From contig NZ_JALIEB010000004.1 of NCBI RefSeq assembly GCF_025755255.1, positions 1-64,000 on the forward strand: DNA of 64,000 nucleotides. The letters run 5' to 3'. Every line of letters starts with the position of its first letter. The first letter of the stretch is position 1. This document shows, piece after piece, positions 1-64,000 of the stretch. This DNA is from Roseobacter sinensis (lineage in GTDB: Bacteria; Pseudomonadota; Alphaproteobacteria; Rhodobacterales; Rhodobacteraceae). Below the pieces are notes generated by a model. It was not told the DNA's origin, did not search any database, and was given only the letters and a program-made list of their open reading frames with translations. Made by a program: the position numbers and the translations under genes.

Positions 1-92
1 ATCTGCTGGTCTTCGAGCCAATCGGCCAGTTCACCAGAGATGTAACTGGCGCCATTGTCCGAGAGCAGGCTTGGCTTATGAACAACGGTCAA
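1..92 (-). mobile_element. IS3-family transposase fragment (runs off window)
   Basis: On the minus strand positions 92 to 1 read without a stop and give an IS3-type integrase core signature: a KPSLLSDNGASYISGELADW run, with the DNG that carries the second acidic residue of the DDE catalytic triad. An in-frame TGA (93-95) lies just before it, so the piece seen is not preceded by the rest of a transposase. Either the insertion sequence has been cut here, or only this internal part remains next to the window edge. The neighbouring phosphoesterase remnant on the other strand is also truncated, so this is a recombination junction. The family is recognised from the motif only; the exact IS cannot be named. 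Confidence 0.7.
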
Positions 93-308
93 TCACTACC
101 CGATGATCACCTGGCACAGAGCGAGGAAAATGCGCTCCACCTCTTCGGCCATGTCCACGATCAATGGCTAGGAAGCAAGAAAGCGGTCAATGTTGGGGTC
201 GATGTCTGGGGCTATGTCCCGGTCACAATCCGGGACATTGCGCAGCGCGCAAAGACGCTGCCGGAAAACCGTCACTGGACGGACGTAGAGCGCCGCGTGG
301 AGCTTTGA
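78..308 (+). pseudogene. C-terminal remnant of a metallophosphoesterase
   Basis: The reading frame encodes about 76 residues. From roughly residue 19 it matches the end of a calcineurin-like metallophosphoesterase: LHLFGHVHDQW contains the GHVH metal-binding motif that closes the active site, followed by AVNVGVDVWGYVPV, typical of small YfcE-like enzymes. The upstream metal-binding motifs (DxH, GDxxD, GNH) are missing. The first 10-15 codons overlap the transposase fragment on the other strand and do not look like phosphoesterase. This is therefore an enzyme beheaded at the mobile-element junction and should be inactive. The ATG at 78 has no convincing ribosome binding site. Confidence 0.7.
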
Positions 309-343
309 TATGGCAAGATCGTACAGAAGACCCCATCACGGCT

Positions 344-535
344 ATGACCAATGCAGACAGCGACAAGCGCTTTAAGACGGTCGAACATCGTGGCGAGCGC
401 CTCAAGCTCAAGGAAACCAACCCCCCGCACGAAGTGCCGGCGGCCTCCAAAACCTTCGATAGTCGATGGGCCATCGAGAAGGATGGGAAGCAGTGGATCG
501 ACCGCGCGCGGTTCCCGGAGCTGACGCGGAAGTAA
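344..535 (+). CDS. Small hypothetical protein, 63 aa
   Basis: This short frame starts at ATG 344 and encodes 63 mostly charged residues with no membrane segment or recognised domain. It lies 35 bases after the stop of the phosphoesterase remnant and has no strong Shine-Dalgarno sequence. The same frame is open further upstream, so the start is uncertain. The composition is compatible with a real coding stretch but I do not recognise a family; it may be chance or part of the decayed flank of the mobile element. Confidence 0.25.
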   Translation: MTNADSDKRFKTVEHRGERLKLKETNPPHEVPAASKTFDSRWAIEKDGKQWIDRARFPELTRK

Positions 536-898
536 TGATTGGTCTGCGCTAAAAGGCGGACTTTAAGGAAACTGTTCTGTGGCTAGGACACAACGCCGTC
601 TAGTCCTGGATCTAGTTTAGACCACGTCCGCATAACTGCTTAACAGTCTACTTGACGACGCCAGCCCGCCTCCAGTCAGCTTGGCCAAGGTATGCGACTC
701 TCTACCCGGTTCGGTAGACGTGGGAGAGCGGCAGCCCTCAACACAGCGCGAATTGAGAACCAGGTTTCAAACTACCTTCGCTCAAATGCGGTTGGCAAAG
801 ACCGCGGAGGGCCGAGATGCCGTGAGGTTGCGTTGGTTGGAGATAGTGGCAACGTCAAGGGCAGCGAAACCATAGAAACTCGCTTTTCTATTCATCTC
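536..898. other. Intergenic region without recognised gene
   Basis: About 360 bases between the small frame ending at 535 and the stop of the minus-strand membrane gene. Two overlapping short plus-strand frames (681-875 and 692-1027) exist, but neither has a recognisable domain or ribosome binding site, and the second overlaps a better-supported gene on the other strand. I see no tRNA, terminator or repeat here. It may be eroded sequence next to the IS remnant. Confidence 0.4.
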
Positions 899-1372
899 CT
901 AAGCTTGCGAAGCACTCTGCCCACCTCTTTCGGCCCGAAGCCATCTACTCGCGCCGATGGCAGCGAAGGTAGCGAGGGCAAGCGCCTTGACCGCCTCACA
1001 ACCGATGTAAATCAGATGATGATTTGAAGAGTTGAACACCTCTCCTGCAATGATCCTCTCCGCCCGTTCGGTCAGCACAGGTAGAAGCCACGTACCCTGC
1101 AGGACAAGCGCACATATGATCACGGCGAGCAGTGCCGCGGACCACGCGGAAAAGCGCAGATATGCGACGAGGGCCAGAAGTATCGCCGCAATGGTCCATT
1201 CGACTCGGCTGAACAGACCAAAGGTCACACGGCCGACGTCCAGCGCGTTTGCAAGCTCGAGCGTCGGGGCCTGAAACTTCACCGGCGTTGCCAGGAACGA
1301 GATACCTATCAGCATACCCAGCCAAACGGCGGCTAGAAGCGTCGCGCTAATCCCAATCCATACTCTGGTCAT
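899..1372 (-). CDS. Small integral membrane protein, 157 aa, unknown function
   Basis: The protein has four predicted membrane segments (about residues 5-28, 57-76, 78-98 and 125-145) separated by short loops, and no enzyme motif. The run FLATPVKFQAPTLEL and the following ALDVGRVTFGLF resemble a conserved alphaproteobacterial membrane family that I remember only as hypothetical. The start at 1372 is supported by AGGAGT eight bases upstream of the ATG. The gene stands alone between the IS-scarred region and the BCCT transporter, which is on the same strand about 235 bases downstream of this gene's start. No function is inferred. Confidence 0.7.
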   Translation of the reverse strand: MTRVWIGISATLLAAVWLGMLIGISFLATPVKFQAPTLELANALDVGRVTFGLFSRVEWTIAAILLALVAYLRFSAWSAALLAVIICALVLQGTWLLPVLTERAERIIAGEVFNSSNHHLIYIGCEAVKALALATFAAIGASRWLRAERGGQSASQA

Positions 1373-1607
1373 TTCCCATCACTCCTCATTGGTTCAGTTG
1401 AACGTGCGGTCAAGATTGCCGGATTGGCGGTGCGATGCGGCGTAACGCCTCGGCAGCGATCAAGGTGGTTCGATCTCCGGCCGGCTTCGCCTCAGGCAGG
1501 GGAGTAAAGCAGAAAATTGCCGCGAAAGCAGAGCTCCGACGTTTGCGGTCGTCTTCACAAACCAAGATCGAGGTCAAACCGCGATGGCCGGAGCTGCACA
1601 AATCAAT

Positions 1608-3230
1608 TCACCCCCCCTGACGATCCGCGTGCCACCGCCGACGGAGTTCCATCATCAGCGACAGTGCAACGCAAATGCCGGAAAGGGCTATGACGAAGGA
1701 GAACGGCAGCGCTCCCACGATCATTGCGTTCCGGACTGCATCGGTGCCTCCCGCAAAGATGAGGCTGCCGATCATGGTGGTCACGGCAAAGCCCCAGGTC
1801 AGGACGTGAACCGGGACAGAGCGTGTTTCGGCCCCGGCAGCGGCGATTGAATTGATGGCGAGTATCCCGGCATTCAAGGTCGTTATCATCAGCAGTGTCA
1901 GAAGCGCCACAAACATCGCGCTCCAATAGGTCGCGAAGCCCGGGCGCGCGATAGCCCGGATTGTCTCGTAGATTTGCGCGGAGGCGACGACCCCTTGAAG
2001 GTCCACTGTCGCCTCGGGATCGAGTTGGACATCAAGCGCAGCACCTCCGACGAAGGCGAACCAGATCACGCAGACCCCGACCGGAGCGAGCATACACCCA
2101 AAAACGAATGAGCGCAGGCTGCGCCCGCGGGATATCCGTGCGAGAAAGAGGGCGACGAATGGAGCGAAAGCGATCCACCAGGCCCAGTAGAAGATCGTCC
2201 AGTCGGTCTGCCATGTGGCCAGGATCTGGCCCAATTCGCTGCCGTCGGGCGCGGAGACCCGGGTTGCGTTGATGGGCAGACCACCGATGTAGGACCAGAG
2301 CGATCCACCGAGCCTGACGAGGCTGTCGCCGCTCTGGCCGGCGAGCGAGAAGCAGACCAAGACGGCCAGGAAGAGCCATGCGCCGAGAACCGAAAGCCAT
2401 TTGATACCTCCGCGCATTGCAGAAACCGTCGCGGTAACGCCGACCAAGGCAAGCCCCACAAGCTGCCAGATCAGGTCCGGCCTTTCCCCCTCGCAGATGA
2501 AAAACGGCAATTGCGTGATGCTGTGCACACCGTAGACCAACTGACCCATGCCGTAACCCAGCGTGGTTGCGATCCCGACGATGATGGCAAAGATTGAAAA
2601 GACATCGATGACGTCGCCGATTGGTCCGTCATAGAATTTTCCGAGTGCGGGACCGAGCGCGCTGCGGATGGTCAGCGGCATCCCGTGGCGGTAGCTGAAA
2701 AAGGCCATCGCAAGCCCCAGAACGGTGTAACAGGCCCAGGCTGACAGACCCCAATGCAAGTAGGTGTAAGACAGAGCCCTGGAGGCATTTGCGACGGTGT
2801 TTGCTTCCATGGAGCCGTCGATCACGCTTGGGTTTACCGTCAGATGCGAGAGCGGTTCGCTCACGGAATAAATCAAGGCGCCGGCCCCGATGCCCGCACA
2901 AAAGATCATGGCAAGCCAAGCGGCGGTTGAATGCTCCGGTCTCTCATCATCCGAGCCGAGTATGATCCGGCCCGAGATGGGCAGGGCACCGACGCAAAGG
3001 CAGAAGACCACAAAACCGCCAACCGCATAGATGAACCAGGCGCGAAAGAAACCGAGCGTGAAGTCCTTCCCGCCGCTCAGGGCAGATACGGCGTGATCGG
3101 GGCGGATGACGATCCAAAGGATCAAGGCCATCACCGATGTGAAGGCCCCGAGTGCGACCGGAACACTGAACCCTCTGTACAGGCCGGAGGACGCGGTGGA
3201 TATGGTGCGACATGCAGCACGGCGCAGCAC
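1608..3230 (-). CDS. BCCT-family transporter (betaine/carnitine/choline type)
   Basis: About 540 residues with roughly twelve membrane segments. The BCCT hallmark segment is clear: DWTIFYWAWWIAFAPFVALF followed by LARISRGRS, which forms the tryptophan-rich substrate box. GMPLTIRSALGP and AWLAMIFCAGIGAGALIY are also family motifs. BCCT carriers move quaternary ammonium compounds such as glycine betaine, choline or carnitine across the inner membrane, driven by sodium or protons or by exchange. The frame stays open upstream to 3512, but that part is a shadow of the neighbouring gene. A GTG at 3230 preceded by GGAG at 8-base spacing is the likely start. The 225-aa gene upstream ends 43 bases before it and is probably co-transcribed. 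The substrate cannot be decided. Confidence 0.9.
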   Translation of the reverse strand: MLRRAACRTISTASSGLYRGFSVPVALGAFTSVMALILWIVIRPDHAVSALSGGKDFTLGFFRAWFIYAVGGFVVFCLCVGALPISGRIILGSDDERPEHSTAAWLAMIFCAGIGAGALIYSVSEPLSHLTVNPSVIDGSMEANTVANASRALSYTYLHWGLSAWACYTVLGLAMAFFSYRHGMPLTIRSALGPALGKFYDGPIGDVIDVFSIFAIIVGIATTLGYGMGQLVYGVHSITQLPFFICEGERPDLIWQLVGLALVGVTATVSAMRGGIKWLSVLGAWLFLAVLVCFSLAGQSGDSLVRLGGSLWSYIGGLPINATRVSAPDGSELGQILATWQTDWTIFYWAWWIAFAPFVALFLARISRGRSLRSFVFGCMLAPVGVCVIWFAFVGGAALDVQLDPEATVDLQGVVASAQIYETIRAIARPGFATYWSAMFVALLTLLMITTLNAGILAINSIAAAGAETRSVPVHVLTWGFAVTTMIGSLIFAGGTDAVRNAMIVGALPFSFVIALSGICVALSLMMELRRRWHADRQGG

Positions 3231-3273
3231 TGTGAATACTCCGACTTCGGTGAGGAAATTGAGAACTGCGGCG

Positions 3274-3951
3274 TCAGATCGAGCCGGGCTTCTCTTTCGA
3301 AAAAATTCGATCTTTCCGATCTTTTGGCTTCTTGTCGGCTGCCGCAGCGGAGACGCGCAGATGTGCTTCCCACAAGACGAAACCGACTTGTCTGTCGATC
3401 GTGAACAACCAGCCCACCAGCCACCCGGGATAGGATCGGAACCCTGAAATACGGAGCGTGCGCAGGAAGCCGTCGATGCCTTCGTCGCACAGCGGAGAGC
3501 GATAGGCATCATCGATCAAGACCGGATGCCGAACGCGCAGCCATCGCAGATCGGAAACGATGGTGTGCACCTGCGGTTTGAAGATCTTCTGATCATGACG
3601 TCTTTGCCAGGCCGTCTGGGCATCTGCGATTGCAGCCTCGGCTTCCTTTTCGCGCGAGTGGTAGGCGCGTCTGAGCCCGGATTTGCGCACCAGCCAGAGC
3701 AAGCGCCCTTCGGTTGAAATCGCACGACACGCCGTCACCGTCCCGCAGGGGCTTATTGTGCAGTTGGATGGATCAACCCAGGCGGATACCCAATCAGAGC
3801 GATCAAAGACCAGCTTGTCCGGAAGCACGTCCAGCGACTGCGCGGGACCAGACGGCCTTGGACGCTGGGCGGTCAGGGTCTGCTTGAGACGTTTCTTGTT
3901 TGGACTGAGAGACGCCCGAATGCGAGCGAGATGGTAGAGTGCACGAGCCAT
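3274..3951 (-). CDS. Hypothetical protein, 225 aa
   Basis: A soluble, basic protein of 225 residues with a Lys/Arg-rich start and an ADKKPKDRKDR tail. It has no signal peptide or membrane helix; the hydrophobic patch YPGWLVGWLFTIDRQVGFVLW near residue 185 could be a buried strand or an amphipathic segment. The start at 3951 is well supported by AAAGGA six bases before the ATG; a longer frame to 4089 lacks this. It sits directly upstream of the BCCT transporter on the same strand, which suggests one transcript. I do not recognise the family. Confidence 0.65.
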   Translation of the reverse strand: MARALYHLARIRASLSPNKKRLKQTLTAQRPRPSGPAQSLDVLPDKLVFDRSDWVSAWVDPSNCTISPCGTVTACRAISTEGRLLWLVRKSGLRRAYHSREKEAEAAIADAQTAWQRRHDQKIFKPQVHTIVSDLRWLRVRHPVLIDDAYRSPLCDEGIDGFLRTLRISGFRSYPGWLVGWLFTIDRQVGFVLWEAHLRVSAAAADKKPKDRKDRIFSKEKPGSI

Positions 3952-4085
3952 GATGCTTCCTTTGAACAGGCCGTCATCCGCGGCGATGACGGAGCGGGGG
4001 TGTCGCGTGAATGAACGGCAGGTGCTGCGATCGGGGGGTCGGGTCGCAAAGGCACCTCTGGTCCGTCCTCCACTTTGGCGGCAGT

Positions 4086-4748
4086 TCATTTCCGGTGGCG
4101 GACATCCGCAGTACTGATGGGATCGAATTCGTCCACCGCCAGCGCAACGAGGATGCCAAGTTCACTCACGGTTTCGCCATCCGGGTGTGGAGCGAAGGTC
4201 GACGACTCGACGACCTGGGTGGCGGAGATTGAAAGCAGTTGGCTGTAGTCCTCGTTGAAGTTGAGGAAGAAATTCATGTAGCCGACGTTGTTGGCCCCAT
4301 CGGCCCCATCCGAGACGTAAAGAAGGCCCCCCAAACCGATGTACTGATCCGTCAGCACGGGCTGTGGCTCGATGGCCGTGTCGTCGGGGCGCAGAACTGG
4401 AACACGCGGACCTTGCCAATTGAACAGGTAGGCCGTCACCTCGCCCTCGCGTTGGGTGTCGCAGGTCTGGGGATCGCCGATCGAAACGGGCAATCCGTGA
4501 CCAATCGTGTGAGGGACCTGCTGCGGTGCACCGGCCGGCGGGGTGAATTCGGCGTCGAACGGAGTGCCTGTCAGTGGCAATTCGAAGGTGTACGTGGTCG
4601 AGCCACGTACCGGATCAACGTCCCCCTCGCCAGCGGTCCAGGTAAACTCTCCACTCACATTGATCGTATCGTTTTCGACTGTCAGCGATGCGGCGGACGC
4701 CGTCGTTACGAACACGGAGAGAGCGACTGAGCTCAGAACATACTTCAT
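4086..4748 (-). CDS. Secreted protein, paralog of the VPLPA-CTERM protein at 7253, without anchor
   Basis: The 220-residue product begins with a signal peptide (residues 1-19, cleavage near ASAA). The mature part aligns along its length with the product of 7253-8035: both have GEFTW/GDFEW, GEGxxDPVRxS, TYTFE/GYTFE, GTPFDxxF, MNFFLNFxEDxSQL, SISATQV, VESS/IESS and DEFDPI. It ends abruptly after DEFDPISTADVRHRK, exactly where the paralog continues into a proline-rich linker and C-terminal sorting signal. Nothing resembling the anchor is found in any frame downstream, so it is either naturally anchorless (released) or truncated. AGAGG precedes the ATG. A promoter element shared with the paralog lies at 4850-4890. 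The molecular function is unknown. Confidence 0.75.
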   Translation of the reverse strand: MKYVLSSVALSVFVTTASAASLTVENDTINVSGEFTWTAGEGDVDPVRGSTTYTFELPLTGTPFDAEFTPPAGAPQQVPHTIGHGLPVSIGDPQTCDTQREGEVTAYLFNWQGPRVPVLRPDDTAIEPQPVLTDQYIGLGGLLYVSDGADGANNVGYMNFFLNFNEDYSQLLSISATQVVESSTFAPHPDGETVSELGILVALAVDEFDPISTADVRHRK

Positions 4749-4849
4749 GAAAACCTCTATACTTTACAAACACTTGGTAGATAGCCGCAGCGCTCACGAG
4801 GGCGTGACCCTCTCCGAAGACAAGGCAATCACTGCGCGTTTCGAAAGAG

Positions 4850-4890
4850 TACGGCCTCGCCGTGGAGCGGCGCGTCACCCGAATGGGTGA
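4850..4890 (-). promoter_or_regulatory. Shared palindromic promoter element, copy 1
   Basis: Read towards the 4748 gene, this is TCACCC-ATTC-GGGTGA, then CGCGCC, seven unconserved bases, and GGCGAGGCCGTA. The same block with the same 7-base gap lies before the paralog at 7119-7159; outside the gap 32 of 34 positions agree. The arms TCACCC/GGGTGA form a perfect 6-bp inverted repeat. The block ends 101 bases before the ATG. It is likely an operator or activator site, and the LuxR-type gene between the two paralogs is the obvious candidate binder (inference). Confidence 0.65.
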
Positions 4891-5068
4891 ATGGAACGAA
4901 AGAGAATTTGGCAGGCTCGGTTTTTCAGCGGTAACCCGCCGATGATGCGGCGCGAAAAGCAGCAATCTGCCAATCTATCGTGAAAAATTATTTTACAGCC
5001 CCGGATGATCTTCGAGCCGCCGGGAAAAGCGGTATGCTTCCACATCTTCAAGACGATTTTGATTTCAT

Positions 5069-5088
5069 GCGCGCGAATTTTCGCGCGC
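5069..5088. promoter_or_regulatory. Inverted repeat before the LuxR-type gene
   Basis: GCGCGCGAA, two bases, then TTCGCGCGC: a perfect 9-bp inverted repeat ending 24 bases before the ATG at 5113. It could be an autoregulatory operator or a hairpin in the mRNA leader. There is no following T-run, so it is not a classic terminator. Confidence 0.45.
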
Positions 5089-5112
5089 TTTCGCGAGTAA
5101 TTGGAGTATTGT

Positions 5113-6885
5113 ATGACGAAGAAAAGATCGGCGCCGCCCGTCGGCGCCCGTTCCGAAATTATCAGCCGCCTTTACGATGTCGCACTCGACCCGGCCCGCT
5201 ACGAGGAATTGCTCGATCTGTGGGAGAAACGGGTCAGTGACGTGCGACCCGGTTCGATTGATCAGGGGCGAATATTCTCGGATCAGGAGATCGAAGCGCA
5301 TAGCAGAAGAGCCAACGTCTTTCTCGATCGGACGGAGCCATCGAGCGACGCCCGCGAAACCCTACTGGTTGAGTTCCGGACCGCGGCGGCCTTCATTGTC
5401 GATCCGTCGCTTCGCGTGAGCGCCGCAAACCCGGCAGCGGAAGTCTGGCAGGGCGTGCAGTTGGGTATGGCGCTATCAGACCTGCCGTTCGACGCCGAGG
5501 CCAGCGAACATCTGGAGCATAGTCTGAGGAGGGCCTTTGCCGGACGTGGACCGCAGATGCTTCAGATTCGAGTTCGCTCGACGAACTCCAATCGCGCGGC
5601 GCTTCTTCAGATCCGCGTTCTGCCCGGGGCCGATCCCTTCGCCTTGATCGTAACGTCCGAATTCGAATGGCCCGTGACGCTCGACAGCATCCTCGCCGAG
5701 GCGTTTGGCCTGACGCCGTCGGAGATCATCGTGATCCGCGGCCTCGTCGAAGCATCGACCATAAAGGAGATTGCAGAGCAGCGCGGCAGATCGATCGAAA
5801 CGATCCGGACCCAACTCAAGGCCATCTTTCAGAAGACCCAGACCCAAGGGCAGGCCGAGTTGATCCGGGTCTGCCTGTCGTTGATGAATATCGTCGCCGT
5901 CACAGAAGCCGTCAGCCGAACGGCTCCCCAGAGCAGTAGCGGCAGCGCGCGGCTCGAGCCGCGTCCGTTCCATACCCTGAAGCGACCCGAAGGACGTCGC
6001 TTTGACTACCTCATTCTTGGCGACCCCCACGGGCAACCTGTTCTCTTCCTGCCGCTCGACTACGGCCTGGTGCGCTGGCCCGCCAAAGCCGAAGCCGAAG
6101 CCGCACGGCGCAGATTGCGGGTCATCGTCCCGATCAGGGCGGGGTTCGGCGCATCGACAGCCCTGCCGCGTGAGGTCGCAGCCGTCGCCTATGGCCCGGC
6201 CTTGGCGGCAGATGTGCATGCGCTGCTCGATCACCTCGATGTTTACCGCTGTCCGATCATCTCGCTCGGCAACGACAGTTGGTATGCGCACCATATCGCA
6301 GCGCATCGGCCCGACCGCATCACCGGAATTCTGATGAGCGCCGGGACGCTGCCGATGACCAAGGCGAAACAATATGAACGCATGGGCAAGTGGCATCGGT
6401 TCATCACGGCCAATGCGCGCTACGCGCCGACGGTCTTTCCCTTCATGGTCAAAGCCGGCTTTAGCCTGGCGCGACGTGTGGGGCGTCGGAGCTTTCTGCA
6501 TGCAGTCTATGGGGACAGCCCCGCCGATCTTGCAACAATCGAAGAGCCGGAGACGCTGGAGGCGATCTTGTCAGGATCCGAGATCGCCCTTTCAAAAGCG
6601 CACAGCGCGCACGATGCGTTTGCCCGCGAGGTGGTTGCCAAAACGCTCGACTGGAGCAACGTCGTGAAGGCCTGCCGCTCGGTGCCGACGCATTTCCTGA
6701 CGGGCGACGAGGACAAACATGCGCCTCCGGAAACCGTGAATGAATGGGAAGTGGAATGGCCTCATGTCCACTTCGAACGGATCAAGGGTGCCGGGTACCT
6801 GCTCTTCTTTCAACACTGGGAGTTGGTTCTCGATCGGCTCAAGACCATGATGGATGCCACAGCCGGGAAAGGGGAGGGCGCGTGA
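5113..6885 (+). CDS. LuxR-type regulator fused to an alpha/beta-hydrolase domain
   Basis: 590 residues in three parts. Residues 85-180 resemble a PAS-like sensor (FIVDPSLRVSAANPAAEVWQ). Residues 190-258 are a LuxR/FixJ helix-turn-helix (LTPSEIIVIRGLVEASTIKEIA, then SIETIRTQLKAIFQKT). Residues 295-580 are an alpha/beta-hydrolase fold. The nucleophile elbow reads LGNDSWYA (385-392): the serine of GxSxG is replaced by Asp388 and the last glycine by Trp390. An acid-turn GDEDKHAPPE is present (531-540), but the place of the catalytic histidine is Tyr562 (GAGYLL). The domain may thus sense a ligand rather than hydrolyse it. ATG 5113 follows TTGGAG at 6 bases. It sits between two paralogous secreted-protein genes whose promoters share an element. 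Confidence 0.85.
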   Translation: MTKKRSAPPVGARSEIISRLYDVALDPARYEELLDLWEKRVSDVRPGSIDQGRIFSDQEIEAHSRRANVFLDRTEPSSDARETLLVEFRTAAAFIVDPSLRVSAANPAAEVWQGVQLGMALSDLPFDAEASEHLEHSLRRAFAGRGPQMLQIRVRSTNSNRAALLQIRVLPGADPFALIVTSEFEWPVTLDSILAEAFGLTPSEIIVIRGLVEASTIKEIAEQRGRSIETIRTQLKAIFQKTQTQGQAELIRVCLSLMNIVAVTEAVSRTAPQSSSGSARLEPRPFHTLKRPEGRRFDYLILGDPHGQPVLFLPLDYGLVRWPAKAEAEAARRRLRVIVPIRAGFGASTALPREVAAVAYGPALAADVHALLDHLDVYRCPIISLGNDSWYAHHIAAHRPDRITGILMSAGTLPMTKAKQYERMGKWHRFITANARYAPTVFPFMVKAGFSLARRVGRRSFLHAVYGDSPADLATIEEPETLEAILSGSEIALSKAHSAHDAFAREVVAKTLDWSNVVKACRSVPTHFLTGDEDKHAPPETVNEWEVEWPHVHFERIKGAGYLLFFQHWELVLDRLKTMMDATAGKGEGA

Positions 6886-7118
6886 CCTCGGCCGGATGCC
6901 CCCTGACGTCCCACACGCTCCCGCCTGCTCAGGTCCGCATCGGTCCATCCGGTCGTCCGGGGATCGACGCGTACCGATTGCGGGCCAGGGTTTTGGGCAG
7001 GCGACCGTTGTCGCGGCGTCTCCCCGTCAGGCCCTTTGGCAAATTGCCGCCGGTTGCGCGCACCCGCCGGCAGCTTGCTGCCAATCCGCATCGCCGAGCT
7101 CAAGAGGAACGCGGCTGC

Positions 7119-7159
7119 TCACCCGTTCGGGTGACGCGCCTGCCGCGGGCGAGGTCGTA
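7119..7159 (+). promoter_or_regulatory. Shared palindromic promoter element, copy 2
   Basis: TCACCC-GTTC-GGGTGA, then CGCGCC, seven bases, and GGCGAGGTCGTA, ending 93 bases before the ATG at 7253. It matches copy 1 (4850-4890) in orientation relative to the gene, in internal spacing and nearly in distance to the start. The 7-base gap and the flanks have diverged, which suggests selection on the block rather than only shared ancestry. Confidence 0.65.
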
Positions 7160-7186
7160 GCGTTTGTCCTGTCCGGTGCCTCGCGG

Positions 7187-7202
7187 CGTCCCGTACGGGA
7201 CG
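7187..7202. promoter_or_regulatory. 16-bp perfect palindrome in the VPLPA-CTERM gene promoter
   Basis: CGTCCCGTACGGGACG is its own reverse complement and lies 50 bases upstream of the ATG at 7253, between the shared element and the ribosome binding site. It has no counterpart before the paralog at 4748. A second operator is possible; its function is unknown. Apart from this palindrome and the shared element, the 6886-7252 gap shows no gene. Confidence 0.4.
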
Positions 7203-7252
7203 GGATCCGCAGGGTCCGGAGTTGGTAGACAGTTCTTACAGGAGATTTCGAC

Positions 7253-8035
7253 ATGAAGATCCTTTTTTGCGCCGGCGTTCTTTCGGCGGTCGCGCTATCG
7301 GCACAGGCCGCAACCGTTTCTGTCGATGATGGGACAGTGCGGCTGACCGGAGACTTCGAGTGGATCCCCGGCGAGGGTTTCATCGATCCGGTTCGGTCCT
7401 CGGCAGGTTACACGTTCGAGATGCCGGTCGCAGGCACGCCGTTCGATCCAAACTTCTCGGCGCCGCCTCCGGTCGGCCAGGGTTCCCCCCCGGTCATTGG
7501 CGACAACATCTCGGTAACCGTCGGCAATCCGCAAACGCGCGACGTCGAAAGGTCTGGCGAGGCGCGGGGCGCCGTTTTCAACTGGAATTCACCGCTCGAT
7601 CCCATCCGACGGCCGGATGGCGAGATCATCGATCCACAGCCGTTCCGTACCAGCCAGTATGTGGACTTCAACGGGTTCCGCTATGTCACCGATGGGCCCG
7701 ACGGGACGAGCAACATAACGACCATGAACTTCTTCCTCAACTTCAGCGAAGACTTCAGTCAGCTCACGTCCATTTCGGCGACTCAGGTGATCGAGTCCTC
7801 GATCTTCGTGCCGATCCCGGGCGAAGATCCGACTGTCGCCACCGGCTTTCTCGTCGCTTTGGGGCTTGATGAATTCGACCCCATCGATGTTTCCGATGTC
7901 GGCGGCGGGCCAGGCGAGCCTGCGCCACCTGTCACGCCAATTCCGTTGCCTGCAGCTGGCTGGATGCTCGTCGCTGCAATCGCCGGTCTCAGCGGGTTTG
8001 GGCGGATGCGATCGCGGACGCGCAGGTCTGACTGA
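7253..8035 (+). CDS. Secreted protein with VPLPA-CTERM sorting signal
   Basis: 260 residues: signal peptide 1-19 (cleavage after SAQA), a beta-rich body paralogous to the product of 4086-4748, a linker VGGGPGEPAPPVTP, and a C-terminal tripartite signal of IPLPAAGW, a hydrophobic stretch to about residue 250 and a basic tail RMRSRTRR. This is the VPLPA-CTERM type of exosortase/archaeosortase sorting signal found in many Rhodobacterales. Proteins of this class are exported, cleaved by an exosortase encoded elsewhere, and retained or released at the cell surface, often with exopolysaccharide. GGAG lies eight bases before ATG 7253. The shared element at 7119-7159 and a 16-bp palindrome lie upstream. 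The body has no recognised enzymatic motif. Confidence 0.85.
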   Translation: MKILFCAGVLSAVALSAQAATVSVDDGTVRLTGDFEWIPGEGFIDPVRSSAGYTFEMPVAGTPFDPNFSAPPPVGQGSPPVIGDNISVTVGNPQTRDVERSGEARGAVFNWNSPLDPIRRPDGEIIDPQPFRTSQYVDFNGFRYVTDGPDGTSNITTMNFFLNFSEDFSQLTSISATQVIESSIFVPIPGEDPTVATGFLVALGLDEFDPIDVSDVGGGPGEPAPPVTPIPLPAAGWMLVAAIAGLSGFGRMRSRTRRSD

Positions 8036-8516
8036 AGCAGATGATTGCAGATCGCCTTTCAATCTGACGGGTGCGTGTTCGTGAGTATCGCGGCGGTCCA
8101 CTGAAAAGGTGGTTCAGGGATCTCCGGGCTGCAGAGGCGCTGTAATCAGCGAAGGTCTGACGCCGACACCGACGGGACACGCCAGGCTCTTTGCCTATCG
8201 GTCTCGCGGGGCCGAGTCCACCAGGTGTTTCGGCACAAAACACAGATGTCGTACCCCCGTTTCCGGCACCTGCAGCGACCATCGATTGCTGTGGGTGCGC
8301 TCGAACGCGCTACGCCGGAACCGGGGGTAGGATCCCGCAAACGCAACGAATGTCTTTTCCAGACGAATGAGCGAAGACCGCAAAACTCACTAAACAAGAA
8401 GATGTTGCGCTGCGTCCAATGGCAGCTGGAGGCAAATTGAGCAATGCTGCGCATTGCGGTCGCTTGGCTTTGTGCCGGTTCTCAAACAGACGGGACGACG
8501 CCTCTTGAACACCGCG
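8036..8516. other. Intergenic region without recognised gene
   Basis: About 480 bases between the convergent VPLPA-CTERM and amidase genes. Several short frames exist on both strands, but none has a ribosome binding site, a domain or consistent codon use. I see no strong terminator hairpin with a T-run, no tRNA and no repeat. It could hold eroded gene sequence, but no family is recognisable. Confidence 0.4.
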
Positions 8517-9926
8517 TCAAAGATCCGGCGCCTGTTCGGTCCAATCATGAAACGTATGATAGGCGTGCCCAAGCGTCAGGATTTGACGGTCCGACCCTCT
8601 GGGTCCAAAGAGCTGCAACCCCATTGGAAGACCTTGCGCGCTGAACCCCGCCGGAATGGCCAGGCATGGCAAACCGATCAGGCTCACGGGGATAACGATT
8701 TCCATCCAGCGATGGTAGGTATCCATTTCTGTTCCATTTATCCTCTTGGGATAGGTCCACTCGACCGGAAACGGCCAAACCTGTGCAGATGGAAGAGCGA
8801 AGGCGTCATATCTGGACGAAAGCTCGATGAATTTGCGGAACCACGCTGATCTTACGGTGCTTGCATCGTGAACATCGCGCGCGCTCAGCGACAGCCCTTG
8901 CTCTATCTCCCAAATCATCTCGGGTTTCAGGAGCGCGCGTTGATCCGGATCGTCATAGGTCTCTTTCATTTTAGAAGCATTGGCCCACGCGCGAAGAGTG
9001 CGCCACGACCACCACAAATCCATTGCATCAAATGGGGACATGACGGGCTCGACACTGCATCCAAGCTGGTCAAAAGCAGAAAGGCCGGTTTCGCACAGGC
9101 TCAGTATTCCGTCTTCACAAGGGTATGCGCCCTGCCAATCGGCAAGCCACCCAATTCGCTTTCCTGAGACCGAACCTCTCAGGTCACGAAAGTCTGGCGG
9201 GACACCGGTATCGTAGGGTATGCGGGGATCTGGGCCCGCCATGGTCTGCAAGAGCGCGGCGATATCTGCCGGTGAGCGTCCCATCGGGCCAGAGGTCGCA
9301 AGCTGTTGCAAGAACATCTCGCCCGTCGGGTCGGCGGGAACCAGACCCCAACTTGGCCTGAACCCATAGACGTTACAGAAGGCCGCCGGGTTTCGTAGAC
9401 TGCCCATCATGTCAGAGCCATCGGCGACAGGCACCAACCGGGCCGCAAGTGCTGCCGCGGCCCCGCCGGACGATCCACCCGCGCTGAGATCCAGGGCATA
9501 AGGATTGCGTGTCGCCCCGTAGACCGGGTTAAATGTGTGCGAGCCCAAACCAAATTCGGGCGTATTCGTCTTTCCGATGAGGACAGCGCCGGCGTCCTTT
9601 ATGCGCTGTACCATCAAGGAGTCGTGCGTTGGCGTATGCTCGGCGAAAAGCGGTGAGCCGAACGTCGTGCGCATACCCTTCGTTTCGGCCAGATCCTTGA
9701 TCGCAAGTGGTATGCCGTGCAGCCACCCGCGCCGCGCGCTCTCATCGGCACGACGCGCGTCGGCGAGAATATCTGAGCGTGCACGCAGACCCACGATTGC
9801 ATTGATTTTCGGATTGAATTCCTCGATCCGTTCGAGGAACGCGCTGGTCACCTGAACCGAGGTGAGTTCGGCGTGCTCGATTTTAGCGGAAAGCTCCAGA
9901 GCACTCAGTTGGGTTACATCCCGCAT
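8517..9926 (-). CDS. Amidase-signature-family amidohydrolase
   Basis: The 469-residue protein carries the amidase signature with an intact Ser-cisSer-Lys triad: Lys77 in GIPLAIKDLAE, Ser152 in AGGSSGGAAAAL, and nucleophile Ser176 in DGSDMMGSLRNPAAF. The 24-residue spacing between the two serines equals that of fatty-acid amide hydrolase. Family members hydrolyse carboxamides (aryl or aliphatic amides, allophanate, biuret derivatives) to acid and ammonia in the cytoplasm. There is no GatB partner nearby, and GatA-type transamidosome motifs are not evident, so a catabolic amidase is more likely. It opens a run of C-N bond hydrolases and uptake genes extending to 21 kb. The substrate is unknown. 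Confidence 0.88.
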   Translation of the reverse strand: MRDVTQLSALELSAKIEHAELTSVQVTSAFLERIEEFNPKINAIVGLRARSDILADARRADESARRGWLHGIPLAIKDLAETKGMRTTFGSPLFAEHTPTHDSLMVQRIKDAGAVLIGKTNTPEFGLGSHTFNPVYGATRNPYALDLSAGGSSGGAAAALAARLVPVADGSDMMGSLRNPAAFCNVYGFRPSWGLVPADPTGEMFLQQLATSGPMGRSPADIAALLQTMAGPDPRIPYDTGVPPDFRDLRGSVSGKRIGWLADWQGAYPCEDGILSLCETGLSAFDQLGCSVEPVMSPFDAMDLWWSWRTLRAWANASKMKETYDDPDQRALLKPEMIWEIEQGLSLSARDVHDASTVRSAWFRKFIELSSRYDAFALPSAQVWPFPVEWTYPKRINGTEMDTYHRWMEIVIPVSLIGLPCLAIPAGFSAQGLPMGLQLFGPRGSDRQILTLGHAYHTFHDWTEQAPDL

Positions 9927-10341
9927 TTGTCGCCCCTCGTTGATCTCAGCAGACAGACAGCAAAAGCCTTAGCGTGCTTGCTGCCGCGCCGCCATAGGAC
10001 GGACGGGTCAAAGGCAGCGACCCTATCGTCAAGAGGACAATCACCGCACGGATCGGGCCGATCGGTCCGAACCCCGCATTGCCAAGCACCGCGCGCCCGG
10101 CGATGCTCGCCGGCGGCCCAGCACCGTCGGTCACCGCGTCGTTCAGTGCGGAGAGGATCGGCACGAGGTTGGGACCGGGTGCCGCCGACATCCGCAAAAA
10201 CCTTGGGAGATCGCGCCGGGTGACCGCCTGATGTGCGCTTCAACTGCATCGGGAGCCGGGACTGCGCAGAGGCGAAGACTTGCACAGAATGCGTCCGGGC
10301 GTCGGGCTTGACACCGACTTGCCGGCTGCTAGCGGTCTGTC
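9927..10341. other. Divergent intergenic region (amidase / TetR)
   Basis: About 415 bases between the divergent amidase and TetR-type genes, so it should hold both promoters and any TetR operator. No long perfect palindrome stands out to the eye. Short frames on both strands have no recognisable product. Confidence 0.4.
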
Positions 10342-11004
10342 ATGCAAAAAGCCGCCGCCGCCGACAATCCCGTAAGGACGCGAGATCCGGAACGCACCAG
10401 GGGCAAGATCCTCGAAGCTGCGTTGGTGGAGTTCGCGGAGAACGGTTATGATGGCGCGAAGGTCCAAAAGATTGCGTCGAGTGCCGGCTGCAACGCCCGG
10501 CTGATCTACCACTACTTTGACAACAAGGACCGTCTCTACATGGCGGCTCTTCAGCGCATCTACTCCGAAATCCGGGCACAGGAAGAGAAGCTGCGTCTTG
10601 AAGCGCTGCCGCCGGAGCAGGCGATCACCCGGTTGGTCGAAACCACCTTCGATTTCTTCGAGAACAACCCGGTCTTTCTGGCGATCACGCGCAGTGAAAA
10701 CCTGCTGGGGGGACGGTTCGTTGCGCAGATGCCGGAAATTCAGAAAATGTCCGCTCCATTTCTGAAGAAGGTCGCTGACGTCCTGTCCCGCGGCAGCGCG
10801 ACTGGCGTATTTCGCCCCGGTGTGGACCCGCTGCAGCTCTATGTCAGTATCGTTGCGCTCAGCGCGCATCACATCAATGCAGGGCACACGTTGTCAGCGA
10901 CCTTCGGAACGGATCTGTCCTGTGAGACCTGGCGACGCAAACGGCGACAGCACGTTGTCGACATGATCGTTTCCGCGGTTCGAGGCGGCGAATCGTCCGT
11001 TTGA
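10342..11004 (+). CDS. TetR/AcrR-family regulator (RutR-like)
   Basis: 220 residues. Residues 19-65 form the TetR helix-turn-helix: RGKILEAALVEFAENGYDGAKV, then IASSAGCNARLIYHYFDNKDRLY. The remainder is an all-helical ligand and dimer domain with a layout like RutR of the pyrimidine pathway (ENNPVFLAITRSENLLGG, SIVALSAHHINAG). Such regulators usually repress a neighbouring operon and are released by a pathway metabolite. Here the likely target is the ABC importer and hydrolase operon starting 160 bases downstream on the same strand, or the divergent amidase. A purine- or pyrimidine-like ligand is a guess based on family resemblance and the nucleobase-deaminase-like enzyme downstream. Confidence 0.85.
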   Translation: MQKAAAADNPVRTRDPERTRGKILEAALVEFAENGYDGAKVQKIASSAGCNARLIYHYFDNKDRLYMAALQRIYSEIRAQEEKLRLEALPPEQAITRLVETTFDFFENNPVFLAITRSENLLGGRFVAQMPEIQKMSAPFLKKVADVLSRGSATGVFRPGVDPLQLYVSIVALSAHHINAGHTLSATFGTDLSCETWRRKRRQHVVDMIVSAVRGGESSV

Positions 11005-11163
11005 AAAGACCATATCGGCCCGGTCTGTATACTTTCGCATATGCAGATGTCTTGCCCATTGCAGCGGAATTCTGCCTCAAAAATGGACAATCATCGAATA
11101 ATTCAACAAGCGTTTACTTAGCGATTACACTCGCCGCCGGGTCGCGCTGCTACGCCTCTTGGC

Positions 11164-12018
11164 ATGAACATGTCGTCCAACATTCCCGCGCGCGACGCGC
11201 AGCCGGTGCAGACTGCCAGCGTGCACTCCCGGCCCGCGCTTGAGCTTCAGAACGCATCGGTGGTTTTCGGATCCGGTGCAAACGCCGTCACAGCCCTGAC
11301 GCCCACCAATCTTAAAATGGAACGCGGTGACTTTCTGGCGCTGGTGGGACCGTCCGGCTGCGGCAAATCCACCATTCTCAAGCTTGTCAGCAATCTCTTG
11401 CAGCCCAGCGAAGGGCTTGTGCTGGTTGGCGGCAAGGAGGCCAGGGCCAAGGAGCTGCGCATCGGCATGGCGTTCCAGAACCCGACAATGCTGCCCTGGC
11501 TGACGATCGAGCAAAACGTCATGATGCCGCTCAAGATCGTATCGCCGTTCAAGGAGACCTACCGTCAGGACAAGACCGGCGCCTTTCGCGACCGCGTGCA
11601 CGCCTTGTTGGCGCAGGTGGGGCTGAAGGACTTTGCCCAACACTATCCCTGGCAACTCTCGGGCGGGATGCTGCAACGGTCCAACCTGTGCCGGGCTCTG
11701 GTGCATGAGCCCGACTTGCTGCTTCTCGACGAGCCCTTTGGCGCGCTGGACCAGTTCACGCGCGAAGAACTCTGGCAGATCATGCAGGATCTATACCTCG
11801 ACCGGAAGCCCACGGTGCTGCTGGTCACGCATGATCTGCGCGAAGCAGGGTATCTCGCAAACCGGATTTGCGTGATGAGTGCGCGCCCCGGGCGGATCAT
11901 CTCGGACGAGCCGGTCAACATCCCGCAGCCGCGTGACATCGGCATGATCTACAGCCCCGCATTCGTCGAAATGACGCAGAACCTGCGCGAGCTCATCGCG
12001 CAGGTCCGCAGCACGTAA
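11164..12018 (+). CDS. ABC transporter ATP-binding protein, NitT/TauT type
   Basis: 284 residues with a complete nucleotide-binding domain: Walker A GPSGCGKST (62-70), Q-loop in AFQNPTML, signature LSGGM, Walker [10 protein letters not shown] and the switch histidine in LLVTHDLREA. The sequence is closest in style to the SsuB/TauB/NrtD group. It energises the permease encoded 8 bases downstream (12027) with the binding protein at 12846. Two ATGs (11164, 11170) are possible starts; neither has a strong Shine-Dalgarno sequence. The first of a five- or six-gene operon ending at 16729. Confidence 0.92.
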   Translation: MNMSSNIPARDAQPVQTASVHSRPALELQNASVVFGSGANAVTALTPTNLKMERGDFLALVGPSGCGKSTILKLVSNLLQPSEGLVLVGGKEARAKELRIGMAFQNPTMLPWLTIEQNVMMPLKIVSPFKETYRQDKTGAFRDRVHALLAQVGLKDFAQHYPWQLSGGMLQRSNLCRALVHEPDLLLLDEPFGALDQFTREELWQIMQDLYLDRKPTVLLVTHDLREAGYLANRICVMSARPGRIISDEPVNIPQPRDIGMIYSPAFVEMTQNLRELIAQVRST

Positions 12019-12026
12019 GGCGACCC

Positions 12027-12800
12027 ATGACCGACACGCAACGCATCCGCTTCCTGTCCACCTCCCTGATCGTCGGATTTTTCCTCGCGTGGGAGGTCTT
12101 GTGCATCCTTCTCAATGTGTCGGACCTGGTGCTGCCGCGCCCGTCCGAGATCCTCGTGACGATGTGGACCCGGTTCCCCGTGCTCTGGCCGCATATTCTC
12201 CAGACCCTCTATTCAACGCTGGTCGGGTTTTCGCTCGGGGTGGTGATTGGTGTCACATTGGGCGTGCTAGTTGGCACCTCCAAGATCGCCTACGCGGTGG
12301 CCTATCCGCTTCTGGTCGGGTTTTCGTCAATCCCGAAAGTGGCCGTTGTGCCGATCTTCGTGCTGTGGTTCGGCTCTGGCACGACGCCCGCCGTTCTGAC
12401 CGCCATGGTGATCTGCGTGTTCCCGATCGTGGTGAACATCGCCACTGGACTGGCCACGACGGAGCCCGAGCTGGAGGACGTCCTTAAAACGCTCGGCGCG
12501 TCAAAAACCGAGATCCTCTGGAACGTCGGGCTCCCCCGCGCAATGCCCTACTTCTTTGCCTCGCTGAAGGTCGCGATCACTCTGTCTTTTGTCGGCGCGG
12601 TGCTGTCGGAGACAGTCGCGTCCAACATGGGCATCGGCAACGTGATGATGACGGCGTCGTCGAACTTCCAGGTCTCACTGGTCTTTGCCGGCCTGATCAT
12701 CCTCGCGCTGATGGGCGTGGCGCTTTACGCGGTCTTCTCCCTGCTCGAACGTCGGGTGACCGGTTGGGCCACGCGCGGCAACGACATTGCCGTCACATAA
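12027..12800 (+). CDS. ABC transporter permease, NitT/TauT type
   Basis: 257 residues with six membrane segments and the conserved cytoplasmic coupling loop EAA-like segment, ELEDVLKTLGASKTEILWNVGLPRAMPYFF, where the ATPase docks. It begins 8 bases after the ATPase gene, with AAGG before the ATG, so the two are translationally close. It belongs to the binding-protein-dependent permeases of the SsuC/TauC/ThiX group and should form a homodimer in the inner membrane. The substrate is set by the binding protein at 12846. Confidence 0.92.
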   Translation: MTDTQRIRFLSTSLIVGFFLAWEVLCILLNVSDLVLPRPSEILVTMWTRFPVLWPHILQTLYSTLVGFSLGVVIGVTLGVLVGTSKIAYAVAYPLLVGFSSIPKVAVVPIFVLWFGSGTTPAVLTAMVICVFPIVVNIATGLATTEPELEDVLKTLGASKTEILWNVGLPRAMPYFFASLKVAITLSFVGAVLSETVASNMGIGNVMMTASSNFQVSLVFAGLIILALMGVALYAVFSLLERRVTGWATRGNDIAVT

Positions 12801-12845
12801 CCACTCGTCGTCGTCACTCTTCCTCCAACCTGAAAGGATGTTCCC

Positions 12846-13871
12846 ATGAAACACACTCTGTTCGGTGCTGCCCTCACACTATTGGTCGGAGCCGTCCCCG
12901 CGGTTGCGGAACTGACGGATATCCGCTTCACGCTGGGCTGGAAGACCCAAGGCTCTGACGCGCCGTTTCTTCTGGCGTTGCACAAGGGCTACTTCGAAGA
13001 CGAAGGTCTGAACGTCACAATCGATCAGGGCGAGGGATCGGCGGCGACCGTGACGCGCATCATGGGTGGTGCCTATGATGCCGGTTTCGGTGATATCAAC
13101 GCCATCATCCAGAACGCTGCAGCCCGTCCCGGTGAAGCGCCGGTGATGGTCTATCAGCTCTGGAATCGTCCGCCGTTTGCCATCGTGACGCCTAAGACCG
13201 CAGGCATCGAAGCGCCAAGCGACTTCGAGGGCAAGACGCTGGGCGGCGCGCAAGGCACACCCACGACACGCCTCTTTCCCGTTTTTGCCGAGTTGAACGG
13301 TGTCGACCTTGGCAAGGTCGCTCAGGAAAATATGGCGCCGAACCTGCAAGAGCCGATGATGATCCGCGGCGACATCGACGGGGCTTTCGTCTTCACCTCG
13401 ACCAGCTGGTTCAACCTGATCGCCAACCGCCAGGATCCCGCAAAGGATTTCAACTGGTTCAACTTTGAAGACTACGGCATGGACCTCTATTCCAACGGTC
13501 TGATGGTCTCGCGCGCGTTGCTGACGGAAAATCCCGAAGCGGTCGCAGGGCTGGTCCGCGCGGTGAACAAGGCCACGATGGAAGTTGCCGCCAACCAGGA
13601 CAGCTCGGTCGAAGCGATCATGGCCTTCGATAACCTCGTTGACCCTGAGCTTGAGCGCGCGCGCCTGGAGTTTGCGCTGACCAACCTGATGAACGCGCCG
13701 GAGGTGAACGAGATCGGCATGGGTGATCTGGTCGATGAACGTCTGACCCGCTCGATCGAGATTGTCGCCAAGGGCTATGAGCTCGACCGTCTGCCGGAAG
13801 CGTCCGAAATCTTCGACCGCTCGTTCCTGCCGCCGGCCGAAGAACGGTCTTTCGAGGTGACGATCAACTGA
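12846..13871 (+). CDS. ABC substrate-binding protein, NMT1/THI5-like
   Basis: 341 residues with a cleavable signal peptide (MKHTLFGAALTLLVGAVPAVA). The mature start DIRFTLGWKTQGSDAPFLLALHKGYFEDEGLNV is the NMT1/THI5-like fold (PF09084), which binds small heterocycles, aliphatic sulfonates or pyrimidine precursors in the periplasm. AAAGGA lies seven bases before the ATG. The gene follows its permease by 45 bases. Downstream partners are an amidohydrolase and a PuuE-like deacetylase, so a nitrogen heterocycle is a plausible ligand (inference). Confidence 0.9.
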   Translation: MKHTLFGAALTLLVGAVPAVAELTDIRFTLGWKTQGSDAPFLLALHKGYFEDEGLNVTIDQGEGSAATVTRIMGGAYDAGFGDINAIIQNAAARPGEAPVMVYQLWNRPPFAIVTPKTAGIEAPSDFEGKTLGGAQGTPTTRLFPVFAELNGVDLGKVAQENMAPNLQEPMMIRGDIDGAFVFTSTSWFNLIANRQDPAKDFNWFNFEDYGMDLYSNGLMVSRALLTENPEAVAGLVRAVNKATMEVAANQDSSVEAIMAFDNLVDPELERARLEFALTNLMNAPEVNEIGMGDLVDERLTRSIEIVAKGYELDRLPEASEIFDRSFLPPAEERSFEVTIN

Positions 13872-13933
13872 TCGGATGGGGGCGTCCGGGTAGTGACCCG
13901 GACGCCCGCTGGGTGTCTGAGGATCACGGACAA

Positions 13934-15397
13934 ATGACCAAAACATTGATCCGCGGCGGGCAGGTTCTGCTTGAGAACGACCGCTTTGATGACCTTTCGC
14001 TGCTGATCGACCGTGACACGATCACCGCTATCCTTCCGAGCGTCGAAACCGTCGCGGATGCGCGGACGGTCGATGCGTCGGACCGCATCGTCATTCCGGG
14101 CCTTGTCAATGGGCACACGCATTCTCATGGGGCGCTGGCCCGCGGGGGCGTGCCCGACGATGCCGTTCTCGAGACCTTTCTGGCGGGCTCTGCCTGGCTG
14201 AACTTGGGACGCAGCCACGACGATCTGGCGCTTTGTGCGCAGCTTTCGGCGGTCGAACTGATCCGCAAGGGCTGCACCGCCTGTTTCGATCTCTTCATCG
14301 AATTGCCCGGCCCGACCGTCGAGGGCGCGCATGCGGTCGCACAGGCCTATCACGATGTTGGGCTGCGCGCCGTCGTCGCTCCGATGATTGCGGATCAGAC
14401 GATTTATCAGGCATTGCCGGGTTTGCTCGACAGCTTTGATGGCCCTTTGAAAGACGCGGTTGCGGCGCTGACACTCCCGGATTGGGACAGCACTGTGGCG
14501 GTTTGCGACGCGGCGCTGCAAAGCTGGCCGGTTCCGGCAGATCGCGTGCGCCCCGGCCTCGGCCCGACGATCCCCTTGCATTGCTCGGATGATTTTCTGA
14601 AAGCCTGTGCCGCGCTCTCCGGCAAGCTGGGTCTCCCGCTGCAGACCCATCTTGCAGAGACCCGCCTGCAGCAGATCATGGCGCAGCAGAAGTTCGGCAC
14701 CTCGCTGACGGAGCACCTGCACCGGCTTGGTGTCTTGTCCGAGCGCTTCAGCGGCGCGCATGGCGTATGGCTATCGGACGACGAGATGTCCCTGCTGGCC
14801 GCGCATCGCTGCGGTGTCTCGCACAATCCGATGAGCAACCTGCGGCTCGGCTCGGGCGTGGCCCCCTTGCGCCGGCTCGCAGATGCAGGCGTGACCATGG
14901 GCATCGGCACCGATGCAAGCAACACCTCGGACGGGCAGAACATGTTCGAGGCGATGCGCCTTGCCGCCACACTGAGCCGTGCCACCGCGCTTGACAGCGA
15001 CCAATGGGTCCGCACCTCCGAGGCGTTCGACATGGCCACCCGGGGCAGCGCGCAACTCATGGGCTTCGACAAGGTCGGGCAGATTGCCGAAGGCTGGGCG
15101 GCGGATCTCGTGTTCCTGGATCGGAGTTATTGTCATTATACCCCGCAACGCGACACGCTGAACCAGATCGTGCTGGCGGAAACCGGCGCGGCGGTGCGCG
15201 AGGTCATGATCGGTGGGCAAATGGTCTTCGCCGATGACCGCGTGCTGACCGTGGATGAGCGCAAACTGTGCGCCGAGGCGCGCCGCGCGGCTGAACGGAT
15301 CACCCATGCCAACGCCGCGGCGCGCCGCATGAACGCCGCTGCCGCCGAGGTCGTGAAAGGCTTTTGCCAGCGCCAGTGTGGCGCCCATCTCCCCTGA
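13934..15397 (+). CDS. Metal-dependent amidohydrolase / deaminase (TrzA/SsnA/guanine-deaminase superfamily)
   Basis: 487 residues. The TIM-barrel amidohydrolase ligands are visible: VNGHTHSHG (His61, His63), LQTHLAET with the third histidine, a histidine in GAHGVWLSDDE, and the catalytic aspartate in GIGTDASNTSDGQNM. The SHNPMSNLRLGSGVAPL run is typical of the cytosine deaminase/atrazine chlorohydrolase/8-oxoguanine deaminase group. These enzymes hydrolytically remove an amino or chloro group from a nitrogen heterocycle in the cytoplasm. ATG 13934 follows GAGG; a GTG at 13913 would add seven residues. It lies in an operon with an importer and a PuuE-like enzyme, so uptake followed by deamination is likely. 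Confidence 0.87.
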   Translation: MTKTLIRGGQVLLENDRFDDLSLLIDRDTITAILPSVETVADARTVDASDRIVIPGLVNGHTHSHGALARGGVPDDAVLETFLAGSAWLNLGRSHDDLALCAQLSAVELIRKGCTACFDLFIELPGPTVEGAHAVAQAYHDVGLRAVVAPMIADQTIYQALPGLLDSFDGPLKDAVAALTLPDWDSTVAVCDAALQSWPVPADRVRPGLGPTIPLHCSDDFLKACAALSGKLGLPLQTHLAETRLQQIMAQQKFGTSLTEHLHRLGVLSERFSGAHGVWLSDDEMSLLAAHRCGVSHNPMSNLRLGSGVAPLRRLADAGVTMGIGTDASNTSDGQNMFEAMRLAATLSRATALDSDQWVRTSEAFDMATRGSAQLMGFDKVGQIAEGWAADLVFLDRSYCHYTPQRDTLNQIVLAETGAAVREVMIGGQMVFADDRVLTVDERKLCAEARRAAERITHANAAARRMNAAAAEVVKGFCQRQCGAHLP

Positions 15398-15413
15398 CAG
15401 AAAGAGGACAGAC

Positions 15414-15839
15414 ATGGACCAGAAAGCAGACCCCGCAAGCGCGGCCAAGGCGATCGTCGAGGCCTATCTCGAACGCTCCATGGTGCCCGATCCAGAGGGC
15501 GCGCGGGCCTATGTGTCGGAGGACTTCGACATCACCTTTACGGGCGGTCGCAAGTTCACGGGGCCGGACCAGACCGCGGCGTTCAACGCGAAACGCTATA
15601 AATGGGTCAAGAAGAAATTCCTGCGCACCGATGCCGCCCACGATCCGGCCACGGGGGATGTGCATGTCTACAACACCGGCTATCTTTACGGAGAATGGCA
15701 CGACGGGACGGGTTTCGAGACAAACCGCTACATGGACAGTTTTGTCGTGCGCAACGGGCAGATTGTCAGCACCCATGTCTGGAATGACAGTGCTGAGATC
15801 CTGCTCCACAAGGCGGGATTGTCCGAGGCTCCTCTATGA
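15414..15839 (+). CDS. NTF2-like / SnoaL-fold protein
   Basis: 141 residues with the cone-shaped NTF2-like fold pattern: an N-terminal helix AIVEAYLERSMVPDPEGARAYV, FDITFTGG, then a C-terminal sheet with TGFETNRYMDSFVVRNGQIVSTHVWNDSAE. Members are small ligand-binding proteins or isomerase/hydrolase-type enzymes; no unequivocal catalytic pair can be assigned. AGAGGA precedes ATG 15414. The stop overlaps the next start by four bases (ATGA at 15836), so it is translationally coupled to the PuuE-like enzyme and probably handles the same substrate. Confidence 0.75.
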   Translation: MDQKADPASAAKAIVEAYLERSMVPDPEGARAYVSEDFDITFTGGRKFTGPDQTAAFNAKRYKWVKKKFLRTDAAHDPATGDVHVYNTGYLYGEWHDGTGFETNRYMDSFVVRNGQIVSTHVWNDSAEILLHKAGLSEAPL

Positions 15840-16729
15840 TTCAATTGCCGACACACGGGCGCTATGACTACAGCGCTATCGCCAAACGGCCCGACTTTGA
15901 CTGGCCCGGCGGCAAGCGGCTGGCGGTCTACCTCGGCCTCAATCTGGAGCACTTCGCATTCGGTGAAGGTCTGGGTGCCGAACTTGCGCCTGGCGGGCCG
16001 CAGCCGGACGTGCTGAACTACGCCTGGCGCGATTATGGCAACCGGGTCGGCGCGTGGCGCATGCTCGAGATGTTCGACGTGCTGGACATGCCCGCGAGCG
16101 TGCTGGCGAATTCGGTCATGTATGACTATGCGCCAGATCTCATGGCGGCCTTCCGTGCGCGCGGCGATGAAGTCGTGGGGCACGGCCGAACCAATTCCGA
16201 ACGCCAGAGCGAACTGCCACCCGACCAGGAAGACGCCCTGATATTGGAGGCCACAGAGGTTCTGACCAAGGCCGAAGGCAAGGCCCCGAAGGGCTGGTTG
16301 TCCCCCTGGATCGCCGAGAGCAGAGTGACGCCGGATCTGCTGAAGAAAGCGGGGTACGGCTACACGCTCAATTGGTGCATGGACGACCAGCCGGTCTGGA
16401 TGCGCACGGAACACGGCCCGCTCTTGTCGATCCCGTACCCGCAGGAAGCCAACGACATTCCCTCGATCGTGGCGCGCAAAGACGGTGCAGACGTATTTGC
16501 CGACATCATCATCGACACCTTCGACGAGATGTTTGAGCAATCGAAGGCTCAGCCCCTGGTCATGGGGATCGCACTTCACCCCTACCTCGTAGGTCAACCC
16601 TACCGCCTGCGCCACTTGCGGCGCGCGCTGCAGCACGTTTGCCAGCACCGCGACAGCATTTGGCTCACCACCGCGGGCTCCATCTTTGATTATTGCGTGG
16701 AAACCGAAGCGGTGCCCGGACCGCCGTGA
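15836..16729 (+). CDS. Polysaccharide-deacetylase-fold hydrolase, PuuE (allantoinase)-like
   Basis: 297 residues of the NodB/polysaccharide deacetylase fold, of the PuuE type that opens cyclic amides such as allantoin. Typical features are WPGGKRLAVYLGLNLEHFAFGEG, YGNRVGAWRMLEMFDVL, NSVMYDYAP, GDEVVGHGRTNSE, KGWLSPWIAES and IALHPYLVGQPYRL with the C-terminal histidine. No signal peptide is present, so the enzyme is cytoplasmic. This fits amide ring opening rather than cell-wall deacetylation. It is the last gene of the importer operon and overlaps the NTF2-like gene by four bases. The substrate is not decided. Confidence 0.85.
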   Translation: MIQLPTHGRYDYSAIAKRPDFDWPGGKRLAVYLGLNLEHFAFGEGLGAELAPGGPQPDVLNYAWRDYGNRVGAWRMLEMFDVLDMPASVLANSVMYDYAPDLMAAFRARGDEVVGHGRTNSERQSELPPDQEDALILEATEVLTKAEGKAPKGWLSPWIAESRVTPDLLKKAGYGYTLNWCMDDQPVWMRTEHGPLLSIPYPQEANDIPSIVARKDGADVFADIIIDTFDEMFEQSKAQPLVMGIALHPYLVGQPYRLRHLRRALQHVCQHRDSIWLTTAGSIFDYCVETEAVPGPP

Positions 16730-17146
16730 AGCTCTGGCCCGAAGGACGTCTCGGCGGCGGCCATGCCAGCCCGGAACGAAACACGCCGGTGGTTTCTTCT
16801 GATTGGGTCGGTTCCAATCATCAGCATCCGCGACTCTCGCCGTACAGCAACGTCCCGGTGTCACGCACGGCGTGTTCGTGGATTTTTTCTGCCGAGTCAC
16901 GCCCTTTGAATTGCACCGAATTGGATAGGGCACGTGCTGCAGGGCGGAGCGTTCACCAGCTTGGATGGTCTCATGGAAAGCGGGTCGCGCATTGTTGGCG
17001 CTCCGTTGAGCGAAGCTGGTCGCGCGGCCCAGCGAGGTCGGCTTTGCGGCTCGCATTCGCTGGATCGCTCACCCAGCGCAGGCGGCGCAGGCGGCGCAGC
17101 GCCACCCGCGGGTGCAACCGGTGTGCCTTGCGCGAAACGCGCTTGA
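16730..17146. other. Convergent intergenic region (PuuE-like / cynS)
   Basis: About 415 bases between convergent genes. The only structure seen is a short GC-rich tandem repeat near 17077-17102, made of the 9-base unit GCGCAGGCG repeated two and a half times. Short frames here have no ribosome binding site or recognisable product. I see no clear terminator with a T-run. Confidence 0.4.
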
Positions 17147-17614
17147 TTACCAGCTGTTGTAGCCCAGGAATTTCCCTGACATCTCGACCTTGACGCGGTC
17201 GCCTTTCGGATGCTCCACGCGGGTCACGGACATGTCGAAGTCGATGGCCGACATAATGCCGTCGCCAAACTTCTCTTGGATGATCGCCTTCAGTGTTGGG
17301 CCATATACGCCAACGATTTCGTAAAAGCGATAGATGCAGGGATCGGTCGGCACTGTCTGCTCCCAGATCTTGGTCGGGCATTCGGCGAGCACGCTCGCAG
17401 CCTCTTGTGGCAGCCCCATCGTGGCCACCATCAGCTCGGCCTTTTCCGGCGGGAAGGCGTTCATCCCCATTGCCGCGGAGTGGGTCCAGACCGGGGACAT
17501 GTCGATCTTTTCCGCGATCTCTTCCCACGTCAGGCCTGCCTGTTTCTTGGCAGACAGGATCATCGCGGTGACATCCTCTTTGGTCATCTCGGTCATTGGG
17601 ATCGTGTCCTTCAT
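17147..17614 (-). CDS. cynS: Cyanate hydratase (cyanase)
   Basis: 155 residues, against 156 in Escherichia coli. The three catalytic residues fall at the E. coli positions: Arg96 and Glu99 in IYRFYE and Ser122 in GIMSAIDF. The N-terminal helical domain (residues 10-75) and the dimer domain VYGPTLKAIIQEKFGDG are complete. Cyanase converts cyanate and bicarbonate to ammonia and carbon dioxide (via carbamate), acting as a decamer in the cytoplasm, for detoxification and nitrogen gain. AGGA precedes the ATG. It is the last gene of a minus-strand operon with a DUF1348 protein and an ABC importer of the nitrate/cyanate type, so the importer probably supplies cyanate. Confidence 0.95.
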   Translation of the reverse strand: MKDTIPMTEMTKEDVTAMILSAKKQAGLTWEEIAEKIDMSPVWTHSAAMGMNAFPPEKAELMVATMGLPQEAASVLAECPTKIWEQTVPTDPCIYRFYEIVGVYGPTLKAIIQEKFGDGIMSAIDFDMSVTRVEHPKGDRVKVEMSGKFLGYNSW

Positions 17615-17615
17615 T

Positions 17616-18095
17616 CTATAGTCCTAACTCTGTCAGTCCGGGGTGATCGTCAGGCCGGGGTGTGCCCTCGGGCCAGTGAAACAGGCGGTCGTCCTCCGCG
17701 ATATGCACATCGTTGATCGAAGCGTGGCGCACGGCCATGTAGCCCAGATCGTCGAACTCCCAGTTCTCATTGCCATGGGCGCGGTACCACTGGCCCGCCG
17801 TGTCGTGCCATTCGTAACAAAAGCGCACGGCGATCCGGCGGCCCTCATGCGCCCAGATCTCCTTGATCAGGCGATAGCCTGTCTCCTTGGCCCATTTGCG
17901 GGTCAGGAAGTCTTGCACCTCGGCACGGCCGCGCGGAAACTCCGCGCGGTTGCGCCAGCGCGTGTCGGGTGTGTAGGCCTGCGCCACCTTGGCCGGGTCG
18001 CGCGTGTTCCAGGCGTTTTCCGCCATGCGGACCTTCGCTACGGCTTCCTCATAGGAAAACGGCGGCAGCGGCGGGCGGGGCAGCGTGTCGGTCAT
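17616..18095 (-). CDS. DUF1348 / NTF2-like protein
   Basis: 159 residues matching the DUF1348 (NTF2-like) family through nearly its whole length: [85 protein letters not shown] and [12 protein letters not shown]. The biochemical role is unknown. ATG 18095 is chosen because upstream codons overlap the ATPase gene and lack family resemblance. It lies between the ABC ATPase (its start is 4 bases after the ATPase stop) and cynS (1-base gap), so it is part of the cyanate operon. Confidence 0.85.
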
Positions 18096-18099
18096 GGTC

Positions 18100-19008
18100 T
18101 CACCCCTCCACCGCCCGCAGGATCGGCGTGGCGGGCTCGGGGTCTTCGCTATCGGCATCTTCCGTCATATCGATCCGCACCGGCTTGGGCTGCTGGTCCG
18201 GTGTTTGTGCCTGACCAGACAGCTCCGCCGACCGCTGGGCGAGGAAGTGCACCAGATGATTGCGAATGGCATAGTAATTCGGATGCTCGACAATGTCATT
18301 GCGCACACGTGGACGCGGAATGGTGATCTCGACGCTTTCGGCCACCTGCGCCATCGGCCCGTTGGTCATCAGCAGGATGCGGTCGGCCAGCAGGATCGCC
18401 TCGTCGATGTCATGGGTGATCATGAAGACGGTCTGATCCGTGTCGCTCCAGACCTTGATCAACTCGTCTTGAATCGTGCCGCGAGTCAGCGCATCGAGCG
18501 CGCCGAAGGGCTCATCCAGCAACAGCAGTTTCGGTTCATTGGCAAAGGCCCGCGCTATGGAGACCCGCTGGCGCATACCGCCCGAGAGCTGGCTCGGCTT
18601 GCGATGGATCGCGTCGCCGGTCAGGCCCACCTTCGCGAGAAAGGCCGTGGAATGCTCGATCACACGTGCCTTACCCCAGCTTGGAAAGCGCGCCGAGACG
18701 CCGAAGGTCACGTTCTTGAGCGCGGAAAGCCAGGGCAACAGCGAATAGTTCTGGAACACCACGCCCCGGTCGAGGCTGGGGCCGGAGACATGCATCCCGT
18801 CCATCTTGACCACCCCGCCCGTGGGCTCGGCCAGACCGGCGAGAATGTTCATGATCGTCGATTTCCCACAGCCCGAATGGCCCAGGATGCAGACGAATTC
18901 GCCCTTGTCGATGCCAAAGCTGGCGTTCTCGAAGACGGTGAACGCGCCGCCTTGCCCGTCGGGATAGCGTTGGGTGAGGTGCTCGATGCTCAGAAAGGGC
19001 TTTGTCAC
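18100..19008 (-). CDS. ABC transporter ATP-binding protein, nitrate/cyanate type
   Basis: 302 residues with Walker [10 protein letters not shown], signature [16 protein letters not shown], Walker [13 protein letters not shown] and switch histidine in MITHDIDEA. It belongs to the NrtD/CynD group (single nucleotide-binding domain, without the binding-protein fusion of NrtC). About 60 residues at the C-terminus (after [12 protein letters not shown]) are a low-complexity acidic and proline-rich tail. A GTG start at 19008 is supported by AGGAG at eight-base spacing; the open frame extends further upstream over the permease gene. It powers the permease at 19019 and precedes DUF1348 and cynS. Confidence 0.88.
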
Positions 19009-19018
19009 GAAGGCGCTC

Positions 19019-19852
19019 CTATTCCGTATAAGCGACGGTGCGTTGCAGCAGGCCGAACAGCGAGTCCAGCAGCATGCCCACGACGCCAATCATGAGGATG
19101 GAAAAGATGACGGAGGTCAGATCGAGGTTGTTCCACTCGTTCCAGACATAATAGCCGATGCCAGTTCCGCCCACGAGCATCTCGGCCGCAACGATCACCA
19201 GCCAGGCGATGCCGATAGAGATCCGCATGCCCGTCACGATGGTGGGGGCGGCGGCGGGCAGGATCACGGTGAAGGCGGTCTTCAGCGCGCTCAACTCATG
19301 TGTGCGCGCCACGTTCACCCAATCCTCGCGGACCCCGGCCACGCCGAAGGCCGTGTTGATCAGCATCGGCCAAATCGAGCAGATGAAGATCACGAAGATC
19401 GCACTCATTTCGCTGTCCTGAATGACAAAGAGCGCCAGCGGCATCCACGCGAGCGGCGAGATCGGCCGCAACACCTGGATAAACGGGTTCAGCGCCTTGT
19501 AGGCCACCGAAGACATGCCGATCAGGAACCCCAGCGGAATCGCGATGGCGGCTGCCAGCAGGTACCCTGTCAACACACGGTAGATCGAATAGCCGATCTG
19601 GATGCCGATCCCCTTGTCGTTGGGGCCTGCGTCATAGAAGGGGTTCGACAGCTGCTCCCACGCCTTGGCCAGCACCTGGCTGGGCGGCGGCACTCCCGCC
19701 TTGGGCTGCCCGCCGCCGGTGAGCAACTCATATTCGGTCAGCTCCCCCACGGCCTTCTGCGCGGGGATCGACGCTTCCCAGATCAGGCAGCTCACGATCA
19801 GGATCAGGATCGAAAGAAGGGCCGCCTTTCGGTTTTCAGACAGTGTTTTCAT
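19019..19852 (-). CDS. ABC transporter permease, nitrate/cyanate type
   Basis: 277 residues with a first membrane segment at 12-28, a periplasmic loop with GQPKAGVPPPSQV, then five or six further segments. The coupling loop VNVARTHELSALKTAFTVILPAAAPTIVTGMRI and the following IAWLVIVAAEMLVGGTGIGYYVW are characteristic of NrtB/CynB permeases. Its stop is 10 bases before the ATPase start, and its own start touches the end of the binding-protein gene (both at 19852), so the importer genes are tightly coupled. The context with cynS suggests cyanate, but nitrate, nitrite or bicarbonate importers look alike. Confidence 0.9.
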   Translation of the reverse strand: MKTLSENRKAALLSILILIVSCLIWEASIPAQKAVGELTEYELLTGGGQPKAGVPPPSQVLAKAWEQLSNPFYDAGPNDKGIGIQIGYSIYRVLTGYLLAAAIAIPLGFLIGMSSVAYKALNPFIQVLRPISPLAWMPLALFVIQDSEMSAIFVIFICSIWPMLINTAFGVAGVREDWVNVARTHELSALKTAFTVILPAAAPTIVTGMRISIGIAWLVIVAAEMLVGGTGIGYYVWNEWNNLDLTSVIFSILMIGVVGMLLDSLFGLLQRTVAYTE

Positions 19853-21240
19853 CAGCCCGCCTTGATCGCGAAGCTGTCGACATAGGCTTCCGGCTCAGCC
19901 GGGTCGAAGGTCTTGCCCATGATGGTATGCGATTTGTAGGTGATGTCCGGCGCGTCATAACCCAGGTCGGTCATCACCTTCTTGGCATCCGAAGCGAGGT
20001 ACACCTGCTCGGCCACGGCCTTGTAGTCGATATCCCCCTCGATATAGCCCCAACGCTTCATCTGCGTCAGGATCCAGACACCCATCGAATGCCAGGGGAA
20101 GGGGTCGAAGTCGATCCGGTCGGGCACTTTCTGGACCTCGCCCAAACCGTCCGCATAGGTGCCCGTGAGTACCTGCTGTACGACCGTCACCGGTTGGTTG
20201 AGATAGTTGGTGGGCGAAATCGCCTCGGCAATCTCGATGCGATTGTCGGGGTTCGAGGCGTATTGCGTGGCATCGATGATCGACTTCAGCAGCGCGCCAT
20301 AGGTGTTGGGCAGCTCCTGCGCAAAGCTCAGAGGGGCGGCAAAGGCACAGCACGGATGCCCTTCCCAAATCTCCTTGGTCAGGATGTGGATGAAGCCGAT
20401 GCCCTCGAAGACCGCGCGCTGGTTGAACGGGTCGGGCGAGAGATAGCCATCGAGGTTCCCGGCGCGCAGATTCGCGACCATCTCGGGTGGCGGCACCACG
20501 CGGATCTGGATGTCCTTGTCGGGGTCCAGCCCGAACTCCGCCACGTAGTAGCGCAGCAGGAAGTTGTGCATCGAATATTCGAACGGCACCCCGAAGGTGA
20601 AGCCTTTCCACTGTTGCGGATCGCGCTTGTCGAGGTGCTCGTTCGACAGGACAATCGCCTGCCCGTTGATGTTCTCCACCGCCGGCATGATGTAGGGCGT
20701 GGCAACCGAGCCCGCGCCCAGCGTCATCGCCAGCGGCATCGGTGTCAGCATGTGGCTGGCGTCATACTCGCCCGACAGCGACTTGTCGCGCGCGACCGCC
20801 CAGCCGGCGGTCTTGATGACCTCGGCGTTTAGACCATAGCGTTCGTAAAAACCCAACGGCTGCGCCATGATGATCGGCGTTGCACAGGTGATTGGCACAA
20901 AACCGATGTTGAGGTCGGTTTTCTCGGGCGGGCCAAGCTCGTCGAGGATTGCCGCCTTCGCCTGCTCCAGCGGGAATACCGAGGCGAGGGTTGCCGCTGC
21001 CGTAGCCCCGCCGATCATGCCCATGAAGGACCGGCGACCGATGTCGCTCTGTCCGAAGACGGAGCGGACAATCGCGCTTTCCACCGCGCGCTCCATCATC
21101 TGCTCAGATGACATCTGATGCGGTTCGACATGGTCGTGATCGTGCCCATGACCCGCCAGACACCCCTCGCAGCCGCACTCAGCGCCATGCCTCAGATCGG
21201 TCTTTTCCGAAAACGGGTTGCCTAGGCTTTTGATCGTCAT
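19852..21240 (-). CDS. ABC substrate-binding protein, NrtA/CynA type, Tat signal, Cys/His-rich leader
   Basis: 462 residues. A twin-arginine signal GRRSFMGMIGGATAAATLAS begins at residue 68, but it is preceded by an unusually long N-region with Cys22, Cys24, Cys27 and His31, 33, 35, 37, 41 (CGCEGCLAGHGHDHDH). The mature part is an NrtA-like periplasmic binding protein: LNIGFVPITCATPIIMAQPLGFYERYGLNAEV, PYIMP, FGVPFEYSMHNFLLRYY, EGHPCCAF. ATG 21240 follows GGAG at good spacing; the ATG six bases upstream directly abuts it and is less likely. First gene of the cyanate operon, divergent from the NtrC-type regulator. The cytoplasmic Cys/His segment could bind metal before export (inference). Confidence 0.87.
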   Translation of the reverse strand: MTIKSLGNPFSEKTDLRHGAECGCEGCLAGHGHDHDHVEPHQMSSEQMMERAVESAIVRSVFGQSDIGRRSFMGMIGGATAAATLASVFPLEQAKAAILDELGPPEKTDLNIGFVPITCATPIIMAQPLGFYERYGLNAEVIKTAGWAVARDKSLSGEYDASHMLTPMPLAMTLGAGSVATPYIMPAVENINGQAIVLSNEHLDKRDPQQWKGFTFGVPFEYSMHNFLLRYYVAEFGLDPDKDIQIRVVPPPEMVANLRAGNLDGYLSPDPFNQRAVFEGIGFIHILTKEIWEGHPCCAFAAPLSFAQELPNTYGALLKSIIDATQYASNPDNRIEIAEAISPTNYLNQPVTVVQQVLTGTYADGLGEVQKVPDRIDFDPFPWHSMGVWILTQMKRWGYIEGDIDYKAVAEQVYLASDAKKVMTDLGYDAPDITYKSHTIMGKTFDPAEPEAYVDSFAIKAG

Positions 21241-21362
21241 GTCCATCTCCTGTCAGCGTTTACTGAACTGTCCCACGTCGAGCTTCCGGGGAAAATGCGG
21301 TCTGACAGGTGCACAGAAACCGTCACTGTGTTGAAACCATTGATGAATTTCTGAGCACATCT

Positions 21363-21393
21363 CACGATTTCTCGTGAATTACGATTTCTCGTA
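21363..21393. promoter_or_regulatory. Two tandem palindromes, likely sites of the NtrC-type regulator
   Basis: CACGA-TTTC-TCGTG (21363-21376) and TACGA-TTTC-TCGTA (21380-21393) are two perfect inverted repeats with the same core ACGATTTCTCGT, spaced 17 bases centre to centre. They lie in the divergent region between the importer/cynS operon (start 21240) and the enhancer-binding protein gene (start 21430). Paired palindromic upstream sites are the usual arrangement for NtrC-family activators. No convincing GG-N10-GC sigma-54 promoter was found in this gap. Confidence 0.65.
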
Positions 21394-21429
21394 AAGGCAG
21401 TTGCGGGCGCCGCTGCGATACTGCCCGAC

Positions 21430-23274
21430 ATGCTTGATCTTCCCGATTCTGAGCGGTTGGTGCGCCACCACCCCCTGCCGACGCTTCTCGTGAACACACG
21501 GAGCGATCGCGTCCTGTCTGCCAATGAGACCGCACGTCGCTTCCTCGGGGGAGAGGCGGTCGGCGCGGCATTCTCAACGCTTTTGCAGTGCGATATCTCG
21601 ACTGCAGCGGTGTTCTTCGACGCGGTCGCGCATTTCGGAACCTTTATCGACCGCAGCCTGTCGCTGTCTGGGGCGGATGGTGCTGCGCTGCGCCTGCAAA
21701 CCTACGGTGTGCAATACCAGCCTGACCTGGTGCTGATCAGCTGTCTCGACCTCGACGAACACGACCACCGCAGCCGGGTGGCCGAGCAGAACGCGCATCA
21801 AAGGGCGGGCCTCTCGCAATGGCAGAACATCTATGGCTTTTTCCGCGAGGTTGAGGCGCAAAACCACCTGATCCTCGAGGCAGCGGGTGAAGGCATCTAC
21901 GGCATCAACGCCATGGGCCAGGCGACCTTCGTGAACCGGGCCGCACAGGAAATGCTGGGCTGGTCCTCGGAGGATCTGATCGGGCGTGACCTGCACGCCA
22001 CCATCCATCACAAGCACCTGAGCGGAGAGCATTTTCCTGCGCATGAATGCCCGATCTACGCCTCCTTCCGGCAAGAGGAGACCAAGCGTGTCGACGATGA
22101 TGTCTTCTGGCGAAAGGACGGCAAGCCCATCCTGGTCGAATATGTCTCGACCCCGATCTACGATCACGGCGTGCTGGCGGGCGCGGTGGTGATCTTTCGC
22201 GACGTGACTGAGCGAAAGGAAAACGAACGCAAGCTGCGCGAAGCACTGGCGCAGGTCGAAGAGCTGAAGGTCAAGCTGGAGCAGGAGAATGATTATCTGC
22301 TCACCGAAATCCGCTCCGCCCGGTCGCACACCGGGGTTGTGGGGGTCTCGCCGGCAATCAAGTCGCTGAACGCGCGCATTGATCTGGCGGCGCGCAACAA
22401 GGCCCATGTGCTGGTCTCGGGTCCGCCCGGCTCGGGCAAGAGCCTGACCGTCTCGGCCATTCACGAGGCCAGCGACCGCGCCCGGCGGCCGCTCGTGCGC
22501 ATCAGCTGCGATCATCTCTCCGCGCACGAGCTGGAGGCGGAGCTCTTCGGCTATCGTCGGGGCGCCTTTGCCGGGGCGACCCGGGACAACACCGGCAAGC
22601 TGATCATGGCGCATAACGGAACGCTGCATCTGGATGAAATCGCCGAGCTGCCGAAGGGTGTGCAGGCAAAGCTCTACGACGTGTTGCAGCGTGGTCACTT
22701 TCAGCGCCTCGGCGACAGCACCCAGACGCCGGTTTCCCTCACGGTGGTCGCTACAACTTCGCGGGATCTGATGGCAGAGCTGCGTGCTGGGCGCTTCCGG
22801 CAAGACCTCTACTTTGCGCTCAATGTGTTTTCGATCACCTGCGAACCGCTGCACGAGCGCCCCGAGGACATTCCCTATCTCGCCAAGCACTTCCTCGACC
22901 GCACAACGCGCCGTCTGCGCCTGCCTGCGACGCGGCTCTCGAAGTCGAACATCGACGCGCTGAAACAATATGAGTGGCCGGGGAACGTGCGTGAGCTTGA
23001 AAACGTCATCGAACGCGCCGCCATCCTGGCGCAAGGCGGGCGACTGAAGTTCGATTTCCAGCGCCAGGAGAACCGGCTGAGCAAGCGCTCGGATGTCGTT
23101 CTGACGAATGAGGAGTTGCGCAGTCTGGAACGCGAGAACCTGCAAAACGCATTGCGCCGCACCAAAGGCAAGGTGGCGGGTCAGAAAGGGGCGGCCGCCA
23201 TGCTTGGCATCGCACCGACAACTGCCTACTCAAAGATCAAATCGCTGGGCGTCGACCCGACGCTGTTCAAGTGA
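21430..23274 (+). CDS. NtrC-family enhancer-binding regulator with variant GAFAGA loop
   Basis: 614 residues. One PAS-like region lies in the first 110 residues and a clear PAS domain at about 150-270 (AAGEGIYGINAMGQATFVNRAAQEMLGW, then VVIFRDVTERK). A coiled linker (EVEAQ, KLREALAQVEELKVKLEQEN) leads to an AAA+ domain from about 310 to 545, with Walker A GPPGSGKS, Walker B GTLHLDEIAELP, and the C-terminal Fis-type helix-turn-helix (VAGQKGAAAMLGIAPTTAYSKIK). The sigma-54 contact loop reads GAFAGA (residues 378-383) instead of GAFTGA, so sigma-54 activation may be weakened or replaced. It is divergent from the cyanate importer operon, with twin palindromes between, and probably controls it in response to a PAS-sensed signal. 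Confidence 0.88.
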   Translation: MLDLPDSERLVRHHPLPTLLVNTRSDRVLSANETARRFLGGEAVGAAFSTLLQCDISTAAVFFDAVAHFGTFIDRSLSLSGADGAALRLQTYGVQYQPDLVLISCLDLDEHDHRSRVAEQNAHQRAGLSQWQNIYGFFREVEAQNHLILEAAGEGIYGINAMGQATFVNRAAQEMLGWSSEDLIGRDLHATIHHKHLSGEHFPAHECPIYASFRQEETKRVDDDVFWRKDGKPILVEYVSTPIYDHGVLAGAVVIFRDVTERKENERKLREALAQVEELKVKLEQENDYLLTEIRSARSHTGVVGVSPAIKSLNARIDLAARNKAHVLVSGPPGSGKSLTVSAIHEASDRARRPLVRISCDHLSAHELEAELFGYRRGAFAGATRDNTGKLIMAHNGTLHLDEIAELPKGVQAKLYDVLQRGHFQRLGDSTQTPVSLTVVATTSRDLMAELRAGRFRQDLYFALNVFSITCEPLHERPEDIPYLAKHFLDRTTRRLRLPATRLSKSNIDALKQYEWPGNVRELENVIERAAILAQGGRLKFDFQRQENRLSKRSDVVLTNEELRSLERENLQNALRRTKGKVAGQKGAAAMLGIAPTTAYSKIKSLGVDPTLFK

Positions 23275-23497
23275 GAACGTCACCAGAAGATCGCTTTGCA
23301 TGGGGGGCCGCGCGGGCGCATCGGCCGTTGTGCAACACGCCCGCGACCTGTGATCTCGCATGGCATCGGATCGCATAGGTGATGAAAGGCGCGCTTGGCA
23401 ATGCCGTGCCGCGGGGCATGGACCTGCGTCTTAAGTGCCGCAGCCACCGGCTTGAAAGACAGACTGAGGCGCAGGTTTCGAGCTGAGCAGTCGGACT

Positions 23498-25372
23498 TCA
23501 GACCGGTGTAAGGAGTCTCCCCAAGAACGCTTCCAGGTCGGCTAGGGCATTCAACGGAAAAACGCCCGCGACATGGTGATCCGGTCGGACAAGCACCAGC
23601 GCACCACGGTTTCTGTCGATGCCCCGAAGATCGAAAATGTCTTGTCCGCGGTGCTGGGCGCAATAGACCTTTTCGTAGTCGGTGAGACGCAGGCGCCCTT
23701 TCTCCGGTCGCAGGAGCGCGGGCAGGCTTGTGAACTTCATGTCGCGGTGGTGCTGCGGAAACACCGCTCTGACATCAATGACGCTGTCGATGTCCCGCTC
23801 GGGCGGCGTATGGCGTATCAGAAGGCCGTCGGGATCACTCAGAACGCTGCAGACAGTTGCGACGGGTCCGCCACCTGTCCCATCGTCACCCTCAGGTGCG
23901 AAGAGGACGATGCGCCAGCGGCCGTCCGCCGTGAACGCATGGGCAAGCTGCATTGGCTTGGCATCGGCCAATCTCACGACCGGCGCCGAGTGGAAGCGCT
24001 GCCCGACCGCGTAGCCGCGGGCAAGGTCCTGATGATGGGGCGCAGCCGTGATCAGCGATGGCGCATAGCAGGTCTCGACCCCCGCGGTGTAGCGCCCGTG
24101 TTTCTGAAAGTATTTCTGAAACATCTCGGCCTCCGCGGTATCTTTCGGCTTGGCGCTGAACAGGCGTGCCATATCCCGATCAAAGTCGATCAGCTCCCGC
24201 GCCGTTGCGCGCCGTTCTTGGGAATACGTGTCGAGAAGCGCAGGTCTCGCCTGGCCGCGCAAGACTGCTGCCAGCTTCCAGCCCAGGTTGAAGCCGTCCG
24301 CCATCGACACGTTCATGCCTTGGCCGGCCTTCGGGCTGTGGGTGTGACAGGCATCTCCCGCGATGAAGATGCGTGGACCGCGCTTGCCCCGCTCGCTCTC
24401 GGAGACGTCGTCGAACGCATCGCAGAGGCGCTGGCCGATTTCGTAAGCCGACCACCAGGCCGTTTCGGCGGCCTCAATTCGGAAGGGCTGCATGATCTGC
24501 TGCGCTTTGGAAATGAGCAGCTCGGGCGTGACCCCTCGATCAGCCGCGCGTTCGCCCTCGGCCAAGGCATCAAGCTCGATGTAGAGGCGCACCATGTAGC
24601 CGCCCTCGCGTGGGATGATCAGGATACTGCCGGCCTCTTCGGACTGGATTGCGCATTTGAGCCGGATGTCCGGGAAGTCTGTCCGAGGCAGGATGTCCAT
24701 CACCCCCCACAGCTGTCGGGCCGTCTGTCCCTTCAAGACATGGCCCATCTCCGCGCGGACGCGGCTGCGCGCACCGTCACAGCCGACAAGATAGCGCGCG
24801 CGGATGACCTCCTCTTCATCGCCTTGATCGAGACAGCGGAGCTTGGCGATCACCGGGTAGTCGGTCTCGTCGGATCGCGCGACCGAGATCAATTCGCGAT
24901 TGTACTCGGGCACCAGGTGGCGCGGTCCCTTTCGCATGACCTCGAGATAGAAGTCGTGAACCCGGGCTTGGCTCAGGATGATGTGGGGCATCTCCGAGAG
25001 GTCGTCTTCCACATCCCGAATGCGGTCAGCGCGAGAAATCCCGTGCCCTGATCGGGACGGGCGCCAGAAGGTGACCTCGTTGACCGAATATCCTTCCTTC
25101 ATGACCTTCTCGGCAAAACCGAAGGCCTGGAACATCTCCATGGATCGGCACGCGATACCGTCGGCCTGCCCCACTTCGAGCGGGCCGGGTTTGCGCTCGG
25201 CGATCCGGACCGTGATATCCGCAAACATCGAAAGCTGTGCCGCAAGCGTCAATCCGGCTGGTCCGCAGCCCACGATTAGCACATCGACGGCGCTGGGGCG
25301 GTCATCTGCGCCGGGCACGTTCTCCGCGATGGAGGGATCGCCCGTTCTGAAGCCGTTGAGGTGAAACTGCAT
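23498..25372 (-). CDS. FAD-dependent aromatic hydroxylase (phenol / 3-hydroxybenzoate 4-monooxygenase type)
   Basis: 624 residues with the three flavin hydroxylase fingerprints: GCGPAGLTLAAQ (FAD ADP part), YLVGCDGARSRVR (the DG motif) and IFIAGDACHTHSPKAGQGMNVSMADG (GD motif). A C-terminal thioredoxin-like domain of about 190 residues follows, as in phenol 2-monooxygenase and MobA; family lengths of 620-650 agree. Such enzymes use NAD(P)H and oxygen to hydroxylate phenolic rings. ATG 25372 (MQFHLNGF) follows GGGGTG; a further ATG at 25396 is possible. It stands alone between the NtrC-type gene and the rplL remnant, and no ring-cleavage gene is nearby. The substrate is not decided. Confidence 0.88.
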   Translation of the reverse strand: MQFHLNGFRTGDPSIAENVPGADDRPSAVDVLIVGCGPAGLTLAAQLSMFADITVRIAERKPGPLEVGQADGIACRSMEMFQAFGFAEKVMKEGYSVNEVTFWRPSRSGHGISRADRIRDVEDDLSEMPHIILSQARVHDFYLEVMRKGPRHLVPEYNRELISVARSDETDYPVIAKLRCLDQGDEEEVIRARYLVGCDGARSRVRAEMGHVLKGQTARQLWGVMDILPRTDFPDIRLKCAIQSEEAGSILIIPREGGYMVRLYIELDALAEGERAADRGVTPELLISKAQQIMQPFRIEAAETAWWSAYEIGQRLCDAFDDVSESERGKRGPRIFIAGDACHTHSPKAGQGMNVSMADGFNLGWKLAAVLRGQARPALLDTYSQERRATARELIDFDRDMARLFSAKPKDTAEAEMFQKYFQKHGRYTAGVETCYAPSLITAAPHHQDLARGYAVGQRFHSAPVVRLADAKPMQLAHAFTADGRWRIVLFAPEGDDGTGGGPVATVCSVLSDPDGLLIRHTPPERDIDSVIDVRAVFPQHHRDMKFTSLPALLRPEKGRLRLTDYEKVYCAQHRGQDIFDLRGIDRNRGALVLVRPDHHVAGVFPLNALADLEAFLGRLLTPV

Positions 25373-25507
25373 GATCACCCCGCGTTGATCCGTCACACAA
25401 ACCCGACCATAGGGATCGAGCCCGGTTCATGTCAAAAGAGCGCGTGCAGAGGAATCGGCTGGGCGTGCTACCTAAGGTATTTCTGCTCAGGGCGTCCGAG
25501 TAGACCG

Positions 25508-25727
25508 GTGAAGCCGAGGGCGAAAAGTCACAACCCGATCTGTCCTGAAAAACGCAGGCGCTTCAACGATCAATGTGATCAAGGAAGCGCGGGGTATCAC
25601 CGATCTGGGCCTGAAAGAAGCCAAGCACCTTGTTCAAGCGAGCGGCAAGATCAGGGAAAACGTAGACAAAGTCGAAGAGATCAAGGGCAAGCTAGAAGCA
25701 GCTGGCACCGAGGTCGAACTGGCCTAA
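25508..25727 (+). pseudogene. rplL: Decayed rplL (ribosomal protein L7/L12) C-terminal copy
   Basis: From 25545 to the TAA at 25727 the frame encodes [20 protein letters not shown], then [20 protein letters not shown] and [17 protein letters not shown]: unmistakably the C-terminal domain of L7/L12. Upstream, [12 protein letters not shown] fits the hinge region but in a different frame, so one base is missing near 25540. The whole N-terminal dimerisation domain is absent. Two codons expected in the conserved DKAEAEEIKG region are also lost, and conserved positions carry substitutions. A strong terminator follows. The ancestral order rplJ-rplL-rpoB has therefore been broken here, with the working rplL presumably elsewhere in the genome. 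Confidence 0.85.
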
Positions 25728-25749
25728 GCCTGACGCTTTTACGAACACG

Positions 25750-25780
25750 AAAGGCGCTTCGAAAACGAGGCGCCTTTTTT
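25750..25780 (+). terminator. Intrinsic terminator after the rplL remnant
   Basis: AAAGGCGCTTCG, loop AAAA, CGAGGCGCCTTT, then a T-run: a 12-bp stem with a single G-U pair. It is intact although the gene it served is broken. A near-symmetric A/T context means it could also act on the opposite strand for the DUF2927 gene. Confidence 0.85.
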
Positions 25781-25969
25781 GTTTTTTGTTGAACCGAACT
25801 TATCGGTTCTAAACTTTCATTAGGAACGCACGCGGTGTGGCTGCTGTCATATACGCATGTCTTCTGTTGATGGGATGCCGTCTACAAATAGGTCATCTAG
25901 CCTAAGGCGATTTCTTGGACTAGTTGGTACTAAACGGGCTGCGCCACACTCGGGCGATATTTCGAGCTT

Positions 25970-26845
25970 CTATTGACCAGATAGGATGACCTCGATCTCT
26001 GCACGGGTTTCGTCCTGACTTTGACCTGGTTGGAATTCCTCGCGGTAGAGCAATTTTAGCAATAGCAGATGCAGTGGGCTAAGACCCTGTCGCACGTCAA
26101 AGTCGGCTATAGGCCAGTCGAACACAATGCCATTGTCTGCTTCCCTTTGATCTATTCCTAGGGCATTGAAGAATTTCTCAGAAACGCATCTTCGCATCGA
26201 ACGCTCTGACACATCGTTTTTTATCCAGATATCTGCGTATTTAAGATTCCCCGTATCGTCGCCTTTCAAGATCATGATGCAAGCGTATTGCTCATCCACA
26301 AAAGATCGAAAAGCCACTTGCCTGATGTGCGGATCGCCAAATTCAGGACGTAAAATGTATTTTCGCAGATATGTTTCCGGCGATGCTTTAAAGGTCCTCT
26401 GGTCAACCATCAGTAGATTTATGTACCCACGGTCGTAGTCGCCAAATTCTTCTTGAAATGTAGGCACTATACCAGTCGTAACAATAACGTCATCCAAGAC
26501 TTGAAGGACTGCTGCCTCAATCGCATTGACCGCCTCCACACCGGGCATGTCTTCAACGGCACTTAGAACCAAATCGTAGCTCGTCGTGAGTTTGCGCATT
26601 GGTCGTTGGCATGGATCAGGTTCAATCGTACACTGAGATCGCTGATGCACTATGGTGGAGAAAAAATCTTCAAAGGGTATGCCACTCTGTTGCTCAAACT
26701 CGGTGACCAGAATCCTGTCAGAATCCGAGAGTTCACTCGCAGTGATTGGGTTCGCAAGTGTCATAAACAGCGCCAGCGTAGAGAGTTTGGTCGTCAACGA
26801 AATCGAAAAGTGCCTTTGATCAGGGTTTGCTGCTGTTGACAGCAT
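25970..26845 (-). CDS. DUF2927 secreted protein, AT-richer than neighbours
   Basis: The conserved part is the DUF2927 family: YDLVLSA, a central region, then CVSEKFFNALGIDQREADNGIVFDWPIADFDVRQGLSPLHLLLLKLLYREEFQPGQS. A hydrophobic segment LTTKLSTLALFMTLANPITASE just before the mature start acts as a signal peptide, so the protein is exported. The start is uncertain: ATG 26845 gives 291 residues, while the frame stays open to 26989; none has a good Shine-Dalgarno sequence. Base composition and codon choice are clearly AT-richer than in the flanking genes, pointing to recent acquisition. It lies between the rplL remnant and rpoB, facing away from rpoB. The function is unknown. Confidence 0.75.
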   Translation of the reverse strand: MLSTAANPDQRHFSISLTTKLSTLALFMTLANPITASELSDSDRILVTEFEQQSGIPFEDFFSTIVHQRSQCTIEPDPCQRPMRKLTTSYDLVLSAVEDMPGVEAVNAIEAAVLQVLDDVIVTTGIVPTFQEEFGDYDRGYINLLMVDQRTFKASPETYLRKYILRPEFGDPHIRQVAFRSFVDEQYACIMILKGDDTGNLKYADIWIKNDVSERSMRRCVSEKFFNALGIDQREADNGIVFDWPIADFDVRQGLSPLHLLLLKLLYREEFQPGQSQDETRAEIEVILSGQ

Positions 26846-27260
26846 GGTGCGCTTTATCGGCCGCATAGCATAAACGCTCGATAATCTGACAATGTTTCCG
26901 ACGTCCTGTTTAACTCCCATTTGTTCATCTGCACACCCGCAAACACACGAAACGCCACCGTCAACAAGTAAGCAGTAAACCTTACGCATGATTGAGTCGG
27001 TGGCTTTGCACCCGAGGCACGGGGCTTTGGACCAGTCTTCTCTTGTGGGTCTCCAAACGCGGGTTCGCTGCGAATATTGATTGGGACATCATCCCGGCCA
27101 CCAAAACCAAAAAACCACTTTTCTCCGCCCGCACTGTTGTGCTTTTGTTAATCACGGCCTATGTGATGACTTCCGCTGGGAGCGATGATTCGCGCCCGGC
27201 TTTTTGCGTCTTTGACACAGGCAGGAGCAGGCACACTCACATACCCCTGAAATCTTTCGC

Positions 27261-27295
27261 AAAAAGCCGCCCCAGACCCACCCGAGCGGCTTTTT
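27261..27295 (+). terminator. Terminator/attenuator-like hairpin in the rpoB leader
   Basis: AAAAAGCCGC, a 15-base loop, GCGGCTTTTT: a 10-bp stem ending in a T-run, 133 bases before the rpoB ATG. With A-run and T-run on both sides it can work on either strand. It may insulate rpoB from upstream transcription, or attenuate rpoBC if the promoter lies upstream of it. Confidence 0.7.
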
Positions 27296-27316
27296 CCGGA
27301 GAGATTATGATCGGGC

Positions 27317-27338
27317 GCGTGCTTTCGGGCAAGCACGC
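27317..27338 (+). promoter_or_regulatory. Leader hairpin upstream of rpoB
   Basis: GCGTGCTT-TCGGGC-AAGCACGC, a perfect 8-bp stem with a six-base loop, 90 bases before the rpoB start and just after the terminator-like hairpin. It is likely part of the 5' untranslated RNA. No riboswitch family is recognised. No convincing sigma-70 promoter was found between 26846 and 27428. Confidence 0.5.
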
Positions 27339-27428
27339 AGGGATAGATCTTCTTTTCGATCTTTGAGCGTTCGCGACGGGCCGCCCCCCCGCTGCGCGAA
27401 CAGACAAAGATATGGAGTGCGACTTCGC

Positions 27429-31565
<4,137 letters not shown>

Positions 31566-31574
31566 GTCGGCTAA

Positions 31575-31832
31575 ATGGATGGAAATCCATCGGATCAGCT
31601 GAGCTTCCTCTTGGTGAGCTTTCGGCTGATCATCCTGTCGAACACCGTCATGTTGCTTTGGATCATCTACCGGTGCCAGAGTGCCTTCGACGGGAATTCG
31701 TTTTTGACACGATTGCGAAGTGCATTCAGCCCGCCAAATCGCGGGCCGATCATTGGGCGCGCAGTTGCCGTCACCGCAATACATGGAATTTTTGGAGTCG
31801 CGGCGATGTTTATTGCTGTGGTTCTGATCTGA
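31575..31832 (+). CDS. Small two-helix membrane protein between rpoB and rpoC
   Basis: 85 residues with two strongly hydrophobic segments: LSFLLVSFRLIILSNTVMLLW near the start and IHGIFGVAAMFIAVVLI at the end, joined by a basic loop with NRGPIIGRAV. The frame begins 9 bases after the rpoB stop and ends 24 bases before rpoC, so it fills the rpoB-rpoC gap exactly and would be transcribed with both. No good Shine-Dalgarno sequence is seen. An ATGGAT/ATCCAT inverted repeat covers the start codon and could hide it. Base composition is somewhat less GC-rich than rpoB. I do not recognise a family; it might be a chance frame, but a hydrophobic two-helix pattern is unlikely by accident. Confidence 0.5.
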   Translation: MDGNPSDQLSFLLVSFRLIILSNTVMLLWIIYRCQSAFDGNSFLTRLRSAFSPPNRGPIIGRAVAVTAIHGIFGVAAMFIAVVLI

Positions 31833-31856
31833 TTAACGCTCTGGAAGGAGCCTGAT

Positions 31857-36101
<4,245 letters not shown>

Positions 36102-36127
36102 CCCTCGCCCAAACCTTCCATCATGGG

Positions 36128-36158
36128 CCCCCGGCGTGTTCCGCGTCGGGGGTTTTTT
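36128..36158 (+). terminator. Intrinsic terminator after rpoC
   Basis: CCCCCGGCG and CGTCGGGGG pair as a 9-bp GC-rich stem (one G-U) around a short loop, followed directly by TTTTTT. It lies 27 bases after the rpoC stop. Confidence 0.88.
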
Positions 36159-36273
36159 CTTGGGTCACGCGGGCCGGTTTTGCTCTGCACCCTGCGGGAT
36201 ATCTATGGCGCGATGCCGCATTCGCGGTTAGCGTCCGGGAATCGCCATAAGTACGACACCGACAGGATCGACC

Positions 36274-36624
36274 ATGTCCGAGACGCAGCACCCCATGACC
36301 CCGCATCAGCTGCCACCGTACTTCGCGAGCGCGGATGGCAGCGACGGGCTCTTCACCCTGATGGTCTTTTTCGTGCTGATCCTGATCCTGCTGCTCGGCA
36401 TCGCCTATTTCACCCTGCACGCTCTGCCCGAACGCATGGCCCACAAAGGCAATAGCGCGCAGTTGCAGCTGATCAGCATCCTCGCGATGCTGGCGCTCTT
36501 CACTCACAACAACCTGTTCTGGATCATCGCCCTGGTGCTGGCCGCCTTCCGGCCGCCCGATCTGGTCAGCCCGCTGAACTCAATGGCGCAGTCGCTGCAA
36601 AACCTCGTCAATCGGGAGCGCTAG
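36274..36624 (+). CDS. Small inner-membrane protein (YiaW/DUF3302-like)
   Basis: 116 residues with two membrane segments (about 28-48 and 66-88). The stretch FTLHALPERMAHKGNSAQLQLISILAMLALFTHNNLFW resembles the DUF3302/YiaW pattern of a short basic loop followed by an LF-aromatic second helix. The next gene encodes a membrane-anchored HlyD-like protein, which is the same pairing as E. coli yiaW-yiaV. The resemblance is by eye only. The gene follows the rpoC terminator, so it should have its own promoter. The stop is 3 bases before the next start. Confidence 0.6.
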   Translation: MSETQHPMTPHQLPPYFASADGSDGLFTLMVFFVLILILLLGIAYFTLHALPERMAHKGNSAQLQLISILAMLALFTHNNLFWIIALVLAAFRPPDLVSPLNSMAQSLQNLVNRER

Positions 36625-36627
36625 GCG

Positions 36628-37860
36628 ATGCTTGAGGTCATCCTGTGCTCGCTGGTCACGATCCTGCCCGACTACCTGCTGCGCCGCCGCTTTCAGGGCA
36701 AGCGCTGGGGGCAGGAGATTACTTTCTTCACTGTCTGGTACGAGCTGCGCTGGGGCATCACGCTCTGTGCCATGCTGACCATCACGCTCATCACCATCGT
36801 GTTTTACTACCACCCCAGCACCTCGAACGTCGCGTCCTTCTTCCGCACCGTGACCATCCTGTCGGAGCAGGGCGGGCGCGTCTCTGACGTTTATGTGGAG
36901 ATCAACTCAGAGGTCGCGGCGGGCGATCCGATCTTCCGGCTGGACAGCAGCAGCCAGGAGGCCGCCGCCGAGACCGCGCGCCGCCAGATCGCCGAGGTCG
37001 AGGCAGCGCTGGTCTTGGCCGAGGCGCAGCGCGCGGCCTCTGTCGCCGCGGTGGATCAGGCTGTCGCAGCGTTTGAACAGACCCACGAAGACCTCGAGCG
37101 ACAGCGCGAACTGCGCAACCGCGGCTCGGCAGCGGTGAGTGACCGGGATGTGCAGCTGCTGGAGAACGAGTTGGGCGTCAAGCAGGGTCAGGTCGATGCG
37201 GCCCGCGCCGGGGTCGAGGCTGTCGATGCACAGATCTCCGTGCAACTGCCCGCCCAGCGTGCGACGGCCGAGGCCGCACTGGCCCAGGCGGTGAACGAGA
37301 TCGAAAAGCTCACCGTCTATGCGGGCGTCGATGGCACCATCGAGCAGTTCACCCTGCGGGTGGGCGATATCGTCAGCCCCGTGCTGCGGCCTGCCGGGAT
37401 CCTCGTGCCCTCGGAAGCGGGCCGGAACCGGTTTCAGGCGGGCTTCCCGCAAATCTCTGCGCAGGTCGTGAAGGCGGGCGGCGTCGCCGAGATCATGTGT
37501 GTCTCCAAACCCTTCACCGTCGTGCCCATGGTCATCACCGAAGTACAGGATGTGATCGCGGCAGGGCAGCTGCGCCCTTCTGACCGCTTGGGCGACGCGC
37601 AGAACATGGGCGCGCCGGGCACCATCACCGCGTTTCTGGAGCCGATCTATCCCGGTCAGACCGATGACATCCCGCCGGGCAGCCGCTGCCTCGCCAATGC
37701 CTACACCTACAATCACGCCCTGCTTGAGGACCCAGAGCTTGGCTTTGGACAGAGGATCTTCCTGCATGTCGTCGATACGGTTGGGGTTGTTCACGCGGCG
37801 GGGCTGCGCATTCGGTCGCTGTTGCTGCCTCTGCAGACCCTTGTTTTCACAGGGCACTGA
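36628..37860 (+). CDS. HlyD/EmrA-type membrane fusion protein (YiaV-like)
   Basis: 410 residues. The N-terminus holds a hydrophobic stretch and one clear transmembrane helix (about 48-66, ITLCAMLTITLITIVFYY), then a lipoyl-like half-motif GGRVSDVYVEINSEVAAGDPIFRLD, a long coiled-coil hairpin rich in Ala, Glu and Gln (115-225), and the second half VYAGVDGTIEQFTLRVGDIV. Such adaptors connect an inner-membrane transporter to the outer membrane, but no exporter or TolC gene lies nearby. GGGAG precedes the ATG. Co-transcribed with the small membrane protein. Confidence 0.82.
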   Translation: MLEVILCSLVTILPDYLLRRRFQGKRWGQEITFFTVWYELRWGITLCAMLTITLITIVFYYHPSTSNVASFFRTVTILSEQGGRVSDVYVEINSEVAAGDPIFRLDSSSQEAAAETARRQIAEVEAALVLAEAQRAASVAAVDQAVAAFEQTHEDLERQRELRNRGSAAVSDRDVQLLENELGVKQGQVDAARAGVEAVDAQISVQLPAQRATAEAALAQAVNEIEKLTVYAGVDGTIEQFTLRVGDIVSPVLRPAGILVPSEAGRNRFQAGFPQISAQVVKAGGVAEIMCVSKPFTVVPMVITEVQDVIAAGQLRPSDRLGDAQNMGAPGTITAFLEPIYPGQTDDIPPGSRCLANAYTYNHALLEDPELGFGQRIFLHVVDTVGVVHAAGLRIRSLLLPLQTLVFTGH

Positions 37861-37902
37861 GCGGGGCGGCGCGGTGGCTTCCCGAAGGGTTTGACAGATC
37901 TG

Positions 37903-38803
37903 ATGACGATGGAGACGGAACGGCCCGGCTTTTCCCCAAATGTCACCGGCGCGCTTCTGATGATGGCCTCCATGGCGTGCTTTACGATCAATGACGCGCT
38001 GATCAAGGCCACGGGTGGTGCCGTGCCCCTGTTCCAACTGCTGGTGTTGCGCGGGCTGATCGCTACGGCTCTGATTGCTGCGCTGGCGTGGTCGCGCGGC
38101 GCTTTCCGCGGGCGTGTCGCGCGCGGCGATTGGGTCTGGATCGCCCTGCGCTCGCTTTCGGAAGTCGGTGCTGCGTATTTCTTCATCACCGCCCTTCTGA
38201 ACATGCCGCTGGCGAATATCACGGCGATCCTGCAGATCCTGCCGCTGACGGTCACGCTCGGGTCGGCGCTGATCTTCCGCGAGGCGGTGGGTTGGCGGCG
38301 TCTGACGGCGATCGCGGTGGGGTTCTGCGGGATGCTGCTGATCGTCAAACCCGGCGCGGAGGGCTTCACCCTCTGGTCGGTCTACGCGCTGATCGCGGTT
38401 GTCTGCGTGACCGCGCGCGACCTGATCACCCGGCGGATCTCGTCGCAAGCGCCGTCGCTTCTTGTGACCTTCTGTGCTTCGCTCGGCGTGCTGCTGGCGG
38501 CGGGGGTCGCGTCGCTCACGATCACATGGGTGCCGGTCACGCCGCGGCTCGGTACTCTGATTGCAGCGTCTTCGGTCTTCATCGTGGGGGGGCTACTACT
38601 TCAGCGTTCAGGTCATGCGCCAAGGCGACGTGTCCTTCATCGCGCCCTTCCGCTATACCGGTCTGCTCTGGGCGCTGCTGTTGGGCTGGATCGCGTTCGG
38701 CGAGTGGCCGCCGACGGTCACGCTTCTCGGTGCCGGCATCATTGTCGGGGCCAGTGCCTACACGGTCATCCGCGAGCGCCAGCTCGCCCACCGCAGCCTC
38801 TGA
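37903..38803 (+). pseudogene. EamA/DMT-family transporter, frameshifted in a G7 tract
   Basis: The first frame (from ATG 37903) encodes eight or so membrane segments of a drug/metabolite transporter with two EamA repeats (SMACFTINDALIKATGG, ALIFREAVGWRRLTAI). At 38586-38592 a run of seven G interrupts it: the first frame continues as arginine-rich nonsense, while the next frame picks up exactly with GGYYFSVQVMRQGDVSFIAPFRYTGLLW and IAFGEWPPTVTLLGAGIIVGA to a TGA at 38803. Six G would restore one protein of about 299 residues. This is either a real inactivating or phase-variable slip, or a homopolymer sequencing error. Substrates of this family are metabolites or drugs. Confidence 0.75.
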
Positions 38804-38867
38804 TCGCACCGCGCGGGCGCTGGATACAATAGGCTCACTGCTGGCACGGAATTCCAGTCAGGTGCTG

Positions 38868-38896
38868 TTGACAGCCTCTCCGACTCCTTTTATACG
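38868..38896 (+). promoter_or_regulatory. Sigma-70-type promoter for the rpsL operon
   Basis: TTGACA (38868-38873), a 17-base spacer and TATACG (38891-38896). It is the best promoter match in the 38804-39222 gap and would start transcription near 38903, giving a leader of about 320 bases before rpsL. Confidence 0.7.
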
Positions 38897-39039
38897 CCGC
38901 TCATCTCGTCGCCGGGGGTCCGCTCTGCGCGCCGAAATCAAAACTGAAGTGGTCACGATCCGGCCCCTTATCGGCCCGATCCTCTGTAAACCCACCGCGT
39001 CGTTTTCCTCGGTACGGAAACGGAGCGGTCTTTTGGCAT

Positions 39040-39081
39040 TGCACCATGGGTGCATGTGGAACAATGCACCATGGGTGCATG
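39040..39081 (+). repeat. Two tandem copies of a 17-base palindromic repeat in the rpsL leader
   Basis: TGCACCATGGGTGCATG occurs at 39040-39056 and 39065-39081. Each copy has TGCACC and GGTGCA arms around ATG, so it is both a direct repeat and an inverted repeat. It lies about 140-180 bases downstream of the predicted transcription start and 140 bases before rpsL. It could form alternative RNA hairpins or be a DNA operator. The function is unknown. Confidence 0.6.
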
Positions 39082-39222
39082 CACAACGCGGCGCTCTTGG
39101 CGCAGGCAGATCATAGCGCCTCTGGCGCAGAGCCGCAGGCGGACGCGTCTGCGAGAGAGTTTCAACCGCATGGGGGTCGTCCTCGTGCACACATATGTGA
39201 GCAACACGGGGAAAGAACCGGA

Positions 39223-39594
39223 ATGCCAACGATCCAACAGCTGATCCGCAAGCCGCGGCAGCCAAAAGTCAAACGCTCCAAGTCCATGCACCTGCAGGAA
39301 TGCCCGCAGAAGCGTGGCGTATGTACGCGCGTCTATACAACGACACCGAAGAAGCCGAACTCCGCGATGCGGAAAGTCGCCAAGGTCCGCCTGACCAACG
39401 GCTTCGAGGTCATCAGCTACATCCCCGGCGAGAGCCACAACCTGCAGGAACACTCGGTTGTGTTGATCCGCGGCGGCCGTGTGAAGGACCTTCCGGGTGT
39501 ACGCTATCACATCCTGCGCGGGGTGCTCGACACCCAGGGCGTGAAAGACCGCAAGCAACGTCGTTCGAAATACGGCGCGAAGCGTCCGAAGTAA
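39223..39594 (+). CDS. rpsL: 30S ribosomal protein S12
   Basis: 123 residues, standard length, beginning [14 protein letters not shown]. The decoding-centre loops [16 protein letters not shown] and [15 protein letters not shown] are unchanged, including the lysines whose mutation gives streptomycin resistance, so the protein predicts a sensitive ribosome. It starts the str operon (rpsL-rpsG-fusA-tuf). ATG 39223 is fixed by homology; the frame is open upstream through the leader repeats but is not homologous there. A promoter lies at 38868. Confidence 0.98.
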
Positions 39595-39606
39595 GGAGAG
39601 ACCAAG

Positions 39607-40077
39607 ATGTCCCGTCGCCACGCAGCCGAAAAACGCGAAGTCCTGCCCGACGCCAAATATGGCGATCTGGTGCTGACCAAATTCATGAACAACCTGATGA
39701 TCGACGGCAAGAAGTCGGTCGCAGAGCGCATCGTCTACAACGCCCTGACCCGGGTCGAAGACAAGATCAAGCGCGCGCCCGTCGAGGTCTTCCACGAAGC
39801 GCTCGACAACATCAAGCCCAGCGTCGAAGTCCGTTCCCGCCGTGTAGGTGGGGCCACCTATCAGGTGCCCGTCGAAGTGCGCCCCGAGCGCCGCGAAGCG
39901 CTGGCGATCCGCTGGCTCATCAAGGCCTCCCGGTCGCGCAACGAGAACACGATGGAAGAGCGCCTGGCCGGTGAACTTCTCGACGCTGTTCAGTCCCGCG
40001 GCACCGCGGTGAAGAAGCGCGAAGACACACACAAGATGGCCGACGCCAACAAAGCGTTCAGCCACTACCGCTGGTAA
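39607..40077 (+). CDS. rpsG: 30S ribosomal protein S7
   Basis: 156 residues, typical length. [34 protein letters not shown] and [22 protein letters not shown] are canonical S7. It binds the 3' major domain of 16S rRNA and initiates head assembly; in many bacteria it also represses str-operon translation. It begins 12 bases after rpsL with GGAGAG before the ATG. A GC-rich hairpin lies between it and fusA. Confidence 0.98.
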
Positions 40078-40083
40078 CACTGT

Positions 40084-40101
40084 CGCGCCCCTTGGGGCGC
40101 G
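40084..40101 (+). promoter_or_regulatory. Intercistronic hairpin rpsG-fusA
   Basis: CGCGCCCC-TT-GGGGCGCG, a perfect 8-bp inverted repeat 6 bases after the rpsG stop and without a T-run. It is more likely an mRNA stabilising or processing element than a terminator. Confidence 0.6.
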
Positions 40102-40137
40102 ATGATCCGTTTTAGATACATCCGAGGAAGCAGCCCC

Positions 40138-42261
40138 ATGGCCCGCGACTATCCGCTCCAACGCTACCGCAACTTCGGCATCATGGCGCACATCGATGCC
40201 GGCAAAACCACCTGTTCCGAACGTATCCTGTATTACACAGGCAAGTCCCACAACATCGGTGAGGTGCACGATGGTGCAGCCACAATGGACTGGATGGAGC
40301 AGGAGCAGGAGCGTGGCATCACCATCACCTCCGCTGCGACCACCACATTCTGGCAGCGTCAGGAAGAGCCCACCAATGAGGGTACGTCCGACACCAAGTA
40401 TCGGATGAACATCATCGACACGCCCGGCCACGTGGACTTCACCATCGAGGTGGAACGCTCGCTCGCGGTGCTCGACGGTGCCGTCTGCGTTCTGGACGCG
40501 AACGCCGGTGTGGAGCCGCAGACCGAGACCGTCTGGCGCCAGGCCGACCGTTACAAGGTGCCGCGGATCGTCTTCGTCAACAAGATGGACAAGATCGGCG
40601 CCGACTTCTTCAACTGCGTGCGCATGATCGAAGACCGCACCGGCGCCCGCGCGGTGCCCGTGGCTCTGCCGATTGGCGCGGAAAACGAGCTGGAAGGCCT
40701 GATCGATCTTGTGACCATGGAAGAGTGGGTCTGGAAGGGCGAAGACCTCGGCGCCTCCTGGATCAAGCAGCCCATCCGTGACAGCCTGAAAGACCAGGCG
40801 GACGAGTGGCGCGGCAAGATGATCGAAGCGGCCGTCGAAGAAGACGACGACGCAATGATGGAATACCTCGAAGGCAACGAGCCCGACATCGAGACGCTGC
40901 GCAAACTGCTGCGCAAGGGCACGCTGGCGCTGCATTTCGTACCCGTGCTCGGTGGCTCCGCCTTCAAGAACAAGGGCGTGCAGCCGCTTCTGAACGCCGT
41001 GATCGACTATCTGCCGAGCCCGCTCGATGTTGTCGACTACATGGGCTTCAAGCCGGGCGACGAGAACGAAGAACGCAACATCGCCCGCCGCGCGGATGAC
41101 GCGATGCCGTTTGCGGGCCTCGCCTTCAAAATCATGAACGACCCCTTCGTGGGCTCGCTGACCTTCACCCGCATCTATTCCGGCGTGATGAAGAAAGGTG
41201 ACCAGCTCCTGAACTCCACCAAGGGCAAGCCCGAGCGTGTGGGCCGCATGATGATGATGCACTCCAACAACCGCGAGGAGATCGACGAGGCCTTCGCCGG
41301 CGACATCATCGCGCTTGCGGGGCTCAAGGACACCACCACCGGTGACACGCTCTGCGATAAGAACGATCCGGTGGTGCTGGAAACCATGACCTTCCCCGAT
41401 CCGGTGATCGAGATCGCGGTCGAGCCGAAGACGAAGAACGACCAGGAGAAGATGTCTCAAGGTCTCGCGCGTCTGGCCGCCGAAGACCCCTCCTTCCGGG
41501 TAGAGACAGACCTCGAGTCCGGTCAGACCATCATGAAGGGCATGGGCGAACTGCACCTCGACATTCTGGTCGACCGCCTGAAGCGCGAATTCAAGGTCGA
41601 GGCCAACATCGGCGCGCCGCAGGTGGCCTATCGCGAGACGATCTCGAAGGAAGCCGAGATCACCTACACCCACAAGAAACAGTCTGGTGGCTCCGGTCAG
41701 TTCGCGGAAGTGAAGATGATCCTGACCCCGACCGATCCGGGCGAAGGCTACTCCTTCGAGAGCCGTATCGTTGGTGGTGCCGTGCCGAAGGAATACATCC
41801 CCGGCGTGGAAAAAGGCATCAAATCGGTGATGGACTCGGGTCCTCTGGCTGGCTTCCCGGTGATCGACTTCAAGGTGGCACTCATCGACGGCAAGTTCCA
41901 CGATGTGGATTCCAGCGTTCTGGCCTTCGAAATCGCCGCCCGTATGGGGATGCGCGAAGGCATGAAGAAGGCCGGCGCGAAGCTCTTGGAGCCGATCATG
42001 AAGGTCGAGGTTGTCACGCCCGAGGAATACACCGGCGGCATCATCGGCGACCTGACGTCCCGTCGCGGGCAGGTGTCCGGTCAGGAGCCGCGCGGCAACG
42101 CCATCGCGATTGACGCCTTCGTGCCGCTGGCGAACATGTTCGGCTACATCAACACGCTGCGCTCGATGTCCTCGGGGCGTGCGCAGTTCACAATGCAGTT
42201 CGATCACTACGATCCGGTGCCGCAGAATATCTCCGACGAGATCCAGGCAAAATTCGCTTAA
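40138..42261 (+). CDS. fusA: Elongation factor G
   Basis: 707 residues with the translational GTPase motifs: G1 [10 protein letters not shown]2 region [12 protein letters not shown]3 DTPGH, G4 NKMD, and domain IV with [16 protein letters not shown] and the tip motif near [12 protein letters not shown]. It catalyses ribosomal translocation and, with RRF, recycling. ATG 40138 follows GAGGAA; an ATG at 40102 would add twelve non-homologous residues. Third gene of the str operon. Confidence 0.98.
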
Positions 42262-42339
42262 TTCGGTCGCCCCGGACGGGGCGGCGAACACCAACACCGG
42301 GTGGCGCGGCCATCCACACGAACACCTAAGGAGGCCACC

Positions 42340-43515
<1,176 letters not shown>

Positions 43516-43713
43516 TCACGGAAACAAACCCAGTGGGTGGCCCCCGCGGCAGTCGTTGCGCAGCAATGACGAGAGCGGCGCCACAGCATCCGGTCGAGAC
43601 CGGGACCAGATTGCGGAGCGCTTCCGGGCGCTCCAAAAGAAAGCAACGCGACGAAGGGTGGCAATAAGGCTGCTCTTCCTCTCCGTTTGAGACCCGAGTA
43701 AGGGAAAAGACAG

Positions 43714-44034
43714 ATGGCCATTCAAAGCCAAAACATCCGCATCCGCCTCAAGGCGTTTGACTACCGTGTGCTGGATACATCCACACAGGAGATCGTCAAC
43801 ACCGCCAAGCGCACAGGTGCCTCCGTTCGCGGCCCGATCCCGCTGCCGAACAAGATCGAGAAATTCACCGTTCTGCGTGGCCCCCACGTGGACAAGAAAT
43901 CCCGTGACCAGTTCGAGATCCGCACGCACAAGCGCCTGCTGGATATCGTTGATCCGACCCCCCAGACCGTGGACGCGCTGATGAAGCTCGACCTCGCCGC
44001 TGGCGTGGACGTCGAGATCAAGCTGCAATCGTAA
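43714..44034 (+). CDS. rpsJ: 30S ribosomal protein S10
   Basis: 106 residues. [34 protein letters not shown] and the C-terminal [28 protein letters not shown] are canonical S10/NusE, which works both in the small subunit and in transcription antitermination with NusB. AAGGGAAA precedes the ATG. First gene of the S10 operon, which here runs only to rplW before a terminator. The 198-base gap before it holds no gene. Confidence 0.98.
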
Positions 44035-44055
44035 GCGTCAGGGAGGGTTTCAATC

Positions 44056-44934
44056 ATGTTGCGCTCAGGCGTTATTGCAAAAAAGGTCGGGATGACCCGG
44101 CTCTTCATGGAAGACGGCAAGCAGATCCCTGTAACCGTGCTTCAACTCGACAAGCTGCAGGTCGTGGCCCAACGCACCGCTGAGAAAGACGGCTATTCCG
44201 CCGTGCAACTCGGCGCGGGTACAGCCAAGGCCAAGCGGACCTCCAAGGCCATGCGTGGCCACTTCTCCGCCGCCAAGGTGGAACCGAAGCGCAAGGTGGC
44301 CGAGTTCCGCGTCGATGCCGAGAACCTGATCAACGTCGGTGAGGAAATCACCGCGAACCACTACTTCGAGGGCCAGTTCGTCGATGTGGCGGGCACCTCC
44401 ATCGGTAAGGGTTTTGCCGGTGCGATGAAGCGGCACAACTTCGGCGGTCTGCGCGCCTCGCACGGCGTGTCGATCAGCCACCGCTCGCACGGCTCGACCG
44501 GTCAGTGTCAGGATCCGGGCAAGGTCTTCAAAGGCAAGAAGATGGCCGGTCACATGGGGGCCGCTCGTGTCACCACGCAGAACCTGCAGGTTGTGCGCAC
44601 AGATGCCGACCGTGGCCTGATCATGGTCAAGGGTGCGGTTCCGGGCTCGAAAGGAGGCTGGGTGACGGTCAAGGATGCGGTCAAGAAACCGTTCCCTGAG
44701 AACGCGATCCTGCCCGCTGCGCTGAAGTCCGACGCCGAAGCCGCCGCCAAGGCCGCGGAAGAAGCCGCAGCCGCTGCTGCCGCAGAGGCCGAAGCCGAAG
44801 CCAAGCGTCTCGCCGAAGAGCAAGCCGCCGCCGAAGCCGAAGCGCTGAAGGCTGCGGAAGCGGAAATCGCAGCCGAGAAGTCGGATGAGGCACCTGCCGA
44901 AGACGGCGAAGAGAAGAAAGAAGGTGACGCATGA
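44056..44934 (+). CDS. rplC: 50S ribosomal protein L3 with long Ala/Glu C-terminal tail
   Basis: 292 residues. The L3 core (to about residue 212) is complete: [17 protein letters not shown], the finger [36 protein letters not shown] and [19 protein letters not shown]. About 80 extra residues follow, almost entirely Ala, Glu, Lys and Asp ([20 protein letters not shown] and on), likely a charged helix or coiled coil on the ribosome surface. Alphaproteobacterial L3 proteins are often extended, but this tail is long. The stop overlaps the rplD start (ATGA). Confidence 0.96.
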
Positions 44935-45548
44935 AACTCGATGTCATCAAACTCGACGGCAAGAAGGCCGGGTCGGTTGAGCTGAGCGAGGACCTCTTTG
45001 GCCTGGAGCCGCGCGCCGACATCCTGCACCGCGTCGTGCGCTGGCAGCGCAACAACGCGCAGGCCGGTACGCATAAGGTCAAGACACGCTCGGAAACCAG
45101 CTACTCGACCAAGAAGATCTATCGCCAGAAGGGCACCGGCGGCGCCCGCCACGGTGACCGCAACGCGCCGATCTTCCGCAAGGGTGGGATCTACAAAGGC
45201 CCGACCCCGCGCAGCCACGGCCATGAGCTGACCAAGAAGTTCCGCAAGCTCGGCCTGCGCCACGCGCTCAGCGCCAAGGCAAAAGCGGGCGAGCTGGTGA
45301 TCCTGGACGAGGCCGCCGCGACCGGCAAAACCGCCGCGCTGGCCAAACAGGTGGCCAACCTGGGCTGGAAACGCGCGCTGGTCATCGACGGCGCCTCGGT
45401 GAACGAGAACTTCGCACAGGCGGCGCGGAACATCGAGGGCCTCGATATCCTGCCGACGATGGGCGCAAACGTATATGACATCCTCCGCCGCGACACGCTG
45501 GTGATCACGAAGGCGGGTGTCGAAGCACTGGAGGCACGCCTGAAATGA
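44931..45548 (+). CDS. rplD: 50S ribosomal protein L4
   Basis: 205 residues, canonical. The long loop [36 protein letters not shown] reaches into the exit tunnel and the macrolide-sensitive region is unaltered. In E. coli L4 autoregulates the S10 operon; whether it does so here is unknown. It overlaps both neighbours by four bases (ATGA), so rplC-rplD-rplW are translationally coupled. Confidence 0.97.
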
Positions 45549-45841
45549 ACGCGAAAGCCGAACACTACGACGTGATCCGCAAGCCGATCATCACCGAGAA
45601 GGCCACCATGACGTCCGAGAATGGTGCCGTGGTCTTCGAAGTGGCGATGGACAGCAACAAGCCCCAGATCAAGGAGGCCGTCGAGGCGCTCTTTGGCGTA
45701 AAGGTGAAAGCTGTCAACACGACCATCACCAAGGGCAAGGTCAAACGCTTCCGTGGCCAGATGGGCAAGCGGAAAGACGTCAAGAAAGCCTATGTGACCC
45801 TCGAAGAGGGCAACACGATCGACGTCTCCACTGGCCTTTGA
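45545..45841 (+). CDS. rplW: 50S ribosomal protein L23
   Basis: 98 residues. [45 protein letters not shown] and [20 protein letters not shown] are canonical L23, which sits at the exit of the nascent-chain tunnel and docks SRP and trigger factor. Starts within the last codons of rplD. A 14-bp terminator follows 23 bases after its stop, so rplB is not read through by default; the usual rplW-rplB adjacency is broken by 2.3 kb of other genes. Confidence 0.97.
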
Positions 45842-45863
45842 GCCGCGAGACCGCTGAAAAGTG

Positions 45864-45895
45864 AAAACCCCGGTCTGGAAACAGGCCGGGGTTTT
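45864..45895 (+). terminator. Strong intrinsic terminator after rplW
   Basis: AAAACCCCGGTCTG, tetraloop GAAA, CAGGCCGGGGTTTT: a 14-bp stem with one G-U pair, ending in T's. It splits the ribosomal S10 operon between rplW and rplB. The following 330 bases up to csp hold no recognised gene and are probably the long csp leader. Confidence 0.9.
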
Positions 45896-46226
45896 CCATT
45901 GCAAGGGACTGGGTGTCTCGGACCTCGGATCCGCCGTCCCGAGCCGCATCGCAGCGGTCGCTGAACATGACCGCTGCGGCTCTCTGTGCGGCGCGAAGGC
46001 GGTGCTGCCGGTGCGGTCTGCCGCCTCGTCCGAAAGCCGTGCGTCCGGCACGGCGCCCCGGTGCCGGTACCCAGATAGGCCTTGCAATTGCCTGCGGAAA
46101 GGCCCACATGTGACCTGCGACGTTAACGCTATCGGTTAAATTGCTCCTTAAGGCTCAGTCTATTCGATCTTGCTCTGACTTAGCCGACATGCCGCATTTC
46201 GCGGGCATCAAACAAGGAGAACGACA

Positions 46227-46433
46227 ATGGCCACTGGCACAGTCAAATGGTTTAACACGACAAAAGGTTTTGGATTCATCGCGCCCGATGGCGGCAGCAA
46301 GGACGTGTTCGTGCACATCTCTGCGGTCGAGCGGGCCGGTCTGACCGGTCTGGCAGACGACCAGAAGGTGACGTTCGATATCGAAGCCGGTCGTGATGGC
46401 CGCGACAGCGCAGCAAACATCGCACTTGCGTGA
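46227..46433 (+). CDS. Cold-shock-domain protein
   Basis: 68 residues of a CspA-type OB fold: [20 protein letters not shown] with RNP1 KGFGFI, and RNP2 VFVHIS. It binds single-stranded RNA or DNA and acts as an RNA chaperone in the cytoplasm. AAGGAG precedes the ATG at eight bases. The 330-base untranslated region upstream is typical for cold-shock mRNAs that are controlled by RNA structure. Two hairpins (46440-46457 and 46479-46512) end the transcript. It is an insert within the S10 ribosomal gene block. Confidence 0.95.
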
Positions 46434-46439
46434 TGCGCC

Positions 46440-46457
46440 GACCCCGTTACCGGGGTC
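46440..46457 (+). promoter_or_regulatory. Hairpin after the cold-shock gene
   Basis: GACCCCG-TTAC-CGGGGTC, a perfect 7-bp stem four bases after the csp stop, without a T-run. It probably protects the 3' end or helps the terminator that follows. Confidence 0.6.
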
Positions 46458-46478
46458 CGCTACATGACTATACTATGG

Positions 46479-46512
46479 ACGGGCGTATCTGAGACGAAGC
46501 GCCCGTTTTTTT
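46479..46512 (+). terminator. Intrinsic terminator of the cold-shock gene
   Basis: ACGGGCG and CGCCCGT form a 7-bp stem around a 14-base loop, followed by a run of seven T's. Confidence 0.8.
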
Positions 46513-46675
46513 ATGCCGCGGCGAGGCACGGAATTGGTTTCGTCAGCCCTTGACATCTCGTGGTTTTCCGGCGCGGGCGCATCGCGATGCCGGGCCCTGC
46601 CTGCGTGACCTCGTGTTCGAACTTTGGTCTTTGTGCCGGATGGCGATCGAAAGCCCGGAAAAAGGAGTCGTGAAA

Positions 46676-46921
46676 ATGCCCAGACCGAAAAAGGACACCT
46701 TGTTCGGACCCCTCAAGCCGGCCGCGGAAACGAACCTCGACAAGACCACGCGGATCGTTCGGGAGATCACCGAAGGCGAGGCAAAGAAGCGGCAGATGAA
46801 AACGGCCCGCCTCCGTGCCGCACGCCTTGAGCAGAAAGCAAGCACGGCCGGCGAAACCGCCGCTGCCCAAACACCAACAAGGGGCAGCGGGACGCCGAAG
46901 AAATCCAACGTCAAACGCTGA
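46676..46921 (+). CDS. Small basic hypothetical protein, 81 aa
   Basis: 81 residues, highly basic and hydrophilic, beginning MPRPKKDTLFGPLKPAAETN and continuing TRIVREITEGEAKKRQMKTARLRAARLEQ, a likely charged helix, with a disordered Ala/Thr/Gly tail ending KKSNVKR. The start at 46676 is backed by AAGGAG eight bases upstream; an ATG at 46640 is less likely. No known domain is recognised; the composition suits a nucleic-acid or ribosome-associated factor, but this is only an impression. Confidence 0.65.
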   Translation: MPRPKKDTLFGPLKPAAETNLDKTTRIVREITEGEAKKRQMKTARLRAARLEQKASTAGETAAAQTPTRGSGTPKKSNVKR

Positions 46922-47161
46922 TATTCGATGCTGGACCGGTGGGTCGAGGTCCGCGCATATCTCTCAGGGTCGGTAGCGCTCTGCGTTCGTGATCGCCCCG
47001 GCTTTGACTGGGCCAGCCGCTACCTCACGTGTGCACAGACGCGATGTCGGCAAAACACCGACATGCGGCTTTCCACGTTCCAATGAGGGTGACGCCCCTG
47101 TTCGGAGGCGAGCCCCAGAAGGGACCCGACCGGCCAAGAAGCCGAAGCGGGCCGTTCACGG

Positions 47162-47872
47162 TCAGCTCGGCGCCGCCACACCCATCCGCGCGTGGATCGC
47201 GTCGCGTTGTTCGTCGGTCAGGCCGAGGCCCGTCGCGAGTTGTCGCATGTATTGAGCCTCTGCGGGATTGTCGATGCGAATTGCCGCCAGCGAGGTGGAG
47301 TAGATCTGCTCGCGCCCGACTGTGCCAGCCTCCTGGATCAGGCTCGGCAGATCGACGGGCGCTTGCAGCTCAGCCTTCACGAATTCACGCTCTTCCTCGC
47401 TGATGTCGCCGAGTCGGTCGACGATGGCGGCTTGTTCTTCTTCATCGATCTCGCCATCGGCCTTCGCCGCCTGGATCATCGCGCGGATCATCAGCTTGGC
47501 CTGCTGCTCCATCGCGTCGCCGACCGGTGTATTGCCGAACATGGCATCCATCATCGCAGCCGACTGCTGGCTGCCGGCCTCGGCCGCACCGCGCATACTG
47601 GCCATCAGCCCGCCCAAGCCTGCGGCCCCCGCTTCGGTCGCCCCTGCGGTCGCCTGGCCCATCTGGCCAAACAGACTTTTCACCTGCGCCGAGCCGCCGG
47701 GGATGCCGAACTGATCGGCCATGCGGCCGAGCTGGTCGGCTATGTTGCTGTTGCCCGCCCCTTGCATGGCATCCTGCAGACCGGCCATGCCGCCCATCTT
47801 CTTGTACTTGTCCATCCCCTTGGCCGCCGCAAAACCGACAGCAACCGCGGCAAGTGCCTTCACAAAGCTCAT
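47162..47872 (-). CDS. TerB-like / DUF533 (YebE-like) protein
   Basis: 236 residues. The N-terminus MSFVKALAAVAVGFAAAKGMDKY is a hydrophobic segment, followed by a Gly/Ala/Met-rich linker (30-115). The C-terminal TerB-like domain has KLMIRAMIQAAKADGEIDEEEQAAI, then IYSTSLAAIRIDNPAEAQYMRQLA, as in DUF533/YebE proteins. These inner-membrane proteins are linked to envelope stress in E. coli, but their biochemical role is unknown. GGAGGG precedes ATG 47872. It runs opposite to the ribosomal genes and sits between the split halves of the S10 operon. Confidence 0.85.
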   Translation of the reverse strand: MSFVKALAAVAVGFAAAKGMDKYKKMGGMAGLQDAMQGAGNSNIADQLGRMADQFGIPGGSAQVKSLFGQMGQATAGATEAGAAGLGGLMASMRGAAEAGSQQSAAMMDAMFGNTPVGDAMEQQAKLMIRAMIQAAKADGEIDEEEQAAIVDRLGDISEEEREFVKAELQAPVDLPSLIQEAGTVGREQIYSTSLAAIRIDNPAEAQYMRQLATGLGLTDEQRDAIHARMGVAAPS

Positions 47873-48041
47873 GGTATTCCCTCCACCCAAGACCTCTCAG
47901 AGCCTAGCATCCGTTTGGCGACGTAAGGAAGCCAGAAGCTCAGCGCGGGTTTTGCGCGGCGAATAGGCGCCAAAGGCTGGAGTGGGCCGGGGCAGACGGG
48001 GATGACCCGCTGAAAAACCTCAGGTTTCGGCCCCTCCCGGC

Positions 48042-48070
48042 TTGACCCCAAGAGCGCACTCTCTTAAACG
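48042..48070 (+). promoter_or_regulatory. Candidate promoter for the rplB half of the S10 operon
   Basis: TTGACC (48042-48047), a 17-base spacer and TAAACG (48065-48070). It lies in the 333-base gap before rplB, on the correct strand and just upstream of a leader hairpin. The -10 match is moderate. Confidence 0.5.
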
Positions 48071-48082
48071 AACGCATCGGCA

Positions 48083-48104
48083 AGCCCCGGATTCGTCCGG
48101 GGCT
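48083..48104 (+). promoter_or_regulatory. UUCG-capped hairpin in the rplB leader
   Basis: AGCCCCGGA-TTCG-TCCGGGGCT: a perfect 9-bp stem with an extra-stable UUCG tetraloop, 102 bases before the rplB ATG and not followed by T's. It may be a leader structure for ribosomal-protein autoregulation or a transcript-stabilising element. Confidence 0.6.
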
Positions 48105-48205
48105 GCTGTATTTGTCGTGCGCGACATCGAACACCCGGGCACCTACGGGGGCCTTCATACCATAGGCGTCAGATGACGCCGTTAGCAAAACGGAAGACAG
48201 ACAAC

Positions 48206-49048
48206 ATGGCACTCAAGTCGTACAAACCGACGACGCCGGGCCAGCGTGGGCTGGTACTGATCGACCGTTCGGAGCTCTGGAAAGGCCGCCCGGTCAAATC
48301 CCTCACCGAAGGGTTGACCAAGAACGGCGGACGGAACAACACCGGACGGATCACGATGCGCCGCAAAGGCGGCGGGGCCAAGCGCCTCTACCGGATCGTC
48401 GACTTCAAACGGAACAAGCTCGATGTGTCGGCGACCGTCGAACGCATCGAATACGACCCCAACCGCACCGCCTTTATCGCGCTCGTAAAATATGACGACG
48501 GCGAGCAGGCGTATATCCTGGCACCGCAGCGCCTCGCGGTGGGTGACACGGTGATTGCGTCGACCAAGGCCGACATCAAGCCCGGCAACGCGATGCCCTT
48601 CTCGGGCATGCCCATCGGGACAATCGTGCACAACATCGAGATGAAGCCCGGCAAGGGCGGTCAGATCGCCCGTGCCGCCGGCACCTACGCGCAATTCGTG
48701 GGCCGCGACGGTGGCTACGCTCAGATCCGTCTGAGCTCTGGCGAGCTGCGCCTCGTGCGTCAGGAGTGCATGGCGACGGTTGGTGCTGTGTCGAACCCCG
48801 ACAACTCGAACCAGAACTACGGTAAAGCGGGCCGCATGCGCCACAAGGGCATCCGCCCCTCTGTGCGTGGTGTCGTGATGAACCCGATCGACCACCCGCA
48901 TGGTGGTGGTGAAGGCCGGACCTCTGGTGGCCGTCACCCGGTGACCCCCTGGGGCAAGCCGACAAAGGGTGCAAAGACCCGAAACAAGAAAAAAGCGTCC
49001 AGCAAGCTCATCCTGCGCTCGCGGCACGCCAAGAAGAAGGGGCGCTAA
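48206..49048 (+). CDS. rplB: 50S ribosomal protein L2
   Basis: 280 residues. [43 protein letters not shown] and the peptidyl-transferase-associated [34 protein letters not shown] are canonical L2. ATG 48206 is set by homology; the frame is open 11 codons upstream. First gene of the second half of the S10 operon, apparently transcribed from its own promoter after the csp/TerB insert. rpsS follows 3 bases after the stop. Confidence 0.98.
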
Positions 49049-49051
49049 CAT

Positions 49052-49330
49052 ATGGCACGCTCTGTTTGGAAAGGTCCTTTTGTCGACAGCTACGTGTTGA
49101 AAAAGGCCGAAGCGTCCCGCGAAAGCGGCCGCAACGAAGTGATCAAGATCTGGTCGCGTCGCTCGACAATCCTGCCCCAGTTCGTGGGCCTCACATTCGG
49201 CGTCTACAATGGCCACAAGCATATCCCGGTGAATGTCACCGAGGACATGATCGGTCAGAAGTTCGGTGAGTATTCGCCCACGCGGACCTACTACGGTCAC
49301 GCCGCTGACAAGAAGGCGAAGCGCAAATGA
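49052..49330 (+). CDS. rpsS: 30S ribosomal protein S19
   Basis: 92 residues, canonical ([63 protein letters not shown] split across the core). It sits in the head of the small subunit with S13 and contacts A-site tRNA. AAGGGG lies just before the start. Its stop overlaps the rplV start by four bases. Confidence 0.98.
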
Positions 49331-49707
49331 GCAAGGATAAGAACCCCCGCCGGGTGGCGGACAACGAAGCCATGGCAAAGCTGCGCATGCTTCGCACGTC
49401 CCCGCAGAAACTGAACCTCGTGGCCGCGATGATCCGGGGCAAGAAGGTGGACAAGGCCCTGACGGACCTGACCTTCTCGAAGAAACGGATCGCACTGGAC
49501 GTGAAGAAATGCCTTCAGTCAGCAATCGCGAACGCGGAAAACAACCACAACCTTGATGTGGACGAGCTGATCGTCGCAGAGGCCTATGTGGGCAAAAACC
49601 TGACCATGAAGCGGGGACGTCCGCGCGCACGTGGCCGGTTCGGCAAGATCATCAAGCCGTTCTCGGAAATCACGATTCTGGTGCGTCAGGTAGAGGAGCA
49701 AGCCTAA
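49327..49707 (+). CDS. rplV: 50S ribosomal protein L22
   Basis: 126 residues, canonical: [51 protein letters not shown] and the beta-hairpin [25 protein letters not shown] that lines the peptide exit tunnel. The macrolide-relevant hairpin has no deletion. Overlaps rpsS by four bases and rpsC by one. Confidence 0.98.
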
Positions 49708-50414
49708 TGGGAAACAAAGTCAATCCGATTGGCATGCGCCTGCAGGTGAACCGCACCTGGGACAGCCGCTGGTACGCCGATACGAAAGAATACGGTGATC
49801 TTCTGCTGGAAGACATCGCGATCCGTGAATTCATCAAGGAAGAATGCAAGCAGGCCGGTGTGGCCCGTGTGATCATCGAACGTCCGCACAAGAAGTGCCG
49901 CGTGACGATCCATACGGCCCGCCCCGGTGTCATTATCGGCAAGAAAGGCGCGGACATCGAAGGTCTGCGCCAGAAGATCGCCAAGATGACCGACAGCGAG
50001 CTGCACCTCAACATCGTTGAAGTGCGCAAGCCCGAGCTGGATGCGGCCCTCGTGGGTGAGAGCATCGCGCAGCAACTTGAGCGTCGGGTGTCGTTCCGCC
50101 GCGCCATGAAGCGTGCGGTGCAGAACGCCATGCGCATGGGCGCTCTTGGCATCCGCGTGAACGTCGCGGGCCGTCTGGGCGGGGCCGAGATCGCGCGGAC
50201 CGAATGGTACCGTGAGGGTCGCGTGCCGCTGCACACACTGCGGGCCGATATCGACTACGCACATGTGGAAGCCACGACCGCCTACGGGATCATCGGGATC
50301 AAGACCTGGATCTTCAAAGGCGAGATCATGGAGCACGACCCCTCCGCGCGTGACCGTAAAGCACAGGAACTCCAGGATGGTCCTGCACCGCGTGGTGCCG
50401 GCGGCCGTCGCTAA
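49707..50414 (+). CDS. rpsC: 30S ribosomal protein S3
   Basis: 235 residues. [22 protein letters not shown], the KH-domain GXXG loop in [13 protein letters not shown], and [54 protein letters not shown] are canonical. It helps form the mRNA entry channel and its helicase activity. The ATG overlaps the last base of the rplV stop codon. Confidence 0.98.
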
Positions 50415-50427
50415 GGGGGAATGACAG

Positions 50428-50841
50428 ATGCTACAACCAAAACGCACGAAATTCCGCAAGCAGTTCAAGGGCTCGATCAAGGGTTTTGCCAAGGGTGGGT
50501 CTGACCTGAACTTCGGCACCTATGGTCTCAAGGCGCTTGAGCCCGAGCGGGTCACGGCCCGTCAGATCGAGGCAGCCCGTCGTGCCATGACGCGCCACAT
50601 GAAACGTCAGGGCCGGGTCTGGATCCGGATCTTCCCAGACGTGCCAGTGACCGCCAAGCCCATCGAAGTTCGGATGGGTAAGGGCAAGGGCTCCGTCGAC
50701 CGCTGGGCGGCGAAGGTCAAACCCGGTCGCGTGATGTTCGAGATCGACGGCGTGAACGACGACGTCGCCCGCGAAGCGCTGCGCCTCGCGGCGATGAAAC
50801 TGCCCATCAAGACCCGCGTGGTGGTCCGCGAGGACTGGTAA
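50428..50841 (+). CDS. rplP: 50S ribosomal protein L16
   Basis: 137 residues: [65 protein letters not shown] are canonical L16, a late-assembling protein near the A-site tRNA elbow. AGGGGGAATGACAG precedes the ATG. A terminator follows 66 bases after the stop and non-ribosomal genes come next, so rpmC-rpsQ-rplN, normally adjacent, are not here. Confidence 0.98.
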
Positions 50842-50907
50842 CCCCGGTTGCTTCGGCCCCAATGCGCTGTCCCAGGTGAGCAGCGCGCCTTGTTAGAAAA
50901 ACATGAG

Positions 50908-50937
50908 CCCCGGCCGAGCAATCGGCGGGGGTCTTTT
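50908..50937 (+). terminator. Terminator after rplP
   Basis: CCCC and GGGG plus GCCGA and TCGGC form a two-part GC-rich stem with one bulged G and a GCAA loop, followed by GTCTTTT. The stop codon of the convergent GFA-domain gene begins in its T-run, so the element may end both transcripts. Confidence 0.75.
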
Positions 50938-51320
50938 CATTGGGCTATCTCCTCTGTCGTCACCGGCCTATCCCAGGCCGGTCTATCTTCCGTGAACTCA
51001 TGGAAGCCATGCGCCACGCCGGGATCATCATCGAGGCAATGGGCGTTGATCGGAAAGGATGCGTCTGGCGACAAGGGCTCGCCCAAAGCCGTGCCGCATG
51101 CACGGCAGAACGACCGGGTGTAGGTGTAGGGCGGTCGCGGCGATATGGTCTTGATATGGTCTGCGCCGCTCAGCAGGCGGAACTGGTCCCGCGTCACGAA
51201 GAGAATCGTTGATGAACCCAGCTTTCGGCATCGCGAACAGTGACAGGTCCCCAGCGCAGACGGCCTGCCCTCTATGGCAAAGCGGACGGTTCCGCACGCG
51301 CAACTTCCGGTGATGGTCAT
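50937..51320 (-). CDS. GFA (glutathione-dependent formaldehyde-activating)/CENP-V-domain protein
   Basis: 127 residues with the zinc-binding cysteines of the GFA fold: CACGTVRF (Cys7, Cys9), CHCSRCRKLG and FCRACGTALGEPLS. The family includes S-(hydroxymethyl)glutathione synthase-like proteins, but many members have no proven activity. The gene is convergent with rplP and divergent from the WYL regulator at 51430, with only 109 bases between them. An array of TGACA/TGTCA half-sites lies in that gap, so the WYL protein probably controls it. Confidence 0.88.
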   Translation of the reverse strand: MTITGSCACGTVRFAIEGRPSALGTCHCSRCRKLGSSTILFVTRDQFRLLSGADHIKTISPRPPYTYTRSFCRACGTALGEPLSPDASFPINAHCLDDDPGVAHGFHEFTEDRPAWDRPVTTEEIAQ

Positions 51321-51369
51321 GAGATGTTCCTCGCGCTCTGATCTGACGGTTCATCCCTAGCCGCCCCCT

Positions 51370-51400
51370 GCTGACAGCGTGTTGTCACCATCATGTCAGC
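51370..51400. promoter_or_regulatory. Operator-like half-site array between GFA and WYL genes
   Basis: TGACA (51372-51376), TGTCA (51383-51387) and TGTCA (51394-51398) are spaced exactly 11 bases apart; the outer two extend to GCTGACA and TGTCAGC, a perfect 7-bp inverted repeat. It lies 30 bases before the WYL regulator ATG, in the divergent promoter region. Likely the WYL regulator's own operator. Confidence 0.65.
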
Positions 51401-51429
51401 ATGGTTAGTCTCAACGCGAGGAGACCGGC

Positions 51430-52143
51430 ATGAGACGCGGCGACAGGCTTTTTGAGATCATCGAGATCCTCCGGCGCGCGAAAAACCCGATGTCCGGGCA
51501 GTCCATTGGCGATGAACTTGGTGTCACAAAGAGGACGGTGTACCGCGATGTCGCGGCGCTGATGGCACAAGGTGTTCCGATCCAAGGCGAAGCTGGCGTC
51601 GGCTATGTTCTCGAGGCCGGATTTCACATGCCGCCGCTGATGCTGACGTCTGATGAAATCGAAGCCGCGATCCTCGGTGCGCAGTGGGTTCGCACCCGTG
51701 GGGAGCCTGACCTGGCTCTTGCGGCTGAGAAACTGCTCACCAAGATCGAAACCGTGACACCTGCCCGCTTCGAGACATCCTTTGTGGAGCCAGTGGTCAG
51801 TGTCGCACCTGTCGCGCAACCCGCCGAAGCGCTGGATGCATCGGAGATCCGGCGGGCCATCCGGCGGCGGGTCAAAATTGCGCTGACCTATCGCGATTCA
51901 CGTAGTGCGTCAACAAAGCGCGTGATCTGGCCGATCCTTCTGGGCTATCGCGATGAGGGCCGGATTGTAGCAGCCTGGTGCGAGCTGCGGCATGGCTTTC
52001 GCTATTTTCGAACGGAACGGATTGTCGCGGGGGAGATCCTGGAAGAGAAAATTCCCCGTCGGATGGACCTGCTCAGGACAGAATGGCAGGCGGCGATGGA
52101 AGATGAGCGGCTGCGCTACGGGCGGGCAGGCAGGACCGAGTAG
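51430..52143 (+). CDS. YafY-type transcription regulator (HTH plus WYL domain)
   Basis: 237 residues. The N-terminal winged helix is RGDRLFEIIEILRRAKNPMSGQSIGDELGVTKRTVYRDVAALMAQGVPI, and the WYL ligand-binding domain spans about 135-225 (IRRAIRRRVKIALTYRDSRS, RVIWPILLGYRDEGRIVAAWCELRHGFRYFRTERI). In this copy the WYL core reads with AWCELR in the usual place. Such proteins repress a neighbouring divergent gene, here the GFA-domain gene, and themselves. GAGGAG precedes the ATG. Its last 28 bases overlap the convergent methyltransferase gene. Confidence 0.9.
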   Translation: MRRGDRLFEIIEILRRAKNPMSGQSIGDELGVTKRTVYRDVAALMAQGVPIQGEAGVGYVLEAGFHMPPLMLTSDEIEAAILGAQWVRTRGEPDLALAAEKLLTKIETVTPARFETSFVEPVVSVAPVAQPAEALDASEIRRAIRRRVKIALTYRDSRSASTKRVIWPILLGYRDEGRIVAAWCELRHGFRYFRTERIVAGEILEEKIPRRMDLLRTEWQAAMEDERLRYGRAGRTE

Positions 52144-52787
52144 CCCTCCACCTGCGCCCGTTGCGCGATCACCGTTGCCACCGGGCCAGTCAGAGGCACC
52201 GAGACAACCCGCGAGCTGCCCTGCGCCTCGATCAATGCCGTCACACCGCGCACCGACAGAAACCTACCCGTTCCGCGGAGTTGTAGCGTGCGGCTTATGA
52301 TCCAGTCCATCACCCCGCGCGGTGGCTGATCTGCACAGAACGCGAGGCAGAGTAACCCCCCCGGGCGCAGGACCCGAAACATCTCGGCGATCGCTAGCGT
52401 CAAATCGGTCGATGTTTCAAGCGCCCAGGCGCAGGTCAGAACGTCAAAAGTATGATCCTCGAACGGCATCGCTTCAAGCCGCCCCAGAACCTTGTCGCTC
52501 GGGATGTCGGTGCAGCGTTGCAGCATTGCCTCGGAGGGGTCCAGCAACGTGAGGCGGTTTGGCGCAAATCCCTCGGCAACAAGTCTCCGTGCGAAGGCAC
52601 CGGTGCCACAGCCTGCATCCAGCAACCGGGCGTCAGGTGCTGCGAAGGCTCGAACCGCGGCCTCCAGCGCGGCCTGCGCCTCGCCCCCGGCATGCCGCAG
52701 CCAGCGTCTGTGCAGCCTGTCATAGGATGACGCAAGCCGATCATAGAGCGGTACGAGGTCTGGAGGTTTGTAATCGACGAGGGTCAT
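52116..52787 (-). CDS. Class I SAM-dependent methyltransferase
   Basis: 223 residues. Motif I LLDAGCGTGAFARRL binds SAM; LTLLDPSEAML, LEAMPFEDHTFDVLTCAWALE and MFRVLRPGGLLCLAF complete the Methyltransf_11/UbiE-like fold. The start at 52787 overlaps the stop of the upstream membrane-protein gene (ATGA), so the two are translationally coupled. The 3' end overlaps the WYL gene on the other strand by 28 bases. The substrate is unknown; it may be a small molecule or lipid. Confidence 0.87.
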   Translation of the reverse strand: MTLVDYKPPDLVPLYDRLASSYDRLHRRWLRHAGGEAQAALEAAVRAFAAPDARLLDAGCGTGAFARRLVAEGFAPNRLTLLDPSEAMLQRCTDIPSDKVLGRLEAMPFEDHTFDVLTCAWALETSTDLTLAIAEMFRVLRPGGLLCLAFCADQPPRGVMDWIISRTLQLRGTGRFLSVRGVTALIEAQGSSRVVSVPLTGPVATVIAQRAQVEGYSVLPARP

Positions 52788-53212
52788 CGCGAAACAGCCT
52801 TCGGCGCCGAAGCGGCCGCTTGTGCGGTGACATCTTCGCGCCATTGCCAGACAGTCCATATGATGGCGCCCACCGCGACCAGTTGCAGGCCAAAGTGATA
52901 CATGTCGTCAAGATCGACCGGCTGCGGCGGGACCATCGTGACGGTGGTGAGCGCTGCGGCGCAGTAGGTCAGCGGCCTGAGGGACCGACGCTGCACGAGG
53001 TGCGACAGCGGCACCATGCCGATCGGGACCGAGACGACGATCCCACCGAACAGCATCAGCTCTTCGGTGATCGGAACACCGTTGAATTCGCCGGTCATCA
53101 GGCGAGCGATGACGCCCGGCATGACGAATTGGTGGAGGTCCTTGAAGATGATGTTCAAGAGGATGAACAGCCAGAGGACGGAGAGCTTGGTGTGCGGATC
53201 GATCTTGCGCAT
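52784..53212 (-). CDS. Small membrane protein, 142 aa (DUF6326-like)
   Basis: 142 residues with four membrane segments (about 10-28, 48-68, 75-95 and 105-125). The start MRKIDPHTKLSVLWLFILLNIIFKDLHQF, with charged residues directly after the first helix, resembles a small family I recall as DUF6326; this assignment is tentative. Start 53212 is chosen because upstream codons are unlike a membrane protein. It lies between two methyltransferase genes on the same strand, overlapping the second by four bases. Confidence 0.65.
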   Translation of the reverse strand: MRKIDPHTKLSVLWLFILLNIIFKDLHQFVMPGVIARLMTGEFNGVPITEELMLFGGIVVSVPIGMVPLSHLVQRRSLRPLTYCAAALTTVTMVPPQPVDLDDMYHFGLQLVAVGAIIWTVWQWREDVTAQAAASAPKAVSR

Positions 53213-53307
53213 GGGGCGGTCTTTCGAAAGCAAGAGGGGCGGGCGCCACGTTGCGCGCCGCGTTCGGGAGGTCGGTGAAACGGGTGGCTTGCGGCAATCT
53301 TTGGAGA

Positions 53308-53949
53308 TCAATCGCGGCGACGCGCGACAATGAAGGGAGTGATCCGGCCGCTGCCAAACTGGGTGCAGCTGTCGATCTCGAACCTGGCGTCGTCCAAGGC
53401 GCCGAGCAGGTCATCCTTTGTCAGAGACCTGACCTTCGGCGCTACACCGACAGCGGTCAGGGCGCGAACCAGGCCACGAATGGCGATGTTGCCCTCGCCG
53501 AGGCAAACGGTCTTTGACAGGAAGAACCCTCCGGGACGCAGCTGATCGTGAACCGCACGAAGGACAACAGGCAGATCGTCCACCAGGTGAAGCAGGCTAA
53601 AGGCCAATACGACGTCAAAGGGCCTTTCGCCAGCGACGCGTGACGCGTCTGCCACGGCGAAACGAAGATTGCTCACAGGGGCGGAGCTGTTTTTCTCTTC
53701 GGCAATGCGGATCATGGCAGGCGACACATCCGTCGCCGTATAGGCCGCGACGTACGGCGCGAGTTTGATCGCGGTCGTTCCGGTCCCGCAACCCAGTTCC
53801 AGAACGATATCGGTGGGCTTCACCAACTCCCGAACCGTTTCAAGCTTTTCCGCGTAGGCCGTTGGGTCCTTAACGGGTTTCTTCGCGTACTTCGGGGCAA
53901 TTCTGTCCCAGAAAGAGGCCGGGTGGTTTTGTGGCAATGTGGTGTGCAT
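53308..53949 (-). CDS. Class I SAM-dependent methyltransferase
   Basis: 213 residues. ASFWDRIAPKYAKKPVKDPTAYAEKL is the entry helix, VLELGCGTGTTAIKLAP the SAM-binding motif I, ATDVSPAMIRIAEEKN motif II and FDVVLAFSLLHLVDD motif IV. GGFFLSKTVCLGEG and the C-terminal FIVARRRD resemble a group of small-molecule methyltransferases frequent in alphaproteobacteria. It is the first gene of a three-gene minus-strand unit and is divergent from the LysR gene at 54038, with 88 bases between, so LysR control is likely. Confidence 0.87.
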   Translation of the reverse strand: MHTTLPQNHPASFWDRIAPKYAKKPVKDPTAYAEKLETVRELVKPTDIVLELGCGTGTTAIKLAPYVAAYTATDVSPAMIRIAEEKNSSAPVSNLRFAVADASRVAGERPFDVVLAFSLLHLVDDLPVVLRAVHDQLRPGGFFLSKTVCLGEGNIAIRGLVRALTAVGVAPKVRSLTKDDLLGALDDARFEIDSCTQFGSGRITPFIVARRRD

Positions 53950-54037
53950 GGTGCGCCTCGTTGTGTTGTGGCGTACTTAGCTGTGTGTCTTTGGTTGGAT
54001 AATTGCCCAAATCTCTACATCAGCTATACGTGCATGC

Positions 54038-54946
54038 ATGAACTGGGCCGCAATATCCTTTGACTGGAATCAGGTTCGTGCCTTCTTGGCCACGGCTGAG
54101 GAAGGCTCGTTCAGCGGTGCGGCACGGGCGCTGAAGACCACACAGCCAACGATTGGGCGCCAGATCTCGGAACTGGAGGAGAGACTTGGCGTCACGCTTT
54201 TCGAACGCAGCGTGCGCGGGCCGACTCTGACTGAAGCGGGGCGCGACTTGCTCGATCATGTGCGTGTGATGGGAGAGGCGGCAACACGCATATCCATGTC
54301 GGCGACGGCGCATTCGGAGGATATCTCTGGTCTTGTGACGGTTACAGCAACCGACCTGCTGTCCGCTCAAACACTGCCGGGCCTGCTCGCGCCTTTGCGC
54401 GACAGCAATCCAGGTGTCCGCGTCAACATTGTTGCGTCCAATGACCTGCAAAACCTCATTCAGCGGGAGGCCGACATCGCCATCCGCCATGTCCGCCCCG
54501 AACAGCCAGATCTGATCGCACGGCACGTGGGCGATTTCCACGCGGGTCTCTATGCCTCGAAAGCCTACCTGGACCGGGCGGGGCGGCCGCGCACCCCACG
54601 GGACGTCGCAGACCATGACTTTGTCGGCAACCCGGATCCGACCCGCCTGATCGCACCAATGCACAATCTCGGCATTCCACTGCGGCCCGAAAACTTCGTG
54701 ATGTCGAGCGAGAGCGGCGTTGTCGTTTGGCAGCTCTTGCGCGCGGACCTCGGCCTCTCCGTGCTTCCCGACGCGCTGTGCGATCCAGACCCTTCCCTAG
54801 AGCGTGTCTTGCCAGAGCTTCCGCCCTTTCAGTTCCCGATCTGGCTTGTGACCCATCGGGAACTCCAGACCAGCAAACGCATCAGGGTCGTCTTTGATCT
54901 TCTGGTCCGGGGCTTCCGCGAGATGGGTAATCTCAAGCGTGACTGA
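54038..54946 (+). CDS. LysR-family regulator
   Basis: 302 residues. The winged helix-turn-helix is WNQVRAFLATAEEGSFSGAARALKTTQPTIGRQISELEERLGVTLFERS; the periplasmic-binding-like effector domain follows (VTVTATDLLSAQTLPGLLAPLRD, DIAIRHVRPEQPDLIARHVGDFHAGLYAS). This resembles the subgroup of short LysR regulators divergent from a single-operon target. The methyltransferase unit at 53949 is divergent, so it is the likely target. The inducer is unknown. Confidence 0.9.
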   Translation: MNWAAISFDWNQVRAFLATAEEGSFSGAARALKTTQPTIGRQISELEERLGVTLFERSVRGPTLTEAGRDLLDHVRVMGEAATRISMSATAHSEDISGLVTVTATDLLSAQTLPGLLAPLRDSNPGVRVNIVASNDLQNLIQREADIAIRHVRPEQPDLIARHVGDFHAGLYASKAYLDRAGRPRTPRDVADHDFVGNPDPTRLIAPMHNLGIPLRPENFVMSSESGVVVWQLLRADLGLSVLPDALCDPDPSLERVLPELPPFQFPIWLVTHRELQTSKRIRVVFDLLVRGFREMGNLKRD

Positions 54947-55118
54947 ACGCGCGACGCCGCGTGCCCGACATACTGTTTCGCACCGATCTTGCGCCTCCGG
55001 GCATCGCAGCTGTGCATCTCGGATTTACGCAGCTCAAGGCGAGATGTCGCGTTTCTCATGTGATGATAGGAGGTGTGTACAGCGGAGGACTGTGCCTCAT
55101 CTTATCTGCGGAATGATC

Positions 55119-55457
55119 CTAAAGGCCCCGCAGCGTGCGGATAAAGCCTTCGTTCGTCTTCAGATCCTGTTGCCCGACGACCGCGAAATCGGTTTCAGGG
55201 TCGACAGGACCGTCCGGCCATTCGATCTGCCCAAGTTCATGGGTCGGAGGGATTGAGACATCGAACCGGGCGAAGTTGACCCTGGCGTTTCGATCCTGCC
55301 GTGCATCGATTGGTTCGGTACTGGGAAGGCGGCTCGTAGTGACATAGATCTTTTGAACGCTGGCAGATGGGATCGGGTCTGAAAAGGCCACGCGATCCGG
55401 CGGCACCGAGCATGCCGCGCAGAACAGGCAGACGAGGGCAAGCATCCGATTCAGCAT
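55119..55457 (-). pseudogene. Truncated DUF900-type lipoprotein/hydrolase (N-terminal part)
   Basis: 112 residues with a lipoprotein signal (LALVCLFCAACS, lipobox Cys16). The following KIYVTTSRLPSTEP, then ARVNFARFDVSIPPTHELGQIEWP and PETDFAVVGQQDL match the N-terminal part of DUF900 alpha/beta-hydrolase-like lipoproteins, which normally run to 350-400 residues. Here the frame stops after FIRTLRGL, and no frame downstream (55118 to 54947) continues the hydrolase domain with its catalytic serine. The gene is therefore most likely a 3'-truncated remnant, although a short secreted lipoprotein could still be made. Confidence 0.7.
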
Positions 55458-55532
55458 GGTTCAGCCTGTCTCAAGACAAGTCGCCGGATGCAACAAACCG
55501 CGCGCCGGACGTGCCTGATCGCTGCCGGACAC

Positions 55533-58500
55533 CTAGGCCTTCTGTTCCCGTTCGTCGTCGCTCACACGGAAAAAGATCGCATAAAGCGTCGGCACGATGA
55601 TCAGGGTCAGGACCGTAGCAAAGCTGAGACCGCAGATGATCACCACCGCGAGCGACTTGAAGAACGGGTCCCACAACAGCGGCACGACGCCCAGCACGGT
55701 TGTCAGCACGCCCAGTGACACAGGCCGCACACGGCTGACCGCCGCATCCACCACGGCGGACATGCGCGCCTTGCCGTCGGCGATCTGGCTGTCGGTCTCA
55801 TCAATCAGAACAATCGCGTTTTTGATCAGCATCCCCGTCAGCGACAGGATGCCGAGGATGGCCATGAACTCCAGTGGCGTCTGCGTGCCTGCGAGGCCGT
55901 AGATCACCCCGATCAGCGCCAGTGGCACCGCCAGCCAGATGATGATCGTCTGTCGCCAAGCGTTGAAGAGGAACAGCACCACGATGAACATCGCACCAAA
56001 GCCAAGGGGCATGGTCGAGGCCAGACCGGCATTGGCCTCCTGGCTGTTGCCATACTCGCCCTTCCACTCAAAGCCATACCCAGGCGGCAGGTCGATTGCC
56101 TCGATGGGCTCGCGTATGTCTTCGAAGAGATCGCCGGACAGGATGCCGGGCGCGTTGTCCGACTGGGCGGTGATCGCAAGTTCCCGATCTATCCGGCGCA
56201 GGTTGCCCGCCTCGAACACGATGTCGAAGCGGTTGACCACCTGGCCGATCGGAACATAGCTTCCTGTTGCATTGCTGAAGATCTGAACATCGCGGAGCGC
56301 GCCAACGTCGTTGCGCGCCTCCTCGACGGGCCGCATGACGATGTTCAGCAGGTCGTCCTCTTCCCGGTAGACGCCCAGGGTGGTGCCGGTCAGATGGCCG
56401 TAGATGGCGTTGGAGATCTCGCCCTGCGTCAGCCCCAGGCGCCGAGCACTCTCGGTATCGATCACGGGGCGGACGACCTGGATTTGTTCCTTCCAGTCGT
56501 CTTTGACCGCGACCGCGCCTGCGTCCGACATGATCCTCTTGGCCTGTTCTGCCAGAGCCCGCAAGACGGCCGGATCCGGACCGAAGAACCGTGCTTCGAT
56601 CTTCGAGCCGCCGCCTGGCCCAAGGACGAAGGTCCAGACCTTGGGGTTGGCTTCCGGGTAGGTCTCGTCGAGATACCCCTGGAGATGGGTGCGCAGACCG
56701 TCGATGTCTTCGTAGTCGGCGACATCGACGAGTATCTGACCATAGGCGGGATTGCTGTTCTCTGACTCGTAGATCAGCATGAACCGCAGATGACCGCTCC
56801 CGACCACGGTATTGGTGCCAGTCACGCCGTCCAGTCCGCGGGTGTAGTCGGCGATCTCCAGAATGTCGGCTTGGGTGCGGGTGATGTCCGTCCCTTCCGG
56901 CAGGAAGTAGTCGATGACGAATTGTGCGCGTGTCGAGTTTGGAAAGAACCCCGGCGGCACTTGGCTGAACATCGCGACCGCAGAGGCGAAGAGCGCCACC
57001 ACACCGCCCACCGTCAGCCAGCGGATCTTGATCGCGTGCGCCAGAAGGCGGCGATAGCCGGTCAGAATGGAATTCTCCTTTGGCGCTGTGTCCGCCTTGT
57101 CCTTCTGCAAGAGCAACACGCAGTAGTACGGCGTCAGCCAGATCGCGACGAGCCAGGAGAACAGCAAAGCGATGGCAATCGTCCAGAACAGCGAGCCCGC
57201 GTATTCGCCCGTATTGTCCGGTGAAAACCCGATGGGCGAGAAGGCGAGGATGCCGACCACAGTGCCGCCCAATAGCGGCCAGATGGTCTGTTTGACCACG
57301 GCGCGCGAGGCTGGGCCCGCCTCTTCGCCGCGCTGCACCCGGACAAGCGTGCCTTCGACAACCACGATGGCGTTGTCCACGAGCATGCCCAGGGCTATGA
57401 TCAACGCCCCCAGCGAGATCCGCTGCATGTCGAGGCCGTAGAGGTACATCCCGAACAGCGTGCCTGCGACCGTCACCAACAGGATCCCGCCCATCAGGAT
57501 GCCGGACCGCAGCCCCATGAACACCAGAAGCGTGCCAACCACGATGGCCAGGGCGAGCGCGACATTGACCACGAAGTCGTCGACCGAGGCCTTGACGCTC
57601 GCGCCCTGGTCCGAGATCGGCAGGATGTTGATCCCGATTGGTCTTTCGCTCTCCAGCTCTGCGATGCGCTCTCTCACGGCATTGGCCATATTGACAACGT
57701 TCCCGCCCAATTGGTTCGAGATGCCGATGCCGACAGCGGGCTGGCCATCGCGATAGAGCAAAGTGCGCGCCGGCTCTTCCAACCCGCGCGACACAGTCGC
57801 GATGTCACCGAGGCGGAAGGACGTGCCCATTTGGGTATTAGTGATCAGCAGGTTCTCGATGGCCTCGACGGAGCCCACAGCGGCTTCGGGGCGCACCGAC
57901 AGCCGCGCCATACCGGCGACAACGGAGCCCGCCGGCGTGACGAGGTTCTGTCCTTCAAGGAGTTGCCCGATCTGCGCTGGTGCCAGACCGAGCTCCGTCA
58001 GCCGAGCGGGGGAGTATTCGACATAGATGACCTCGTTCTGGACACCCGTGAGAACGACCTTCGAGACACCCTCCACGGTGACCAGCTCTCGCTGCAGGTC
58101 CTTGGCATACTGGTAGAGATCGGACAGCGAAAAGCCTTCTCCGACAATCGCGTAGTACTGCGCATAGACGTCGCCGAAGTCGTCATAGACCTGGCTTTCC
58201 AGCGCGTTCGGCGGCAGTTGCGATTGGGCGTCCGAGATCTTCGCACGCATCTGCGAGAACTTCTGATCAAGCTCCGGATAGTCCGGTGTGGAGGCAATGG
58301 TGAATTCGACCGTGACCGTGCTGATGCCCGGCGACGACACGGAGCGGACCCCGTCGATGCCCCGCAGCTGCTGAAGTGCGTTTTCGACGACTTCGGTCAC
58401 TTCCTCCGCGACTTCTTCGGCGGAGGCGCCAGGATAGGGCGTGATGATCTGTGCCTGACGGATAACGAATTCAGGGTCTTCGAAGCGCGGCAGCGCCGTA

Positions 58501-58586
58501 TAGGCGAAATACCCTGCCACAAGAATGAGCAGTGTCGAGACGGCCGAAATCAACCGCTTCTCGAGAGCGAACCGGGCAAGATCCAT
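55533..58586 (-). CDS. RND efflux pump, inner-membrane subunit
   Basis: 1017 residues of an AcrB/MexK-type transporter: LARFALEKRLISAVSTLLILVAGYFAYTALP as first helix, then periplasmic porter domains, twelve membrane helices, and the internal repeat. Helix 4 carries ALGMLVDNAIVVVEG: the usual paired Asp-Asp of the proton relay is Asp-Asn here. The matching lysine is present in LTGMLIKNAIVLIDE on helix 10. Such pumps export drugs, solvents or metabolites in exchange for protons, together with an adaptor and TolC. Its start is 4 bases after the adaptor stop (58591), so the two form an operon. No outer-membrane factor gene is seen nearby. Confidence 0.93.
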   Translation of the reverse strand: MDLARFALEKRLISAVSTLLILVAGYFAYTALPRFEDPEFVIRQAQIITPYPGASAEEVAEEVTEVVENALQQLRGIDGVRSVSSPGISTVTVEFTIASTPDYPELDQKFSQMRAKISDAQSQLPPNALESQVYDDFGDVYAQYYAIVGEGFSLSDLYQYAKDLQRELVTVEGVSKVVLTGVQNEVIYVEYSPARLTELGLAPAQIGQLLEGQNLVTPAGSVVAGMARLSVRPEAAVGSVEAIENLLITNTQMGTSFRLGDIATVSRGLEEPARTLLYRDGQPAVGIGISNQLGGNVVNMANAVRERIAELESERPIGINILPISDQGASVKASVDDFVVNVALALAIVVGTLLVFMGLRSGILMGGILLVTVAGTLFGMYLYGLDMQRISLGALIIALGMLVDNAIVVVEGTLVRVQRGEEAGPASRAVVKQTIWPLLGGTVVGILAFSPIGFSPDNTGEYAGSLFWTIAIALLFSWLVAIWLTPYYCVLLLQKDKADTAPKENSILTGYRRLLAHAIKIRWLTVGGVVALFASAVAMFSQVPPGFFPNSTRAQFVIDYFLPEGTDITRTQADILEIADYTRGLDGVTGTNTVVGSGHLRFMLIYESENSNPAYGQILVDVADYEDIDGLRTHLQGYLDETYPEANPKVWTFVLGPGGGSKIEARFFGPDPAVLRALAEQAKRIMSDAGAVAVKDDWKEQIQVVRPVIDTESARRLGLTQGEISNAIYGHLTGTTLGVYREEDDLLNIVMRPVEEARNDVGALRDVQIFSNATGSYVPIGQVVNRFDIVFEAGNLRRIDRELAITAQSDNAPGILSGDLFEDIREPIEAIDLPPGYGFEWKGEYGNSQEANAGLASTMPLGFGAMFIVVLFLFNAWRQTIIIWLAVPLALIGVIYGLAGTQTPLEFMAILGILSLTGMLIKNAIVLIDETDSQIADGKARMSAVVDAAVSRVRPVSLGVLTTVLGVVPLLWDPFFKSLAVVIICGLSFATVLTLIIVPTLYAIFFRVSDDEREQKA

Positions 58587-58590
58587 GGGC

Positions 58591-59838
58591 TCAGTTCCCG
58601 ACTGCGGTGACCGGACGGATCGTCATGCCGTCGATGAGTTCACTGACACCGGCAGACACAATCATCGCGCCGTCCGACAGACCTTCGCTCACGACGACTT
58701 CTGCTCCGCTTGCTTCGCCGAGCGTCACGGGCTGCGCCGCGACCTGGCCGTCCTCATCGACGAGCCACACGAACGGCGCACCGTCGGGCGTCGAGGCGAT
58801 GGCGGAGAGCGGCGCGCTGATCTGCGCATCGGCGCCCGCTGTCGATGAAATCACCCGCGCCACCATCCCGGGCAGGATGACAGACCCTTCCGGCACCGTG
58901 ACGGCAACCCGGCCGCGGTAGGTCTGGGTCGCGCTGTCGGCCTGAACCGAAAACTCGACCAGTTCGGCATCGAACCGCTGCCCGGGCAGAGCATCGAAAA
59001 CCGCTATGTTCCTGATCTGATCGGGGCCGTTGCGGGCCAATTCCGATACATCCGGACCAGGAATGTCGAACGCGAGATGGACAACATCGAGACCCTGCAA
59101 GAGAACGATGGATTGGCCGGCCTGCACGTTCGTGAAGTTCTCGATGTCGCGTCGCGCGACGATCCCATCGAACGGCGCCGTCAAAGTCGCGTCAGCCAGT
59201 GCGTCGCGCGCGATCTTGATCTGGGCATCGATGCCTTCGAGCCCGGCTTCGGCTGCGGCGATGTCCTCGGGGCGGCCGCCGACCTGCCCAATGCGCAGCT
59301 GTTCCTGCTGAGCGCGAAGATTGGCCTCGGCCACGCGAAACTGGGCCTGCGATTCCTCGACTTGGGCGCGTGTCGACACACCCCTGTTCAGCAGCTCTTC
59401 GGCCCGTGTGAGCGCTTCGCGGGTCTGATCGACCTGCGCTTGGGCGGAGGCCACAGCGGCTTCCAGCGCCACGATCTCTTCTGCGCGGGCGCCTGTTCTC
59501 AACGCGTCAAGTTGGGCCTGTGCCTGGGCGCGTTGGCTTTGCAACTGGCGAAGCTGGTTCTCGAAATCGCGTGGATCGATCTGCGCGATCACATCACCCG
59601 CTTCAACCTCTGACGCCGCCCGGACCGGGAGCTGCACCACTTGACCGGAGACCTTGAAGGACAATTCGATCTCCTGTGACGGCAATACGGTTGCCGGGTA
59701 GCTGCGCGATACCGTCTCTTCGGTCGCCTGTACCACTGTGACTTTCGCCGGGCGCGGCACCGCATCCTGGGCCGAAGCTGCTGCCACAAAACTGATGCAG
59801 ACCGCAGCCGCTATTCCCAAGATGTCGTATATGCGCAT
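58591..59838 (-). CDS. RND efflux periplasmic adaptor (HlyD/MFP family)
   Basis: 415 residues with a cleavable signal peptide (residues 1-23, ending AASAQ). The lipoyl half-motif IELSFKVSGQVVQLPV, then EVEAGDVIAQID, opens the barrel-sandwich hybrid; a long coiled hairpin rich in Ala, Glu and Gln follows (about 80-190), then the second half LTAPFDGIVARRDIENFTNVQAGQ and beta-barrel VTVPEGSVILPGMVARV. ATG 59838 follows GGGAG; the open frame further upstream to 60291 is not homologous. First gene of the RND operon. Confidence 0.9.
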   Translation of the reverse strand: MRIYDILGIAAAVCISFVAAASAQDAVPRPAKVTVVQATEETVSRSYPATVLPSQEIELSFKVSGQVVQLPVRAASEVEAGDVIAQIDPRDFENQLRQLQSQRAQAQAQLDALRTGARAEEIVALEAAVASAQAQVDQTREALTRAEELLNRGVSTRAQVEESQAQFRVAEANLRAQQEQLRIGQVGGRPEDIAAAEAGLEGIDAQIKIARDALADATLTAPFDGIVARRDIENFTNVQAGQSIVLLQGLDVVHLAFDIPGPDVSELARNGPDQIRNIAVFDALPGQRFDAELVEFSVQADSATQTYRGRVAVTVPEGSVILPGMVARVISSTAGADAQISAPLSAIASTPDGAPFVWLVDEDGQVAAQPVTLGEASGAEVVVSEGLSDGAMIVSAGVSELIDGMTIRPVTAVGN

Positions 59839-60125
59839 GACTGCCGCTCCCGTCGTCGGTGTTTTCCAGCATGTTGTTGCACATGAGCGCCGCTCTCGGA
59901 AACACCTTCCTGTGAGCGGCCCACATGGCCGGTCCCAAGCGGGGAAATGGCCGGAGTCTGAAGGTCGCCCGATCTGGGCATTATAAAATCTTTCCAAGGG
60001 TTTAGAAGGAAGCGGCTTATTGGCGAAGGGTTGCTTCGCGAGTGCGGTGGATCGCCGCCGTTGTGTCGCGCCGCAGCGTGCCCCGCAACCGCTGCGCTGA
60101 AGCGGCGGCGTCGCCAAGTATCCGG

Positions 60126-62333
60126 TTATTGCGCAGGTTCGGGGCTGCCCCGCCGCATGCGTGCCCAGAAGAACAGGGCTGCTGCGATGGCGGCACCGAT
60201 CAGATCCGTCAGAAGGCTGCCTTCGATCATGCAGAGCGCCGCAGTAAGCAGGACGACCCGGATCAGCACCCCGGCGGTCCGCCCGGCCCACCAGCCTTGC
60301 ACACCCGACGACAACAAGAAGACCCCGAGGATTGCCGTCACGGCCGCCTGAAGGATTTGCAGCCAGGTGCCCTCCATCAGGATGGCGGAGTGATAGAAGA
60401 ACATGAAAGGCACGATGAAGGCAGCAATGCCCACCTTGAAGGAGGTGACCGACGTTGCCATCGGGTTCGCGCCGGAGATGCCCGCCGCCGCATAGCTAGC
60501 AAGGGCAACCGGTGGCGTGATGGCGGAGACGACCGCGAAGTAGAAGACAAAGAAATGCGCGGTCAGCGCCGGTATCCCAAGCTGTACCAGACCCGGCGCG
60601 ACGACAGAGGCCGCCACCGCATAGGCCGCGGTCGTTGGCATGCCCATCCCGAGCAGGATGGCGATGCACATGGCAAAGAAGAGCGCCAGAAGCTGGTTCG
60701 CATCCGCGATGCTCAGCAAGACGGAGGAGAAGCGCGCGCCGACGCCGGTCAGCGAGATGACGCCCACGATGATGCCCGCGCAGGCGCAGACGGCAATGAT
60801 CTGGATCGACATCGTCCCGGCCAGCTCAAACGCTTTCGCGATGGAACGGGGGCCCATGCGGAAGGGGGTCAGCCAGGAGACGATTGCGGCGGCGGCGGTC
60901 GCGAGCGTGCCAGCGCGGATCACCGAGTAGCCCATGAAGAGGGCCCCGATGAGGATCAAGATGGGCAGGAACAGGAAGGCTTTGCGCGCCATGTCCGCGA
61001 GCTTTGGCAACTCGTCGTCGCGCATTCCGCGCATGCCCAGCTTTGCCGCTTCGAAGTCGACCATGAAATAGACCGACACGAAGTAGAGCACCGCGGGGAT
61101 GATCGCGGCGATGGCGATATCGGTGTAGGGGATCCCGGTGATCTCGGCCATGATGAAGGCACCCGCGCCCATGATCGGCGGCATGATCTGCCCGCCGGTG
61201 GACGCTGCCGCTTCGACAGCCCCGGCCGTCTTGGAGTGGTAGCCCACGCGCTTCATCAGCGGAATGGTGAGCGATCCGGTGGCGACCACATTGCCCGCAC
61301 TGGTCCCGTTGATCATGCCCATGAGGCCGGAGGCGAAGATCGCCACTTTGGCGGGACCCCCCCGGGCGCGGCCTGCCGCGGCGAAAGCAAAGTTCACGAA
61401 GTACTCGCCCACCTTCGAGGCCTGAAGGAAGGCCGCGAAGATGATGAAAAGGATGATGTAGGTCGAGGACACCGCTGTGGTCGGCCCGAGGATCCCCGCG
61501 TCCGTATAGACCTGGCTGAAGAAGCGCGCCCATTCGATGTTCGGCGCGTTCAGAAAGCCCGGCAGCAGGTCGCCCACAAAGACATAGACCAGGAAGATCC
61601 CGGCGATAACCACCAGTGCGAGCCCTGCGACCCGGCGGGTGAGCTCCATAATCAGCGCTGTTCCAGCCACAGCTGCGAGGCTGATGCCGATGGGGGCAAA
61701 CGGCGTGCCGGTGGCATTGCGCATCAGCGTGCCGTAGATCGTGATCAGATAGCTCGCCACTGCAACCGCGCAGATCGACAGCAGGATATCGGCCGGAACA
61801 ACCGCGGCGCGGTCGCGGGGTCGCATCCAGCCGACAACGATCCCGATCGCAGTCGCCACCACGAGTGGAACGCCGTATTGCCAGATTTCGGCAGACCGGA
61901 TCCCGGGATCGACCCCGTTCCACTGTGTTCCACCTGCGATGTCAGACGCGAAACGCACGGCCGTGACAAGAGCAAAGAGCGCGGGTAACATCGCCGCCCA
62001 GGCCAGCCAGTCCAAGGGATGACGGCCCGGCCCATCGCGAAACGGACGCGCGCTGTAGAGAAGAAACCCCAGGATCAGCGCACCGGCGATGTGCACGATG
62101 CGGAAGTTCCAGGTTTCCATCGGGAAGACCGGCAGTCCCGGTATGTCGACACCGGTCCAGTCGCGGATCGACCACCCGTTCAGAACCGCCATGTGGAAGA
62201 TCGCGTAGAGCCCGGCAAATATCGCAACAGCGAGTTTCAACGTGCCGGAAAAAACGCTGCGATTCTTCTCGACGAGCTCTTCGTCGACGACCGCTGTATC
62301 GAGGGGAGAGGCGCTTTGAGGATCGGATGTCAT
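60126..62333 (-). CDS. TRAP transporter fused permease (DctQM type)
   Basis: 735 residues. The N-terminal part resembles the small DctQ permease (four helices) and the rest the large DctM permease (GTSAGNVVATGSLTIPLMKRVGYHSKTAGAVEAAASTGGQIMPPIMGAGAFIMAE, ISLTGVGARFSSVL, GMGMPTTAAYAVAASVVAPGL). Fusion of both in one chain is typical of TAXI-type TRAP systems. It imports a small organic anion with sodium or proton gradient, together with the TAXI binding protein at 62424. ATG 62333 is chosen; a TTG at 62378 is possible. A terminator between it and the binding-protein gene would make it the lower-expressed partner. Confidence 0.92.
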   Translation of the reverse strand: MTSDPQSASPLDTAVVDEELVEKNRSVFSGTLKLAVAIFAGLYAIFHMAVLNGWSIRDWTGVDIPGLPVFPMETWNFRIVHIAGALILGFLLYSARPFRDGPGRHPLDWLAWAAMLPALFALVTAVRFASDIAGGTQWNGVDPGIRSAEIWQYGVPLVVATAIGIVVGWMRPRDRAAVVPADILLSICAVAVASYLITIYGTLMRNATGTPFAPIGISLAAVAGTALIMELTRRVAGLALVVIAGIFLVYVFVGDLLPGFLNAPNIEWARFFSQVYTDAGILGPTTAVSSTYIILFIIFAAFLQASKVGEYFVNFAFAAAGRARGGPAKVAIFASGLMGMINGTSAGNVVATGSLTIPLMKRVGYHSKTAGAVEAAASTGGQIMPPIMGAGAFIMAEITGIPYTDIAIAAIIPAVLYFVSVYFMVDFEAAKLGMRGMRDDELPKLADMARKAFLFLPILILIGALFMGYSVIRAGTLATAAAAIVSWLTPFRMGPRSIAKAFELAGTMSIQIIAVCACAGIIVGVISLTGVGARFSSVLLSIADANQLLALFFAMCIAILLGMGMPTTAAYAVAASVVAPGLVQLGIPALTAHFFVFYFAVVSAITPPVALASYAAAGISGANPMATSVTSFKVGIAAFIVPFMFFYHSAILMEGTWLQILQAAVTAILGVFLLSSGVQGWWAGRTAGVLIRVVLLTAALCMIEGSLLTDLIGAAIAAALFFWARMRRGSPEPAQ

Positions 62334-62387
62334 AGGCAGGGCCGCCGCATCTTGTAAGGGACTTCGGAAAGACGCCAAACGGCGTGC

Positions 62388-62417
62388 AAAAAGGGCTCCG
62401 CAGGGTCTGCGGAGCCC
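62388..62417 (-). terminator. Intercistronic terminator between TAXI binding protein and permease
   Basis: On the minus strand: GGGCTCCGCAG, loop ACC, CTGCGGAGCCC, then TTTTT. A perfect 11-bp stem lies 6 bases after the stop of the binding-protein gene (62424). It should reduce transcription into the permease gene and raise the binding-protein to permease ratio. Confidence 0.85.
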
Positions 62418-62423
62418 GTTCGA

Positions 62424-63404
62424 TCAGCCGCCGTGGATCTGATCAGCGGGAATGTCGGCGCCCGCATTCTCGATGAACCAGCGCGCCGCACCGGGGTGCC
62501 AGGCGATGACGCCGTTGTTCTTGTCCCAGTTCTCCGGAATGGTGGAGCGGGCCGCGCGGTGTATGTTCACCATCCGCTCGTTGTCGGACATGATGATATC
62601 GACCACCGCATGCACGAAGCTTTCGGGCAGGTCACAGTTCGCGATGGCGAAGTTCCACATCGAGACCGACCGCGCATCCTCGGTCAGAGTGGTGTAGGTG
62701 TCGGCCGCAATGTCGAACTGCGCGACGGGGAACGCCTCCATGATGGTGGCCTGTTCCTCCTCGGTGAACTCGATGATGTTCACATCGGTCTGGACCTCAA
62801 GCTGGCTGACCGCCGGCACCGGAACACCCGCCGCAAAGGCGATCACGTCGATCAGCCCGTCCTGCAGCTGTCCGCCGAGGTCAGACCAGGAGCCGTTGCG
62901 GCGGTCGAAGTTGACGCCCAGCGTTTCCATCATCCGCGGAAAATAGGTATCGGAGGTGGAACCTGCCGGGCCGAACCCGATCCGCGCGCCATCCGGGATC
63001 TCCGAGATCGAGGTGATCCCCGACGACGACAGCGCCGTGACCGAGAACGGCGTCTGGTACATTGGGAACATCGCGCAGGCATTGGTCATTTGCAGGCCGG
63101 GCGCAATCGGGCTTTCGCCGCGGATCGCTTCGGCCGCCGGACCCATGGTGGTCATGCCGAATTGCGTATCGCCGGTATGGACCAGTGCCATGTTCTGACC
63201 CGGGCCGCCCGTCACCTCGCCGCCACCGGTCAGGCCGAGCTCTTCCGCGACCAGGTTGGCCCAGCCCGAGCCGTAGGCGAAGTAGGTGCCGCCCTGGGAT
63301 GCGGTGGCGACAGTGAAGCTGTCAGGCCAGCCGGTGCGGTCTTCTTCGGCAAAGGCTGCGGTCGAGATAAGCAAACTCGCAAGCGCGAAAGCTGAGTATT
63401 TCAT
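62424..63404 (-). CDS. TAXI-family TRAP substrate-binding protein
   Basis: 326 residues with a signal peptide (MKYSAFALASLLISTAAFAEE). The mature part is a TAXI (TRAP-associated extracytoplasmic immunogenic) protein: FTVATASQGGTYFAYGSGWANLVAEEL, TGGPGQNMALVHTGDTQFGMTT, GARIGFGPAGSTSD, DGLIDVIAFAAGVPVPAVSQLE. The binding protein captures the substrate in the periplasm and passes it to the fused permease encoded downstream. GGAGG precedes the ATG. The ligand is unknown; family members bind glutamate, C4-dicarboxylates or other organic anions. Confidence 0.92.
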   Translation of the reverse strand: MKYSAFALASLLISTAAFAEEDRTGWPDSFTVATASQGGTYFAYGSGWANLVAEELGLTGGGEVTGGPGQNMALVHTGDTQFGMTTMGPAAEAIRGESPIAPGLQMTNACAMFPMYQTPFSVTALSSSGITSISEIPDGARIGFGPAGSTSDTYFPRMMETLGVNFDRRNGSWSDLGGQLQDGLIDVIAFAAGVPVPAVSQLEVQTDVNIIEFTEEEQATIMEAFPVAQFDIAADTYTTLTEDARSVSMWNFAIANCDLPESFVHAVVDIIMSDNERMVNIHRAARSTIPENWDKNNGVIAWHPGAARWFIENAGADIPADQIHGG

Positions 63405-63610
63405 TCATTTTCCTCCAATGTTGGTACCGACCTTGCCCGATCGGGTGTTTTCAACAAAGTGTGAATTGTGCGGACAGGCCGCAATCTCAAGTCAAAAACC
63501 GAGTGTTGACGCCGAATTTACCCCCAATTCGTCCACAAGTTGTCGGCCCGTGACATTAGAGTGTGCTGTCGCCAAACCGCAAGGCCGAAGTGACAGCTTT
63601 TGCGTCATTT

Positions 63611-63630
63611 CCCGGTGGCCTGCCACCGGG
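63611..63630. repeat. Perfect 9-bp inverted repeat upstream of the TAXI gene and zur
   Basis: CCCGGTGGC-CT-GCCACCGGG lies within the 376-base gap between the TAXI gene and the zur-like gene, without a following T-run on either strand. It may be an operator or an RNA hairpin in the leader of either divergent transcript. The rest of the gap up to the Zur palindrome shows nothing recognised. Confidence 0.45.
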
Positions 63631-63732
63631 TGTACGGAGCTTGCCGAACCGCCAGTTTGGTGGGCTACAGTCGGCCAGCCTTTGCCGATGCTGGCCGATG
63701 CGCCTCACCTCGCGCACTTCCTGCTTGATGAC

Positions 63733-63752
63733 TGTTATTTTATAAAATAACA
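63733..63752. promoter_or_regulatory. Zur-box-like 20-bp perfect palindrome
   Basis: TGTTATTTTATAAAATAACA is a perfect inverted repeat, 28 bases before the zur-like start. It resembles the TGTTAT-ATAACA operators of alphaproteobacterial Zur. The likely role is zinc-dependent autorepression of zur and any znu genes that follow beyond the window. Confidence 0.75.
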
Positions 63753-63780
63753 AAATCACGGGAGAAGGCGGAGGCACCCC

Positions 63781-64000
63781 ATGCGCAAGCAGGCCGCGAC
63801 ACGTCAGTCGGACATTCTGTCGGTCTTGACCGCATCTGAGACGCCGATGACCGCGTATCAGATCCTCGAGGAACTGCAGCGGGACGAGCCCGAGATCGCG
63901 CCGCCGACGGTCTATCGCGCACTGGCCGCGCTGACAGAGCAAGGTCGCGCGCACCGGTTGGAATCGCTCAAGTCCTTTGTCCCGTGCCGCTGCGATCATG
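63781..64000 (+). CDS. zur: Fur-family regulator, probably Zur (partial, runs off window)
   Basis: The first 73 codons are visible: MRKQAATRQSDILSVLTASE, PMTAYQILEELQRDEPEIAPPTVYRALAALTEQGRAHRLESLKSFVPCRCDH. This is the Fur winged helix (TAYQIL, PPTVYRALAAL) followed by RLESLKSFVPC, a zinc-site region typical of Zur. The protein would repress zinc uptake genes under zinc sufficiency. The gene is divergent from the TAXI gene. A perfect palindrome at 63733-63752 supports Zur over Fur or Irr. Confidence 0.8.
   Translation, partial: MRKQAATRQSDILSVLTASETPMTAYQILEELQRDEPEIAPPTVYRALAALTEQGRAHRLESLKSFVPCRCDH

Follow-up and report, generated by a model that had tools for sequence, protein, structure and literature searches.

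A palindromic candidate operator on both flanks of a LuxR-type regulator gene in Roseobacter sinensis, with related sites beside homologous regulators

Two genes for paralogous secreted proteins lie on either side of a regulator gene in Roseobacter sinensis, and the question raised by this locus is whether a sequence element found upstream of both is the operator through which that regulator controls them. The stretch of DNA analyzed (64,000 nucleotides, hereafter the window) carries the 41-bp element twice: copy A at 4850-4890 on the minus strand, before the ATG at 4748, and copy B at 7119-7159 on the plus strand, before the ATG at 7253. The two copies are identical at 33 of 41 positions overall, at 32 of 34 outside a seven-base gap and at 1 of 7 inside it. 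An earlier note on this DNA had described the pair in these terms, with 32 of 34 fixed positions shared and with differing gap and flanks, and the description holds; the distances that it gave from element to start codon, 101 bases for copy A and 93 for copy B, were confirmed in the window sequence. No other 41-mer of the 64-kb window agrees with copy B at more than 25 of 41 positions.

The gene on the minus strand (4086..4748) encodes a protein of 220 aa without a recognised C-terminal sorting signal and has a homolog in locus L073, and the gene on the plus strand (7253..8035) encodes a protein of 260 aa with a VPLPA-CTERM sorting signal. Aligned over 216 aa, the two products share 49% identity, and by eye both appear to start with a signal peptide. 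The 7253 product scored 29.0 bits against TIGR03370 over residues 230-253, which is above the curated cut-off of 25.35. The 4748 product stops near the point at which the extra C-terminal part of its paralog starts; it gave no Pfam or NCBIfam match at E 0.1, hence none to TIGR03370, and its L073 homolog gave no TIGR03370 match. The genome encodes an exosortase (a single gene, on contig C17; PF09721, E 2.3e-67), and the 7253 protein thus resembles the substrates of the VPLPA-CTERM/exosortase (PEP-CTERM-like) sorting system. The likeness extends to the neighbors of three distantly related regulators of the genus, which also pass TIGR03370, whereas the 4748 paralog lacks the signal and the homolog in genome G359 has RTX repeats instead. 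That homolog is the only one among 393 other sampled genomes of the family; the homolog in G003 lies outside that sample.

The palindromic part of the element, TCACCC-N4-GGGTGA, is not scattered over the genome. Exactly two perfect sites were found in its 4,895,392 bases, both flanking the regulator gene: operators A and B. The longer 22-mer TCACCC-N4-GGGTGACGCGCC is likewise matched perfectly only twice in the whole genome, both times at the window locus. When one mismatch was allowed, the palindrome occurred at 24 sites in the same genome. Thirteen of these were fetched; 12 lie inside open frames of 274 aa or more, the remaining one in a 128-aa frame of coding-like composition, frame length alone being a weak criterion because operators A and B themselves fall in frames of 116 and 138 aa that are due to chance. 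A general promoter element of VPLPA-CTERM genes was considered and ruled out, because the exact palindromes are confined to this locus, despite eight other matches in the genome that cover the sorting-signal stretch, none of them at an exact palindrome. The 22-mer was also rejected as a family-wide motif: at two mismatches it was matched in 56 of 99 genomes (own included), and most of the matches have a broken arm. One of the two-mismatch matches, G003:C3:8009, is the true ortholog site.

The extent of the element was judged from orthologous promoters. The closest regulator among 19 genomes of the genus is that of G003 (L073), about 81-82% identical to the window regulator, and that of G359 (L074) is 70% identical. 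An exact TCACCC-N4-GGGTGACGC lies before the homologous secreted-protein gene in both loci, within flanks that differ, and neither promoter repeats the CGCGCC or the GGCGAGGYCGTA part. Of the motif sought in orthologous promoters, the palindrome and 'CGC' were recovered and the rest was missing. The 41-bp spaced element cannot be regarded as a single recognition unit, as had been proposed, because only the palindrome and 'CGC' recur. The comparison largely supports an operator of 16 bp, TCACCC-N4-GGGTGA, rather than the whole element. Candidate operator A (TCACCC-ATTC-GGGTGA) would then occupy 4875..4890 on the minus strand, and the same exact palindrome precedes the homologous gene in L073 and L074; candidate operator B (TCACCC-GTTC-GGGTGA), recognized by sequence match and in the genome scan, would occupy 7119..7134 on the plus strand.

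The three distant regulators of the genus (27-30% identity) each adjoin a gene that passes TIGR03370. In one of these genomes (G014, locus L077) an exact palindrome lies before the VPLPA-CTERM gene adjoining the 30%-identical regulator; no such palindrome was found upstream of the VPLPA-CTERM neighbors in L075 and L076. The regulator genes beside these last two (3724-5418 in L075 and 8309-9961 in L076) each contain an in-frame stop, which suggests that both copies are decaying.

By their position, the remaining parts of the 41-bp element may be read as promoter. CGCGCC would fill the -35 slot, at 4869..4874 on the minus strand in predicted promoter A, where it is placed by its position relative to the -10 'TA', and at 7135..7140 on the plus strand in predicted promoter B; GGCGAGGYCGTA would comprise the spacer and the start of the -10. 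The predicted -10 hexamers are TACTCT in promoter A (4846..4851, minus strand; GGCGAGGCCGTA ends inside it) and TAGCGT in promoter B (7158..7163, plus strand). The centre of the palindrome is followed, about 32 bp on, by the predicted -10 'TA', which is found at positions 40-41 from the palindrome start in copies A and B as well as in L073 and L074; in L077 it is absent from positions 39-41. This spacing puts the palindrome centre at about -42.5 (relatives) to -43.5 (window) relative to the predicted starts. LuxR acts at a lux box near -42.5 in class II activator promoters, and the similar predicted position of the window palindrome suggests an activator-like (class II) geometry.

The regulator gene (5113..6885, plus strand) encodes a protein of 590 aa with a PAS-like region, a LuxR-type helix-turn-helix (HTH) and an alpha/beta-hydrolase-like domain. 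The HTH region spans about residues 188-257 (5674..5883) by the GerE match and the family alignment. The GerE match itself covers residues 200-253 (E 0.0021) at 18.1 bits, below the Pfam cut-off of 23.5. A profile of six homologs searched against the PDB matched RcsB (1p4w) at E 7.9e-7, and also hydrolase structures. The protein therefore appears to belong with the LuxR/FixJ-type (GerE) HTH proteins, its GerE score being below the cut-off, and there is in addition a weak PAS_4 match. No autoinducer-binding domain was found among its Pfam or NCBIfam matches at E 0.1; that domain defines the LuxR proteins of AHL quorum sensing, and the regulator falls outside them. The earlier description of a LuxR-type regulator is accordingly to be narrowed to the HTH, which is fused to a degenerate alpha/beta-hydrolase domain. 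Two structure predictions, with mean pLDDT near 43, were too poor to use.

The hydrolase-like domain (5971..6864, plus strand) has Gly at the aligned position of the nucleophile. Among 106 homologs this position is occupied by Gly in 50, Met in 15, Leu in 11, Ser in 9, Asp in 6, Ala in 5 and other residues in the rest, counts that depend on the alignment. With Gly in place of the catalytic nucleophile, which is usually Ser, the window protein does not look like a hydrolase enzyme. Receptors of the alpha/beta-hydrolase fold with lost or altered catalysis exist, for example the gibberellin receptor GID1. The window domain resembles GID1 in being hydrolase-like and in having lost the catalytic serine, and ligand binding is suggested because of that loss; it differs from GID1 in being fused to a LuxR-type HTH, and in occurring in bacteria. 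The degenerate domain is perhaps a sensor of a small ligand.

The association between palindrome and regulator was then examined across the family. A regulator profile search gave 113 matches in 97 of 394 sampled family genomes (own included). Ten weak or partial matches and one tandem copy inside L187 were left out, and the 106 loci examined (100 fetched regions, the window and L073-L077) amount to 1,180,523 bases. The exact TCACCC palindrome occurs eight times in these loci. Seven of the occurrences are no farther than 300 bp from a regulator end, and the remaining one, in L077, lies before the gene that adjoins the regulator; five of the eight belong to the four founding loci. Without the founding loci, exact sites of this type were present near the regulator in 3 of 102 loci and in 1 of 991 distant block pairs; with one mismatch, the counts were 5 of 102 and 5 of 991.

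Two related types of palindrome, TACCCC and TGACCC, were found in the same loci. Counts for the general form T-N2-CCC-N4-GGG-N2-A are 36 in the 75.5 kb close to regulator ends and 10 in 920.7 kb elsewhere, and it ranks first by loci among all classes of outer letters and core that were enumerated. When the three types were pooled, an exact site lay within 300 bp in 24 of 106 loci and in 1 of 991 distant block pairs, counts that are partly so by construction, two of the three types having been discovered in the loci counted. At up to one mismatch the figures were 48 of 106 against 10 of 991 distant controls, and at two mismatches 76 of 106 against 80 of 991; the loci are related, so that Fisher p-values for this pooled test overstate its significance. 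A site with at most two mismatches was present in all 46 loci of a main group (profile score 400-560 bits) and in 30 of the 60 others. The 30 of 106 loci in which none of the three types was found at up to two mismatches all lie outside the main group.

All 46 loci of the main group have a TACCCC-type palindrome at -30 to +130 bases relative to the last codon of the regulator, when up to 3 of its 14 fixed positions may differ. It is 3' of the regulator gene, mostly within about 50 bp of the stop codon and once at about 90 bp. A40 is the most conserved base of this group beyond the palindrome and a short 3' extension (0.9 bit), and in 13 TGACCC-like loci T39 (1.0 bit) and A40 (0.8 bit) are frequent, being absent from some.

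Operator type follows the regulator phylogeny. On a tree of 103 of the 106 loci (rows over 420 aa) it requires 18 changes, compared with a mean of 44.4 after shuffling, and none of 200 shuffles gave a value as low. The window, L073 and L074 form a clade with a support of 100, which adjoins the regulators of TACCCC type through weaker forks. Sites of TGACCC type pair with Asn in the recognition helix (8 of 9 at up to one mismatch). Covariation of the recognition helix was set aside as independent evidence, the column ranking 71 of 544 by mutual information.

These observations suggest that TCACCC-N4-GGGTGA is very probably the operator of the regulator encoded between both genes; activation would be the expected mode of control, with less confidence than the operator itself. 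The proposal of the earlier note, a dedicated operator of a two-gene regulon under its own LuxR-type regulator, is partly supported: it agrees with the exact sites, with their conservation before homologous genes and with the enrichment in the family. Its 41-bp extent and the type of regulator needed revision, and binding and the direction of control are what we infer.

A further reading is that the adjacent regulator represses from the palindrome, or that a different regulator binds there. We consider this unlikely. A site next to the -35 region can also block polymerase, and the identity of the palindrome-binding protein is itself inferred; set against this, the predicted spacing is similar to that of class II activation, with -42.5 as the position for LuxR, the genome has exact sites nowhere but on either side of this regulator gene, and regulators close to each other on the tree tend to share an operator type. 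Within this reading, a different binding protein is much less likely than repression. It is more doubtful still that the genes were duplicated together with their promoter and inherited the shared element as a relic, with no specific operator. The paralogy of the two proteins at 49% identity fits such an origin, as does the downstream arm, which is common to the window copies and not to the orthologs and does look inherited. The palindrome, however, is nearly unchanged between copies whose gap and flanks differ, it recurs in L073, L074 and L077, and related types are found across the family. That the palindrome is an RNA hairpin (a terminator or attenuator) rather than a DNA site is highly improbable: six-base arms and a four-base loop could pair in RNA, and the main-group palindrome mostly follows closely on the regulator stop codon, but no T-run follows the palindrome in the main-group or window sequences inspected, the palindrome lies upstream of the predicted -10, and copies A and B and the TGACCC type precede a gene instead of closing an operon.

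If the palindrome is indeed the operator of this regulator, a dimer of the LuxR-type HTH would bind it next to a weak -35 region and would most likely recruit RNA polymerase, the promoter -10 'TA' being about 32 bp past the palindrome centre. Recruitment would switch on both secreted paralogs, the one with the VPLPA-CTERM signal and the one without, and the degenerate alpha/beta-hydrolase domain would probably sense a small ligand. The arrangement resembles that of LuxR/FixJ (GerE) class II activators in the LuxR-type HTH, in the site adjoining the regulator gene, and in a perfect inverted repeat that precedes the centre of the predicted -10 by about 33-34 bp. It differs in that no autoinducer-binding domain was found, in the hydrolase-like domain that follows the HTH, in half-sites of ACCC/GGGT type, and in an output of surface-type proteins or a predicted small RNA.

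The output in relatives was sought downstream of the main-group palindrome, where no obvious shared protein was seen in the two loci inspected. By a simple rule, intrinsic terminators were found in 24 of 46 main-group loci compared with 7 of 46 shuffled sequences (one shuffle each), and 12 of the 24 end 128-141 bases after the palindrome start. In one sub-clade, for which 14 of 17 rows were aligned, 10 of 15 pairs of the terminator stem have both partners changed in at least one sequence. Downstream of the main-group operator an RNA of about 85-90 nt is predicted, because of a start near position 51 and the position of the terminator. Rfam searches of ten loci at gathering scores returned only a tRNA; there were sub-threshold matches for one further stretch and none for another. 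The predicted RNA is at L153:4763-4962, L162:6739-6938, L173:4763-4962 and L178:6723-6922 and in other main-group loci, and often has a TTTTCCCC-like stretch together with the covarying terminator.

The window locus seems to be one form of a wider module, with secreted proteins in place of RNA as its output. We give about even credence to the wider proposal that a one-component switch, in which a LuxR-type HTH joined to a degenerate alpha/beta-hydrolase sensor reads a palindrome next to the gene that encodes it and drives an output at the same locus, is widespread in this bacterial family and apparently undescribed. The main-group output would be the small RNA of about 85-90 nt; the window lineage would have replaced it with secreted proteins of exosortase or RTX type and retained operator and promoter geometry. 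Literature searches, covering titles and the starts of abstracts, returned no description of the regulator, the operator or a link to VPLPA-CTERM proteins. VPLPA-CTERM itself is mentioned in a study of a denitrifying reactor. A PEP-CTERM gene in a floc former is, by the title of the report, RpoN-dependent (PMC9850573), i.e., a regulated exosortase-type surface-protein gene; going by that title the case is sigma-54 dependent, whereas a LuxR-type regulator and a palindromic operator are proposed here.

An uncharacterised regulator family would thereby be linked to a particular DNA site and to particular outputs. The ligand of the degenerate-hydrolase sensor and the control of exosortase-type surface proteins become directly testable, and the locus points to a predicted small RNA without an Rfam match at gathering score in the loci searched.

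Most regulators of the family appear to have no VPLPA-CTERM neighbor, because a relaxed regular expression for the VPLPA tail matched in only 7 of 106 loci. Among these, genes of the window, L075, L076 and L077 pass TIGR03370; the matches in L073 (at its far end), L169 and L172 were left out of the count as likely chance frames.

The secreted gene of L074 (9271-11253, genome G359) has the secreted domain fused to RTX calcium-binding repeats (PF00353, E 1.1e-70), and the secreted domain of the window proteins thus occurs with different C-terminal ends. A clearly related protein, judged by eye, is encoded after the secreted gene in both the window (3274-4089, minus strand) and L073 (6415-7176, minus strand), and perhaps shares a transcript with that gene.

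The octamer GTGAGTGG occurs 23 times near regulators compared with 4 times far from them, the occurrence in the window itself being coding sequence and not counted as evidence. In 23 loci, e.g., L221, L222, L223, L230, L145 and L149, the octamer is no more than 500 bp from the regulator; with operators of the TACCCC type and of the TGACCC type alike, it is frequently found downstream of the operator.
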